A DNA stretch of 64,000 nucleotides from Halisarca cf. caerulea (lineage: Eukaryota; Porifera; Demospongiae; Chondrillida; Halisarcidae). This document shows positions 1-64,000 of this stretch, piece by piece. The DNA lies in NCBI GenBank assembly GCA_963170055.1, contig CAUJGJ010000440.1, positions 15,001-79,000 on the forward strand, given 5' to 3'. The notes beneath the pieces were generated by a model. That model was not told the origin of the DNA, did not search any database, and saw nothing but the letters and a program-made list of their open reading frames with translations. Made by a program: the position numbers and the translations under genes. The stretch's first letter is position 1; every line of letters begins with the position of its first letter.

Positions 1-32
<32 letters not shown>
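1..32. repeat. (TG)n microsatellite
   Basis: Pure TG dinucleotide run at the window edge. It lies just beyond the last modelled NAA25 exon, probably in an intron. Confidence 0.9.
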
Positions 33-34
<2 letters not shown>

Positions 35-42
35 ACAGATAC

Positions 43-1080
43 CATTGGCATGTTCCTTGATTTTGAGGACAATCTTCAAAAGAGTTAATAAAACTTTGTC
101 AAAATTCCATTTCAGGAGAACTGTTATCTCGCACAATGGAGGTGCTCTGATGGGTATCTTAACAGGCAGTGGGGGGAGGGATCAGTGGGGGATTAACATC
201 CAAGCTGCTAATTCTTACCAGTTTTATATCAGCGTTTCCAGATGCTAGGATAAATGGAAGGTGCCTAGCTTCTTTGATAACACCTTCTAGACGTGACAAC
301 ACTTCTTGAAAGGATTGGATGTTCCACTCTCTGTCAGAAACTAGAGCAGCCATTTTAATTCCTTGCATAACAGTTGTTAGGAACTCGAAGTAGACACACT
401 GCACAAAGACGAATAGTAGATTGATGGGCAGGGTCAGTGGAGGTGTGAGATAGATGGGTGGGGTTAGCGGAGGTGTGAGATGGATGGGTGGGGTCAGTGG
501 AGGTGTGAGATAGATGGGTGGGGTTAGTGGAGGTGTGAGATGGATGGGTGGGGTCAGTGGAGGTGTGGGGTGGGTGGGGTTGATACAGGGTACTAACCTC
601 CAATTGGAAGGAATTCTTCACATCATCACCTGTCAACTCCAACTGAGGGGGTCCATAAGATTCAAGGACTCTCATATCTCGATTGTCAACCAGCTCTCCA
701 GTGGTTACTATGGAGACAGACATGACAACAAAGGCACACTGTCATAATATGTACTTGACCCATCTAACAATAGACATGCCCTCTGATGGACACACCCACT
801 GATAGGTACACCCACAGATGGACACACCCATTGATGGACACACCCTTTATCTCTGGAGAAAAGATCTGATGGAGACTTTGTTTCAAACTCTCTAAAGTGT
901 GGACTGATTCAGTCAGAACAACTAGCTGTTTCCTCAGGAGGAGGAGATGGAAAGAGTACGAATATTCCAGTTGCTTCTGAAGGTCAGCCATTTCAATGAC
1001 AACATGGAATGAACCATTTTTGTATGCTTGAATGATGTACTCTCCAACCTGAACCATGTAAAAAGAAGCAATCACTACTC

Positions 1081-1121
<41 letters not shown>

Positions 1122-1126
1122 GAACA

Positions 1127-1165
<39 letters not shown>

Positions 1166-1172
1166 ACACACA

Positions 1173-1243
<71 letters not shown>

Positions 1244-1874
1244 GAACACACAGGAACACACACAGAGGAAAACACACACAGGAACACACACAGAGGAAAT
1301 ACACAGAGGAACAAGATGGCTGCTTAAGTTCACCTCTTTCTTGGCATTCCAGAAGAATTTCAAAGCAAAGCCAAAGAAAGCTTCACACAAAGAGAATATA
1401 CCACTTGTCATCATGCATCTATGGAGAAAATACCTAAGGGGGGAGGGCACATTGCATGTGGTGACAGACACTTGGTTCACCTCCACTGTGCCATGCACGA
1501 CCCCATCTCACCACCCTACCCACACCTCACCACCCTACCTACACCTCACCACCCTACCTACACCTCACCACCCTACCTACACCTCACCACCCTACCTACA
1601 CCTCACCACCCTACCCACACCTCACCACCCTACCCACACCTCACCACCCTACCCACATCTCACCACCCTACCTACACCTCACCACCCTACCCACACCTCA
1701 CCACCCTACCCACACCTCACCACCCTACCCACACCTCACTACCCTACCAGCCACACCCCCACTCACCCAACAGTGTCAACCTGTATTTGTTTGATGTCCA
1801 GTTTATCATAGACCTTTGTACACTGCTCAAACACTCCTGTGAACAATGGAAGGGACAACATCCGATATGTACTT

Positions 1875-1933
<59 letters not shown>

Positions 1934-1939
1934 GCACAT

Positions 1940-1995
<56 letters not shown>

Positions 1996-2000
1996 ACACG

Positions 2001-2049
<49 letters not shown>

Positions 2050-2390
2050 CACTAATACTACTTTTCTGTGCAGCCCACAACACACACAGGAGTTGTCCTG
2101 AATTGGTATCAGTGCTCAGGATTCAATTAGGTCTAGTTTTGTCAGCCAATTTACATTGGGAAGCCCAAATAAGTCACTCCTTCCAATCAAATAGAATAAT
2201 TGATTGAATATCATTGGATGTGAGTGTGTTGGCTAGAATGTGACCCTCATTGCCAACAGAGGCTGACAACCTCAAATCATTGCCTTGACTCAATCTCCTA
2301 ACAGCAGGTGAGAAATCATTGCCTTGACTCCTAACAGCAGGTGAGCTGCCTTCTATAGTGAAATGACTAGAGCCTGCTCTTCAACTACTG

Positions 2391-2450
<60 letters not shown>

Positions 2451-5400
2451 ACCCTCCAAACACATACACCCTGGCACCCACACCCACCCAGCTTGATGAA
2501 TAACTTGAGAAGCAAAAGTAGAATCTGAGCGTTGGCCAAACTCCTCTTGTGAGCTCTCTCAAGTGTGAGTACCAACTCCAGTAGTAGACCGTGGTCCCTG
2601 GTCTCCTGGTAGACCTCAAACATCAGATGAGCATAGAGGACTATGTAGAGGTCAGCTGGATGCCACTCTGTGCTGTGGTCGCCATTGCCTGCAGGAAATG
2701 AGGATGGTAAGAGAGAAGTGGTAGTCGTTAGTACTTCACACAAACAGGGGGATGGGTGGAACACACCAAGCTTCAACCCTTTCTTGTAAGCCTCATGTAT
2801 TAGTTCTGCTGCGGCCATTTTATCTTCAGGTTTTAGCCCTAAGTGGGCTCCACACAAATGCTTGACTTGAAGCAAAGCTAAGTGTTGTTGCATCTTAAGG
2901 ATCTACAGGCAGTTAGTGAACACCATGGGAGGACAGTTAAACAGTGCAAGAGACAACAGGTAAACAATGCAAGAGACAACAGGTAAACAATGCAAGAGAC
3001 AACAGGTAAACAATGCAAGAGACAACAGGTAAACAATGCAAGAGACAACAGGTAAACAATGCAAGAGACAACAGGTAAACAAGACAACAAAGATAGCTGA
3101 CATTGGCTTTCTTGTCTTGCTCGGAACAGTCATAGTCAATTGAAAGGTCATTCACAACAAGTGACATCCTCTCTAAGAGTACTTTCTTCTCGTCCTCAGA
3201 CAGAAATGGGATGAAAGTACGAACATCTTCAAAGAAACATAACTTTGAACCAAATTTCTGAAAGTAAGTCAGAAAATCGTCAACTGGTGAACCTACAGAG
3301 AGAGGAGGGGAGGGAGGAAGAGGGAGGGAGAGGAGAGGAGGGGAGGGGAGTGGGAGGGAGGGGGAGGGAGGGAAGGAGGACATCTTTCGATTGAACTGTG
3401 AACCATGAAGTGACCCTGCACACACAAAGATATACCTAAGTTGAGTACTTGTTTCCATTCCAATTCCCGTTTTGTTTCCTTCAATTGTCTCAGTAGCTCC
3501 AGTCGTCCCAAATAAGGAGCTCTGACACATGTGTTCTCAACCTTGTCTTGCTCTCTTGCTAGGGAGCAAATAAAGGCATGAGCTGTTTGGAGGTGGTGAG
3601 GATTGCCAGTGCTTAGCTGGACCACCACTGCAAGGTAGTCGACAACGAACGACCATTGATCGGGGCTAAAAGTGTTGTACAGTTAACAAAATAGAGGAGA
3701 GGCACAACAAATGGCACTTCTGTCAGAAGATTGCTTACTTCTTTTGAAGTAAATCTACCAGCTTTTCTGTGGCACATTCTAATTTTTCACTTTTAATCAA
3801 AGAATCAATCAATAACCTTCCGTGTTCTTCTGGTCCTGAAATACGACTCCCTTCAAATGAAGTAGCATCAATACTTGCTAAATGCGACAAAGCCTCACCC
3901 TCCCCATAACCATCCTCACAACCCTCCCCATCACCATCCTCACTACCCTCCCCATCATTATCCTCACCACCCTCCCCATCACTGTCCTCCCACTCCTCTC
4001 CATCACCATCTTCATCAACCTCCCCATCACTGTCCTAACCACCCTCCCCACCACCCTCTCCATCACTGTCTTCACCACCTTCTCCATCACCATCCTCACC
4101 ACCCTCATCATCACTGTCCTCACCACCCTCTCCATCACTGTCCTCACCACCCTCTCCATCACCATCCTCACCACCCTCATCATCACTGTCCTCACCACCC
4201 TCTCCATCACCATCCTCACCACCCTCCCCATCACTGTCCTCACCACCCTCTCCATCACCATCCTCACCACCCTCTCCATCACTGTCTTCACCACCCTCTC
4301 CATCACCATCCTCACCATCCTCATCATCACTGTCCTCACCACCCTCTCCATCACCATCCTTACCACCCTCTCCATCACTGTCCTCACCACCCTCTCCATC
4401 ACCATCCTCACCTCCCTCCCCATCACTGTCCTCACCACCCTCACCATCACCATCCTCACCACCCTCCCCATTACTGTCCTAACCACCCTCTCCATCACCA
4501 TCCTCACCACCCTCCCCATCACTGTCCTCACCAGCATTCCCATCACCATCCTCACCACCCTCCCCATTACTGTCCTAACCACCTTCTCCATCACCATCCT
4601 CCCCATCACTGTCCTCACCACCCTACCCATCACCATCCTCACCACCCTCCCCATCACTGTCCTCACCAAGGGGGCTTTCTAATAAATCTGTAATCTTCTC
4701 GTATTTTCCAAGTCGGTCCAAAATCATGACATACATCTTGACCTCTTCAAAAACAAATAAAAAGACACTCACACAGGAGTGAATGGGAGAGTACTCACAT
4801 GCATGTAAACAAGCACACACACACACACACATGTACACATACGTGCACACAAGCACACACACCAGCTTAAGTACCTGCTTCAGCATCTATCTTCTTCTCT
4901 TCCATAAACTTTTCCACCATTTTCTCTGCCAGTGGAAGGTACATGGTCTTCTCCATTACTGGGTTGGTGTAGCCTTGCATGAAGATACTCATGACTCCCC
5001 AAAAGTAGTACGGGTTGTTAGGAACAACTTTATGAAGTGCCAGAGCAGTCTACCCGGAGGAAATGGATAGTACTCAGAGCACACTCCATGGCCTCACAAC
5101 TCAGAGCACACTCCATGGCCTCACAACTCAGAGCACGCTCCATGGCCTCACAACTCAGAGCACACTCCATGGCCTTACAACTCAGAGCACACTCCATGGC
5201 CTCACAACTCAGAGCACACTCCATGGCCTCACAACTCAGAGCACGCTCCATGGCCTCACAACTCAGAGCACGCTCCATGGCCTCACAACTCAGAGCACAC
5301 TCCATGGCCTCACAACTCAGAGCACACTCCATGGCCTCAATACTCAGAGCACACTCCATGGCCTCACAACTCAGAGCACACTCCATGGCCTCACAACTCA

Positions 5401-6925
5401 GAGCACGCTCCATGGCCTCACAACTCAGAGCACACTCCATGGCCTCACAACTCAGAGCACACTCCATGGCCTCACAACTCAGAGCACACTCCATGGCCTC
5501 ACAACTCAGAGCACACTCCATGGCCTCACAACTCAGAGCACACTCCATGGCCTCACAACTCAGAGCACACTCCATGGCCTCACAACTCAGAGCACACTCC
5601 ATGGCCTCACAACTCAGAGCACACTCCATGGCCTTACAACTCAGAGCACGCTCCTTGGCCTCACAACTCAGAGCACACTCCATGGCCTCACAACTCAGAG
5701 CATACTCCATGGCCTCACAACTCAGAGCACACTCCATGGCCTCACAACTCAGAGCACACTCCATGGCCTCACAACTCAGAGCACACTCCATGGCCTCACA
5801 ACTCAGAGCACACTCCATGGCCTTACAACTCAGAGCACGCTCCTTGGCCTCACAACTCAGAGCACACTCCATGGCCTTACAACTCAGAGCACACTCCATG
5901 GCCTCACAACTCAGAGCACACTCCATGGCCTCACAACTCAGAGCACACTCCATGGCCTTACAACTCAGAGCACACTCCATGGCCTCACAACTCAGAGCAC
6001 ACTCCATGGCCTTACAACTCAGAGCACACTCCATGGCCTCACAACTCAGAGCACACTCCATGGCCTCACAACTCAGAGCACACTCCATGGCCTCACAACT
6101 CAGAGCACACTCCATGGCCTCACAACTCAGAGCACACTCCATGGCCTCACAACTCAGAGCACGCTCCATGGCCTTACAACTCAGAGCACACTCCATGGCC
6201 TCACAACTCAGAGCACACTCCATGGCCTCACAACTCAGAACACACTCCATGGCCTCACAACTCAGAGCACACTCCATGGCCTCACAACTCAGAGCACACT
6301 TTCCTTAAACATACCCTAACCCACCTGCTGCTGTTTGCGGTAGTTATGGACTCGAACATAAGACATGAACAGGTGACTCAGTAGCTCGTCATTCTTTGGG
6401 TACATCTTCACAGCTGCTTCATAGATTCCACACACATGCTCAGCTACAAACAGCCAAGACAATATCACGTATAGCCAGCAATTCACACACACAAGACGCG
6501 AAACACGTACGTTGATTGGTTTCTCTATAGTACAGAGTCATAGCTTGGAGGGTGGGGTCATCCGACGGCTCGGACTTCTTCACATCTTCTGCTATTTGCT
6601 CACTTTCGATCGTTTTCCCCATTCGATGTAGAGCTAGAGCCTTCAGTGCCTGGTACACCAGCAGAGTAAGTGTATTCGTATTAGGTTAGAAAGATAGGGG
6701 CGCTGAAAGCTTACGATACCTTAGCACACACAAGATCATTTTGCTTCTTCATTATTTTGTCCGCCAACTGAACGGCTTTCTTAAACTGACCGTTATCAAT
6801 GGCATCTGCATGTTTCAGCAACAGAAAGGAACAAACATGACACGACACATTTGGTTGCTGTAAACGGTCGTAGATATACCATAAACCGGTCGAAGACGGC
6901 GCTCGGTTACTTCTCTGGCAGCCAT
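43..6925 (-). CDS. NAA25: NAA25-like NatB auxiliary subunit (N-alpha-acetyltransferase 25), 3' end off window
   Basis: NAA25 is the TPR-type scaffold that anchors the NatB catalytic subunit on ribosomes for N-terminal acetylation. I modelled 17 exons (5' to 3', minus strand): 6880-6925, 6720-6805, 6511-6649, 6325-6443, 4875-5049, 4667-4744, 3739-3877, 3436-3665, 3102-3292, 2767-2902, 2488-2688, 1767-1836, 1334-1433, 844-1048, 598-707, 219-398 and 43-127. All keep phase through GT-AG junctions and give about 763 codons. Family resemblance is clear in the start MAAREVTERRLRPVY, in DNGQFKKAVQLADKIMKKQ, in YEAAVKMYPKNDELLSHLFM, and in NPYYFWGVMSIFMQ. The last two exons match weakly, so 43-127 is the least certain. 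The remaining C-terminus, roughly 100-200 residues, is off the left edge. Long introns are filled by minisatellites. The gene is head to head with RWDD4. Confidence 0.9.
421..578. repeat. 30-bp minisatellite in NAA25 intron 15
   Basis: About five copies of a 30-bp unit built on GATGGGTGGGGTCAGTGGAG. It fills most of the intron between exons 598-707 and 219-398. Confidence 0.85.
1081..1300. repeat. (AC)n microsatellite with degenerate tail, NAA25 intron 13
   Basis: Long AC run with a few interruptions (AGAGGAAC, ACATAC). It degrades after about 1240 into ACACAGAGGA-type units. Confidence 0.9.
1497..1748. repeat. 19-bp minisatellite in NAA25 intron 12
   Basis: About 13 copies of a 19-bp unit (plus strand CACCACCCTACCCACACCT). 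On the gene strand each unit contains GGTGAGGT, a good match to a 5' splice site. The real donor of exon 1767-1836 (GG|GTGAGT) lies at the array edge. All three frames stay open because 19 is not a multiple of 3; the ORFs are artefacts. Confidence 0.9.
1876..2048. repeat. (AC)n microsatellite, NAA25 intron 11
   Basis: AC dinucleotide array of about 170 bp with rare substitutions. Confidence 0.95.
2392..2449. repeat. (AC)n microsatellite, NAA25 intron 11
   Basis: Uninterrupted AC run of about 58 bp just downstream (gene sense) of the exon 2488-2688 donor. Confidence 0.95.
2938..3086. repeat. 23-bp minisatellite in NAA25 intron 9
   Basis: About six and a half near-identical copies of a 23-bp unit (GCAAGAGACAACAGGTAAAC plus AAT) lie between exons 3102-3292 and 2767-2902. 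Confidence 0.9.
3296..3378. repeat. Purine-rich GGGAGGGA tract
   Basis: Plus strand is nearly all A/G for about 80 bp. On the gene strand this is a long polypyrimidine tract directly before the 3' splice site of exon 3102-3292. Confidence 0.8.
3894..4666. repeat. 24/48-bp minisatellite in NAA25 intron 6
   Basis: About 32 copies of a 24-bp unit fill the whole intron between exons 4667-4744 and 3739-3877. Alternating variants (CATCACTGTCCTC and CATCACCATCCTC) make a 48-bp composite. On the gene strand each unit carries GGTGAGGA, and the real donor of exon 4667-4744 is the first GGTGAGGA of the array. Read-through would add Asp/Glu/Gly-rich residues and stop near 4623, so this is intron, not coding. 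Confidence 0.9.
5066..6300. repeat. 27-bp minisatellite in NAA25 intron 4
   Basis: About 45 highly uniform copies of a 27-bp unit (CACACTCCATGGCCTCACAA plus CTCAGAG). The array fills the intron between exons 6325-6443 and 4875-5049. Variants are single-base (CGCTCC, CTTACAAC, CTTGG). Because 27 is a multiple of 3, long open frames of 415-423 codons run on both strands. They have no start context or splice fit and are artefacts. Confidence 0.93.
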
Positions 6926-6972
6926 TTTTCAACTCCTATATCGGGAATCCCCTCCTTGGTCCGGCCATCCCG
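6926..6972. promoter_or_regulatory. Divergent promoter NAA25 / RWDD4
   Basis: Only 47 bp separate the two start codons (NAA25 at 6925 on minus, RWDD4 at 6973 on plus). The two 5' UTRs must therefore overlap each other or the opposite first exon. No TATA box is visible. A shared bidirectional promoter is inferred. Confidence 0.6.
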
Positions 6973-7912
6973 ATGTCAGAGCAAGAGGTATGAGGACGTC
7001 CACGTGTTTATTGAAGGCGGTTTCAGCTTTTAGTACTTCCTTTGTGTCAAAGAGTGAGGGTTATTCGTCTCTTCTTGTGTTCTACTTAGGAAGAGCTCGA
7101 GGTATTGAGATCCATTTACGAAGGGGACGATTGTTTTAAGGAAGTTAGTTCAACCGTTTTTCATTTCAGAGTGAGTCTTTATCTTAATCTGTTCATAGTA
7201 GCCAGGACTTCAGTGTTGCAGTTTACGTTAGGTAGGAAATAGCGGAGAACCAAAAGCTTTTCTTATAGAATTAACTTGGCCGGAATCGTACCCTCAATGC
7301 ATTCCCTTGATAAGCTTGGGCTCGTTCTTCAATGTGCACCTGTGAGTTGTTGGGTGTGCCTCAATTAGAGCTGCTTATGAGGTAGTTGAGATATGTTTGG
7401 CTGTGCAGGTCAAAGGAAACGAAAGATTTGATCCTCGATCGTCTCACTGAACAGGTGAGGGGAGCTTTCCTGTGCGTTCCAAGATATGGACTTGGAGCTC
7501 TTGTTGATTAATTTTGTTTAGGCTGAGGCTATGTTGGGGTCTCCAATGACCTACTCATTGTTTGAGTTTATCAGAGAATCAGCAGAAGATTTGGTAGTGG
7601 TTGATGAAAAACCCTCCGAAGACTTTGTACAGACCAAGAAAAAGGAGAAGAAACTAATGCTGAGCAAGCAAGCCAAGAGAAGACTAGCTGATCGCACAGG
7701 TTGGAATTCTGTCTCATGTTAGCTGTTGCTGTGGCCTATTGAGTTCACACAAGTCCTCTTACCATTTAGATGCTAAAGGGGAACTCCCTCGAGGCTGGAA
7801 CTGGGTGGATGTCATTGGACATGTAAGCTCCTTGTACCAAGTACAAGTAGTAGTAACACATTTTTATCATTTTGTCTTGCACCCACAGCTTTCCAAGACA
7901 GGAGGTAACTGA
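6973..7912 (+). CDS. RWDD4: RWDD4-like RWD domain protein
   Basis: Seven exons: 6973-6987, 7090-7170, 7232-7341, 7409-7454, 7522-7699, 7770-7822 and 7889-7912. They encode 168 residues (human family member about 188). The RWD domain begins EELEVLRSIYEGDD and continues through GEPKAFLIELTWPESYPQC. After a Lys-rich linker (KKKEKKLMLSKQAKRR) comes the conserved tail [20 protein letters not shown]. Exon 1 has only 15 coding bases. The protein ends GGN-stop, shorter than the acidic tail of vertebrate RWDD4, and the stop codon lies in a short duplication of Deltex sequence. RWD domains bind other proteins; the molecular role of RWDD4 is poorly known. It is head to head with NAA25 and tail to tail with Deltex. 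Confidence 0.9.
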
Positions 7913-8065
7913 GGTACCAATTCATGGTGAAGACGGGAGGGAAGGGAGAGTGACCATGCAGTTGTCTTCTGCTGCTCATGTATTCGATTGTGATTGATTT
8001 CTTAAAACTAAAATTGTAAGAACGTGTTACATAATTACAAAAGCACAAGTGTGTACTATCTCATC
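7913..8065. other. Convergent intergenic spacer RWDD4 / Deltex
   Basis: A 153-bp spacer between two stop codons, AT-rich and without an ORF. It must hold both 3' UTRs and poly(A) signals. Confidence 0.6.
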
Positions 8066-10818
8066 TCATTGGAGACTGTCTTCAGTGACTCCTTGCGATT
8101 CTAGTTCCAAAAGAACATTGTCCAAGTAGTTGGGGTCAGGGTAGCCATGACCAGATGCGTTGCTGTGGTTTTCTGTCTTGTGATGAATCTCGTTCCACAC
8201 AATAGTGTTAGTAGCGCCTGTGGTAACTGAGGTACCAATGGTGAATGTTAGCTTTCTCTCCCAGGCCACCTGAAGCAGTTTGAGTACTTTATTTCCTTTG
8301 GCTGAATCCGGTAAGTAGCATCTTCTTGGAAAGCTATAAGCATTGAAGTTTCTTCCAGTCTATATGTGAGGGTAAAGACATCACGCGCACACACAAACAC
8401 ACACACACAGCTGAGATACAAACCTGGTCTTGTCCAGATGAGAAGTGGTAGGTGATCTCAATGGTCCCACAGCCAGTGTGTCCAGGGAGAGAGTACTGCT
8501 GTTTTGTAACGGTCATGCGCCCATGTTCAATTGGCATGTCTCCCATCTTAATGCCATGGATCTTCTTGCATGTTGGACATCGCAGACCAACCTATAAAGT
8601 GCACACACCACGCACACACCATGTAGCTAGTGCACACGCACACACCATGTAGATAGTGCACACACGCACACACCATGTAGCTAGTGCACACACACACACA
8701 CACCATGTATGTAGCTAGTGTACACGCACACACCATGTAGCTAGTGCACACACACACACACACCATGTACGTAGCTAGTGTACACGCACACACCATGTAG
8801 CTAGTGCACACGCACACACCATGTACGTAGCTAGTGTACACGCACACACCATGTAGCTAGTGCACACACACACACCATGTACGTAGCTAGTGCACACGCA
8901 CACACCATGTAGCTAGTGTACACGCACACACCATGTACGTAGCTAGTGCACACGCACACACCATGTAGCTAGTGCACACGCACACACCATGTAGCTAGTG
9001 CACACGCACACACCATGTAGCTAGTGTACACGCACACACCATGTACGTAGCTAGTGCACATGCACACACCATGTAGCTAGTGCACACACACACACCATGT
9101 ACGTAGCTAGTGTACACGCACACACCATGTAGCTAGTGTACACGCACACACCATGTACGTAGCTAGTGCACACGCACACACCATGTACGTAGCTAGTATA
9201 CACACACACACACACACACACACCATGTAGCTAGTGCACACACACACACCATGTACGTAGCTAGTGTACACGCATACACCATGTACGTAGCTAGTGCACA
9301 CGCACACACCATGTATGTAGCTAGTGTACACGCACACACAATACATGTAAATAGTGCTTTGATGTACCGATCACTAATGACATGACTCACATCAGAGGTT
9401 GTAGAACTCTTCAAGTACTGCTCAAAGCAGGTCCTGTGAAGCATGTGTGCACACTTCATTTGGACCACATCCAACCCTGAACCGGGAGTAGAATAATCCG
9501 AGTCTTCTGACAACTTGCACAGGCAGACTGGACAGGGCTGGGGGACAAGGAGTACAGTCACATGATAGTCACATGCGAGTCACCATATGGTGCCCCGGAG
9601 TCCACTGACCTCGTCCTGATCAGGTGGTAACCTCCTCACTCTACTCACATACTTAGTCATATCCTCAGTTAGGGGCACTGTACAGCAAGCTGAGTGGCGG
9701 GGCGGACCACATGAGCTACTGACATTCTCGTCATCTAGTAAATTAACAAATACCGATTGGCTGTTGGTTGTGTTATGCAAGGATGTGCCCCGAGAGGACA
9801 TACTGTGCGAAGATGTTCCATGTACAGACGAGGACAAACTGGACACGGGTGAATAAGATAAGGATGGACCACGGGGAGACTTAGCCATTGGGTGGTGTTT
9901 TCTTGTATTTACTGTGGTTGGGAAACTGCTATGTCCTCCAGTGGTGGACATGGCGGTAGGAGGGCCTCCAGTGGTGGACACGGCGGTAGGAGGGCCTCCA
10001 GTGGTGGACATGGCGGTAGGAGGGCCTCCAGTGGTGGACATGGCGGTAGGAGGGCCTCCAGTGGTGGACATGGCGGTAGGAGGGCCTCCAGTGGTGGACA
10101 TGGCGGTAGGAGGGCCTCCAGTGATGGACATGATGGTAGGAGGGCCTCCAATGGTGGACATGACAGCAGGGGGATTCCCAACATAGGGGATGTTCAAGTA
10201 GTACTGTAGAGGCATGTCAAGTGGCCAGCGCAGCACCTTACGACGTGTTCCGTACACATTACTGACCTGATACATGTAGCCACTACGATCAGGAGTGAAA
10301 TGGACAGTATAAGGAATATTAGCTGTGGTTCTGGAGAGGTCTACAAAGGTACTACACATTCTCCTCTGTTGGTAGCTTCTCTCCAGGTCCATGGTCGCTT
10401 GAATGTCATATAAAACAAATTGGCCATATCCCAATTCCCATGACCACTCTCCTCCACAGGCTTCTGCTTCCAGGACGGACTGATTTCTCCTCTCTATATA
10501 GAGCCTTCGACCTAGCAAAATGAAATACCAGGATCTGATCATTGTGAACACTCGATGCAGCAAGTATGTAAAAGTATATTTACCGGTATCTTTATGAATT
10601 TGCTGAAAAGTTGTTGTATCAACAATGTACTCCAACAGATACGGATGACGTTGCTTAGCAGTATCTGGAATGTCTTTCAGATCTATACGTTGCACGCCTT
10701 TGGAGTGCATATTCTCCAAAAAGCGGGAAACGTCCACAGGGAAAGGCGAGAATCCTTTATCTTCTCTTTGAAAGTACCAGACGTAAACAGAATTAGGCGT
10801 ACCTTTATACACTGCCAT
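8066..10818 (-). CDS. DTX: Deltex-family E3 ubiquitin ligase (two WWE, RING, Deltex C-terminal domain)
   Basis: Five exons (minus strand): 10584-10818, 9610-10511, 9391-9537, 8424-8591 and 8066-8359, giving 581 residues. Residues about 1-80 and 85-180 are WWE domains ([38 protein letters not shown]), which in Deltex bind Notch ankyrin repeats or ADP-ribose. Residues about 190-270 are a Pro/Thr/Ser repeat encoded by a 30-bp minisatellite. The RING starts CPVCLC and has C-H-C ligands ([16 protein letters not shown]). The Deltex C-terminal domain contains [36 protein letters not shown] and [14 protein letters not shown] motifs. Deltex proteins act in Notch trafficking and ubiquitylation, with the C-terminal domain binding ADP-ribose or NAD. 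The gene is head to head with paxillin. The orthologue class DTX1/2/4 fits best because of the paired WWE domains. Confidence 0.95.
8596..9346. repeat. CACACCATGTAGCTAGTGCA-type minisatellite in Deltex intron 3
   Basis: About 28 copies of a variable 22-30 bp unit made of CACACACCATGTA(CGTA)GCTAGTG and (CA)n. Unit length varies by an optional CGTA insertion and by the CA-run length. It fills the intron between the RING and C-terminal-domain exons. Confidence 0.88.
9943..10172 (-). repeat. Coding 30-bp minisatellite inside Deltex exon 2
   Basis: About eight in-frame copies of a 30-bp unit encoding [10 protein letters not shown], with variants at both edges ([16 protein letters not shown]). It sits between the WWE pair and the RING, where Deltex proteins usually have a proline-rich linker. 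The unit length keeps the reading frame, unlike most intronic arrays here. Confidence 0.9.
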
Positions 10819-11103
10819 TCTAAGGGCACTAACAAGAAGACATCAGCTACAAACTGACCAATTGCTTCAAGGAATCGGTTGGCATTTCAGGAGAATACGA
10901 AGGGGCTTCCCCTTTATCCCGTCCCGAGCAGTTTGATTGGCTCATCAAACTTCCGGTAATCACTCCGAATAAGGCAATATTTAGCGCTCCGTCCGCGGCA
11001 CAGTCTGTTGTGGTCGCACGAATTGAAGGTTATTTATACTTGAGCTACTTACCACCCTGGGTGTTGTGAACATAGTTTGTGGTCAAGTGAATTAGGTGCT
11101 GAG
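10819..11103. promoter_or_regulatory. Divergent promoter Deltex / paxillin
   Basis: A 285-bp region between two start codons. It contains a CCAAT (ACCAATTGC near 10858) and an inverted CCAAT (TGATTGGCT near 10933). A GC-richer stretch with CGTCCGCGG lies near 10990. No TATA box is visible. Bidirectional control is inferred from geometry. Confidence 0.55.
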
Positions 11104-14100
11104 ATGTCGTTGGGAGTCGAGCTTGGTGAGTACCATAGTACAAAAGAATGCTTTGAATTAACATATCACAAAATACTTCAAGGCTAAACCTAAGTTTGTT
11201 TTATTTAGATCAAAGTTTAGAGAACCTCTTACAAGAATTGGAGGCAATCTCTCCAAAGCAGTCTCCGAGTAGTAAAGAGGTGTTTGAATTTACTGATTCC
11301 TCAGCCAGTCAAAAGAACAGCAGTGTTCCTACAGATCCTCCGGCAACTTCTCCAGGGACACCGGATGGGGAGGAAAACATTCCGAAGATAAGGAACATTT
11401 ACGACGAATTAAACCCTTTGCCCACTGACCCGCCTCCGAAAAAACCCCCACGTTCGCAAGGATCTCCTCCGAACAAGAAACGTTCACAATCTTCTCAAAA
11501 CTCCAACGGGGAAGTCACGAAAACGGAGAAGTCGACAGCGAATGTATCCGAATTAGACGCTCTTTTAAAGACATTGGGCGACAACGTGCACAAAACGGCT
11601 AGCATTGCACAAGGTATGGCCAGTGTACTGTGGATGAAATCCGCTGTTACTTAATCCAATTAGCTTGTTCTTTTGTGTTGTTTTTGTATGTTATTATTAA
11701 TTATTAAAGTGCAATGTGTGCAACACTGGACGCCATACCCAGTAAAGCACTGTAGTGCAACACAAGACAATCAAAAACGAATGTTCAACATTCTATACAA
11801 GATTTTCCTGATATATGTAGGCGGACCTCCTGTGCAGAACACCCAGCCTCAGATGGCTACAGAGATGTCCTTAGATGACATGTTGGAAGAGCTTCAGACA
11901 ATGGAGCAAAGTTCTCAAGGGAAGGACAAGGAAGGTCCTCAGATGCCTGGGAACACAGGGAAGCCAAGTGTTGGCGGAGGGTCAACCACTACCAAGCAGC
12001 TGGATGCATTGCTGGTTGAGCTGTCTACCTTCAAACCCCCACCTCCTGCTTCACCCTCACCTACCTCAGGGAGACCACAAGAGGACACCGACTCAAACCA
12101 ACAGCAACCACAGCAGCAGCAGCAGCAACAACAGCAACAACAACAACAACAAGATCAACAACAGTACTCAGTTGTCAACAAGAAGAAAGAGGAGAAGAGA
12201 GAGTCACGTCCTCCCAAACGTCCAGTGACAGAAGCTCTGGACTCCATGTTACAGGAGCTTGGCACTGGAGTTCAACTGTCAGGAGTGGACACAACTCAGA
12301 AGGGTCACTGTGCAGCCTGTTCTAAGCCAATACATGGTAAACTGCTTAATGCCATGAACCAAACATGGCATCCTGAGCACTTTGTGTGTGCAATTTGTGA
12401 AGAAGAATTAGCCAGCAAGTCTTTCTATGAGTATGATGGCAAACCATATTGTGAGAAGGACTACAATGAAATGTTGGCTCCTCGCTGTGCTTACTGCAAT
12501 GGGCCCATTTTGGAGGTATGCTTGTATGCTATATGTGTTGTGATGGCCTCTCCTGTGTGTTTTATGTCAGCATTTGTGCAAAGTAGGCTAAGCTGAGACT
12601 CCGTTGTGTATGACATTGTATGTACGTACTTACCTGTATGTGTAGCATCATCTTCATCAGTGTGTGCTGCAACTGTGCTCATCAGTGTGTGTTGCAACTG
12701 TGCTCATCAGTGTGTGTTGCAACTATGCTCGTCAGTGGGTGTTGCAACTGTGCTCATCAGTGTGTGTTGCAACTATGTTTGTCAGTGTGTGTTGCAACTG
12801 TGCTCATCAGTGTGTGTTGCAACTGTGCTCATCAGTGTGTGTTGCAACTATGCTCGTCAGTGTGTGTTGCAACTGTGCTCATCTTTGTGTGCTGCCTCGT
12901 CCAGCGTTGCATTAATGCTATGAACAAGTCCTGGCATCCAGATCACTTTTTCTGTGCTTTGTGTGGCAAACTATTTGATGAAGACAACTTGAACTTCTTT
13001 GAAAAAGATGGAAAGGCATATTGCAAAGAAGACTACTTTGACAAATTTGCTGTGACATGTAAGAGGTGCTCCAAGGCTATAATGAGTGGCTACCTCTCTG
13101 CTGTGGGTTCCTATTGGCATCCCAACTGCTTCTCCTGTAAGGTATGTGAGGTTGGGCAGGTTGGAGGGAGCTTGGGGTTTGGGTGGGTCAAAGAAAGCTT
13201 GGGTTTGGGTGGGTGGGTCAAAGAAAGCTTGGGTTTTGGGTGGGTTGCAGAGAGCTTGGGTTTTGGGTGGGTTGAAGAGAGCTTGGGTTTGGGTGGGTTG
13301 AAGAGAGCTTGGATTTGGGTGGGTTGCAGAGAGCTTGGGTTTTGGGTGGGTTGAAGAGAGCTTGGGTTTGGGTGGGTTGAAGAGAGCTTGGATTTGGGTG
13401 GGTCAAAGAAAGCTTGGGTTTGGGTGGGTTGAAGAGAGCTTGGGTTTTGGGTGGGTTGAAGAGAGCTTGGGTTTTGGGTGGGTTGAAGAGAGCTTGCGTT
13501 TTGGGTGGGTTGAAGAGAGCTTGGGTTTGGGTGGGTTGCAGAGAGCTTGGGTTTGGGTGGGTTGAAGAGAGCTTGGGTTTGGGTGGGTTGAAGAGAGCTT
13601 GGGTTTGGGTGGGTTGAAGAGAGCTTGGTGTTTGGGTGGGTTGAAGAGAGCTTGGGTTTGGGTGGGTTGAAGAGAGCTTGGGTTTGGGTGGGTTGAAGAG
13701 AGCTTGGGTTTGGGTGGGTCGGAGAGAGCTTGCATTTGAGTTAGGGTTAGGATTGGAGTGAGCTTGGTGCATTTGCTTTGCTGACAGTTGACTGCCATGT
13801 GTTGACCAACAAAGAAGTGATATTAGGATAGATGTGTGAACTGCTGTGTGCTTCCTGTGTGATTGTTGGATGACACAAAGTCTGTTGTTTCTCTCTGACA
13901 TGGTAGTCCTGCCTGAAGTCTTTCCCAAAGATGAACTTCTTTGAACACGAGGGAGACCCATATTGCGAGCTCCACTACCACGCAGCCCGAGGGTCTCTCT
14001 GCTTCAAGTGCCAGCAACCTATCACTAAGGAGTGTGTCAATGCTATGGGAAAGAAATTCCATCCAGAGCACTTTGCTTGTGCCTTTTGCATGGAGCGTCT

Positions 14101-14179
14101 TAAGCAGGGCAATTTTAAAGAGCATCGTGGAAATGCCTACTGCAATGGTTGTTATAGCAAACTATTTGAAAAAAACTAG
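11104..14179 (+). CDS. PXN: Paxillin (LD motifs plus four LIM domains)
   Basis: Five exons: 11104-11125, 11209-11613, 11821-12515, 12905-13141 and 13907-14179, giving 543 residues. Paxillin is a focal-adhesion scaffold. Five leucine-rich LD motifs are visible: LENLLQELEAI (about residue 10), LDALLKTLGDNV (about 122), LDDMLEELQTME (about 160), LDALLVELSTF (about 200) and LDSMLQELGTGV (about 282). Four LIM domains follow from about residue 306 to the end (CAAC...HPEHFVCAIC, HPDHFFCALC, HPNCFSCKSC, HPEHFACAFC). A poly-Gln tract lies between the fourth and fifth LD motifs. Introns 3 and 4 carry different minisatellites. An ATTAAA at about 14233 could be the poly(A) signal, which would place the 3' end across the TAMM41 stop codon. 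Confidence 0.96.
12102..12167 (+). repeat. CAA/CAG repeat encoding poly-Gln in paxillin
   Basis: Mixed CAG and CAA codons encode about 20 glutamines broken by one Pro and one Asp. The mixed codons suggest the tract is tolerated as protein rather than a pure DNA expansion. Confidence 0.9.
12655..12892. repeat. 25-bp minisatellite in paxillin intron 3
   Basis: About nine copies of a 25-bp unit (TGTGCTCATCAGTGTGTGTT plus GCAAC). It runs to within about 15 bp of the 3' splice site at 12904. Confidence 0.88.
13150..13738. repeat. 26-bp minisatellite in paxillin intron 4
   Basis: About 22 copies of a 26-bp unit (GGGTTGAAGAGAGCTTGGGT plus TTGGGT) start a few bases after the donor of exon 4. Variants are AAAGAAAGC, GCAGAGAGC and 27-bp copies with TTTTGGG. 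Confidence 0.9.
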
Positions 14180-14243
14180 CAATTTACAAGAGCATGTCTG
14201 TAGTTTGTACATGGTTTGTGTATATGGACTGAATTAAAATGGT

Positions 14244-17200
14244 TCATTGTTGGAAATGGCCTTTTATCATTTTCCGTATTTTTTCTGAGCTATACTTCAC
14301 TGATCGCCCAAGCCCTGCCGTAAGGATGCCTTTAACACTTTGAGCAAGGCTAGACCACTTCACAATCCTTCGGAGGCCTATATAGTGGATAAAGGTTAAG
14401 TTTGGTCATGTGACTGTCATGTGATGTACATGCCTGTCATTACAGCTTGCTGAAGGGCTGTCCGGTTTAGGTTTGCATCATTCAGTAAAACAGATGACGG
14501 GAGATGATGTTTTAGTCCCTTGGGTAGATGGTCCAAATGGTGGTGTACACTTTGTGGACTTGTGTCCTATAGAGAGGAAATCAGCATAGTCTACCAGTGC
14601 ACCAGCAGACAGTCAACCAGTGCACCAGCAGACAGTCTACCAGTGCACCAGCAGACAGTCTACCAGTGCACCAGCAGACAGTCAACCAGTGCACCAGCAG
14701 ACAGTCAACCAGTGCACCAGCAGACAGTCAACCAGTGCACCAGCAGACAGTCAACCAGTGCACCAGCAGACAGTCTACCAGTGCACCAGCAGACAGTCTA
14801 CCAGTGCACCAGCAGACAGTCAACCAGTGCACCAACAGACAGTCAACCAGTGCACCAGCAGACAGTCAACCAGTGCACCAGCAGACAGTCTACCAGTGCA
14901 CCAGCAGACAGTCAACCAGTGCACCAGCAGACAGTCAACCAGTGCACCAGCAGACAGTCTACCAGTGCACCAGCAGACAGTCAACCAGTGCACCAGTAGA
15001 CAGTCAACCAGTGCACCAGCAGACAGTCAACCAGTGCACCAGCAGACAGTCTACCAGTGCACCAGCAGACAGTCTACCAGTGCACCAACAGACAGTCAAC
15101 CAGTGCACCAACAGACAGTCAACCAGTGCACCAGCAGACAGTCTACCAGTGCACCAACAGACAGTCAACCAGTGCACCAGCAGACAGTCTACCAGTGCAC
15201 CAACAGACAGTCTACCAGTGCACCAGCAGACAGTCAACCAGTGCACCAGCAGACAGTCAACCAGTGCACCAGCAGACAGTCAACCAGTGCACCAGCAGAC
15301 AGTCAACCAGTGCACCAGCACAGACAATTTTACCATCAGACGTGCACATACCACTTGGAAACTTACTTGCTCTAAGTAGCTCCCAACAACAGTGGTACAA
15401 CAAGACAGTTCTTCCAATCGAGTTGAGTATAACTGAAGAAATCTTTCAACCTGAGGTCGAACAATGTTTCTGACCTTATTTTTATCTTCTCCAATTATCA
15501 TACGGAGATCACCTTAGAAGGATATAATCTTACAATGAAAACAAACACAACACAAACAAGTGCACCACATCCCCCACTACTGGGATGGTAGACCATACCC
15601 ATTGGTAGAATATGTAACATAGTGACTGTGTTGGTTCTGTATGTTCTCCACTTTGTGTGAAACTCATTAATCTTGATCTACTAAGTCTTGTGGTTACCTT
15701 GTAGATGTGTGTATAACTAACTAGCTGCATGGTGTACCAAGGGAGCGCGCAGCGCCCCTTGTGTGGAACAATAGTGTCTTTGTTAGGCTGTAATGTATGC
15801 ATTGTAGGTTAGATGTGCTTGGAGTAGTGTGTCTAGGATTTGGAGTTATTTGAGTTGAATTATTGCTGAAATCGAGAACGGAGACGATTCCGCCAAGATC
15901 TGCAACAGCAACGTTACAAATACACCCTCTACTGGGATGCAGACCACACCCTCTACTGGGATGAAGATCACACCCACTGCTGGGATGCAGACCACACCCT
16001 CTACTGGGATGAAGATCACACCCACTACTGGGATGAAGATCACACCCACTACTGGGATGAAGATCACACCCACTACTGGGATGAAGATCACACCCTCTAC
16101 TGGGATGAAGATCACACCCTCTACTGGGATGAAGATCACACCCTCTACTGGGATGAAGATCACACCCTCTACTGGGATGAAGATCACACCCTCTACTGGG
16201 ATGAAGATCACACCCTCTACTGGGATGAAGATCACACCCTCTACTGGGATGAAGATCACACCATAGATACTCTAGACCACACCCACTACTGGGATTATGT
16301 AGATCATGCCCATTCCCTAGAATTGTATAGAATACACCCACTTGTGGGATGCAGACCACACCCATTTATGGGATGCAGACTACACCCTTTCTGGGATACA
16401 GACCACACCCACTTCTGTGATGGGGTAGATAGTGTCTTTGGGTTAACACACAAACAAGCAGGCCATTAAAGGCCAATGCAAAGTATGTGAGAACGGACCT
16501 TCATATGAAAGACCACTCAACACTGCAAAGAAGTCTTCCAAAGACACTTTCTCTGGAGACAGCAGCAAAGCTGTGTGGAGGGCATGTTCCAGATTTCTCT
16601 GCAAAGCCTCTGAGTACATGCCAGCACCATGTAACATCACAACCTGTACAGATGCGGTCATTCACAGACAAATACATCAAGGACACAACACTAGCCATAG
16701 CTGGTCACTTACTGGTTTGTGGAGTCTTCCACTTATGTACAAAGTTGTCCACTTCTCCAAGTCCTCCACAAAGCATTGTTCACTGATAACCCCATACTTC
16801 AAGAGCTACAAACAAAATTCATTCATTCACTGATTCCAACTAAACCCTGCAGGATCTCGGCTGTACAGACACAGACACCTTTAGGAGGAGTGCTGGTGGC
16901 TTAGTGGACCACTGATGTGACTACAGAGCTGGGCTATGGGATGGATCTAGGTCTATTCCCAGTGATGTTGTTTTTTGCCCTATTTCTCTGCACCCCCTAC
17001 CACCACCAAGAGAACTCAGAAGAATGAAGATTGTCTGCTACAGCTACCATACTGATTAACACTGTGTGAGTTGACAATTGACCTTATAATGATTATGTAC
17101 TTGTTTGCTTGTTTGTTACTTGTAACTATTTACTGGGTCCCCTGAAAAATAGCCAATGGGCTAAGCAGGTCCCCAGTCTAAATAAGAATAATCAATTAAT

Positions 17201-17808
17201 CAATCAATAGAAGCAAATACAAGCAAACAGACACAACCAACCAACCAACCAAACAAACAAACAAACAAACAAACTGGGAAGGGGGCTCGTTATTCATTAT
17301 GAAAAGAGGAAGAGATACAAAAGAAGCCTCGGATAGAGGAGACCCGGTAAGTGGCAAGGCAGTGCTGCGCATACCATGGATGGGTGCAGTGTGGGGGTGG
17401 GGGTGGGGATGCAAAGACAGTGATTGTCGAATGTAATGCACACTTCAAACTAGACAGTACCTGTCCTTGAACAGTTATTAGTGGATTGAAGTACACACAC
17501 GCTGGCAATTCCTGGACGAAAGAGACCGCTTTAGGTCCAATATACCTCAAACAAGAATAGTGCTGGCTGTTCATTTCAAGGTTAGCCTTATGCCACGAGC
17601 AAGGATCGTCGACGACGAATATCAAGTCCAACATTTTCCCCTGAAAGGCAACAAAAAGATGTCTGCTAAAGCGAACCATGTAGACTGCGTGTGTTAGTAC
17701 CAATGGAACTCCATACTGCTGAAAGGCAGCCGATCCATAAGCAAATACCATTCTGCAATAAGGGAAAAGGTTCCTTATACTTAAATAATAGCTTTCTACA
17801 CCGGCCAT
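14244..17808 (-). CDS. TAMM41: TAMM41-like mitochondrial phosphatidate cytidylyltransferase
   Basis: Tam41 makes CDP-diacylglycerol on the matrix side of the mitochondrial inner membrane for cardiolipin synthesis. Seven exons (minus strand): 17701-17808, 17461-17640, 16713-16805, 16499-16643, 15367-15512, 14434-14566 and 14244-14377, giving 312 residues. Matches include VFAYGS (nucleotidyltransferase glycine motif), [70 protein letters not shown] and VKGILTAG. The metal-binding Asp residues fall in LIFVVDDP. Intron 6 fits only with a GC-AG junction (CAG|GCATGT, 14378-14433), which restores the family motif across the splice. Intron 1 is 60 nt with no stop and could be retained as a 20-residue insert. 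The gene is tail to tail with paxillin, 64 bp between stops. Confidence 0.92.
14592..15326. repeat. 23-bp minisatellite in TAMM41 intron 5
   Basis: About 32 copies of a 23-bp unit (AGCAGACAGTCAACCAGTGC plus ACC) lie between exons 15367-15512 and 14434-14566. The main variants are TCTACC for TCAACC and AACAG for AGCAG, giving a distinctive variant order. All frames are open by periodicity only. Confidence 0.93.
15925..16264. repeat. 24-bp minisatellite in TAMM41 intron 4
   Basis: About 14 copies of a 24-bp unit (CTACTGGGATGAAGATCACA plus CCCT). Degenerate copies extend to about 16420. The intron also has an imperfect GC-rich hairpin near 15739-15762. Confidence 0.9.
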
Positions 17809-17977
17809 TTTGACATTCCGCAAATAATAATTTGTCCGTACCCAATTAAGCTATAGGTCCAATATAATATATCCAATCCTAACATTATTTTCATTTTTAC
17901 TAATTTATACCAGCCAAAGTACACTCTAGACCTAATTATTACGTATCAAAATAGTAAATTCAATTATAATTCATGAA
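17809..17977. other. Spacer between TAMM41 start and AP4B1 stop
   Basis: 169 bp, very AT-rich, no ORF. It should hold the TAMM41 promoter and the AP4B1 3' UTR, as both genes are on the minus strand. Confidence 0.6.
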
Positions 17978-20900
17978 TTATGGGAGTTCCAATGGATTTT
18001 GAGCAATCCACTTTCCAACAAGGCCTTCTCTGAAATGCTTGACAAAGGCACTAGCCTGGCTGGTGTTTTCACACTTGAGTGTCATCTTCAGCAGACCTGT
18101 TGACTTTAGGAGGTTAACCTCCACTAGGAAGTAATGTAGTGTTGCCACCTGAAGGATGGGGGGGGGGGGGGTAGCAAGAGGCTAAACTACAGCTAAGCAG
18201 AGATTTAGCTCACGTGTTGTGCAAATAGAAAGAACTTGATCTCTTCTTGTTCAGGAGGACTAGAGGCCACAGTGAGGATAGACTGCTCCTTCATTGTCTG
18301 AGTGAACTCAGAAGGAGTTGGGACAACATCCAATTCAAACTTGACCTCGTCCCTAAACCACAGAACATCAGAATTGGATGGACAACATTGGAATGAGGAT
18401 GGAGAACATTGGAATGAGAATGGAGAACTTTGGACAGAGGATGGAGAACATTGGAATGAGGATGAAGAACATTGTAAAGAGGATGAAGAGCAATGGAAAG
18501 AGGACGGAGAACATTGGAATGAGGACGTGGAACATTGGAATGAGGATGGAGAACACTGGAATGAGGATAAAGAACATTGGAGCATCCCTGAGCAAGAAAA
18601 GGCAATGCCTGAGTGAGCATATGTAGAAATAATAACTTACACAACTCTCAAATTGAACCATTTTTGCTGGAAATCTGAAGGACTTATGGTTGCATCCAGT
18701 TTTAAGAGAACAGATGGCGTAGTCTTAACCACAGGAGTGTGAGTTGAAGTAAAATCAATATCCCCCTGTCAGACAGACATCACTATTGTTAGTACAAAGC
18801 ACACACTACTAGTCAACTCTAGCAGGGGACAAAGCAGAGTCTTGTAACCTACCAGAAGATCAGCAATTGGCACTCCTTCACTCGAATGGTCTTCTTTATG
18901 CTGTGGAGTAGGTGTGCTTGGGGTGGAACTGGAGGACACCGTGTCTGTGACAAACCGACCGGCATCGAAAGTCAGCTCTGAAGTAGGCAATACTGGAGAT
19001 GAAGAAGTGACCTGTGTCACTACTCACACAAACACACACAAACCTCCTTTCAATGCTGATTGGGTAGCATTGTCATGAGTGAGGACATAAGGAGGTCTCT
19101 CCTCTACGAACCCATCAGAAAGCTCCTGGTACATCACTGACAATGTGTTAAACTCTGCAAACAATCCAAACTACAGAACAAAGAGCTAGTCATCCAAGAA
19201 GATTGATGCATGTCCTTGCAACGCACCCTTGGTAGTATGGTGTTTTCTTCTGTGACCTGCTTTGAACAACCACTACAAACAACTCTCTTTGCCTACAACG
19301 GCAGACAAAATCTAACTGTGAATGGGAATGTTCAAGGTTATAACCATCATCATCACCATCATCACCATTACCATCACCATCATCACCATCACCATCATCA
19401 CCATCACCATCACCATCACCATCAGCATCCCCATCACCATCAACATCACCATCACCATCACCATCACCATCACCATCAGCATCAGCATCACCATCAACAT
19501 CACCATCACCATCACCATCACCATCATCAACACCACCATCATCACAGGGAAGTCACCAGAAAAGAGCAATGCACATCAATGAGTCGATTGCCATTTTGTA
19601 GTTAAACACTATTCCCCATATTTATTCATATTCTACTGCTACACTAAAAAGTGTTGCAGCAGCAAAGACTTCACCAAAACCAGTGGAAGCATAGTCTGGC
19701 CTGCTACAACCGTCCCACTAACCCCTTCCTCCCCTCTCCCCCCTCTAGCAGGCCAGACTAGTGGAAGCAATGATCTATGGATGAAGTGCATTGCAGCCAC
19801 ATTTGCTGAGCTTGCTAGACTTCAAAGCAATAGAAAAACAATTACTACTTTGCACCCAATCAAATTTTCTGTCACCATCGCCACACCTTCACCTCAGCAT
19901 AGTGTCATCAACACCATGATCATCATCATCAACACCATGATCATCATCATCACCATCACGCCATGATCATCATCATCATCACCATCATCATCACTATTAT
20001 CAACACCATCACCAATACTATCATCATTGGAAATACCAAATCTACTTACAACTCACTTCATTGATGTCCTGTTTAAGAAGTCTATAGTAGAGCATTCCTC
20101 TGTCATGAACATCCATATCTGATTCCTCATCTGTAGTAACATGGTTGGGAGGTCATGTGCGGGTCATGTGCTGGTCATGTGTAGCAGGTCATGATACATC
20201 TACGTACATACGTATACTGAAATATCAGTATATAATCCAACACTCAATGTGACTTGAAAAAGTGTTGGATTAGGAGGTTGTCAGATTACAGAGTGACTCT
20301 TAGCATATTCTAACCTGGTGATTGTATATACCTCATAAGACAGTCAGATTAAAGAGAATGCTGGATTATAGAGGTGTTGGATTACAGAGGTCTCACTGCT
20401 TTATGGCCTTATGCACGAAAGTCCCCAGAAAATAAAGAGCAGCTCATAAATTGAGTGCTTTATGACACTAAACACAGTTCGTTTTTAACTATTCATGTTC
20501 TATTGCTACTCTAAAATCAATTAGATCTCAGTCCAGCACTCTAGTCCCATTTTCAAACCCAAAAGGCTACTGCAGGTTGTAGCTAGGGTCGGGCTTTTTG
20601 TAGGCACAAAAATGTATGTGGACTATCAGAAACCACATGCCAGCCAACACTGATCCAAGTACAGACCCACAAACCACTTGGGGCTTGATCTTCTGGACTT
20701 CTACCTAAACAATAATTACTACTTCACACCCGATCAAGTTTCCTTTCACTGGTCACAAGCACCTTTACCCAAGCTCATTGTGAAACAGGATTGTTGACAA
20801 TACCACAGGATTGGAAAGTTATATATTTAGATATGCTATTTAATAAATACATAATCAAGAATCCCACTATATGCAATATCTGATACCACATAAAACTGTA

Positions 20901-23900
20901 TGTCAAGAAAATTGCAAAATTAAAAATCGCATAGTGTCTATGGTAGTCACAAAACATACTTTTTACTTTGCATAACATATCAATCCTATGGTAAATTCTA
21001 GAAATGGCTCCCACTCTACTGTGCTCTGCTGGGTCACACCCACCACCCACAAGAGACCCTCCTCAAAGCTCTTCACTGGTGAGGTCGACACACCACTACA
21101 GTTCCTTACCAATGGCGTACTCCAGTAATCTTCCTAGTGTCTCCTGACACTCAGGTGGATGCTTGAAGAACAACTTCATCCCAGTAGTCAGGAGTTGGAG
21201 CTTCACCGAGGATGGTTCTTCAGCCACCCTTGATGCCATGGTCTCTAGAGTATAGGGACTGCCTGGTATAAGCTGAGGAGCAAGTGCAGGAGGTCATGAG
21301 GGGGTCACATGACAACACACCACCATAACACTGACATCACCAAACTCTCCAAGGATCCAAATGTAAGCTGCTTTTCCTCTATCAGTCACATCATCTTCAA
21401 CAGACTTTGGGAGCGAAGGAAGAACTACTTCCAACATGCTTTCATAATTCCTAAGGATCTCTAACAGTACACATAGCAAACATAATAGATTTTTTCTAAA
21501 TCTATTTTTTTCTTCAGACTAACTTGTAAATGCAAAGAGTGTTTCAGATGTGATATGCTTCACCTCAAGTGACAGCAGAGAAAGGAGTTTTACGACACAT
21601 GTTTGAGCATGCTCAGGGATCTTGAGTGCCATAGTACCTAGTGCCTCAATGCTCTTCCTCGACACAAGCACATTTACATCGGTAGAATATTCACTACAAA
21701 AGGAACCACACCCGTGTGTACAGAGAAACCACACCCACATGTACACAGGAACCACTCCCACACATACATAGGAACCACTCCCACACGTACATAGGAACTA
21801 CTCACACATGTACACAGGAACCACTCCCGCATGTACATAGGAACCACTCCCACATGTACATAGGAACTACTCACACATGTACACAGGAACCACTCCCGCA
21901 TGTACATAGGAACCACTCCCACATGTACACAGGAACCACTCCCACACATACATAGGAACCACTCCCGCATGTACACAGGAACCACTCACACATGTATATA
22001 GGAACCACTCCCACACGTACACAGGAACCACTCCCGCATGTACATAGGAACCACTCCCACATGTACATAGGAACTACTCACACATGTACATAGGAACCAC
22101 TCCCGCATGTACATAGGAACCACTCCCACACGTACATAGGAACCACTCCTGCATGTACATAGGAACCACTCCCACATGTACACAGGAACCACTCCCACAT
22201 GTACATAGGAACCACTCCCACACGTACACAGGAACCACTCCCGCATATACATAGGAACCACTCCCACATGTACACAGGAACCATAGGAACCACTCCCACA
22301 TGTACACAGGAACCACTCCCACATGTACATAGGAACCACTCCTACATGTACATAGGAACCACTCCCACACGTACATACATAGGAACCAATCCCACACATA
22401 CATAGGAACCACTCCCACATGTACATAGGAACCACTCCTACATGTACATAGGAACCACTCCCACACGTACGTACATAGGAACCAATCCCACACGTACATA
22501 GGAACCACTCCCACATGTACACAGGAACCACTCCCACATGTACACAGGAACCACTCCCACACATACATAGGAACCACTCCCACACATACGTACATAGGAA
22601 CCACTCCCACACGTACATAGGAACCACTCCCACATATTATACGTACCGTACCCGCTCTAAAAATTCGTCATTCCAATTTTTCGTCAGGCAAAAACAACTG
22701 GTATTTCATTACTCTAATCCAGACGAATACCATGCGCTCTAATTTTTGTCACATTACTCTAAATTTCGTCACTGGCCGGAAGCAATCTAATTATTCGTCA
22801 CAAAGGGGTTTGTTCTTTTGTTTCCATAATTCGTAGTTGCTGTCGTCCATGTTTCAGCTGCGGCAGCCGTTTCTGGTATTTTGAAGGACCTAGTTCCTCT
22901 CGCATGAGTGTTGATGGCTGAATACTGCAGTGATTCTGATTCCGTCTTGTGTACTCCACCTCAAGTTCATACACCAGATGGTTGTTTTTGCACCCCAGAG
23001 CGGGATGATCAGCTTTCGGATCAGCCCTCAGATCATCCCGAATTTTCGCACAGCGACTCTAACGATGTAGAGGATGTCGTAGACCTGTGTGACAGCGATA
23101 CAGAGAATCAGCCCAAGCTGAAAGGTCGGAAAATAACAGATTTTTTTAAGCCTCAAAGCCAGTACACTGGCAAAGATATTCGTTCGTTCGGAGTAAGTCA
23201 GCATCGTTCTCGTCCAAAGAACCCTTCGAAGCAAAGTACAGGCTCTACAGCTGTCATTACTGCGCCAGCCAAATCAAAAGGTAAAAGATCAAACGTGTAC
23301 ACGACCTACACACTAGGAAAGAAATTTGAAGTTTTGGAGTATATCAACGCAGGTCACATGGATACTGATGCTGGTAGGCACTTCGGCATAGCTAGAACCA
23401 CTATTCGGTCATGGAAGGGTATGGAATGTGAGCCGAAACAAAGAATTGCCTCAAAGCTGAAGGGTAAGCATGCAAAGAAGGGTTCTGGACGGCCACTGTC
23501 ATACAGCATTGCACTAGAAGATAAACTGGTGCAGTGGATATTAGAGTCTCGCGATCTACAACTTCCTGTACAAAGGAAGGTGATACAACAAAAAAGAAGT
23601 GGCCTTGATTCAGCCGACGAACCCTGAATTTCGAGCATCTGATGGTTGGCTTCAAAAATTTATGACCCTGAATTCACTTTCATTGCGCAGACACACTTCA
23701 ATCCAGCAGAAGTTACCAGGTGATTTGGAGAAGAAACTGGAAGAATTCATGAGCAGCGTTCAAGCCTTGAGGAAACGTCATGATTTCCCCAGCAATTTGA
23801 TTATCAATATGGATGAAACTCCAATTTTTTTTGACACTCAAGGAGAAAGAACGGTGAACAAGAAAGGTGTTAGGGAAGTTCGTGTGAGAGGAACCACCGG

Positions 23901-26319
23901 CGGGAAGAAGTGTGTCACCTTTGTCGTTGCCTGTGCTTCAGATGGCAAAATGCTAAAGCCCATGGTGATTGTAAAGGGGAAAACATCAAAGTCCATCAAG
24001 AATATCCAATACAGCAGTAAGGAAGTTTGCGTTGCACATCAAAACAACGCGTGGATGGATAACAGGCTCATGTGCACATGGATCAAGGAGGTCCTTGTCA
24101 AATATACTAAGCATAAGCATTGTTTGCTTGTCTTTGACAGCTTTCGGGGTCACCTCATGGAGGATGTTAGTACTGCCTTGAACAAAGCCAACGTAACAAC
24201 TGTTGTTATACCAGGTGGTTGTACCAGCAAAGTGCAACCAATAGACGTATGCTTGCATCGCCCCATCAAGGATATGGTCCGAGGACAGTGGGAGGAATAC
24301 ATGCTACAGGCAACTGCCCAATCTAGCTCAATGTCTATACCTTCGCCATCGAAGACAGACATAGTCAATTGGATTGTGCAAGCCAATTCCATGCTCAATA
24401 CACGTGATGATTGTGTAAGGCAATCATTCAAGGTATGTGGCATCAGCAACCTTCTTGATGGCTCAGAGAATGGCATCATCCGCTGTGTGAAAGAGTTGCC
24501 TAATTTCGATATACCGTATGGTTCAGCTGCCCATTCATCTGAAGAGGAAGGAGACATTTTTGCCAGTGATGGTGACGGTGATACTGATGATTCGGAGGGC
24601 GATTCTACTGAATCATGATTCCGAGTGAACTTTAAACTTAATTTGTCAACTAGGCTTGTTCTGTATTGGTTGTGTTAAGCTACATAATGATTAGACCAAT
24701 CAGTATACATATATCTATGTTCTTGTTTTTCGTCATCATTTATTATTTATCCCTTGCATGGTTTTATCTTGTTTAACTTGATAATATTAAGAATAATTGA
24801 CATATAATCTCAAACTATAGCATTTTCACTCAGTCAATAATCTCAATGCATGAAAGCTGCTGCTCCTCAAAGTACTTCTTCAGTTTACGAATATGTTTTC
24901 TCTTTCTACAATACGCTAATTCACACGGTATCTCCATTCCACCGCGTTCTTTGCAATATCTTCTGGTACTTGTCACTTTTCCCATAATGGTGCCATCATG
25001 TGCCAAGAAGAAGTAAGACACCTTCGAAATTTCACGAGGAAGGTGACCGTGAACCTCATCTTCTGTTGTGCGGGTGATTTTCACAGCATATCTATCGTGT
25101 TCGTTGTCAGTATCTTGTTGACAATTGAATTGTTCATCCAAAACCGGCGTCCAGATATCCTGGTAAACGTGATAGCCACGCACAGCTGTTCGGATCTTCA
25201 ATTCAAAAGAGGACATTTTGACATACCAACACCCAAAATAAAAAAGTGCTCTTAGACTAATGTTTCATCAACATTCTAAAGATTCGTCGAAAAATTCTAT
25301 TTTTTCGTCAGTGGCAGCCATGTTGTTCATTCCTATTCTAATGATACCATATGACGAAATATTAGTGAAACAGTTAGTGACGAATTTTTAGAGCGGATAC
25401 GGTATGTATGTAAAAAGGAACTATACTCAAAGTAAGATGAACATACACAAAACAGCTTAGCAAAATTGACAGTAACATACCCAGTTTCCTCAACGACCTC
25501 CTTAGCAGTTTCTGTGCATACAATTTCTGTCAAAATGTCAATTTTCTTTAACTTCAAATAAGGTGGATCATTGTACCTTTGAGACAAGCAACAATGGTCA
25601 ATGCTACAAGTAGTGATGGTGACAAGCGATAGTGATGCTCGTAATGGTAGCAAGCACTGGTGATGTTTGTGATGGTGATGCTGGTGATGGTGATAAGTGA
25701 TGGTAATGCTGGTGATGGTGATAAGCGATGGTAATGCTGGTGATGGTGATAAGCGATGGTGATGTTGGTGATGTTGGTGACAGTGACAAATGATGATGTG
25801 ATGCTGGTGATGGTGACAAGTGATGGTGATGCTGGTGATTGTGTAAGTAATAGTGATGGTGTTCATTTAGCTGTAATGATGAGAAGGTACCTACCGACAA
25901 AAAAATGATTTGAATTCCTTTTGAAAGAGACTTGGGCTTTTGGCTAGTAGCATCTGCATGTGTTGAAGGCATGTGTAGACCAGCTCTGCACTGTCACTAC
26001 CAAGGAAGGTCAGGAGAGGATCTAGGAAAGCAAATTCAATGAAAACAGACTGATCTGCCAAGAACAACACACAACTAACTTTTCACCCTTTCATGGATGT
26101 CCTCATGCATGTCAAGTGAGTGCTGAGTTAAGTGAAGGAAAAGCCTGACAGCTCCCATCACTACTCCGCTGTTGGCATGACTCAGTCGGTCATCCAACAC
26201 ATTCAACATATCAATCATTTCTTCTTCGTCTGATGGTGTGTACCTCATCAAGACTTCCATCACAGAACACTGACCCCACTCATTGAATTCCTTCAGTCTT
26301 TGAGGAAACTAATTGCATG

Positions 26320-26365
<46 letters not shown>

Positions 26366-26839
26366 GTTCAGAAGGTAGTGTGTAATATTTCTGTTAACAA
26401 CTACACCTCCTTCTGATGCCAATATCTCATTGAGCGTTGCCAAGCAGTTGCAAACAACCTGTACATATGCATGTCAAAGCACATTGACAAGGCAACAAAT
26501 GTCCAGGCTGACCCAGAGTATACAGCACCTGAGGATCTTTATCTCTCAGCATTCGATAGAGAATATCCACCAGATTAAGGCCTGAAGTACCAGACACAGA
26601 GCACCAGAGGTCACTCAGCTAAGTACAGCATAGGGCAAACAAGAACTTACTGGACACAAGCTCTGGAGCAAAATAAAACAGCTTGACACAGCCCATGACA
26701 GCCATCCTACGAACATAAGGACTTCTGTCCTGAAGACCAGCCTTCAAAGGCTCTCTTATGTAGTCTACCAGAGTTGGGATCCTGAGAAGCATAGACAGAA
26801 ACTTGACTAGCATGCATATATGTGTGTCAACACACAAGG

Positions 26840-26909
<70 letters not shown>

Positions 26910-27494
26910 CAATCCACATAAGCTCCTCAATGCTAAGCCCCTTACCACAGGGTTTTGGTCTCCGGCATCTTTTGTGAGTGTATTTATAGTCAGTACGGCG
27001 AGATCAGAGTGGGAATGAGCATAGGTACAGATGTAGTGGTAAACCAATTTCTTTTGAACAAGGTTAGCTGTTGCCCCGGCCTGTGTGTTAAAACGAAGAC
27101 ATTTATAATAATCATTTTGGATAAAGCAGTGTAACCTCGACTAGGGTTAGGTGTAACCCAAGACCCCACGTCTTTCGAAGCCTGAGAGATGGGATCTCTT
27201 ACACAAACTGCACGAATCGTACCATGATCATGTCGCTGAAAAGCTTGGAGACGTCAACACCTATTGTCATATAAGCCATGACCTTTTGAACGGCCTGCAG
27301 GTACTTGCTCCCATCTCTTTGGTTTTCCGGTGAACGCAGAAGTGTCCTAGCAACGAATATCGGATCTTAAACAGTGTCATTCTTAAGTAAATGTTCACAC
27401 AAAACTACCTTAATTCATCCACTTCAGCTTTCTTGTTTGGTATTGAGTGCTTGACCTGTAATCCTGGGGACACCGAATACGTACTGGTCGACAT
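17978..27494 (-). CDS. AP4B1: AP-4 complex subunit beta-1 (adaptin)
   Basis: Large beta subunit of the AP-4 trans-Golgi sorting coat. Nineteen exons (minus strand): 27409-27494, 27223-27346, 26908-27080, 26651-26781, 26529-26581, 26364-26458, 26080-26297, 25895-26021, 25481-25576, 21524-21693, 21336-21460, 21110-21272, 20057-20130, 19227-19292, 19044-19170, 18853-18992, 18641-18765, 18214-18352 and 17978-18148. They sum to 2403 nt, 800 residues (human about 739). The adaptin N-terminal alpha-solenoid shows [45 protein letters not shown] and [14 protein letters not shown]. After a hinge come the appendage and tail with [19 protein letters not shown]4B1 is preferred over AP1/2 beta because of the short hinge and the [19 protein letters not shown] stretch. 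Intron 9 (21694-25480) contains a minisatellite and a pogo-like transposon. It is head to head with TMED2. Confidence 0.92.
18368..18592. repeat. 21-bp minisatellite in AP4B1 intron 17
   Basis: About ten copies of a 21-bp unit (AACATTGGAATGAGGATGGA plus G) lie between exons 18641-18765 and 18214-18352. Frames are open because 21 is a multiple of 3. Confidence 0.85.
19345..19552. repeat. CCATCA/CATCAC hexamer-trimer repeat in AP4B1 intron 13
   Basis: Dense mix of CATCAC, CATCAT and CAGCAT units next to exon 19227-19292. It reads as poly-His or Ile/Thr in shadow frames. Confidence 0.9.
19692..19759. mobile_element. 68-bp palindrome-ended micro-element with 10-bp flanking direct repeats
   Basis: A 15-bp perfect inverted repeat (TAGTCTGGCCTGCTA at 19692-19706, its complement at 19746-19760) surrounds a C-rich loop. 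The sequence AGTGGAAGCA is repeated directly on both sides (19682-19691 and 19760-19769). This looks like a very short MITE with a 9-10 bp target-site duplication, a length seen in Mutator-like elements. No coding capacity. Confidence 0.55.
19906..20032. repeat. ATC-rich trinucleotide repeat
   Basis: Imperfect ATC/CAT array with two copies of CAACACCATGATCATCATC, in AP4B1 intron 13. Confidence 0.75.
20230..20396. mobile_element. Possible pogo/Tigger-type MITE in AP4B1 intron 12
   Basis: The left end reads CAGTATATAATCCAACACTC. The complement of the right end reads CAGTGAGACCTCTGTAATCC and then AACACC. Both ends carry CAGT and TAATCCAACAC, and the interior repeats GGATTA and CAGATTA. Target-site duplication is not clear. 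Confidence 0.35.
21703..22636. repeat. 23-bp minisatellite in AP4B1 intron 9
   Basis: About 40 copies of a 23-bp unit (GGAACCACTCCCACATGTAC plus ATA). Variants include ACACGTACATA, CGCATGTACATA, CTCACACATG and one copy truncated to GGAACCATA. The array runs to about 10 bp from the 3' splice site of exon 21524-21693. At its other end it abuts the pogo-like transposon. Confidence 0.93.
22908..24618 (+). pseudogene. Pogo-like DDE transposase, single frameshift
   Basis: Two overlapping frames (22908-23627 and on to 24618) together span the pogo-type protein of roughly 570 residues. Residues 54-66 ([13 protein letters not shown]) resemble a SUMO-interacting motif. Residues 73-80 (GRKITDFF) resemble a PCNA-interacting PIP box, with Gly in place of the usual Gln. 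A CENP-B-type helix-turn-helix follows ([28 protein letters not shown]). The second frame has the catalytic core with [16 protein letters not shown] and [20 protein letters not shown], a DDD/E triad of the pogo type, and an acidic tail. The frames join at a six-A run (23590-23595) and need a one-base change or +1 shift. It could be a recent null mutation, an assembly error or recoding. The rest of the frame is intact. Confidence 0.85.
24830..25216 (-). CDS. HIRAN-like ORF carried by the pogo-like transposon
   Basis: A 128-residue intact ORF on the strand opposite the transposase, inside the TIRs. The core resembles HIRAN domains: [11 protein letters not shown], then [10 protein letters not shown] (compare the usual N-x-x-D-x-x-A-I pattern), then [12 protein letters not shown] (compare G-Y/H-x-P-R-E). 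The C-terminus is basic ([16 protein letters not shown]). HIRAN domains in HLTF/Rad5 bind 3' DNA ends at stalled forks. Function here is inferred only. No intron is visible. Start chosen as the first ATG of the frame, about 190 bp from the right TIR. Confidence 0.6.
   Translation of the reverse strand: MSSFELKIRTAVRGYHVYQDIWTPVLDEQFNCQQDTDNEHDRYAVKITRTTEDEVHGHLPREISKVSYFFLAHDGTIMGKVTSTRRYCKERGGMEIPCELAYCRKRKHIRKLKKYFEEQQLSCIEIID
25615..25866. repeat. GGTGATGGTGATAAGCGATG-type repeat in AP4B1 intron 8
   Basis: About nine degenerate copies of a 27-30 bp unit rich in GTGATG lie between exons 25895-26021 and 25481-25576. Confidence 0.8.
26323..26363. repeat. (AC)n microsatellite
   Basis: About 40 bp of AC in AP4B1 intron 6, directly against the donor of exon 26364-26458. 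Confidence 0.92.
26838..26907. repeat. (AC)n microsatellite
   Basis: About 68 bp of AC against the donor of exon 26908-27080, so on the gene strand the intron begins GTGTGTG. Confidence 0.93.
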
Positions 27495-27530
27495 ATTCTT
27501 TGAAGGGTAAAACCCTATTCATTATTAGCG
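27495..27530. promoter_or_regulatory. Divergent promoter AP4B1 / TMED2
   Basis: 36 bp between start codons (66 bp if the second TMED2 ATG at 27561 is used). No TATA box. A shared core promoter is inferred. Confidence 0.55.
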
Positions 27531-30486
27531 ATGTCCGTGTGTGGGCAAAACCTGAAGATAATGGAACCGCAGAAGTGGATCACTTTCTCTTTAACTCTAG
27601 TGTTTCTCTCCTTACTACCAACGGGCTTTACATTTTTTGTAACGGTTGAGCCTCATGGAGAGGAATGTTTCTTTGATAAAGCTCAGCAAGGAACGAAAAT
27701 GGCCTTAATGTTTGAAGTTATCGAGGGTGGTTTTCTAGACATTGATGTTCAGGTAGGTCTAGACATTGTATCCCTCATCAGAATTCAGTCTTCATAAGCA
27801 GTTTGTTCTAGAAATGTGTTTCGTAACTTTTACAGTATGTTCATGTATTAATTTTTAGTAAGTACACGGTTTGAGCATCTATGCATGTACCACATGCATA
27901 TTATATTCTAGATAGATAATAATTTCAACAGGAATATAGATCTTTGGTTTGTATGTATGTTTGTGCTTACACAGATATCTGGACCTGACGGTAAATCTAT
28001 ATATTCCGGTGAACGTGAGAGTAGTGGAAAGTATGCATTTGCAGCTCATATGAATGGTGTGTACACTTACTGCTTCAGCAATCAGATGTCTTCCATGACA
28101 TCAAAGACAGTCATGTTTAGTATGGACTTGGGGGATGCCCCTCAGGATTCCTCAGATGGTGAGGTCTATGGTGTCATGTATTGGGTTGTCTTAAGAAGTT
28201 GTTCTGTACTACCACTACCTCCTGCTGCAGTACACCACAACAAACTAGAGGACATGATAGCTGCTCTGTCTGCTGGTTTATCAGCTGTGAAGCACGAGGA
28301 GGAGTACATGGAAGTCCGGGAGAGGGTCCACAGGATAAGTTAGTCATCACATTTTCCTCATGTACCCTGTGTGTCTTGCTGCTCCTTCCCATGTACCCTG
28401 TGTGTCTTGCTGCTCCTTCCCATGTACCCTGTGTGTCTTGCTGTTCCTTCCCATGTACCCTGTGTGTCTTGCTGCTCCTTCCCATGTACCCTGTGTGTCT
28501 TGCTGTTCCTTCCCATGTACCCTGTGTGTCTTGCTGCTCCTTCCCATGTACCCTGTGTGTCTTGCTGTTCCTTCCCATATACCCTGTGTGTCTTGCTGCT
28601 CCTTCCCATATACCCTGTGTGTCTTGCTGCTCCTTCCCATGTACCCTGTGTGTCTTGCTGCTCCTTCCCATGTACCCTGTGTGTCTTGCTGTTCCTTCCC
28701 ATGTACCCTGTGTGTCTTGCTGCTCCTTCCCATGTACCCTGTGTGTCTTGCTGCTCCTTCCCATGTACCCTGTGTGTCTTGCTGTTCCTTCCCATGTACC
28801 CTGTGTGTCTTGCTGCTCCTTCCCATGTACCCTGTGTGTCTTGCTGTTCCTTCCCATGTGCCCTGTGTGTCTTGCTGCTCCTTCCCATGTACCCTGTGTG
28901 TCTTGCTGCTCCTTCCCATATACCCTGTGTGTCTTGCTGCTCCTTCCCATGTACCCTGTGTGTCTTGCTGCCCCTTCCCATGTACCCTGTGTGTCTTGCT
29001 GCTCCTTCCCATGTACCCTGTGTGTCTTGCTGCTCCTTCCCATGTACCCTGTGTGTCTTGCTGCTCCTTCCCGTGTGCCCTGTGTGTCTTGCTGCTCCTT
29101 CCCATGTACCCTGTGTGTCTTGCTGCTCCTTCCCATGTACCCTGTGTGTCTTGCTGCTCCTTCCCATGTACCCTGTGTGTCTTGCTGCTCCTTCCCATGT
29201 ACCCTGTGTGTCTTGCTGCTCCTTCCCATGTACCCTGTGTGTCTTGCTGCTCCTTCCCGTGTACCCTGTGTGTCTTGCTGCCCCTTCCCATGTACCCTGT
29301 GTGTCTTGCTGCTCCTTCCCATGTGCCCTGTGTGTCTTGCTGTTCCTTCCCATGTACCCTGTGTGTCTTGCTGCTCCTTCCCATATACCCTGTGTGTCTT
29401 GCTGCTCCTTCCCATGTACCCTGTGTGTCTTGCTGCCCCTTCCCATGTACCCTGTGTGTCTTGCTGCTCCTTCCCATGTGCCCTGTGTGTCTTGCTGCTC
29501 CTTCCCATGTACCCTGTGTGTCTTGCTGCTCCTTCCCATGTACCCTGTGTGTCTTGCTGCTCCTTCCCATGTACCCTGTGTGTCTTGCTGTTCCTTCCCA
29601 TGTACCCTGTGTGTCTTGCTGCTCCTTCCCATGTACCCTGTGTGTCTTGCTGCTCCTTCCCATGTACCCTGTGTGTCTTGCTGTTCCTTCCCATGTACCC
29701 TGTGTGTCTTGCTGCTCCTTCCCGTGTACCCTGTGCAGGGCCGCATTTAGGGGGGGGGGGGGGGGGGGGGGGGGAATGCCCCCCCTTGCAGATCTGCTGC
29801 ATCCCTAAACTTGTATCTCAACATATACACTAAGGGTTCCTGAAAGGTAGAATTTATTTGAAAATGGATGAAAAACAAGCTTTTATGTTATAATTTTGAA
29901 TTTTTTTTCTCAAGACCACTGTCACCAATCCCTTAACCCCCTTGAATTGTACATACATAGCATTGAAACCTACTGTATTATACCCCCCCCTCCCCACATA
30001 GTATTGTTACCTATAATACCCCCCCCCCGCCCAGTCTCTGTACACCTATACCGTCCCGTATTGTGTTGCCCCCCCCCCCCCCCCCCCAACATTTTAGGAA
30101 GCTCAATTTGCCCCCCAGCCCCGAATCCTGTATGCACCCCTGCTGTGTGTCTTGCTGCTCCTTCCCATGTACCCTGTGTGTCTTTGCTGCTCCTTCCCAT
30201 GTACCCTGTGTGTCTTGCTGCTCCTTCCCATGTACCCTGTGTGTCTTGCTGTTCCTTCCCGTGTACCCTGTGTGTCTTGCTGCTCCTTCATATGTACCCT
30301 GTGTGTCTTGCTGCTCCTGATGTATTCTGTGTGTTAATGCTTCTTTCCTACTCACTTGTAGTCAATGACAGTACGAATTCGAGAGTGGTCTGGTGGTCAG
30401 TGTTTGAAGCTTTTTTGATTGTCTGTATGACATTTGGACAAATATATTATTTAAAGAGATTCTTTGAAGTTAGGCGTGTCATCTAA
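27531..30486 (+). CDS. TMED2: TMED2 (p24 beta) cargo receptor
   Basis: Type I membrane protein of COPI/COPII vesicles. Exons: 27531-27752, 27975-28158, 28231-28338 and 30362-30486, giving 212 residues, or 202 from the second ATG at 27561, closer to the human 201. A signal peptide ([15 protein letters not shown]) precedes the GOLD domain, which has the expected cysteine pair (EECFFD and TYCFSN) and [18 protein letters not shown] coiled-coil stretch ([27 protein letters not shown]) leads to one transmembrane helix ([18 protein letters not shown]). The cytosolic tail [10 protein letters not shown] has the di-Phe COPII and basic COPI signals. Intron 3 is 2.0 kb of a 31-bp minisatellite with an inserted TIR element. 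The other introns are 72-222 nt. Confidence 0.95.
28350..29735. repeat. 31-bp minisatellite in TMED2 intron 3, main block
   Basis: About 44 copies of a 31-bp unit (GTGTCTTGCTGCTCCTTCCC plus ATGTACCCTGT). Few variant sites (GTTCC, CCCC, ATATACC, GTGCCC) recur in ordered blocks, suggesting unequal exchange. All six frames are open for up to 550 codons purely because of periodicity. Confidence 0.95.
29736..30142. mobile_element. TIR element with G/C-run ends inserted in the 31-bp array
   Basis: The left end is CAGGGCCGCATTTAG followed by about 25 G. The right end, complemented, is CAGGGGTGCATACAGGATTC then GGGG. CTGTG is duplicated on both sides (29731-29735, 30143-30147). Removing the element and one CTGTG restores a normal 31-bp unit. 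Non-autonomous, no ORF; internal G and C runs near 30000-30090. Confidence 0.75.
30143..30332. repeat. 31-bp minisatellite, right block
   Basis: About six copies of the same 31-bp unit resume after the inserted element, then degrade (CTTCATATG, CTCCTGATG). Confidence 0.9.
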
Positions 30487-30639
30487 GATTTTGTTCTTTA
30501 TTGTCCTTTGCTGGACTATTGCAGGTCACTATTTGTTCATGTGACATTTCATTCTACTCCTATTAACAAAGCTGACAAGTGCAAAACTATGTGCAATATC
30601 ACAGAAGTGATTGGTCAATTGCTTCTTTCCAATGGTCCC

Positions 30640-30946
30640 TCCATTGATGACATTGAAGGCAGGTACTGGAAGAACAACTTGTTTGTTTCCAAAGAGATCC
30701 GATGTGTGCCGATACAACAAGACACCCTTGTGAGCCGCTCCTGCTTTACAAATAGCCAGAGACACGCCGAGTATAGCATTGGCTCCTAGTTTCGTCTTAT
30801 TTTCTGTCCCATCCAAATCCAGCAGCACTTTATCAACGTCTCCCTGCTTAGGTTCCCTTTGATGTCGTAACTTCGACTTCAATGGTGGGGTTGCCGCGAC
30901 TGTCGAAGATCTCTCTTGCGTGCTCTTTACTCAGACGTTCTGACAT
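30640..30946 (-). pseudogene. Enolase pseudogene fragment
   Basis: The minus strand begins ATG at 30946 with the enolase start ([23 protein letters not shown]). It then jumps straight to [20 protein letters not shown] and [13 protein letters not shown]. About 60 residues, including the region that contributes substrate-loop contacts, are missing at the junction near 30846, where a stop (TAA) interrupts the first frame. The rest of the enzyme (about 300 residues with the catalytic Lys and metal-binding acids) is absent. No splice sites explain the gap. It is most likely a deleted, truncated copy. Confidence 0.8.
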
Positions 30947-31049
30947 TCAAAGTCTGAGCACGTGATGTATGTAACAGTCATGACACATGCTGAAAAATTA
31001 AAAGGTTCTCTCTGTTTAGTTTACAATAGAATACAGTCCACACAATGAT

Positions 31050-34000
31050 TTAGGGCATATTTAGAACATTAACAAACAATGTTCTTTCAATAACAATATT
31101 TACTATGTACTCATGCTGAAGACACATTCTGTGACGACCCTGAAAGAAGGGAAAGAGCATTAAGAGGTAGATTCAAACACACTTTAAGAACAGTAACTCA
31201 CCCCTACATCAATGCCCTTAGACGTTAATTCTTTAGGTACTCCTGAGCTGCTGCCGTAGCCACCTTTTGACTCCATCTGATTTTGTATTGAGTTTGTCTG
31301 AAAACAAAATTAGTAATGTAAATAACAACAAAACTAAAGCTATGCAAGACATATTTTGTACACACGTACATGCACACATTATGAATGCATAAACAAAGAG
31401 ACTCTCATTACAAGACTACATAGCCATCAACAGACCACTATACAGACAATAATACACAGAAAATACAACAAAACGGGTCATTAGATGTGCTAACCTTCGC
31501 CATAAAACCCACTACACACCAGCAAAGTTGCTGCTTAACACAAAAATATTTGTGACACTACATTTAGAGGATTTCACCTGTTCATAATTTCCATGGTGAG
31601 AGGCGGGCTATTGTACAAAATGGCTACCAGCAGACATTCTACAGTGCCTTGCTGGACAGACAATGAAATTCTAGCCCCATACAAATGTCTTCGGCTAAGT
31701 TTTCGTTAACAGGAAGCTGACACTCCAAGAGAAGTGACAAGACATAGAGAGAGAACACATCACCCAATATAGAGAGAACACACCACTCAACGTAGAGAGA
31801 CTCAGTGGTACGGACTCAATGGTACAGACTCAATGGTACAGACTCTATGGTACAGACTCTATGGTACAGACTTTATGGTACGGACTCTATGATACAGACT
31901 AGTGTTGCCACGATACTCAAAATATATCCTGTATCGCGATATTTCTACAGACGATACGATACATTGAGCATACTTCATGTCATGATACAGGTACCTATCT
32001 CTAGTAGGCTGTCCTGAGGAGGCTGCAATGCTGGTTGGTGCTTTGATCTTTAGCATAACATTGTGGTTTCATCTCTACACCTCACACCCACAGTCAGTCA
32101 ATCAATCAATCAATCAATCAATTAATTGATTGAATGAGTTGTTCGGGCATAGCAACAAGGCACAGAATGCTTAGCCTAAACTAGTGTCACCACTGCCAGT
32201 TTGTATTTGAACACCAGAAAAGGAGATGTCATGCATTGGAAGGTCTCTTATCGATAAATGTATTTGCACATGAACAAGTGATCAGCTAATATTTCTTTCT
32301 GATAACTCTGACTCTACCTATTTCGTAATATGCCGATATCGTGATGTATCATGATACATGTCTAGATAAATAAATATTATTGTGATACACTTTTAGCAGT
32401 ATCATGGCAACATTAGTACAGACTCTATGGTACAGACTCTATGGTACAGACTCTATGGTACAGCCTCTACGGTACAGCCTCTACGGTACAGACTCTACGG
32501 TACGGACTCTACGGTACAGACTCTACGGTCCACCTTATTTTCTTTATCTAGTATCTTCAGCCAGGAATCATTCATTTCTTCATTGAATTCATCCATTAAG
32601 TCTGTGTGGGCCTTAGCTGGTGGTGTAGTCATAGAAAGACATAGAAAGAGTCTCAGAACACATCACTCAATGTAGAGGGAACACACACTCAATGTGGAAA
32701 GAACACACACTCAATGTAGAGAGAACACACACTCAATGTAGAGAGAACACACCACTCAATGTGGAGAGAACACATCACTCAATGTGGAGAGAACACACCA
32801 CTCAATGTACAGAGAACACACCACTCAATGTGGAGAGAACACACCACTCAATGTGGAGAGAACACACATTCTATGCGGAGAGAACACATCACTCAATGTG
32901 GAGAACACACACTCAATGTGGAGAGAACACACCACTCAATGTAGAGAGAACACACCACTCAATGTAGAGAGAACACACTCAATGTAGAGAGAACACACAC
33001 TCAATGTGGAGAGAACACACCACTCAATGTAGAGAGAACACACCACTCAATGTACAGAGAACACACCACTCAATGTAGAGAGAACACACACTCAATGTAG
33101 AGAGAACACACTACTCAATGTGGAGAGAACACACCACTAAATGTGGAGAGAACACACCACTCAATGTGGAGAGAACACACACTCTATGCGGAGAGAACAC
33201 ATCACTCAATGTGGAGAGAACACACACTCAATGTGGAGAGAACACACCACTCAATGTAGAGAGAACACACCACTTAATGTGGAGAGAACACATCACTCAA
33301 TGTTGAGAGAACACACCACTCAATGTTGAGAGAACACACCACTCAATGTGGAGAGAACACACCACTCAATGTAAAGAGAACACACACTCAATGTAGAGAG
33401 AACACACCACTCAATGTGCAGAGAACACACCACTCAATGCGGAGAGAACACACCACTCAATGTACAGAGAACACACCACTCACTGTAGAGAGAACACACC
33501 ACTCAATGCGGAGAGAACCACTCAATGTGGAGAAAACACACACACTCAATGTGGAGAGAACACACCACTCAATGTAGAGAGAACACACACTCAATCTACA
33601 GAGAACACATCACTCAATGTGGAGAGAATAACACACACTCAATCATGCAGGGTTTCATTTAGAAAATTAGGCAAGGGGGACAAAACAATACTTACGAAAA
33701 ATATGGGGGGGGGGGTAAAGGGAGTGTGCGTGATAGCGCACCTTCTAGGAGGGTATGGGGGTATTTTAAATTTATACCCAAAGAGGTGCATTTTCAGATT
33801 CATTTGTGGTTCTCAAATGACATGATGAGATGACCAGATTTCTAGTGCTGATCTGACACTAAGCACCTATACGTATATATAATATCAGGGTTCTATCTAG
33901 GATTAACTTTTTGGCGGGAAGCTTCAGTATTTCATGTCTGCTGTGCAAGACATGCCGGTAGTTTCATATGTATGCACATGGTATCATAATGTCTATAAAA

Positions 34001-34938
34001 ACACAGGCAGTGCATGCACAGTGATGTAAGGATGTGCGGATATGTACGTAGTAGAGTTGTAGGGGTACATATATAGCTAGGCCGGGGGTCTGGGGCATGC
34101 TCCCCCAGGGAAAATTTGAGTTTTTAGGTTATATAAGGTGGTATCTGAGGCCATTTTGGACCATTCAAGGTTGATTGTGGCACAGAATTACTCTTTGACC
34201 TTGAAGAGATTGTAGATATGCGGAACAGAAAAGGTGGAAGAACAGCTGTTTAGGTTTTAAACACTACATTCTCCTTCTATACTCCTTATTTGTATTGAGT
34301 TCAGTTCTGTATTCAATTTTACCTCTTTAACAAATATAAGGCTAACCTAATTTTCAAGGAGGGCGAGACTCTGGCAAGGGAGGGCAAATGCCCCCCCCCC
34401 CCATCCTCCCCTACATGAAACCCTGTCAATGTAGAGAGAACACACACTCAATGTAGAGAGAGAACACACACTCAATGTACAGAGAACACACCATTCAATG
34501 TAGAGAGAACACACCACTCAATGCAGAGAGAACACACCACTCAATGTACAGAGAACACACACTCAATGTACAGAGAACACACACTCAATGTACAGAGAAC
34601 ACATCACTCAATGTAGAGAGAACACATCACTCAATGTAGAGAGAACACAACACACAATGTACAGAGAACACACACACAATAATGTACAGAGAACACACAC
34701 TCAATGGGGTTAGACACACTAGTCTAAAGCTGCATGTGTATGCCCAGCAGTAAACTACTGCATTGTCTCACATCTGCTGATCCAAAGTCACTTGATCCAA
34801 TGTGCCCTGTGTGCTATAGAGGCAAGAACAAGTAAGTTTGTGAAAAGTTAAACAGTAGAGATCCCTGCCAAACAGTCTCAAGAGCTAACTTGACAATTTG
34901 AAGGTAATCCAATCATATGCTTGTCAACTATCGTTCTT
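31050..34938 (-). CDS. CDC42SE: CDC42SE/SPEC-like small CDC42 effector (5' exon not found)
   Basis: Exons in phase on the minus strand: 34890-34938, 34772-34813, 31202-31297 and probably 31050-31139. The first two encode RTIVDKHMIGLPSNCQ and HTGHIGSSDFGSAD, a CRIB motif (compare I-G-x-P-x-N-x-x-H-x-x-H-V/I-G of SPEC proteins). The third encodes SIQNQMESKGGYGSSSG, closely like vertebrate CDC42SE2. The last exon is uncertain: reading through the third-exon donor also gives a short tail. The N-terminal exon, normally a short Cys-pair palmitoylated leader, was not located. These proteins bind GTP-CDC42 at the membrane. The 3.5-kb intron 31298-34771 holds two minisatellite families and two transposon insertions. 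Confidence 0.75.
31803..31900. repeat. 14-bp repeat (TGGTACAGACTCTA), left block
   Basis: About six to seven copies of a 14-bp unit, ended by the insertion of a MITE. The last 8 bp (TACAGACT) form the target-site duplication. Confidence 0.85.
31901..32416. mobile_element. hAT-like MITE with 8-bp TSD
   Basis: 516 bp. The left end is AGTGTTGCCACGATACT and the complement of the right end is CTAATGTTGCCATGATACT. The 8-bp TACAGACT is duplicated at 31893-31900 and 32417-32424. The interior is rich in ATCGTGAT/GATACGATAC palindromes. The TIR and 8-bp duplication are hAT features. No transposase. It sits inside the 14-bp repeat array. Confidence 0.8.
32417..32530. repeat. 14-bp repeat, right block
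   Basis: About eight copies of TGGTACAGACTCTA and the variant CGGTACAGACTCTA continue after the MITE. Confidence 0.85.
32548..32635 (-). other. Exon-like fragment, also present degenerate at 36708-36785
   Basis: The minus strand is open as TPPAKAHTDLMDEFNEEM followed by NDSWLKIL and DKENK, ending at a GTGG that could be a donor. A degenerate copy with stops lies at 36708-36785. I do not recognise the protein. It lies inside the CDC42SE-like intron and may be a duplicated exon of another gene. Confidence 0.4.
32655..33643. repeat. 23-bp minisatellite in CDC42SE intron, left block
   Basis: About 42 copies of a 22-24 bp unit (CACTCAATGTAGAGAGAACA plus CAC). Variants are GTGGAGAG, GTACAGAG and GCGGAGAG. 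Confidence 0.92.
33648..34425. mobile_element. TIR element with G/C-run ends inserted in the 23-bp array
   Basis: The left end is CAGGGTTTCATTTAG. The complement of the right end is CAGGGTTTCATGTAG. G runs lie just inside on the left and C runs on the right. TCAAT flanks both sides (33639-33643, 34426-34430), with four extra bases CATG on the left, so the exact target duplication is uncertain. The interior includes GGGGGTCTGGGGCATGCTCC. Non-autonomous. Confidence 0.7.
34426..34710. repeat. 23-bp minisatellite in CDC42SE intron, right block
   Basis: About 12 more copies of the CACTCAATGTAGAGAGAACA unit, split from the left block by the inserted element. Confidence 0.9.
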
Positions 34939-35244
34939 CTAGGTTGTGGAGAACACAAAACAACATAGATTATTGTTTAAATACTAGATCCTAGAGGCAT
35001 CACATTGCCCACTTTATGCCATAAGAGTATCTATGCTGTAAATTTTGTTAACTGTGTTTTAATTTCCTAGCCATTCTTGCCTGACTGTGACACACCCTGC
35101 AAGGAGTCTGAGCATCAAGATAGTATAATCTTTCGCCAGTACTGCATCGACGGGGCGTAGACATGTCTTCCTGTACGCTAAGGGGTAGCCCCTCCATTTC
35201 ACCAATTAATTAGATTGGCACACAAAGCGCGCCAAAACAAGACA

Positions 35245-35300
35245 ACAGCCAATCAGAATGCTCAACACAAAACGGAAGTAGAACTTTAGTATAAAAGCTG
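35245..35300 (+). promoter_or_regulatory. Promoter-like CCAAT plus TATA pair
   Basis: AGCCAATCAG at about 35248 and TATAAAAG at about 35291 are spaced about 40 bp apart, a typical NF-Y/TATA arrangement for plus-strand transcription starting near 35320. No clear coding gene follows; the downstream region is duplicated GC-rich DNA. It may be the promoter of a retroelement or a non-coding transcript. Confidence 0.4.
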
Positions 35301-35539
35301 CTGTCCTCGCCATTTTCCTTTGTGAGTAGTCGTCGTGTTGGTTGCAGGCTCCAATAGCGCTGAATTCAGAAAAGGGGTAACTCCGAACCCGGGTGACCAA
35401 ACCGACCAGGCTACTACCTTGCGCCCATGCTGGCGGGATCTAGGAAGCCCGTAGTAGTCTCCCTTAAGGGGTCCTGGAGTAAGTCTTTGGTGCGGGGCGT
35501 TAAGAGTCAGCCGCATGGCGCTACTCACCAACCTTTTGT

Positions 35540-36375
35540 CGGTGTACGGTCGGAGCTTGCAGATTGGGTACGGTCCTTGCTCCTTAAAGACGCGGGAGTT
35601 GTGAGTTTGAGTTCGCCCTTGCAGTGTTGCTTGCCACATAGTCCTTTGGAGGCAGGTCCGCTTCATTGGAAGTGGGAAGGGCCTGTAAGTTACCGTTCTC
35701 TTCTCCATCTCTTTGCTGTCTAGTACCCAGCGGTGTGATGTAAGGCCCGTGAGACTTGCAGATCATCGCCCGGTTACACGTATCGTATGTGTGCCGGTGT
35801 ACGGTGTCAGTCGATGTACGGTCGGAGCTTGTGATCGGGTGCGTCCTTGCTCCTAGCAGACATTTGGGAGGGTGTCTGAAAGTCCCCAGCGGTGACGTGT
35901 CATCGCACGGCTACACTTTGTGTGCCACAGTCGTTGTACGGGTCGGTGTACGGTCGGAGCTTGTGATTGGGTGCGTCCTTGCTCCTAGCAGACATTTGGG
36001 GGCGGTGTCTGCAAGTACCCAGCGGTGACGTGTCATCGCACGGCTACACTTTGTGTGCCACAGTCGTTGTACGGGTCGGTGTACGGTCGGAGCTTGTGAT
36101 TGGGTACGTCCTTGCTCCTTAAAGACACGGGAGTTGTGAGTTTGAGTTCGCCCTTGCAGTGTTGCTTGCCACATAGTCCTTTGGAGGCAGGTCCGCTTCA
36201 TCGGAAGTGGGAAGGGCCTGTGAGTTACCGTTCTCTTCTCCATCTCTTTGCTGTCTAGTACCCAGCGGTGTGATGTAAGGCCCGTGAGACTTGCAGATCA
36301 TCGCCCGGTTACGCGTATCGTATGTGTGCCGGTGTACGGTGTCAGTCGATGTACGGTTTCAGTCGGTGTACGGTC
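35540..36375. repeat. Nested GC-rich duplication (535-bp and 133-bp periods)
   Basis: A block of about 280 bp at 35545-35825 recurs at 36080-36360 with a 535-bp offset and only a few changes. Between the copies a 133-bp unit is repeated twice (TTTGTGTGCCACAGTCGTTG at about 35918 and 36051). Short motifs GTGTACGGT and GTCGGAGCTTG recur many times. Open frames on both strands repeat with the duplication and are not convincing genes. Confidence 0.8.
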
Positions 36376-36839
36376 CTAGCCAGTGACTGTGGCAAGTTTT
36401 TGCCTGAAGATTCCAGGGTAGTCTTGTGGACGATGTGCGACCTGTCTAATTGTGTTCTGGGAGAGGAACTGGTGTTGCAGCTGTTTCCGGCAGCAACTTT
36501 TGTTGGTAAATATTCAGTTGCTGATCCATACATGTGTACGTCATATCTAAGAATGAGAATACCTGGTCTTCGTAATTTTGTCAATGTACGTAGTAAATAA
36601 TAATTTATAATAATTGCCTACTGAAGACGTAAAATGGCTGTAATTGCTGTACACTTCCTTGGGTCATGTCCCTTTGTTTCTTTACTGTACCATGTCATAT
36701 ATTTCAGTATCTTTAGGAATCACTTATTTCTTCATTGGATTCATCCATTAAGTCTTGTGTGTGCCTTAGCTGGTGGTGTATAGCCTTTTGAAATGCCTGA
36801 ATAACCTGAAACTTGAATTTCAAATATATTCTTGATGAT

Positions 36840-37260
36840 TGATATGATTTTTATGATTTTTATAGAACCTGTGGCGGCAGCATGGTGGTGCTCGCTTTGT
36901 GGGGTAGCTGTGCAGTTGCAGGAGCTCAACACCAGTGGATGGGCATCCGTGGTACTCGATGTGTAGGACGTAATGGTTCCACTACCCTGAAATCCTGCCT
37001 GCTCGAGTAGCCTTTCCAATAAGCCACTGAACTGATTGATGTTGTCCATCTCCTCCATGTTGCTGGACCTGTCCTACCAAGACGACCTGAATCTGGTGCA
37101 TTGTGGTGCTTGGACTAGTCTGAGTAGTGTCAGTGTTCAGGTGTCCAGTAGCTGATTGGCGCCCGTGGTACTCGTTGTGTAGGATGTAATGGTTCCACAG
37201 CCCTGAAGTCTTGCCCGCTCGAGTAGCCAGTCCACCCTGTCCATCAATTGATCTGTTCAA
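36840..37260 (-). other. Uncharacterised region with a duplicated open segment
   Basis: Two direct copies of about 80 bp lie near 36940-37020 and 37130-37215 (shared GTGGAACCATTAC, GAGTACCACGG). Both can be read as LLER..QG.GTITSYT.STT on the minus strand, but stops separate them in that frame. No family recognised. It could be decayed coding DNA. Confidence 0.3.
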
Positions 37261-37482
37261 AGTGGCACCTCCCAGTGATGTCTAGTCTGGATCCCCTTCT
37301 GATGATTTCACAGATGCAACTGGTCTGACGGTAGACTTGTCGCAGCCTGGCTAAATTTTTGGGGCATGATGTACCTCCCCGTCCTCGCCGGATGCCCTGG
37401 GCACACAAGTTAGTCGTGTGGCAAAGAGAGGTACGAGAATGACTGCTATTTATAGCTATACTGCATGTTGACAATTACATAG

Positions 37483-37833
37483 CTAGCATTTAATTTTACA
37501 TATTATGACACTATTTGGTTGGTTCTCTAATACTTTTTTGTGTTTTATATATTCACAAACTCTACTTGTTAGGTTGTGTATATATGCTAGGATATTATGC
37601 ATTTGATTGATATACTCAGTTGTTAAATTGAAATATATTTCACTAGTATTCAGACTGAGATTGATTGCATGGTATTTACAATGGGTAGTTCCCATGTACA
37701 GTAGTTGGTTCACTTGCTCAGTAGCTGGTTGGTGCACCACACCCAAAACAATGCTAGGACTCCACATGGGGCCAATGCAGCAATGCGTGACAAAATCTGC
37801 AAGATAACTTGTATTTTTGTTAAGTACACCCAT
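37483..37833 (-). other. Unrecognised 116-codon ORF
   Basis: Open minus-strand frame from an ATG, with several N-x-S/T sites (NLTTEY, NLTSRV). A plausible acceptor (ATCTTGCAG) near 37800 suggests it could be an exon. I do not recognise the product. Coding status is doubtful because a competing frame is also partly open. Confidence 0.2.
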
Positions 37834-38303
37834 TACAGGCTTACTGCATATTCTCTAAATCAATTTGTCACACCTAGTTTCACAAAAAATTCTTTTGACA
37901 AGAAGTATAGAATTTATGTAGAATTGTTTTCCAGAACCTATACCTTTGAGAATGGCTGATGAAACTTTGGAGTCAATTAAGGAACGAATACTTAGGCTAT
38001 TACAAACTGCATATACATGGTTATAATAATCTCAATTAAGTGTAGTGAAAGGAACATTAAAGTGCAGCTCTCTTGTACATAGTTTGCAAGTTTTGAGGGG
38101 TAGCTCATCACATTGTTATGCCTAGCTGCCATTTTGTCAGTCACACTCAACAGTATGCCTACCCCAACAGAACAAAAACAGCAAATAATTATCTATTGAT
38201 AAATTATTATATTATTGTCAAGTTACAAGAGTTAAATGAAACGTTTTGGCTAAAATATGCATCATTATGACCATGTAGTTACTTCTGTGCGTGAAGTGAT
38301 CTC

Positions 38304-38835
38304 CTAGCTATAAGTTTGGGGTGTGTATCTGTGTGTTGTTCTGATGTTCTGTGCTAGTGGTGGTGCTTGCTGTGTGTGCAGTGGGTAGTGGGGATGGTGC
38401 ATGTGTGTCTGGTTGTGCAGCATGGTGTGGGTACTGTAGAACATGTGGTGTGTACTAATGTATTGCGTGTGGAGTGTAAAATGGTGTAGGGTATGAAGCA
38501 TATTGTGGCATAGGTGGAGGGTGTGTCGGGAATGGTAGTGGCTGTGCATGGTGTGGAGGTGCGGATGGCTGAGGGATTGTGGCTGGCGTCTGGGGTGATG
38601 TGCTGGGATCACAGGAGTTGTGGTTGTCTTGGACACTGAGTGTCCATCCTCCTGCCCTTGTGCACTTTCCACCTACAAGGGTAGTATTCAGTTGTATATA
38701 TAGGCTTTACCATACACAAGCTTACTATGTACTTTAGTTCCTTTCTGTTGAGGTGCGAAAAGTTACATCTGTGCTTCTTCTTACACCCATTTGTGATGTT
38801 AAAGAATTTACACAATTTAGTGTTAGTAGACTTTT
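38304..38835 (-). CDS. CCCH zinc-finger protein, partial (two 3' exons)
   Basis: Exon 38726-38835 encodes KLCKFFNITNGCKKKHRCNF and SHLNRKE, a C-x8-C-x5-C-x3-H zinc finger. It ends at a good donor in phase 0. Exon 38304-38672 follows after CCTTGTAG and stays open for 122 codons in phase, but that frame is His/Thr-rich. An alternative frame of the same exon is Pro-rich (SAPPHHAQPLPFPTHPPP), more like usual CCCH-protein tails, so a frameshift or alternative junction is possible. Upstream exons were not found; a transposon lies just upstream at 38946. RNA binding is expected from the finger type. Confidence 0.5.
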
Positions 38836-38945
38836 CTATCGGAAAGGGCCAAACATCATAAATGTACATACATAATACCAGAACATTTGAAATGCGAGGT
38901 GTACTTACTTTGCTGTTTAGGCTTGCTAGCTTTGTAAAAATAATT

Positions 38946-39882
38946 CATAGGCATAGGAAGATGTTTTGAATTGGGGGGGGGGGGGGGGGGCGAGCAATGA
39001 ACATCACGTAACATGAATCCTTTCCGTGTGCATATAAACAGAATATGTTTTTGCATAACTAGCGTAAGTGGTGCACAATGCCGACATAACAGTAGGGTTT
39101 CTACAGTACATTCATTATCTTCCCAGCTTGAGGATACATACAATATTGTTTCTTTCAACTTTGGAGGAATGTTCAGTTCAATTCAGTTAAATTCTCATTT
39201 AGACTGGAGATCATCTGATGCCACTAGCCCAATGGGTAACTATGTAGGATCCCAATGACAAAGAGAGTGAGATGCAATACAAAACATAAACAGTAAATAA
39301 ACAGTAAAATATGCACATGCATAAGCTACTGGACCAAAACACTAAACCAAGCACACACATAAAGGAAAATACTGGGCCAGACACTAAGAACATGCATGCA
39401 CAGGTGTAGAGGACAGTTCTATACTTTACACTACCTGTAGAATACACTAACTACTGCTACACTAATTGAATTCGAAGACTTGCATGCAGTGTACTTGTTT
39501 TGAAGAACCATAGGCAAAGACCAGCTGACAAACAAATCTACCAGTCACTTCTTACAGGCAGGCAACGGCAAAACCGCGCTATATAAGATTGCGCAATAAT
39601 TTGCAAATGGCGGCTTGCTATAGGTAGCGTTGTAAAGTCAATTTTATTGTTTAAAACTTCCTCTTTGTAGCAAATTTTACAATAAAACTTACTTTCTGTT
39701 GAAAGATGATATGTTTACACTTTTAAATGTGGGTTTTAGGTTACATAGCAGATTTCTTGATTATTTTAAAAATGAAGATGTACATCTCTTTGGGGGGGGG
39801 CAATGCCCCCCCCCCCCCCCCCCCCACCTGAGAGTCAGGGGGGGCAAGTGCCCCCCCTGCCCCCCCGGTTCCTATGCCTATG
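38946..39882. mobile_element. TIR element with G/C-run ends and 5-bp TSD
   Basis: 937 bp with a perfect 14-bp inverted repeat CATAGGCATAGGAA at 38946-38959 and 39869-39882. TAATT is duplicated exactly at 38941-38945 and 39883-39887. Long G runs at about 38975 and C/G runs at 39790-39866 lie just inside the ends. No transposase; non-autonomous. Confidence 0.8.
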
Positions 39883-39887
39883 TAATT

Positions 39888-40380
39888 ATTGACAAACTGA
39901 AAACCCTTGCCAGACATCCTTAGACTACAATACTCTGAATGCCATGGCCACTTAGCTGTCCAGCTTTAAATATGTGCATGGATTGCATGGCTGGGGGTTC
40001 TGTGGAGGTATGATTTTGATGAATTGTTTACCATCTGTTTAGGCTAGGCAATGCTATTAGAGCTTGGGACTGTATGGTGCTTATGATAAATTATTTGTGT
40101 AGGAACTCTGCAACTGCCATGTTACTTTGATAAGGGGCAAGGAGAAACGGCGGAAACAGCGGAAACAGTGGAAATGCTCTCAGTAAGCATTTGCCATATA
40201 TTGTTTGACCCCACCCACATGCCCACATGTATCTACATACTACACAGTCTCACCTAGTGATTGTCACTGTAAATAGTTTAGGTGAAAGTGATGTATACAC
40301 AATTGGCCAAAAGAACATAAACATTTTACAGTTAATTGTATTTAATGCAAACATATGCAAAATATGAGCCATGTGTACAC
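39888..40380. other. Intergenic, nothing recognised
   Basis: No convincing ORF, repeat or RNA gene is visible here apart from a short GGCGGAAACAGCGGAAACAG repeat near 40148. Confidence 0.5.
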
Positions 40381-40381
40381 T

Positions 40382-40435
40382 TGCACACACACACACACCC
40401 ACACAACACACACAACACACGCACACATGCACACA

Positions 40436-40475
<40 letters not shown>
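40382..40475. repeat. (AC)n microsatellite at the edge of the 63-bp array
   Basis: Imperfect then pure AC repeat. It directly borders the first, most diverged satellite copies. Confidence 0.9.
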
Positions 40476-40476
<1 letters not shown>

Positions 40477-40484
40477 ACATGGCT

Positions 40485-43400
40485 TCCTGCATCAAATAAA
40501 ACACTTCCTGTGAAAAAATTTTCAAGTTCTGATGTGGCCACATGGCTTCCCGCATCAAGGTGAATACTTGCTGTGGAAAAGATTTCAATTTATGATTTGA
40601 CCATATTATCTCTACCCGCATCAAAGGAACAACTTTCTGTGATAAAAATTTCAATTTCCGACATGGAAAATAGCTTCCTGCATAAAGACAAAACTTCCTG
40701 TCAAAAAATTTCAATTTCCCACTTAACAACATGGCTTCCCGCATCAAAGGGAACACTTCCTGTGTTAAAAATTTCACTATCCCACGCCACCACATGGATT
40801 CCCACTTCAAAGGGAACACTTCCTGTGGTGGTTATAGAAATTCTTCGACATGCTAGATCGATTAGGATAAGTTTTAACTTTGGACAGATATCGCATGTCA
40901 CAATTTTTATCAACAATCATTCAATTGTACAACATTTCGCCCACTTGGGCTTCTTCAGGTTAAAACTTATCCTAACTTCCTGTGGTGAACATTTCAATTT
41001 CCCACACCTCCATATGGTTTCCTGCATCAAAGGGAAGACTTCCTGAGGGAAAAATTCCAATTTCCCACGCCTCCCGCATTAAAGTAAAAACTTCCGGGTT
41101 GAAAATTTCAATTTCCCATGACACCTTATAGCTTCCTGCATCAAAGTGAACACTTCCTGTGGTGAAAATTTAAATTTCCAACGCCTCCACATGGTTTCCC
41201 GCATAAAGAGGAAAACTTCCATGATGGAAATTTTAATTTCCAACGCCTCCACGTGGCTTCCCACATCAAAGTAAACACTTCCTGTGGTGAACATTTCAAT
41301 TTCCAATGCCTCCTGATGGCTTTCCGCATAAAGGGAACACTTCCTATGGTTAAAATTTACATTTCCCACGCCACCACATGGCTTCCCGCATCAAAGGGAA
41401 CACATCCTGAGGTGAAAATTTACATTTCCCACGCCACCACATGGCTTCCCGCATCAAAGGGAACACATCCTGAGGTGAAAATTTACATTTCCCACGCCAC
41501 CACATGGCTTCCCGCATCAAAGGGAACACATCCTGAGGTGAAAATTTACATTTCCCACGCCACCACATGGCTTCCCGCATCAAAAGGAACACATCCTCAG
41601 GTGAAAATTTACATTTCCCACGCCACCACATGGCTTCCCGCATCAAATGGAACACATCCTGAGGTGAAAATTAAAATTTCCCACGCCACCACATGGCTTA
41701 CCACATCAAAGGGAACACATCCTCAGGTGAAAGTTTACATTTTCCACACCACCACATGGCTTCTCGCATCAAAGGGAACACATCCTGAGGTGAAAATTTA
41801 CATGTCCCACGCCACCACATGGCATCCCGCATCAAAGGGAACACATCCTCAGGTGAAACTTTACATTTCCCACGACACCACATGGCTTCCAAAATCAAAG
41901 GGAAAACATCCTCAGGTGAAAATTTACATTTCCCACGCAACCACATGGCTTACCGCATCAAAGGGAACACATCCTGAGGTGAAAATTTACGTTTCCCACG
42001 CCTCCACATGCCTTCCCGCATAAACGGGAACACATCCTGAAGTGAAAATTTGCTTTTCCCCCGCAACCACATGGCTTCCCCAATCAAAAGAAACACATCC
42101 TGAGGTGAAAATTTACATTTCCCACACCACCACATGGCTTCCCGCATCAAAGGGAACACATCCTGAGATGAAAATTGAAATTTCCCACGCTACCACATGG
42201 CTTCCCGCATAAAAGGGAAAACAACCTGAGGTGAAAATTTACATTTCCCACGCCACCACAAGGCTTCCCGCATCAAAGGGAACACATCTTCATGTGAAAA
42301 TTTACATTTCCCACGCATCATATGGCTTCCAGCTTCAAAGGGAGCGCATTCTGAGGTGAAAATTAGCTTTTCCCACGCCACCACATGGCTTCCCGCATCA
42401 AAGGGAACTCATCCTGAGGTGAAAATTTACATTTCCCACGCCACCACATGGCTTCCCGCATCAAAGGGAACACATCCTGAGGTGAAAATTTACATTTCCC
42501 ACGCCACCACAAGGCTTCCCGCATCAAAGGGAAAACATCTTCAGGTGAAAATTTACATTTCCCATGCCACCACAAGGCTTCCCGCATCAAAGGGAACACA
42601 TCCTTAAGTGAAAATTTACATTTCCCACTCCACCACATGGCTTCCCTCATCAAAGGGAACACATCCTGAGGTGAAAATTTACATTTCCCACGCCATCACA
42701 TGGCTTCCCGCATCAAAGGGAAAATATCCTGAGGTGAAAGTTTACATTTTCCACACCACCACATGGCTTACCGCATCAAAAAGAACACATCCTGAGGTGA
42801 AAATTTACTTTTCCCACGCCACGACATGGCATCCCTCATCAAAGAGAACACATCTTCAGGTGAAAATTTACATTTCCCACGCAACCACATGGCTTCCCGC
42901 ATAAAAGGGAACACATCCTGAGATGAAAATTTAAATTTCCCACACCACCACATGGCTTCCCGCATAGAAGGGAAAACATCCTCAGGTGAAAATTTACATT
43001 TCCCACGCCACCACAAGGCTTCCCGCATGAAAGGGAACACATCTTCATGTGAAAATTTACATTTCCCACGCATCATATGGCTTCCAGCATCAAAGGGAAT
43101 GCATCTTTAAGTGAAAATTTTCATTTCCCACGCCACCACATGGTTTCCCACATCAAAAAAAACTCATCCTGAGGTTAAAATTTAAATTTGCCCCGCCTCC
43201 ACATGGCTTCCCGCATAAAAGGGAACTCATCCTGAAGTGAAAATTTAAATTTCCCACACCACCACAAGGCTTCCCGCATGAAAGGGAACACATCTTCATG
43301 TGAAAATTTACATTTCCCACGCATCATATGGCTTCCAGCATCAAAGGGAATGCATCCTTAAGTGAAAATTTTCATTTCCCACGCCACCACATGGTTTCCC

Positions 43401-44812
43401 ACATCAAAAAAAACTCATCCTGAGGTTAAAATTTAAATTTCCCACGCCCCCACATGGCTTACCGCATCAAAGGGAACAAATCTTTAAGTAAAATTTACAT
43501 TTCCCACGCCACCACATGCCTTCCCGCATACACGGGAACACATCCTGAAGTGAAAATTTACCTTTCCCACGCCATCACATGGCTTCCCCAATCAAAAAGG
43601 AACACATCCTGAGGTGAAAATTTACATTACCCACGCCACCACATGGCATCCCGCATTAAAGGGAACACATCCTGAGGTGAAAATTTTCATTTCCCACGCA
43701 TCACATGGCTTCCCGCATCAAAGGAAAAAAATCCTGAAGTGAAAATTTAAACTTCCCATGTCACAACATGGCTTCCTGCATCAAAGGGAACACATCCTGA
43801 GGTGAAAGTTTACATTTTCCACACCACCACATGGCTTCCCGCATAAAAGGGAACACATCCTGAGGTGAAAATTTACTTTTCCCATGCCACCACATGGCAT
43901 CCCGCATCAAAGGGAACACATCCTCAGGTGAAAATTTACATTTCCCACGCCACCACAAGGCTTCCCACATCAAAGGGAACGCATCCTTAAGTGAAAATTT
44001 ATATTTGCCTCGCCTCCACATGGCTTCCTGCATCAAAGGGAACTCATCCTGAAGTGAAAATTTACATTTCCCACACCACCACATGGCTTCCCACATCAAA
44101 GGGAAAATTTCCAGGGGTGAAAATGTACATTTCCCACGCTACCACATGGCTTCCCGCATCAAAGAAAACACATTCAGGGGTGAAAATTTACATTTCCCAC
44201 GCCACCACAAGACTTCCCGCATTAAAGAGAACACATCCTGAGGTGAAAATTTACATTTCCCACGTCACCACAAGGCTTTCCGCATCAAAGGGAAAACATC
44301 TTCAGGTGAAAATTTACATTTCCCACGCCACCACATGGCTTCCCGCATCAGAGAACACATCCTTAAGTGAAAATTTACATTTCCCACTCCACCACATGGC
44401 TTCCCTCATCAAAGGGAACACATCATCAGGTGGAAATTTAAATTTCCCATGCATCACATGGCTTCCCGCATCAAAGGGAACACATCCTGAGGTGAAAATT
44501 TATATTTCTCACACCACCACATGGCTTCCCACATCAAAGGGAACACATCCTGAGATTAAAATTTACTTTTGCCATGCCACCACATGGCATCCCTCATCAA
44601 AGGGAACACATCCTCAGGTGAAAATATACATTTCCCACGCCACCACATGGCTTCCCGCATAAAAGGGAAAACATCCTCAGGTAAAAATTTACATTTCCCA
44701 CGTAAACACAAGGCTTCCCGCATTAAGGGAAAACATCTTCATGTGAAAATTTAAAATCCCACGCATCATATGGCTTCCAGCATCAAAGGGAACGCATCCT
44801 AAGTTAAAATTT
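40485..44812. repeat. 63-bp tandem satellite array
   Basis: About 69 copies of a 63-bp unit containing CACGCCACCACATGGCTTCC, CGCATCAAAGGGAACACATC and CTGAGGTGAAAATTTACATT. Copies at 41367-41700 are nearly identical. Copies at 40485-41360 (CACTTCCTGTGGTGAAAATT forms) and after 43000 are diverged and partly truncated. Open frames exist because 63 is a multiple of 3 and are not genes. A short inverted-repeat insertion interrupts the array at 40862-40975. Confidence 0.95.
40862..40975. mobile_element. 114-bp inverted-repeat insertion in the 63-bp array
   Basis: A perfect 17-bp inverted repeat, TTAGGATAAGTTTTAAC at 40862-40878 and its complement at 40959-40975, flanks 80 bp unrelated to the 63-bp unit. 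It looks like a small MITE or foldback. No clear target duplication. Confidence 0.5.
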
Positions 44813-47800
44813 ACCATTATTTGGCACTAGCACAACGCACATTCCCAGTGGACACACAAAAAGTTTCTGAAGTGCTGTGAGCGTATTTGTGTAGTGTTGG
44901 ATATGCTGGTGCTAATACCGATATTTGGCACTAGCACCACGCACATTACCAGTGGACACACATGAAGTTTGCTAACTGCTGTGGGCGTATTTGTGTAGTG
45001 TTGAATTACTGGTGCTAATCCCAATATTTAGCACTAGTACCACGCACATTCCCAGTGGACACACATGAAGTTTCTAAAGTGCTGTGGGCGTGTTTCTGTA
45101 GTGATGGATATGCCGGTGCTAATACCAATATTTGGCACTAGCACCACACATTCCCTGTGGACACACATGAAGTTTATGAACTGCTGTGGGCATATTTGTG
45201 TAGTGTTGGATATGCTGGTGCTAATACCGATATTTCACACTACCACCACGCACATTACCAGAGGACACACATGAGGTTTCTTAAGAGCTGTGGGCATATT
45301 CGTGTATTGTTGGATATGCTGGTGCTAATACCGATATTTGGCACTAGCACCACGCACATTCCCAGTAGACACACATGAAGTTCCTGAAGTACTGTGGGCG
45401 TATTTGTGTAGTGTTGGATATGCTGGTGCTAATGCCAATATTTGACACTAGCACCACGCACATTCCCAGTGGACACACATGAAGTTTCTAAACTGCTGTG
45501 GGCGTATTTGTGTAGTGTTGGATATGCTGGTGCTAATACCAATATTTGGCACTAGCACCATGTACATTCCCAGTGGACACACATGAAGTTTCTGAAGTGC
45601 TGTGGGCGCATTTGTGTAGTGTTGGATATGCTGGTGCTAATACCAATATTTCACACTACCACCACGCACATTCCCAGTGGAAACACATGAAGTTTCTAAA
45701 CTGCTGTGGGCGTATTTGTGTAGTGTTGGATATGCTTGTGCTAATACCAATATTTGGCACTAGCACCACGCACATTCCAAGTGGACACTCATGAAGTTTG
45801 TGAAGTGCTGTGGGCGTATTTGTGTAGTGTTGGATATGCTTGTGCTAATACCAATATTTGGCACTACCACCACGCACATTCCCAGGGGAAACACATGAAG
45901 TTTCTTAACTACTGTGGGCGTATTTGTGTAATGTTGGATATGCTGGTGCTAATACCAATATTTGGCACTAGCACCACGCACATTCCCAGTGGACACACAT
46001 GACCTTTCTAAAGTTCTGTGGGCGTATTTTTGTAGTGTTGGATATGCTGGTGCTAATACTAATATTTGGCACTAGCACCACGCACATTCCCAGTGGACAC
46101 ACATGAAGTTTCTTAACTACTGTGGGCGTATTTGTGTAGTGTTGGATATGCTGGTGCTAATACCAATATTTGGCACTAGCACCACGCACATTCCCAGTGG
46201 AAACACATGAAGTTTGTGAAGTGCTGTGGGCGTAATTGTGTAGTGTTGGATATGCTTGTGCTAATACCGATATTTCACACTACCACCACGCACATTCCCA
46301 GTGGACACACATGAGGTTTCTTAAGAGCTGTAGGCGTATTCGTGTATTGTTGGACATGCAGGTGCTAATACCAATATTTGACACTAGCACAACGAACATT
46401 CCCAGTGGACACACATGAAGTTTCTAAACTGCTGTGGGTGTATTTGTGTAGTGTTGGATATGCTGGTGCTAATACCAATATTTGGCACTAGCACCACGCA
46501 CATTCCCAGTGGACACACATGAAGTTTCTGAAGTGCTGTGGGCATATTTGTGTAGTGTTGGATATGCTGGTACTAATACCGATATTTCACACTACCAACA
46601 CGCACATACCCAGTGGAAACACATGAAGTTTCTGAAGTGCTGTGGGCGTATTTGTGTAGTGTTGGATTAGCTGGTGCTAATACCGATATTTCACAATACC
46701 ACCACGCACATTCCCAGTGGACACACATAAGGTTTCTTAAGAGCTGTGGGCGTATTCGTGTATTGTTGGATATGCTGGTACTAATACCAATATTTGGCAC
46801 TAGCACCACGCACATTCTGAATGGACACACATGAAGTTTGTGAAGTGCTGTGGGCGTATTTGTGTAGTGTTGGATATGCTGGTGCTAATACCAATATTTG
46901 GCACTAGCACCATGCACATTCCCAGTGGACACACATGAAGTTTCTAAACTGCTGCGGGCGTATTTGTGTAGTGTTGGATATGCTGGTGCTAATACCGATA
47001 TTTCACACTACCACCACGCACATACCCAGTGAAAACACATGAAGTTTCTGAAGTGCTGTGGGCGTATTTGTGTAGTGTTGGATTAGCTGGTGCTAATACC
47101 GATATTTCACACTACCACCACGCACATTCCCAGTGGACACACATGAGGTTTCTTAAGAGCTGTAGGCGTATTCGTGTAGTGTTTGATATGCTGGTGCTAA
47201 TACCAATATTTGGCACTACCACAACGCACATTCCCAGTGGACACACATGAAGTTTCTGAAGTGCTGTGGGCATATTTGTGTAGTGTTGGATATGCTGGTA
47301 CTAATACCGATATTTCACACTACCAACACGCACAAACCCAGTGGAAACACATGAAGTTTCTGAAGTGCTGTGGGCGTATTCGTGTAGTGTTGGATATGCT
47401 GGTGCTAATACCAATAATTGACACTAGCACAACGCACATTCCAAGTGGACACACATGAAGTTTCTAAACTGCTGTGGGCGTATTTGTGTAGTGTTGGTTA
47501 TGTTGGTGCTAATACCAATATTTGGCACTACCACCACGCACCTTCCCAGTGGAAACACATGAAGTTTGTGAAGTGCTGTGGGCGTAAATGTGTAGTGTTG
47601 GATATGCTTGTGCTAATACCGATATTTCACACTACCACCACGACACATTCCCAGTGGACACACATGAGGTTTCTTAAGAGCTGTAGGCGTATTCGTGTAT
47701 TGTTGGATATGCAGGTGCTAATACCAATATTTGACACTAGCACAACGCACATTCCCAGTGGACACACATGAAGTTTCTAAACTGCTGTGGGCGTATTTGT

Positions 47801-50800
47801 GTAGTGTTGGATATGCTGGTGCTAATACCAATATTTGGCACTAGCACCACGCACATTCCCAGTGGAAACACATGAAGTTTGTGAAGTGCTGTGGGCGTAT
47901 TTGTGTAGTGTTGGATATGCTGGTGCTAATACCAATATTTGGCACTAGCACCACACATATTCCCAGTGGACACACATGAAGTTTGTGAAGTGCTGTGGGC
48001 GTATTTGTGTAGTGTTGGATATGCTTGTGCTAATACCAATATTTGGCACTAGCACCACGCACATTCCAAGTAGACACACATGAAGTTCCTGAAGTACTGT
48101 GGGCGTATTTGTGTAGTGTTGGATATGCTGGTGCTAATACCAATATTTGGCACTAGCACCACGCACATTCCCAGTGGACACACATGAAGTTTCTGAAATG
48201 CTGTGGGCGTATTTGTGTAGTGTTGGATATGCTGGTGCTAATACCAATATTTGGCACTAGCACCACGCAAATTCCCAGTGTAAACACATGACCTTTCTGA
48301 AGTGCTGTTGACGTATTTGTGTAGAGTTGGATATGCTGGTGTTAATACCAATATTTGGCACTAGCACCACACACATTCCCAGTGGACACACATGAAGTTT
48401 CTGAAGTGCAGTGGGCATATTTGTGTAGTGTTGGATATGCTGGTGCTAATACCAATATTTGGCACTAGCACCACGCACATTCCCAGTGCACACACATGAA
48501 GTTTCTGAAGTGCTGTGGGCGTATTTGTGTAGTGTTGGATATGCTGGTGCTAATACCAATATTTGGCACTAGCACCACGCACATTCCCAGTGGACACACA
48601 TGACCTTTCTGAAGTGCTGTGGGCGTATTTGTGTAGTGTTGGATATGCTGGTGCTAATACCAATATTTGGCACTAGCACCACGCACATTCCCAGTGGACA
48701 CACATGACCTTTTTAAAGTGCTGTGGGCGTATTTGTGTAGTGTTGGATATGCTGGTGCTAATACCAATATTTGGCACTAGCACCACGCACATTCCCAGTG
48801 GACACACATGAACTTTCTCAACTACTGTGGGCGTATTTGTGTAGTGTTGTATATGATGGTGCTAACACCAATATTTGGCACTAGCACCACGCACATTCCC
48901 AGAGGACACACATGACCTTTCTGAAGTGCTGTGGGCGTATTTGTGTAGTGTTGGATATGCTGGTGCTAATACCAATATTTGGCACTAGCACCACGCACAT
49001 TCCCAGTAGACACACATGACCTTTCTTAAGTGCTGTGGGTGTATTTGTGTAGTGTTGGATATGCTGGTGCTAATACCAATATTTGGCACTAGCACCACGC
49101 ACATTCCCAGTGGACACACATGAAGTTTCTTAACTACTGTGGGCGTATTTGTGTAATGTTGGATATGCTGGTGCTAATACCAATATTTGGCACTAACACC
49201 ACGCACATTCCCAGTGGACACACATGACCTTTCTGAAGTGCTGTGGGCGTATTTGTGTAGTGTTGGATATGCTGGTGCTAATACCAATATTTGGCACTAG
49301 CACCACGCACATTCCCAGTGGACACACATGAAGTTTCTGAAGTGCTGTGGGCGTATTTGTGTAGTGTTGGATATGCTGGTGCTAATACCAATATTTGGCA
49401 CTAGCACCACGCAAATTCCCAGTGGAAACACATGACCTTTCTGAAGTGCTGTTGACGTATTTGTGTAGAGTTGGATATGCTGGTGTTAATACCAATATTT
49501 GGCACTAGCACCACACACATTCCCAGTGGACACACATGAAGTTTTTTCACTGCAGTGGGTGCATTTGTGTAGAGTTGGATATGCTGGTGCTAAAACTAAT
49601 ATTTGGCACTAGCACCACACACATTCCCAGTGGACACACATGAAGTTTCTGAAGTGCTGTGGGCGTATTCGTGTAGTGTTGGATATGCTGGTGCTAATAC
49701 TAATATTTTGCACAAGCACCCCGCACATTCCCAGTGGACACACATGAAGTTTCTGAAGTACTGCGGGCGTATTCGTGTAGTGTAGAATATACAGGTTTTA
49801 ATACCAATATTTGGCAATAGCACACCGCACATTCCCAGTGGACACACATGAAGTTTCTGAAAAGCTGTGGGCGTATTTGTGTAGTGTTGGATATGCTGGT
49901 GCTAATACCAATATTTGGCACTAGCACCACGCACATTCCCAGTGGACACACATGAAGTTTCTGAAGTTCTGTTGGCGTATTTGTGTAGTGTTGGATATGC
50001 TGGTGCAAATACCAATATTTGGCACTAGCACCACGCACATTCCCAGTGGACACACATGAAGTTTCTTAAAAGCTGTGGGCGTATTTGTGTAGTGTTGGAT
50101 ATGCTGGTGCTAATACCAATATTTGGCACTAGCACCACGCACATTCCCAGTGGACACACATGAAGTTTCTGAAGTGCTGTGGGCGTATTTGTGTAGTGTT
50201 GTATATGATGGTGCTAATACCAATATTCGGCACTAGCACCACGCACATTCCTAGTGGACACACATGAAGTTTCTGAAGTGCTGTGGGCGTATTTGTGTAG
50301 TGTTGGATATGCTGGTGCTAATACCAATATTTGGCACTAGCACCACGCACATTCTGAATGGACACACATTAAGTTTCTGAAGGGCTGTGGGTGCATTTGT
50401 GTAGTGTTAGATTTGCTGGTGCTAAAAAGAATATTTCGCACTAGCACCACACACATTCTCAGTGGACACACATGAAGTTTCTTAAGTGCTGTGGGCGTAT
50501 TCGTGTAGTGATGGATATGCTGGTGCTAATACTAATATTTTTTGCTAGCACCATGCACATTCCCAGTGGACACACATGAAGTTTCTGAAGTGCTGTGGGC
50601 GTATTTGTGTAGTGTTGGATATGCTGGTGATAATACCAATATTAGCTACTAGCACCACACACATTCCCAGTTGACACACATGAAGTTTCTGAAGTGCTGT
50701 GGGCGTATTTGTGTAGTGTTGGATATGCTGGTGCTAATACCAATATTTGGCACTAGCACCACGCACATTCCCAGTGGACACACATGAAGTTTCTCAAGTG

Positions 50801-53800
50801 CTGTGGGCGTATTTGTGTAGTGTTGGATATGCTGGTGCTAATACAAATATTCGGCACTAGCACCACGCACATTCCCAGTGGAAACACATGAAGTTTGTGA
50901 AGTGCTGTGGGCGTATTTGTGTAGTGTTGGATATGCTGGTGCTAATACCAATATTTGGCACTAGCACCACACATATTCCCAGTGGACACACATGAAGTTT
51001 GTGAAGTGCTGTGGGCGTATTTGTGTAGTGTTGGATATGCTTGTGCTAATACCAATATTTGGCACTAGCACCACGCACATTCCAAGTAGACACACATGAA
51101 GTTCCTGAAGTACTGTGGGCGTATTTGTGTAGTGTTGGATATGCTGGTGTTAATACCAATATTTGGCACTAGCACCACGCACATTCCCAGTGGACACACA
51201 TGAAGTTTCTGAAATGCTGTGGGCGTATTTGTGTAGTGTTGGATATGCTGGTGCTAATACCAATATTTGGCACTAGCACCACGCAAATTCCCAGTGTAAA
51301 CACATGACCTTTCTGAAGTGCTGTTGACGTATTTGTGTAGAGTTGGATATGCAGGTGTTAATACCAATATTTGGCACTAGCACCACACACATTCCCAGTG
51401 GACACACATGAAGTTTCTGAAGTGCAGTGGGCATATTTGTGTAGTGTTGGATATGCTGGTGCTAATACCAATATTCGGCACTAGCACCACGCACATTCCT
51501 AGTGGACACACATGAAGTTTCTGAAGTGCTGTGGGCGTATTTGTGTAGTGTTGGATATGCTGGTGCTAATACCAATATTTGGCACTAGCACCACGCACAT
51601 TCTGAATGGACACACATTAAGTTTCTGAAGGGCTGTGGGTGCATTTGTGTAGTGTTAGATTTGCTGGTGCTAAAAAGAATATTTCGCACTAGCACCACAC
51701 ACATTCTCAGTGGACACACATGAAGTTTCTTAAGTGCTGTGGGCGTATTCGTGTAGTGATGGATATGCTGGTGCTAATACTAATATTTTTTGCTAGCACC
51801 ATGCACATTCCCAGTGGACACACATGAAGTTTCTGAAGTGCTGTGGGCGTATTTGTGTAGTGTTGGATATGCTGGTGATAATACCAATATTAGCTACTAG
51901 CACCACACACATTCCCAGTTGACACACATGAAGTTTCTGAAGTGCTGTGGGCGTATTTGTGTAGTGTTGGATATGCTGGTGCTAATACCAATATTTGGCA
52001 CTAGCACCACGCACATTCCCAGTGGACACACATGAAGTTTCTCAAGTGCTGTGGGCGTATTTGTGTAGTGTTGGATATGCTGGTGCTAATACCAATATTC
52101 GGCACTAGCACCACGCACATTCCCAGTGGAAACACATGAAGTTTGTGAAGTGCTGTGGGCGTATTTGTGTAGTGTTGGATATGCTGGTGCTAATACCAAT
52201 ATTTGGCACTAGCACCACACATATTCCCAGTGGACACACATGAAGTTTGTGAAGTGCTGTGGGCGTATTTGTGTAGTGTTGGATATGCTTGTGCTAATAC
52301 CAATATTTGGCACTAGCACCACGCACATTCCAAGTAGACACACATGAAGTTCCTGAAGTACTGTGGGCGTATTTGTGTAGTGTTGGATATGCTGGTGTTA
52401 ATACCAATATTTGGCACTAGCACCACGCACATTCCCAGTGGACACACATGAAGTTTCTGAAATGCTGTGGGCGTATTTGTGTAGTGTTGGATATGCTGGT
52501 GCTAATACCAATATTTAGCACTAGCACCATGCACATTCCCAGTGGACACACATGACCTTTCTGAAGTGCTGTGGGCGTATTTGTGTAGTGTTGGATATGC
52601 TGGTGCTAATACCAATATTTGGCACTAGCACCACGCACATTCCCAGTGGACACACATGAAGTTTCTTAACTACTGTGGGCGTATTTGTGTAATGTTGGAT
52701 ATGCTGGTGCTAATACCAATATTTGGCACTAACACCACGCACATTCCCAGTGGACACACATGACCTTTCTGAAGTGCTGTGGGCGTATTTGTGTAGTGTT
52801 GGATATGCTGGTGCTAATACCAATATTTGGCACTAGCACCACGCACATTCCCAGTGGACACACATGAAGTTTCTGAAGTGCTGTGGGCGTATTTGTGTAG
52901 TGTTGGATATGCTGGTGCTAATACCAATATTTGGCACTAGCACCACGCAAATTCCCAGTGGAAACACATGACCTTTCTGAAGTGCTGTTGACGTATTTGT
53001 GTAGAGTTGGATATGCTGGTGTTAATACCAATATTTGGCACTAGCACCACACACATTCCCAGTGGACACACATGAAGTTTTTTCACTGCAGTGGGTGCAT
53101 TTGTGTAGAGTTGGATATGCTGGTGCTAAAACTAATATTTGGCACTAGCACCACACACATTCCCAGTGGACACACATGAAGTTTCTGAAGTGCTGTGGGC
53201 GTATTCGTGTAGTGTTGGATATGCTGGTGCTAATACTAATATTTTGCACAAGCACCCCGCACATTCCCAGTGGACACACATGAAGTTTCTGAAGTACTGC
53301 GGGCGTATTCGTGTAGTGTAGAATATACAGGTTTTAATACCAATATTTGGCAATAGCACACCGCACATTCCCAGTGGACACACATGAAGTTTCTGAAAAG
53401 CTGTGGGCGTATTTGTGTAGTGTTGGATATGCTGGTGCTAATACCAATATTTGGCTCTAGCACCACGCACATTCCCAGTGGACACACATGAAGTTTCTGA
53501 AGTTCTGTTGGCGTATTTGTGTAGTGTTGGATATGCTGGTGCAAATACCAATATTTGGCACTAGCACCACGCACATTCCCAGTGGACACACATGAAGTTT
53601 CTTAAAAGCTGTGGGCGTATTTGTGTAGTGTTGGATATGCTGGTGATAATACCAATATTTGGCACTAGCACCACGCACATTCCCAGTGGACACACATGAA
53701 GTTTCTGAAGTGCTGTGGGCGTATTTGTGTAGTGTTGTATATGATGGTGCTAATACCAATATTCGGCACTAGCACCACGCACATTCCTAGTGGACACACA

Positions 53801-56800
53801 TGAAGTTTCTGAAGTGCTGTGGGCGTATTTGTGTAGTGTTGGATATGCTGGTGCTAATACCAATATTTGGCACTAGCACCACGCACATTCTGAATGGACA
53901 CACATTAAGTTTCTGAAGGGCTGTGGGTGCATTTGTGTAGTGTTAGATTTGCTGGTGCTAAAAAGAATATTTCGCACTAGCACCACACACATTCTCAGTG
54001 GACACACATGAAGTTTCTTAAGTGCTGTGGGCGTATTCGTGTAGTGATGGATATGCTGGTGCTAATACTAATATTTTTTGCTAGCACCATGCACATTCCC
54101 AGTGGACACACATGAAGTTTCTGAAGTGCTGTGGGCGTATTTGTGTAGTGTTGGATATGCTGGTGATAATACCAATATTAGCTACTAGCACCACACACAT
54201 TCCCAGTTGACACACATGAAGTTTCTGAAGTGCTGTGGGCGTATTTGTGTAGTGTTGGATATGCTGGTGCTAATACCAATATTTGGCACTAGCACCACGC
54301 ACATTCCCAGTGGACACACATGAAGTTTCTCAAGTGCTGTGGGCGTATTTGTGTAGTGTTGGATATGCTGGTGCTAATACAAATATTCGGCACTAGCACC
54401 ACGCACATTCCCAGTGGAAACACATGAAGTTTGTGAAGTGCTGTGGGCGTATTTGTGTAGTGTTGGATATGCTGGTGCTAATACCAATATTTGGCACTAG
54501 CACCACACATATTCCCAGTGGACACACATGAAGTTTGTGAAGTGCTGTGGGCGTATTTGTGTAGTGTTGGATATGCTTGTGCTAATACCAATATTTGGCA
54601 CTAGCACCACGCACATTCCAAGTAGACACACATGAAGTTCCTGAAGTACTGTGGGCGTATTTGTGTAGTGTTGGATATGCTGGTGTTAATACCAATATTT
54701 GGCACTAGCACCACGCACATTCCCAGTGGACACACATGAAGTTTCTGAAATGCTGTGGGCGTATTTGTGTAGTGTTGGATATGCTGGTGCTAATACCAAT
54801 ATTTGGCACTAGCACCACGCAAATTCCCAGTGTAAACACATGACCTTTCTGAAGTGCTGTTGACGTATTTGTGTAGAGTTGGATATGCAGGTGTTAATAC
54901 CAATATTTGGCACTAGCACCACACACATTCCCAGTGGACACACATGAAGTTTCTGAAGTGCAGTGGGCATATTTGTGTAGTGTTGGATATGCTGGTGCTA
55001 ATACCAATATTCGGCACTAGCACCACGCACATTCCTAGTGGACACACATGAAGTTTCTGAAGTGCTGTGGGCGTATTTGTGTAGTGTTGGATATGCTGGT
55101 GCTAATACCAATATTTGGCACTAGCACCACGCACATTCTGAATGGACACACATTAAGTTTCTGAAGGGCTGTGGGTGCATTTGTGTAGTGTTAGATTTGC
55201 TGGTGCTAAAAAGAATATTTCGCACTAGCACCACACACATTCTCAGTGGACACACATGAAGTTTCTTAAGTGCTGTGGGCGTATTCGTGTAGTGATGGAT
55301 ATGCTGGTGCTAATACTAATATTTTTTGCTAGCACCATGCACATTCCCAGTGGACACACATGAAGTTTCTGAAGTGCTGTGGGCGTATTTGTGTAGTGTT
55401 GGATATGCTGGTGATAATACCAATATTAGCTACTAGCACCACACACATTCCCAGTTGACACACATGAAGTTTCTGAAGTGCTGTGGGCGTATTTGTGTAG
55501 TGTTGGATATGCTGGTGCTAATACCAATATTTGGCACTAGCACCACGCACATTCCCAGTGGACACACATGAAGTTTCTCAAGTGCTGTGGGCGTATTTGT
55601 GTAGTGTTGGATATGCTGGTGCTAATACCAATATTCGGCACTAGCACCACGCACATTCCCAGTGGAAACACATGAAGTTTGTGAAGTGCTGTGGGCGTAT
55701 TTGTGTAGTGTTGGATATGCTGGTGCTAATACCAATATTTGGCACTAGCACCACACATATTCCCAGTGGACACACATGAAGTTTGTGAAGTGCTGTGGGC
55801 GTATTTGTGTAGTGTTGGATATGCTTGTGCTAATACCAATATTTGGCACTAGCACCACGCACATTCCAAGTAGACACACATGAAGTTCCTGAAGTACTGT
55901 GGGCGTATTTGTGTAGTGTTGGATATGCTGGTGTTAATACCAATATTTGGCACTAGCACCACGCACATTCCCAGTGGACACACATGAAGTTTCTGAAATG
56001 CTGTGGGCGTATTTGTGTAGTGTTGGATATGCTGGTGCTAATACCAATATTTGGCACTAGCACCACGCAAATTCCCAGTGTAAACACATGACCTTTCTGA
56101 AGTGCTGTTGACGTATTTGTGTAGAGTTGGATATGCAGGTGTTAATACCAATATTTGGCACTAGCACCACACACATTCCCAGTGGACACACATGAAGTTT
56201 CTGAAGTGCAGTGGGCATATTTGTGTAGTGTTGGATATGCTGGTGCTAATACCAATATTTGGCACTAGCACCACGCACATTCCCAGTGGACACACATGAA
56301 GTTTCTGAAGTGCTGTGGGCATATTTGTGTAGTGTTGGATATGCTGGTACTAATACCGATATTTCACACTACCAACACGCACATACCCAGTGGAAACACA
56401 TGAAGTTTCTGAAGTGCTGTGGGCGTATTTGTGTAGTGTTGGATTAGCTGGTGCTAATACCGATATTTCACAATACCACCACGCACATTCCCAGTGGACA
56501 CACATAAGGTTTCTTAAGAGCTGTGGGCGTATTCGTGTATTGTTGGATATGCTGGTACTAATACCAATATTTGGCACTAGCACCACGCACATTCCCAGTG
56601 GACACACATGAAGTTTGTGAAGTGCTGTGGGCGTATTTATGTAGTGTTGGATATGCTGGTGCTAATACCAATATTTGGCACTAGCACCATGCACATTCCC
56701 AGTGGACACACATGAAGTTTCTAAACTGCTGCGGGCGTATTTGTGTAGTGTTGGATATGCTGGTGCTAATACCGATATTTCACACTACCACCACGCACAT

Positions 56801-59800
56801 ACCCAGTGAAAACACATGAAGTTTCTGAAGTGCTGTGGGCGTATTTGTGTAGTGTTGGATTAGCTGGTGCTAATACCGATATTTCACACTACCACCACGC
56901 ACATTCCCAGTGGACACACATGAGGTTTCTTAAGAGCTGTAGGCGTATTCGTGTAGTGTTTGATATGCTGGTGCTAATACCAATATTTGGCACTACCACA
57001 ACGCACATTCCCAGTGGACACACATGAAGTTTCTGAAGTGCTGTGGGCATATTTGTGTAGTGTTGGATATGCTGGTACTAATACCGATATTTCACACTAC
57101 CAACACGCACAAACCCAGTGGAAACACATGAAGTTTCTGAAGTGCTGTGGGCGTATTCGTGTAGTGTTGGATATGCTGGTGCTAATACCAATAATTGACA
57201 CTAGCACAACGCACATTCCAAGTGGACACACATGAAGTTTCTAAACTGCTGTGGGCGTATTTGTGTAGTGTTGGTTATGTTGGTGCTAATACCAATATTT
57301 GGCACTAGCACCACGCACATTCCCAGTGGAAACACATGAAGTTTGTGAAGTGCTGTGGGCGTAAATGTGTAGTGTTGGATATGCTTGTGCTAATACCGAT
57401 ATTTCACACTACCACCACGACACATTCCCAGTGGACACACATGAGGTTTCTTAAGAGCTGTAGGCGTATTCGTGTATTGTTGGATATGCAGGTGCTAATA
57501 CCAATATTTGACACTAGCACAACGCACATTCCCAGTGGACACACATGAAGTTTCTAAACTGCTGTGGGCGTATTTGTGTAGTGTTGGATATGCTGGTGCT
57601 AATACCAATATTTGGCACTAGCACCACGCACATTCCCAGTGGAAACACATGAAGTTTGTGAAGTGCTGTGGGCGTATTTGTGTAGTGTTGGATATGCTGG
57701 TGCTAATACCAATATTTGGCACTAGCACCATGTACATTCCCAGTGGACACACATGAAGTTTCTGAAGTGCTGTGGGCGTATTTGTGTAGTGTTGGATATG
57801 CTGGTGCTAATACCAATATTTCACACTACCACCACGCACATTCCCAGTGGAAACACATGAAGTTTCTAAACTGCTGTGGGCGTATTTGTGTAGTGTTGGA
57901 TATGCTTGTGCTAATACCAATATTTGGCACTAGCACCACGCACATTCCAAGTGGACACTCATGAAGTTTGTGAAGTGCTGTGGGCGTATTTGTGTAGTGT
58001 TGGATATGCTTGTGCTAATACCAATATTTGGCACTACCACCACGCACATTCCCAGGGGAAACACATGAAGTTTCTTAACTACTGTGGGCGTATTTGTGTA
58101 ATGTTGGATATGCTGGTGCTAATACCAATATTTGGCACTAGCACCACGCACATTCCCAGTGGACACACATGACCTTTCTAAAGTTCTGTGGGCGTATTTT
58201 TGTAGTGTTGGATATGCTGGTGCTAATACTAATATTTGGCACTAGCACCACGCACATTCCCAGTGGACACACATGAAGTTTCTTAACTACTGTGGGCGTA
58301 TTTGTGTAGTGTTGGATATGCTGGTGCTAATACCAATATTTGGCACTAGCACCACGCACATTCCCAGTGGAAACACATGAAGTTTGTGAAGTGCTGTGGG
58401 CGTAATTGTGTAGTGTTGGATATGCTTGTGCTAATACCGATATTTCACACTACCACCACGCACATTCCCAGTGGACACACATGAGGTTTCTTAAGAGCTG
58501 TAGGCGTATTCGTGTATTGTTGGACATGCAGGTGCTAATACCAATATTTGACACTAGCACAACGCACATTCCCAGTGGACACACATGAAGTTTCTAAACT
58601 GCTGTGGGTGTATTTGTGTAGTGTTGGATATGCTGGTGCTAATACCAATATTTGGCACTAGCACCACGCACATTCCCAGTGGACACACATGAAGTTTCTG
58701 AAGTGCTGTGGGCATATTTGTGTAGTGTTGGATATGCTGGTACTAATACCGATATTTCACACTACCAACACGCACATACCCAGTGGAAACACATGAAGTT
58801 TCTGAAGTGCTGTGGGCGTATTTGTGTAGTGTTGGATTAGCTGGTGCTAATACCGATATTTCACAATACCACCACGCACATACCCAGTGAAAACACATGA
58901 AGTTTCTGAAGTGCTGTGGGCGTATTTGTGTAGTGTTGGATTAGCTGGTGCTAATACCGATATTTCACACTACCACCACGCACATTCCCAGTGGACACAC
59001 ATGAGGTTTCTTAAGAGCTGTAGGCGTATTCGTGTAGTGTTTGATATGCTGGTGCTAATACCAATATTTGGCACTACCACAACGCACATTCCCAGTGGAC
59101 ACACATGAAGTTTCTGAAGTGCTGTGGGCATATTTGTGTAGTGTTGGATATGCTGGTACTAATACCGATATTTCACACTACCAACACGCACAAACCCAGT
59201 GGAAACACATGAAGTTTCTGAAGTGCTGTGGGCGTATTCGTGTAGTGTTGGATATGCTGGTGCTAATACCAATAATTGACACTAGCACAACGCACATTCC
59301 AAGTGGACACACATGAAGTTTCTAAACTGCTGTGGGCGTATTTGTGTAGTGTTGGTTATGTTGGTGCTAATACCAATATTTGGCACTAGCACCACGCACA
59401 TTCCCAGTGGAAACACATGAAGTTTGTGAAGTGCTGTGGGCGTAAATGTGTAGTGTTGGATATGCTTGTGCTAATACCGATATTTCACACTACCACCACG
59501 ACACATTCCCAGTGGACACACATGAGGTTTCTTAAGAGCTGTAGGCGTATTCGTGTATTGTTGGATATGCAGGTGCTAATACCAATATTTGACACTAGCA
59601 CAACGCACATTCCCAGTGGACACACATGAAGTTTCTAAACTGCTGTGGGCGTATTTGTGTAGTGTTGGATATGCTGGTGCTAATACCAATATTTGGCACT
59701 AGCACCACGCACATTCCCAGTGGAAACACATGAAGTTTGTGAAGTGCTGTGGGCGTATTTGTGTAGTGTTGGATATGCTGGTGCTAATACCAATATTTGG

Positions 59801-62800
59801 CACTAGCACCATGTACATTCCCAGTGGACACACATGAAGTTTCTGAAGTGCTGTGGGCGTATTTGTGTAGTGTTGGATATGCTGGTGCTAATACCAATAT
59901 TTCACACTACCACCACGCACATTCCCAGTGGAAACACATGAAGTTTCTAAACTGCTGTGGGCGTATTTGTGTAGTGTTGGATATGCTTGTGCTAATACCA
60001 ATATTTGGCACTAGCACCACGCACATTCCAAGTGGACACTCATGAAGTTTGTGAAGTGCTGTGGGCGTATTTGTGTAGTGTTGGATATGCTTGTGCTAAT
60101 ACCAATATTTGGCACTACCACCACGCACATTCCCAGGGGAAACACATGAAGTTTCTTAACTACTGTGGGCGTATTTGTGTAATGTTGGATATGCTGGTGC
60201 TAATACCAATATTTGGCACTAGCACCACGCACATTCCCAGTGGACACACATGACCTTTCTAAAATTCTGTGGGCGTATTTTTGTAGTGTTGGATATGCTG
60301 GTGCTAATACTAATATTTGGCACTAGCACCACGCACATTCCCAGTGGACACACATGAAGTTTCTTAACTACTGTGGGCGTATTTGTGTAGTGTTGGATAT
60401 GCTGGTGCTAATACCAATATTTGGCACTAGCACCACGCACATTCCCAGTGGAAACACATGAAGTTTGTGAAGTGCTGTGGGCGTAATTGTGTAGTGTTGG
60501 ATATGCTTGTGCTAATACCGATATTTCACACTACCACCACGCACATTCCCAGTGGACACACATGAGGTTTCTTAAGAGCTGTAGGCGTATTCGTGTATTG
60601 TTGGACATGCAGGTGCTAATACCAATATTTGACACTAGCACAACGCACATTCCCAGTGGACACACATGAAGTTTCTAAACTGCTGTGGGTGTATTTGTGT
60701 AGTGTTGGATATGCTGGTGCTAATACCAATATTTGGCACTAGCACCACGCACATTCCCAGTGGACACACATGAAGTTTCTGAAGTGCTGTGGGCATATTT
60801 GTGTAGTGTTGGATATGCTGGTACTAATACCGATATTTCACACTACCAACACGCACATACCCAGTGGAAACACATGAAGTTTCTGAAGTGCTGTGGGCGT
60901 ATTTGTGTAGTGTTGGATTAGCTGGTGCTAATACCGATATTTCACAATACCACCACGCACATTCCCAGTGGACACACATAAGGTTTCTTAAGAGCTGTGG
61001 GCGTATTCGTGTATTGTTGGATATGCTGGTACTAATACCAATATTTGGCACTAGCACCACGCACATTCCCAGTGGACACACATGAAGTTTGTGAAGTGCT
61101 GTGGGCGTATTTATGTAGTGTTGGATATGCTGGTGCTAATACCAATATTTGGCACTAGCACCATGCACATTCCCAGTGGACACACATGAAGTTTCTAAAC
61201 TGCTGCGGGCGTATTTGTGTAGTGTTGGATATGCTGGTGCTAATACCGATATTTCACACTACCACCACGCACATACCCAGTGAAAACACATGAAGTTTCT
61301 GAAGTGCTGTGGGCGTATTTGTGTAGTGTTGGATTAGCTGGTGCTAATACCGATATTTCACACTACCACCACGCACATTCCCAGTGGACACACATGAGGT
61401 TTCTTAAGAGCTGTAGGCGTATTCGTGTAGTGTTTGATATGCTGGTGCTAATACCAATATTTGGCACTACCACCACGCACATTCCCAGTGGAAACACATG
61501 AAGTTTGTGAAGTGCTGTGGGCGTAAATGTGTAGTGTTGGATATGCTTGTGCTAATACCGATATTTCACACTACCACCACGACACATTCCCAGTGGACAC
61601 ACATGAGGTTTCTTAAGAGCTGTAGGCGTATTCGTGTATTGTTGGATATGCAGGTGCTAATACCAATATTTGACACTAGCACAACGCACATTCCCAGTGG
61701 ACACACATGAAGTTTCTAAACTGCTGTGGGCGTATTTGTGTAGTGTTGGATATGCTGGTGCTAATACCAATATTTGGCACTAGCACCACGCACATTCCCA
61801 GTGGAAACACATGAAGTTTGTGAAGTGCTGTGGGCGTATTTGTGTAGTGTTGGATATGCTGGTGCTAATACCAATATTTGGCACTAGCACCACACATATT
61901 CCCAGTGGACACACATGAAGTTTGTGAAGTGCTGTGGGCGTATTTGTGTAGTGTTGGATATGCTTGTGCTAATACCAATATTTGGCACTAGCACCACGCA
62001 CATTCCAAGTAGACACACATGAAGTTCCTGAAGTACTGTGGGCGTATTTGTGTAGTGTTGGATATGCTGGTGCTAATACCAATATTTGGCACTAGCACCA
62101 CGCACATTCCCAGTGGACACACATGAAGTTTCTGAAATGCTGTGGGCGTATTTGTGTAGTGTTGGATATGCTGGTGCTAATACCAATATTTGGCACTAGC
62201 ACCACGCAAATTCCCAGTGTAAACACATGACCTTTCTGAAGTGCTGTTGACGTATTTGTGTAGAGTTGGATATGCTGGTGTTAATACCAATATTTGGCAC
62301 TAGCACCACACACATTCCCAGTGGACACACATGAAGTTTCTGAAGTGCAGTGGGCATATTTGTGTAGTGTTGGATATGCTGGTGCTAATACCAATATTTG
62401 GCACTAGCACCACGCACATTCCCAGTGCACACACATGAAGTTTCTGAAGTGCTGTGGGCGTATTTGTGTAGTGTTGGATATGCTGGTGCTAATACCAATA
62501 TTTGGCACTAGCACCACGCACATTCCCAGTGGACACACATGACCTTTCTGAAGTGCTGTGGGCGTATTTGTGTAGTGTTGGATATGCTGGTGCTAATACC
62601 AATATTTGGCACTAGCACCACGCACATTCCCAGTGGACACACATGACCTTTTTAAAGTGCTGTGGGCGTATTTGTGTAGTGTTGGATATGCTGGTGCTAA
62701 TACCAATATTTGGCACTAGCACCACGCACATTCCCAGTGGACACACATGAACTTTCTCAACTACTGTGGGCGTATTTGTGTAGTGTTGTATATGATGGTG

Positions 62801-64000
62801 CTAACACCAATATTTGGCACTAGCACCACGCACATTCCCAGAGGACACACATGACCTTTCTGAAGTGCTGTGGGCGTATTTGTGTAGTGTTGGATATGCT
62901 GGTGCTAATACCAATATTTGGCACTAGCACCACGCACATTCCCAGTAGACACACATGACCTTTCTTAAGTGCTGTGGGTGTATTTGTGTAGTGTTGGATA
63001 TGCTGGTGCTAATACCAATATTTAGCACTAGCACCATGCACATTCCCAGTGGACACACATGACCTTTCTGAAGTGCTGTGGGCGTATTTGTGTAGTGTTG
63101 GATATGCTGGTGCTAATACCAATATTTGGCACTAGCACCACGCACATTCCCAGTGGACACACATGAAGTTTCTTAACTACTGTGGGCGTATTTGTGTAAT
63201 GTTGGATATGCTGGTGCTAATACCAACATTTGGCACTAGCACCACGCACATTCCCAGTGGACACACATGACCTTTCTGAAGTGCTGTGGGCGTATTTGTG
63301 TAGTGTTGGATATGCTGGTGCTAATACCAATATTTGGCACTAGCACCACGCACATTCCCAGTGGACACACATGAAGTTTCTGAAGTGCTGTGGGCGTATT
63401 TGTGTAGTGTTGGATATGCTGGTGCTAATACCAATATTTGGCACTAGCACCACGCAAATTCCCAGTGGAAACACATGACCTTTCTGAAGTGCTGTTGACG
63501 TATTTGTGTAGAGTTGGATATGCTGGTGTTAATACCAATATTTGGCACTAGCACCACACACATTCCCAGTGGACACACATGAAGTTTTTTCACTGCAGTG
63601 GGTGCATTTGTGTAGAGTTGGATATGCTGGTGCTAAAACTAATATTTGGCACTAGCACCACACACATTCCCAGTGGACACACATGAAGTTTCTGAAGTGC
63701 TGTGGGCGTATTCGTGTAGTGTTGGATATGCTGGTGCTAATACTAATATTTTGCACAAGCACCCCGCACATTCCCAGTGGACACACATGAAGTTTCTGAA
63801 GTACTGCGGGCGTATTCGTGTAGTGTAGAATATACAGGTTTTAATACCAATATTTGGCAATAGCACACCGCACATTCCCAGTGGACACACATGAAGTTTC
63901 TGAAAAGCTGTGGGCGTATTTGTGTAGTGTTGGATATGCTGGTGCTAATACCAATATTTGGCACTAGCACCACGCACATTCCCAGTGGACACACATGAAG
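44813..64000. repeat. 104-bp satellite array with higher-order repeats, continues past window
   Basis: About 184 monomers of 104 bp (TGCTGGTGCTAATACCAATA, TTTGGCACTAGCACCACGCA, CATTCCCAGTGGACACACAT, GAAGTTTCTGAAGTGCTGTG, GGCGTATTTGTGTAGTGTTG, GATA). Each carries a dyad, TGGTGCTA and TAGCACCA around CCAATATTTGG. Variant monomers recur at fixed spacings of 1248, 2081 and 3536 bp, so larger blocks were copied. No other sequence interrupts it. The short ORFs at 104- and 208-bp periods are artefacts. Confidence 0.97.

What the first reader, a model, noticed from the sequence alone, without database searches (positions are those of the whole stretch)
22646..25402. Pogo-like transposon pairing a SIM/PIP transposase with a convergent HIRAN-like protein
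Seen: one TIR/TA-bounded element holds a CENP-B-class DDE transposase and, on the other strand, an intact 128-residue ORF with HIRAN-like N-x-H-D-R-Y-A-V and G-H-L-P-R-E signatures. The transposase N-terminus carries [10 protein letters not shown], a SUMO-interacting-type motif, and 9 residues later GRKITDFF, a PIP-box-like motif. Known: Drosophila pogo transposase binds PCNA; yeast Srs2 pairs a PIP-like motif and a SIM to bind SUMO-PCNA; HLTF HIRAN binds 3' DNA ends at stalled forks. Inference: the element may couple transposition to (SUMO-)PCNA-marked replication or repair sites, with the HIRAN-like protein binding DNA ends or excision products.
Basis: partly seen in the sequence, partly recalled or inferred. 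Interest (0 to 1): 0.85.

Follow-up and report, generated by a model that had tools for sequence, protein, structure and literature searches.

The report
Two-gene pogo transposon with HIRAN partner
A jumping gene in a eukaryote's genome carries, besides its cutting enzyme with a tail that looks built to dock on the DNA-copying clamp, a second gene for a DNA-repair-type HIRAN protein, which in related jumping genes is joined to a SUMO-removing-type enzyme, so these elements may time or aim their jumps by the host's copying machinery.

The parts
22644..22645 (.). TA target duplication, left
   Evidence: sequence; TA outside the end in 70 of 75 distinct end-like hits of other copies
22646..22670 (+). 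left terminal inverted repeat, 25 nt
22914..23627 (+). transposase, N-terminal frame (tail, HTH, start of the Tc5-type DNA-binding region); the frame ends in a stop at 23625-23627
   Evidence: HTH_28 E 3.7e-4, below cut-off
23076..23105 (+). SIM-like [10 protein letters not shown] in the transposase tail
   Evidence: sequence; strict SIM pattern in 7 of 9 host families, 2.29 expected, 3 of 3000 shuffles reach it
23124..23153 (+). PIP-box-like [10 protein letters not shown] in the transposase tail (no Q at position 1)
   Evidence: core in 12 of 16 N-termini, 0.48 expected, 0 of 2000 shuffles
23584..24618 (+). transposase, C-terminal frame with the DDE_1 catalytic domain
   Evidence: DD35D residues at nt 23812, 24136, 24244
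24830..25216 (-). 128-aa HIRAN protein, convergent to the transposase
25378..25402 (-). right terminal inverted repeat, 25 nt
25403..25404 (.). TA target duplication, right

Best explanation
A two-gene lineage of pogo-superfamily cut-and-paste transposons. Shown by computation: a DDE transposase and a convergent HIRAN protein have been inherited together through 15 sampled families (transposases under 80% identical) of one genome; in distant families the second protein is HIRAN fused to a SENP/Ulp1-like cysteine protease; the transposase N-terminal tail keeps a PIP-box-like core and often a SIM-like core. Inferred: the tail docks the transposase on PCNA, perhaps on SUMO-PCNA, at replicating or repaired DNA; the HIRAN protein binds single-stranded or forked DNA, or PCNA itself as in Rad5, there, and so times or aims excision, integration or gap repair; in the fusion families the protease strips a SUMO-like modifier at the same site. 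It would work like Tn7 TnsE, which reads the beta clamp and recessed 3' ends.
For: Pairing: 76 of 106 merged transposase loci convergent within 5 kb; 72 convergent pairs within 2 kb among 107 loci, 0.08 expected for random placement; 5 of 6 fetched long-HIRAN loci that had looked unpaired do have a convergent transposase. Co-inheritance: Spearman 0.84 over 67 pairs, Mantel r 0.89, 0 of 5000 permutations, 15 families. Selection: HIRAN mean pN 0.316, mean pS 0.788, pN below pS in 45 of 45 pairs of 10 sequences. Folds: HIRAN; HIRAN + SENP; catalytic H, D, Q, C invariant or at least 90% conserved in 51 homologues. PIP core; 9 of 12 without the discovery copy and near-copies, 0.37 expected. SIM-to-PIP start spacing 17-22 in 7 of the 9 tails with both patterns. 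Recent mobility of a two-gene family: 2043 of 2043 nt identical in 4 copies with unrelated flanks. Known: the Drosophila pogo transposase was found as a PCNA interactor by yeast two-hybrid, and Tigger and Lemi1 keep the box (PMC5371812, passages).
Against: No binding or activity data. The window's PIP core lacks the canonical Q; of the 16 N-termini only L069 and L075 have the full QxxLxxFF. L075, with the canonical box, belongs to a transposase locus (C418) without a HIRAN hit within 5 kb, and L070 has a HIRAN partner but no tail or core: box and HIRAN do not always go together. Among 23 database N-termini the PIP core is in 6 (1.27 expected, 4 of 3000 shuffles) and SIM in 11 (7.82 expected, 254 of 3000: not significant). 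27 of 106 transposase loci had no HIRAN hit within 5 kb and 3 more were tandem. HLTF 3'-end contacts mostly not kept (residue names recalled). The window copy itself is frame-broken.
Confidence: 0.5

Rival explanations
1. The second gene is an anti-silencing factor. The HIRAN-SENP protein, and by descent the HIRAN-only protein, removes or masks SUMO-dependent repression (heterochromatin, piRNA or repair signalling) at the element; the PIP/SIM tail is incidental localisation.
For: SENP-like protease with kept catalytic residues in fusion families. Ulp1 and OTU proteases are known in Ginger1 transposases and Ulp1 in Mutator elements (PMC2836005, passages).
Against: The families closest to the window have HIRAN alone, and it stays under purifying selection without the protease. 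HIRAN is a replication/repair DNA- and PCNA-binding module in its studied relatives. It does not explain the conserved PIP-like core.
Confidence: 0.2
2. The HIRAN protein acts after cutting: it binds the excised ends or the donor gap and steers repair; PCNA docking serves gap filling and not target choice.
For: HIRAN domains bind ssDNA and overhangs (PMC7804152, passages). Cut-and-paste transposition leaves such ends (established knowledge).
Against: HLTF's 3'-end contacts are mostly not kept (residue names recalled). No excision footprints were examined.
Confidence: 0.2
3. The HIRAN protein is a regulator or repressor of its own transposase; short derivatives that keep the HIRAN 5' part are regulatory relics.
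For: 15 of 15 derivatives measured are 475-628 bp with both ends; one search aligns such derivatives to query 1-177 and about 2406-2771, which covers the 5' part of the HIRAN gene.
Against: The six of them that appear have HIRAN frames of only 56-110 aa, three with stops. Internal deletion derivatives keep both ends anyway.
Confidence: 0.06
4. The HIRAN ORF is a passenger: a host gene caught once, or a chance frame.
For: None beyond the broken state of this copy and the loci without a partner.
Against: 72 convergent pairs against 0.08 expected, matched divergence, purifying selection, intact in recently moved copies.
Confidence: 0.02

Closest known systems
pogo superfamily (Drosophila pogo, Tigger, Lemi1)
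   Same: TA duplication, DDE_1 transposase, DDxD triad; PIP box reported in pogo, Tigger and Lemi1 (PMC5371812, passages)
   Different: Second, convergent HIRAN gene. The words HIRAN, second ORF, two ORFs and ORF2 do not occur in the main text of the pogo survey PMC7386202; in PMC7325037 HIRAN, two ORFs and ORF2 do not occur and 'second ORF' occurs once, for ciliate Tec elements
HLTF / Rad5 HIRAN domain
   Different: Stand-alone protein of a transposon; 17% identity to 4xzf; most HLTF 3'-end contact residues that I recall are replaced
Ginger1 and Mutator elements with Ulp1 domains
   Same: A CE-clan SUMO-protease-type domain coded by a DNA transposon (PMC2836005, passages)
   Different: In Ginger1 it is a C-terminal domain of the transposase; here it is fused to HIRAN on a separate convergent gene of a pogo element
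Tn7 TnsE target selector
   Same: Works-like analogy: element-coded protein that combines sliding-clamp contact with recognition of recessed 3' ends (PMC5371812, passages)
   Different: Bacterial, no sequence relation known to me; here clamp motif and DNA-binding module lie on two proteins and binding is untested
PIF/Harbinger two-gene transposons
   Same: Two-gene eukaryotic cut-and-paste element (recalled)
   Different: Second protein there is Myb-like, not HIRAN (recalled)

Membership tests
pogo superfamily | TIR ends with TA duplication | tested here: met
pogo superfamily | DDE_1 (PF03184) catalytic domain with DDxD triad | tested here: met
   E 4.7e-26; DD35D
pogo superfamily | N-terminal HTH and Tc5/CENP-B-type DNA-binding domains | tested here: inconclusive
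   below cut-off in the window's two broken frames (HTH_28 3.7e-4, HTH_Tnp_Tc5 0.014, CENP-B_N 0.22); PF03221 precomputed in many relatives
pogo superfamily | place in a pogo transposase tree (Passer, pogoR, Tigger and others) | not tested
   no reference set at hand
HIRAN | sequence match above the curated cut-off | tested here: met
   28.0 bits, cut-off 24.7
HIRAN | HIRAN fold | tested here: met
HIRAN of the HLTF kind | 3'-end contact residues | tested here: inconclusive
   pairwise alignment at E 0.08: N91 and D94 equivalents kept, R71, Y72 and Y93 not; residue names recalled
HIRAN | ssDNA, fork or PCNA binding | not testable with these tools
   needs protein
PIP box | canonical Qxx[ILM]xxF[FY] in the window copy | tested here: not met
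   core ITDFF present, Q absent (sequence); L069 and L075 have QSLLSSFF
PIP box | h-x-x-aromatic-aromatic core conserved beyond chance | tested here: met
PIP box | binds PCNA | not testable with these tools
   needs assay
SUMO-interacting motif | hydrophobic core with acidic or serine flank conserved beyond chance | tested here: inconclusive
   7 of 9 host families, 3 of 3000 shuffles, though in L063 and L069 the hit lies after the PIP; 11 of 23 database N-termini, 254 of 3000 shuffles, not significant
SENP/Ulp1 (C48) protease, distant relatives only | family match and fold | tested here: met
SENP/Ulp1 (C48) protease, distant relatives only | catalytic His, Asp, Gln, Cys | tested here: met
   H249, Q300 invariant; D267, C306 at 90% or more
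SENP/Ulp1 (C48) protease, distant relatives only | cleaves SUMO rather than ubiquitin or another modifier | not testable with these tools

The most novel reading that the evidence does not exclude
A eukaryotic transposon superfamily branch that steers its jumps by SUMO-PCNA: the transposase reads the modified clamp with a PIP + SIM tail, and its HIRAN or HIRAN-SENP partner binds the fork or clamp and edits the SUMO mark, a eukaryotic counterpart of Tn7 TnsE.
Probability: 0.3. Interest if true: 0.92.

Novelty: new variant of a known kind. Interest (0 to 1): 0.75.

Why it matters
[quoted passage not shown] Here is a lineage in which a PIP-like tail recurs across families together with a HIRAN gene, and in deeper branches a HIRAN-SENP gene. 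One family (L057-L060) has almost certainly moved recently, so a two-gene transposition assay looks possible, and the role of clamp and SUMO contacts in eukaryotic transposition becomes directly testable.

Tried and rejected
Chance frame or passenger gene: rejected by pairing counts, matched divergence and selection. Reading both genes in a second organism: viral-contig scans with the window protein and with both alignments and one genome-contig scan with alignment A2 gave no confirmed relative; database homologues exist but without genomic context. SIM as a general feature: supported in nine host families, not in the 23 database N-termini. The SIM hits of L063 and L069 lie after the PIP and do not fit the usual order. 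HLTF-like 3'-end binding: not supported by residue comparison. L081 has a transposase and no HIRAN match in its 3 kb; L082 has only a HIRAN fragment; L086 has a long HIRAN frame and no transposase match in 4.2 kb.

Rows left out before counts: L062 (near-copy of L061) from the 16 N-termini, in which L065 is an incomplete N-terminus; L070 from the nine-family counts (with it 8 of 10); P0027, P0036, P0051 (host copies already counted) from the 26 database N-termini, whose tail ends were set by a crude rule so that some run into the DNA-binding domain; P0009 and P0013 from alignment A1; 23 of 74 homologues (partial or of odd length) from A2; 4 of 72 pairs (short matches) and the query pair from the correlation; near-copies from the 24 loci; L072, and L084 and L088 (no clear N-terminus), from the six-family count. 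The genome searches score only the best candidates, so their counts are lower bounds.

Literature: ten searches were answered. HIRAN with transposons was sought (43 papers hold the words, 20 listed, none opened; 4 listed, PMC7785012 opened; 18 listed, none of which holds HIRAN; 7 listed, 2 opened), HIRAN with SENP/Ulp1/C48 (127 hold two terms, 10 listed, none of which holds HIRAN domain). In what I saw no paper links HIRAN to a transposon; PMC7785012 speaks of a phage HIRAN and in PMC13237565 'Hiran' is an author's name. Repbase and most subscription journals are not covered.

Full report
What is there. The window holds one TA-bounded element, 22646-25402. Its ends form an inverted repeat. The same ends, TA|CCGTAT..GCTCTAAAAATTCGTCA, recur in other copies with differing flanks; 70 of 75 distinct end-like hits have TA just outside, four of the five misses being internal repeats. 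On the + strand lies a transposase in two frames, 22914-23627 and 23584-24618: DDE_1 at E 4.7e-26, triad spacing DD35D. On the - strand a 128-aa ORF at 25216-24830 matches Pfam HIRAN above its cut-off. The copy sits against a 23-bp minisatellite at 21701-22635.

The pairing recurs in this genome. A search with the HIRAN protein gave 150 hits, with the transposase C-part 119, with PF08797 125; searches scored only the best candidates, so these are lower bounds. After merging there are 106 transposase loci: for 76 the nearest HIRAN hit within 5 kb is convergent, for 3 it is in tandem, 27 have none; 92 of 171 merged HIRAN loci were unpaired. A stricter count with hits only gives 72 convergent pairs within 2 kb among 107 loci, against 0.08 expected for random placement. 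The unpaired counts are upper bounds: of six long-HIRAN loci without a transposase hit that I fetched, five have a convergent transposase when searched with a broader profile and one has none. Close convergent pairs persist down to 24% transposase identity.

The two genes travel together. Identity to the window transposase and identity to the window HIRAN correlate over 67 pairs (Spearman 0.84). On sequences of 24 loci, reduced to 15 families with transposases under 80% identical, the two distance matrices correlate with r 0.89 and none of 5000 permutations reaches it. All 24 of those pairs are convergent. HIRAN genes of ten families differ less at amino-acid-changing than at silent sites in 45 of 45 pairs (mean pN 0.316, mean pS 0.788; silent sites are saturated, so this is qualitative). 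The two closer pairs that can be judged give dN/dS 0.34 and 0.35; among near-identical copies there are too few changes. Four copies, L057-L060, agree in 2043 of 2043 nt of element and in 308-340 of 1296 flanking bases, which is chance level; all four have the same 136-aa HIRAN frame and three of the four a 597-aa open transposase frame. That family moved recently with both genes.

The transposase tail. I fetched 15 N-termini, chosen for transposase length and diversity before any was translated, and added the window and L002; L062, a near-copy, was dropped. The core [ILVM]xx[FY][FY] occurs in 12 of 16, with 0.48 expected from shuffles of the same tails and none of 2000 shuffles reaching it; a looser core in 15 of 16, 1.41 expected. 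Without the discovery copy, L002 and two further near-copies it is 9 of 12, 0.37 expected, 0 of 3000. L070 has no tail. In one-per-family counts of the window-like branch it is 8 of 9, 8 of 10 with L070. In six deeper families the loose core starts within the first six residues (MSLFKYF, MSLLNYF, MALLRYL, MSSRVIEDFF and the like): 6 of 6, 0.07 expected; most of these have long second proteins, but the L071 family has a 148-aa one. L069 and L075 start MAQSLLSSFFKK, a canonical PIP box; the window's ITDFF lacks the Q. L075's locus (C418) had no HIRAN hit within 5 kb, so the box does not need a HIRAN neighbour. A SIM-like core is in 7 of 9 host families (2.29 expected, 3 of 3000 shuffles); in L063 and L069 it lies after the PIP. 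Of the nine tails with both patterns, seven (five of the host, two database homologues) have the SIM core start 17-22 residues before the PIP core. Among 23 database N-termini the PIP core is in 6 (1.27 expected, 4 of 3000) and SIM in 11 (7.82 expected, 254 of 3000), so SIM is not shown to be a general feature.

How it most likely works. Shown: anatomy, co-inheritance, predicted folds, conserved short motifs. Established elsewhere: the Drosophila pogo transposase was found as a PCNA interactor by yeast two-hybrid and Tigger and Lemi1 keep the box; Tn7 TnsE reads recessed 3' ends and the beta clamp to insert into replicating DNA (PMC5371812, passages). Inferred: the tail brings the transposase to PCNA, perhaps SUMO-PCNA; HIRAN binds fork DNA or PCNA; the SENP-like domain, where present, edits the mark. 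Rivals are anti-silencing by desumoylation and a post-cut repair role; both share the same anatomy and can be separated only at the bench.

Known or new. Pogo elements, their PIP boxes and Ulp1 domains in other DNA transposons (Ginger1, Mutator; PMC2836005, passages) are known. A HIRAN gene, or a HIRAN-SENP gene, as the partner of a pogo transposase did not turn up in the searches and passages named above. I call it a new variant of a known kind.

Noticed in passing
L057-L060 (G000 C124, C286, C369, C412): Four copies of a family with a 136-aa HIRAN frame (and, in three of four, a 597-aa open transposase frame), identical over the 2,043 nt held, with unrelated flanks: a recently moved two-gene family.
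   Followed up: yes
15 loci among L009-L030: Short TIR-to-TIR derivatives of 475-628 bp keep about the first 177 nt and up to 365 nt of the other end, the latter with the 5' part of the HIRAN gene; subterminal repeats ATTCTAAAGATTCGTC look like further transposase sites.
   Followed up: partly
L066, L067, L068, P0029, P0031, P0037, P0089: A second short motif of the kind PxFLxxF/YxP (MPSFLCQFNP, WPSFLQSYKP, IPYFLQRFD) follows the PIP core, by about 15 residues in several tails; L064 and P0023 have a second PIP-like core there instead.
   Followed up: no
window 21701-22635: A 23-bp minisatellite (AGGAACCACTCCCACATGTACAT, about 40 copies) ends 10 bases before the left TIR and does not resume at the right end.
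   Followed up: partly
L002, C412:6294033-6294521: Remains of a second, more distant element of the same kind (63% transposase piece and a HIRAN-like fragment) lie just upstream of the 85% copy.
   Followed up: no
window 26075-26308 (-): Exon-like frame that resembles an adaptor-complex beta subunit (recalled resemblance, no search made).
   Followed up: no
L084:665-1780: A frame that looks like a piggyBac-type transposase (recalled, no search made) next to a long-HIRAN element.
   Followed up: no
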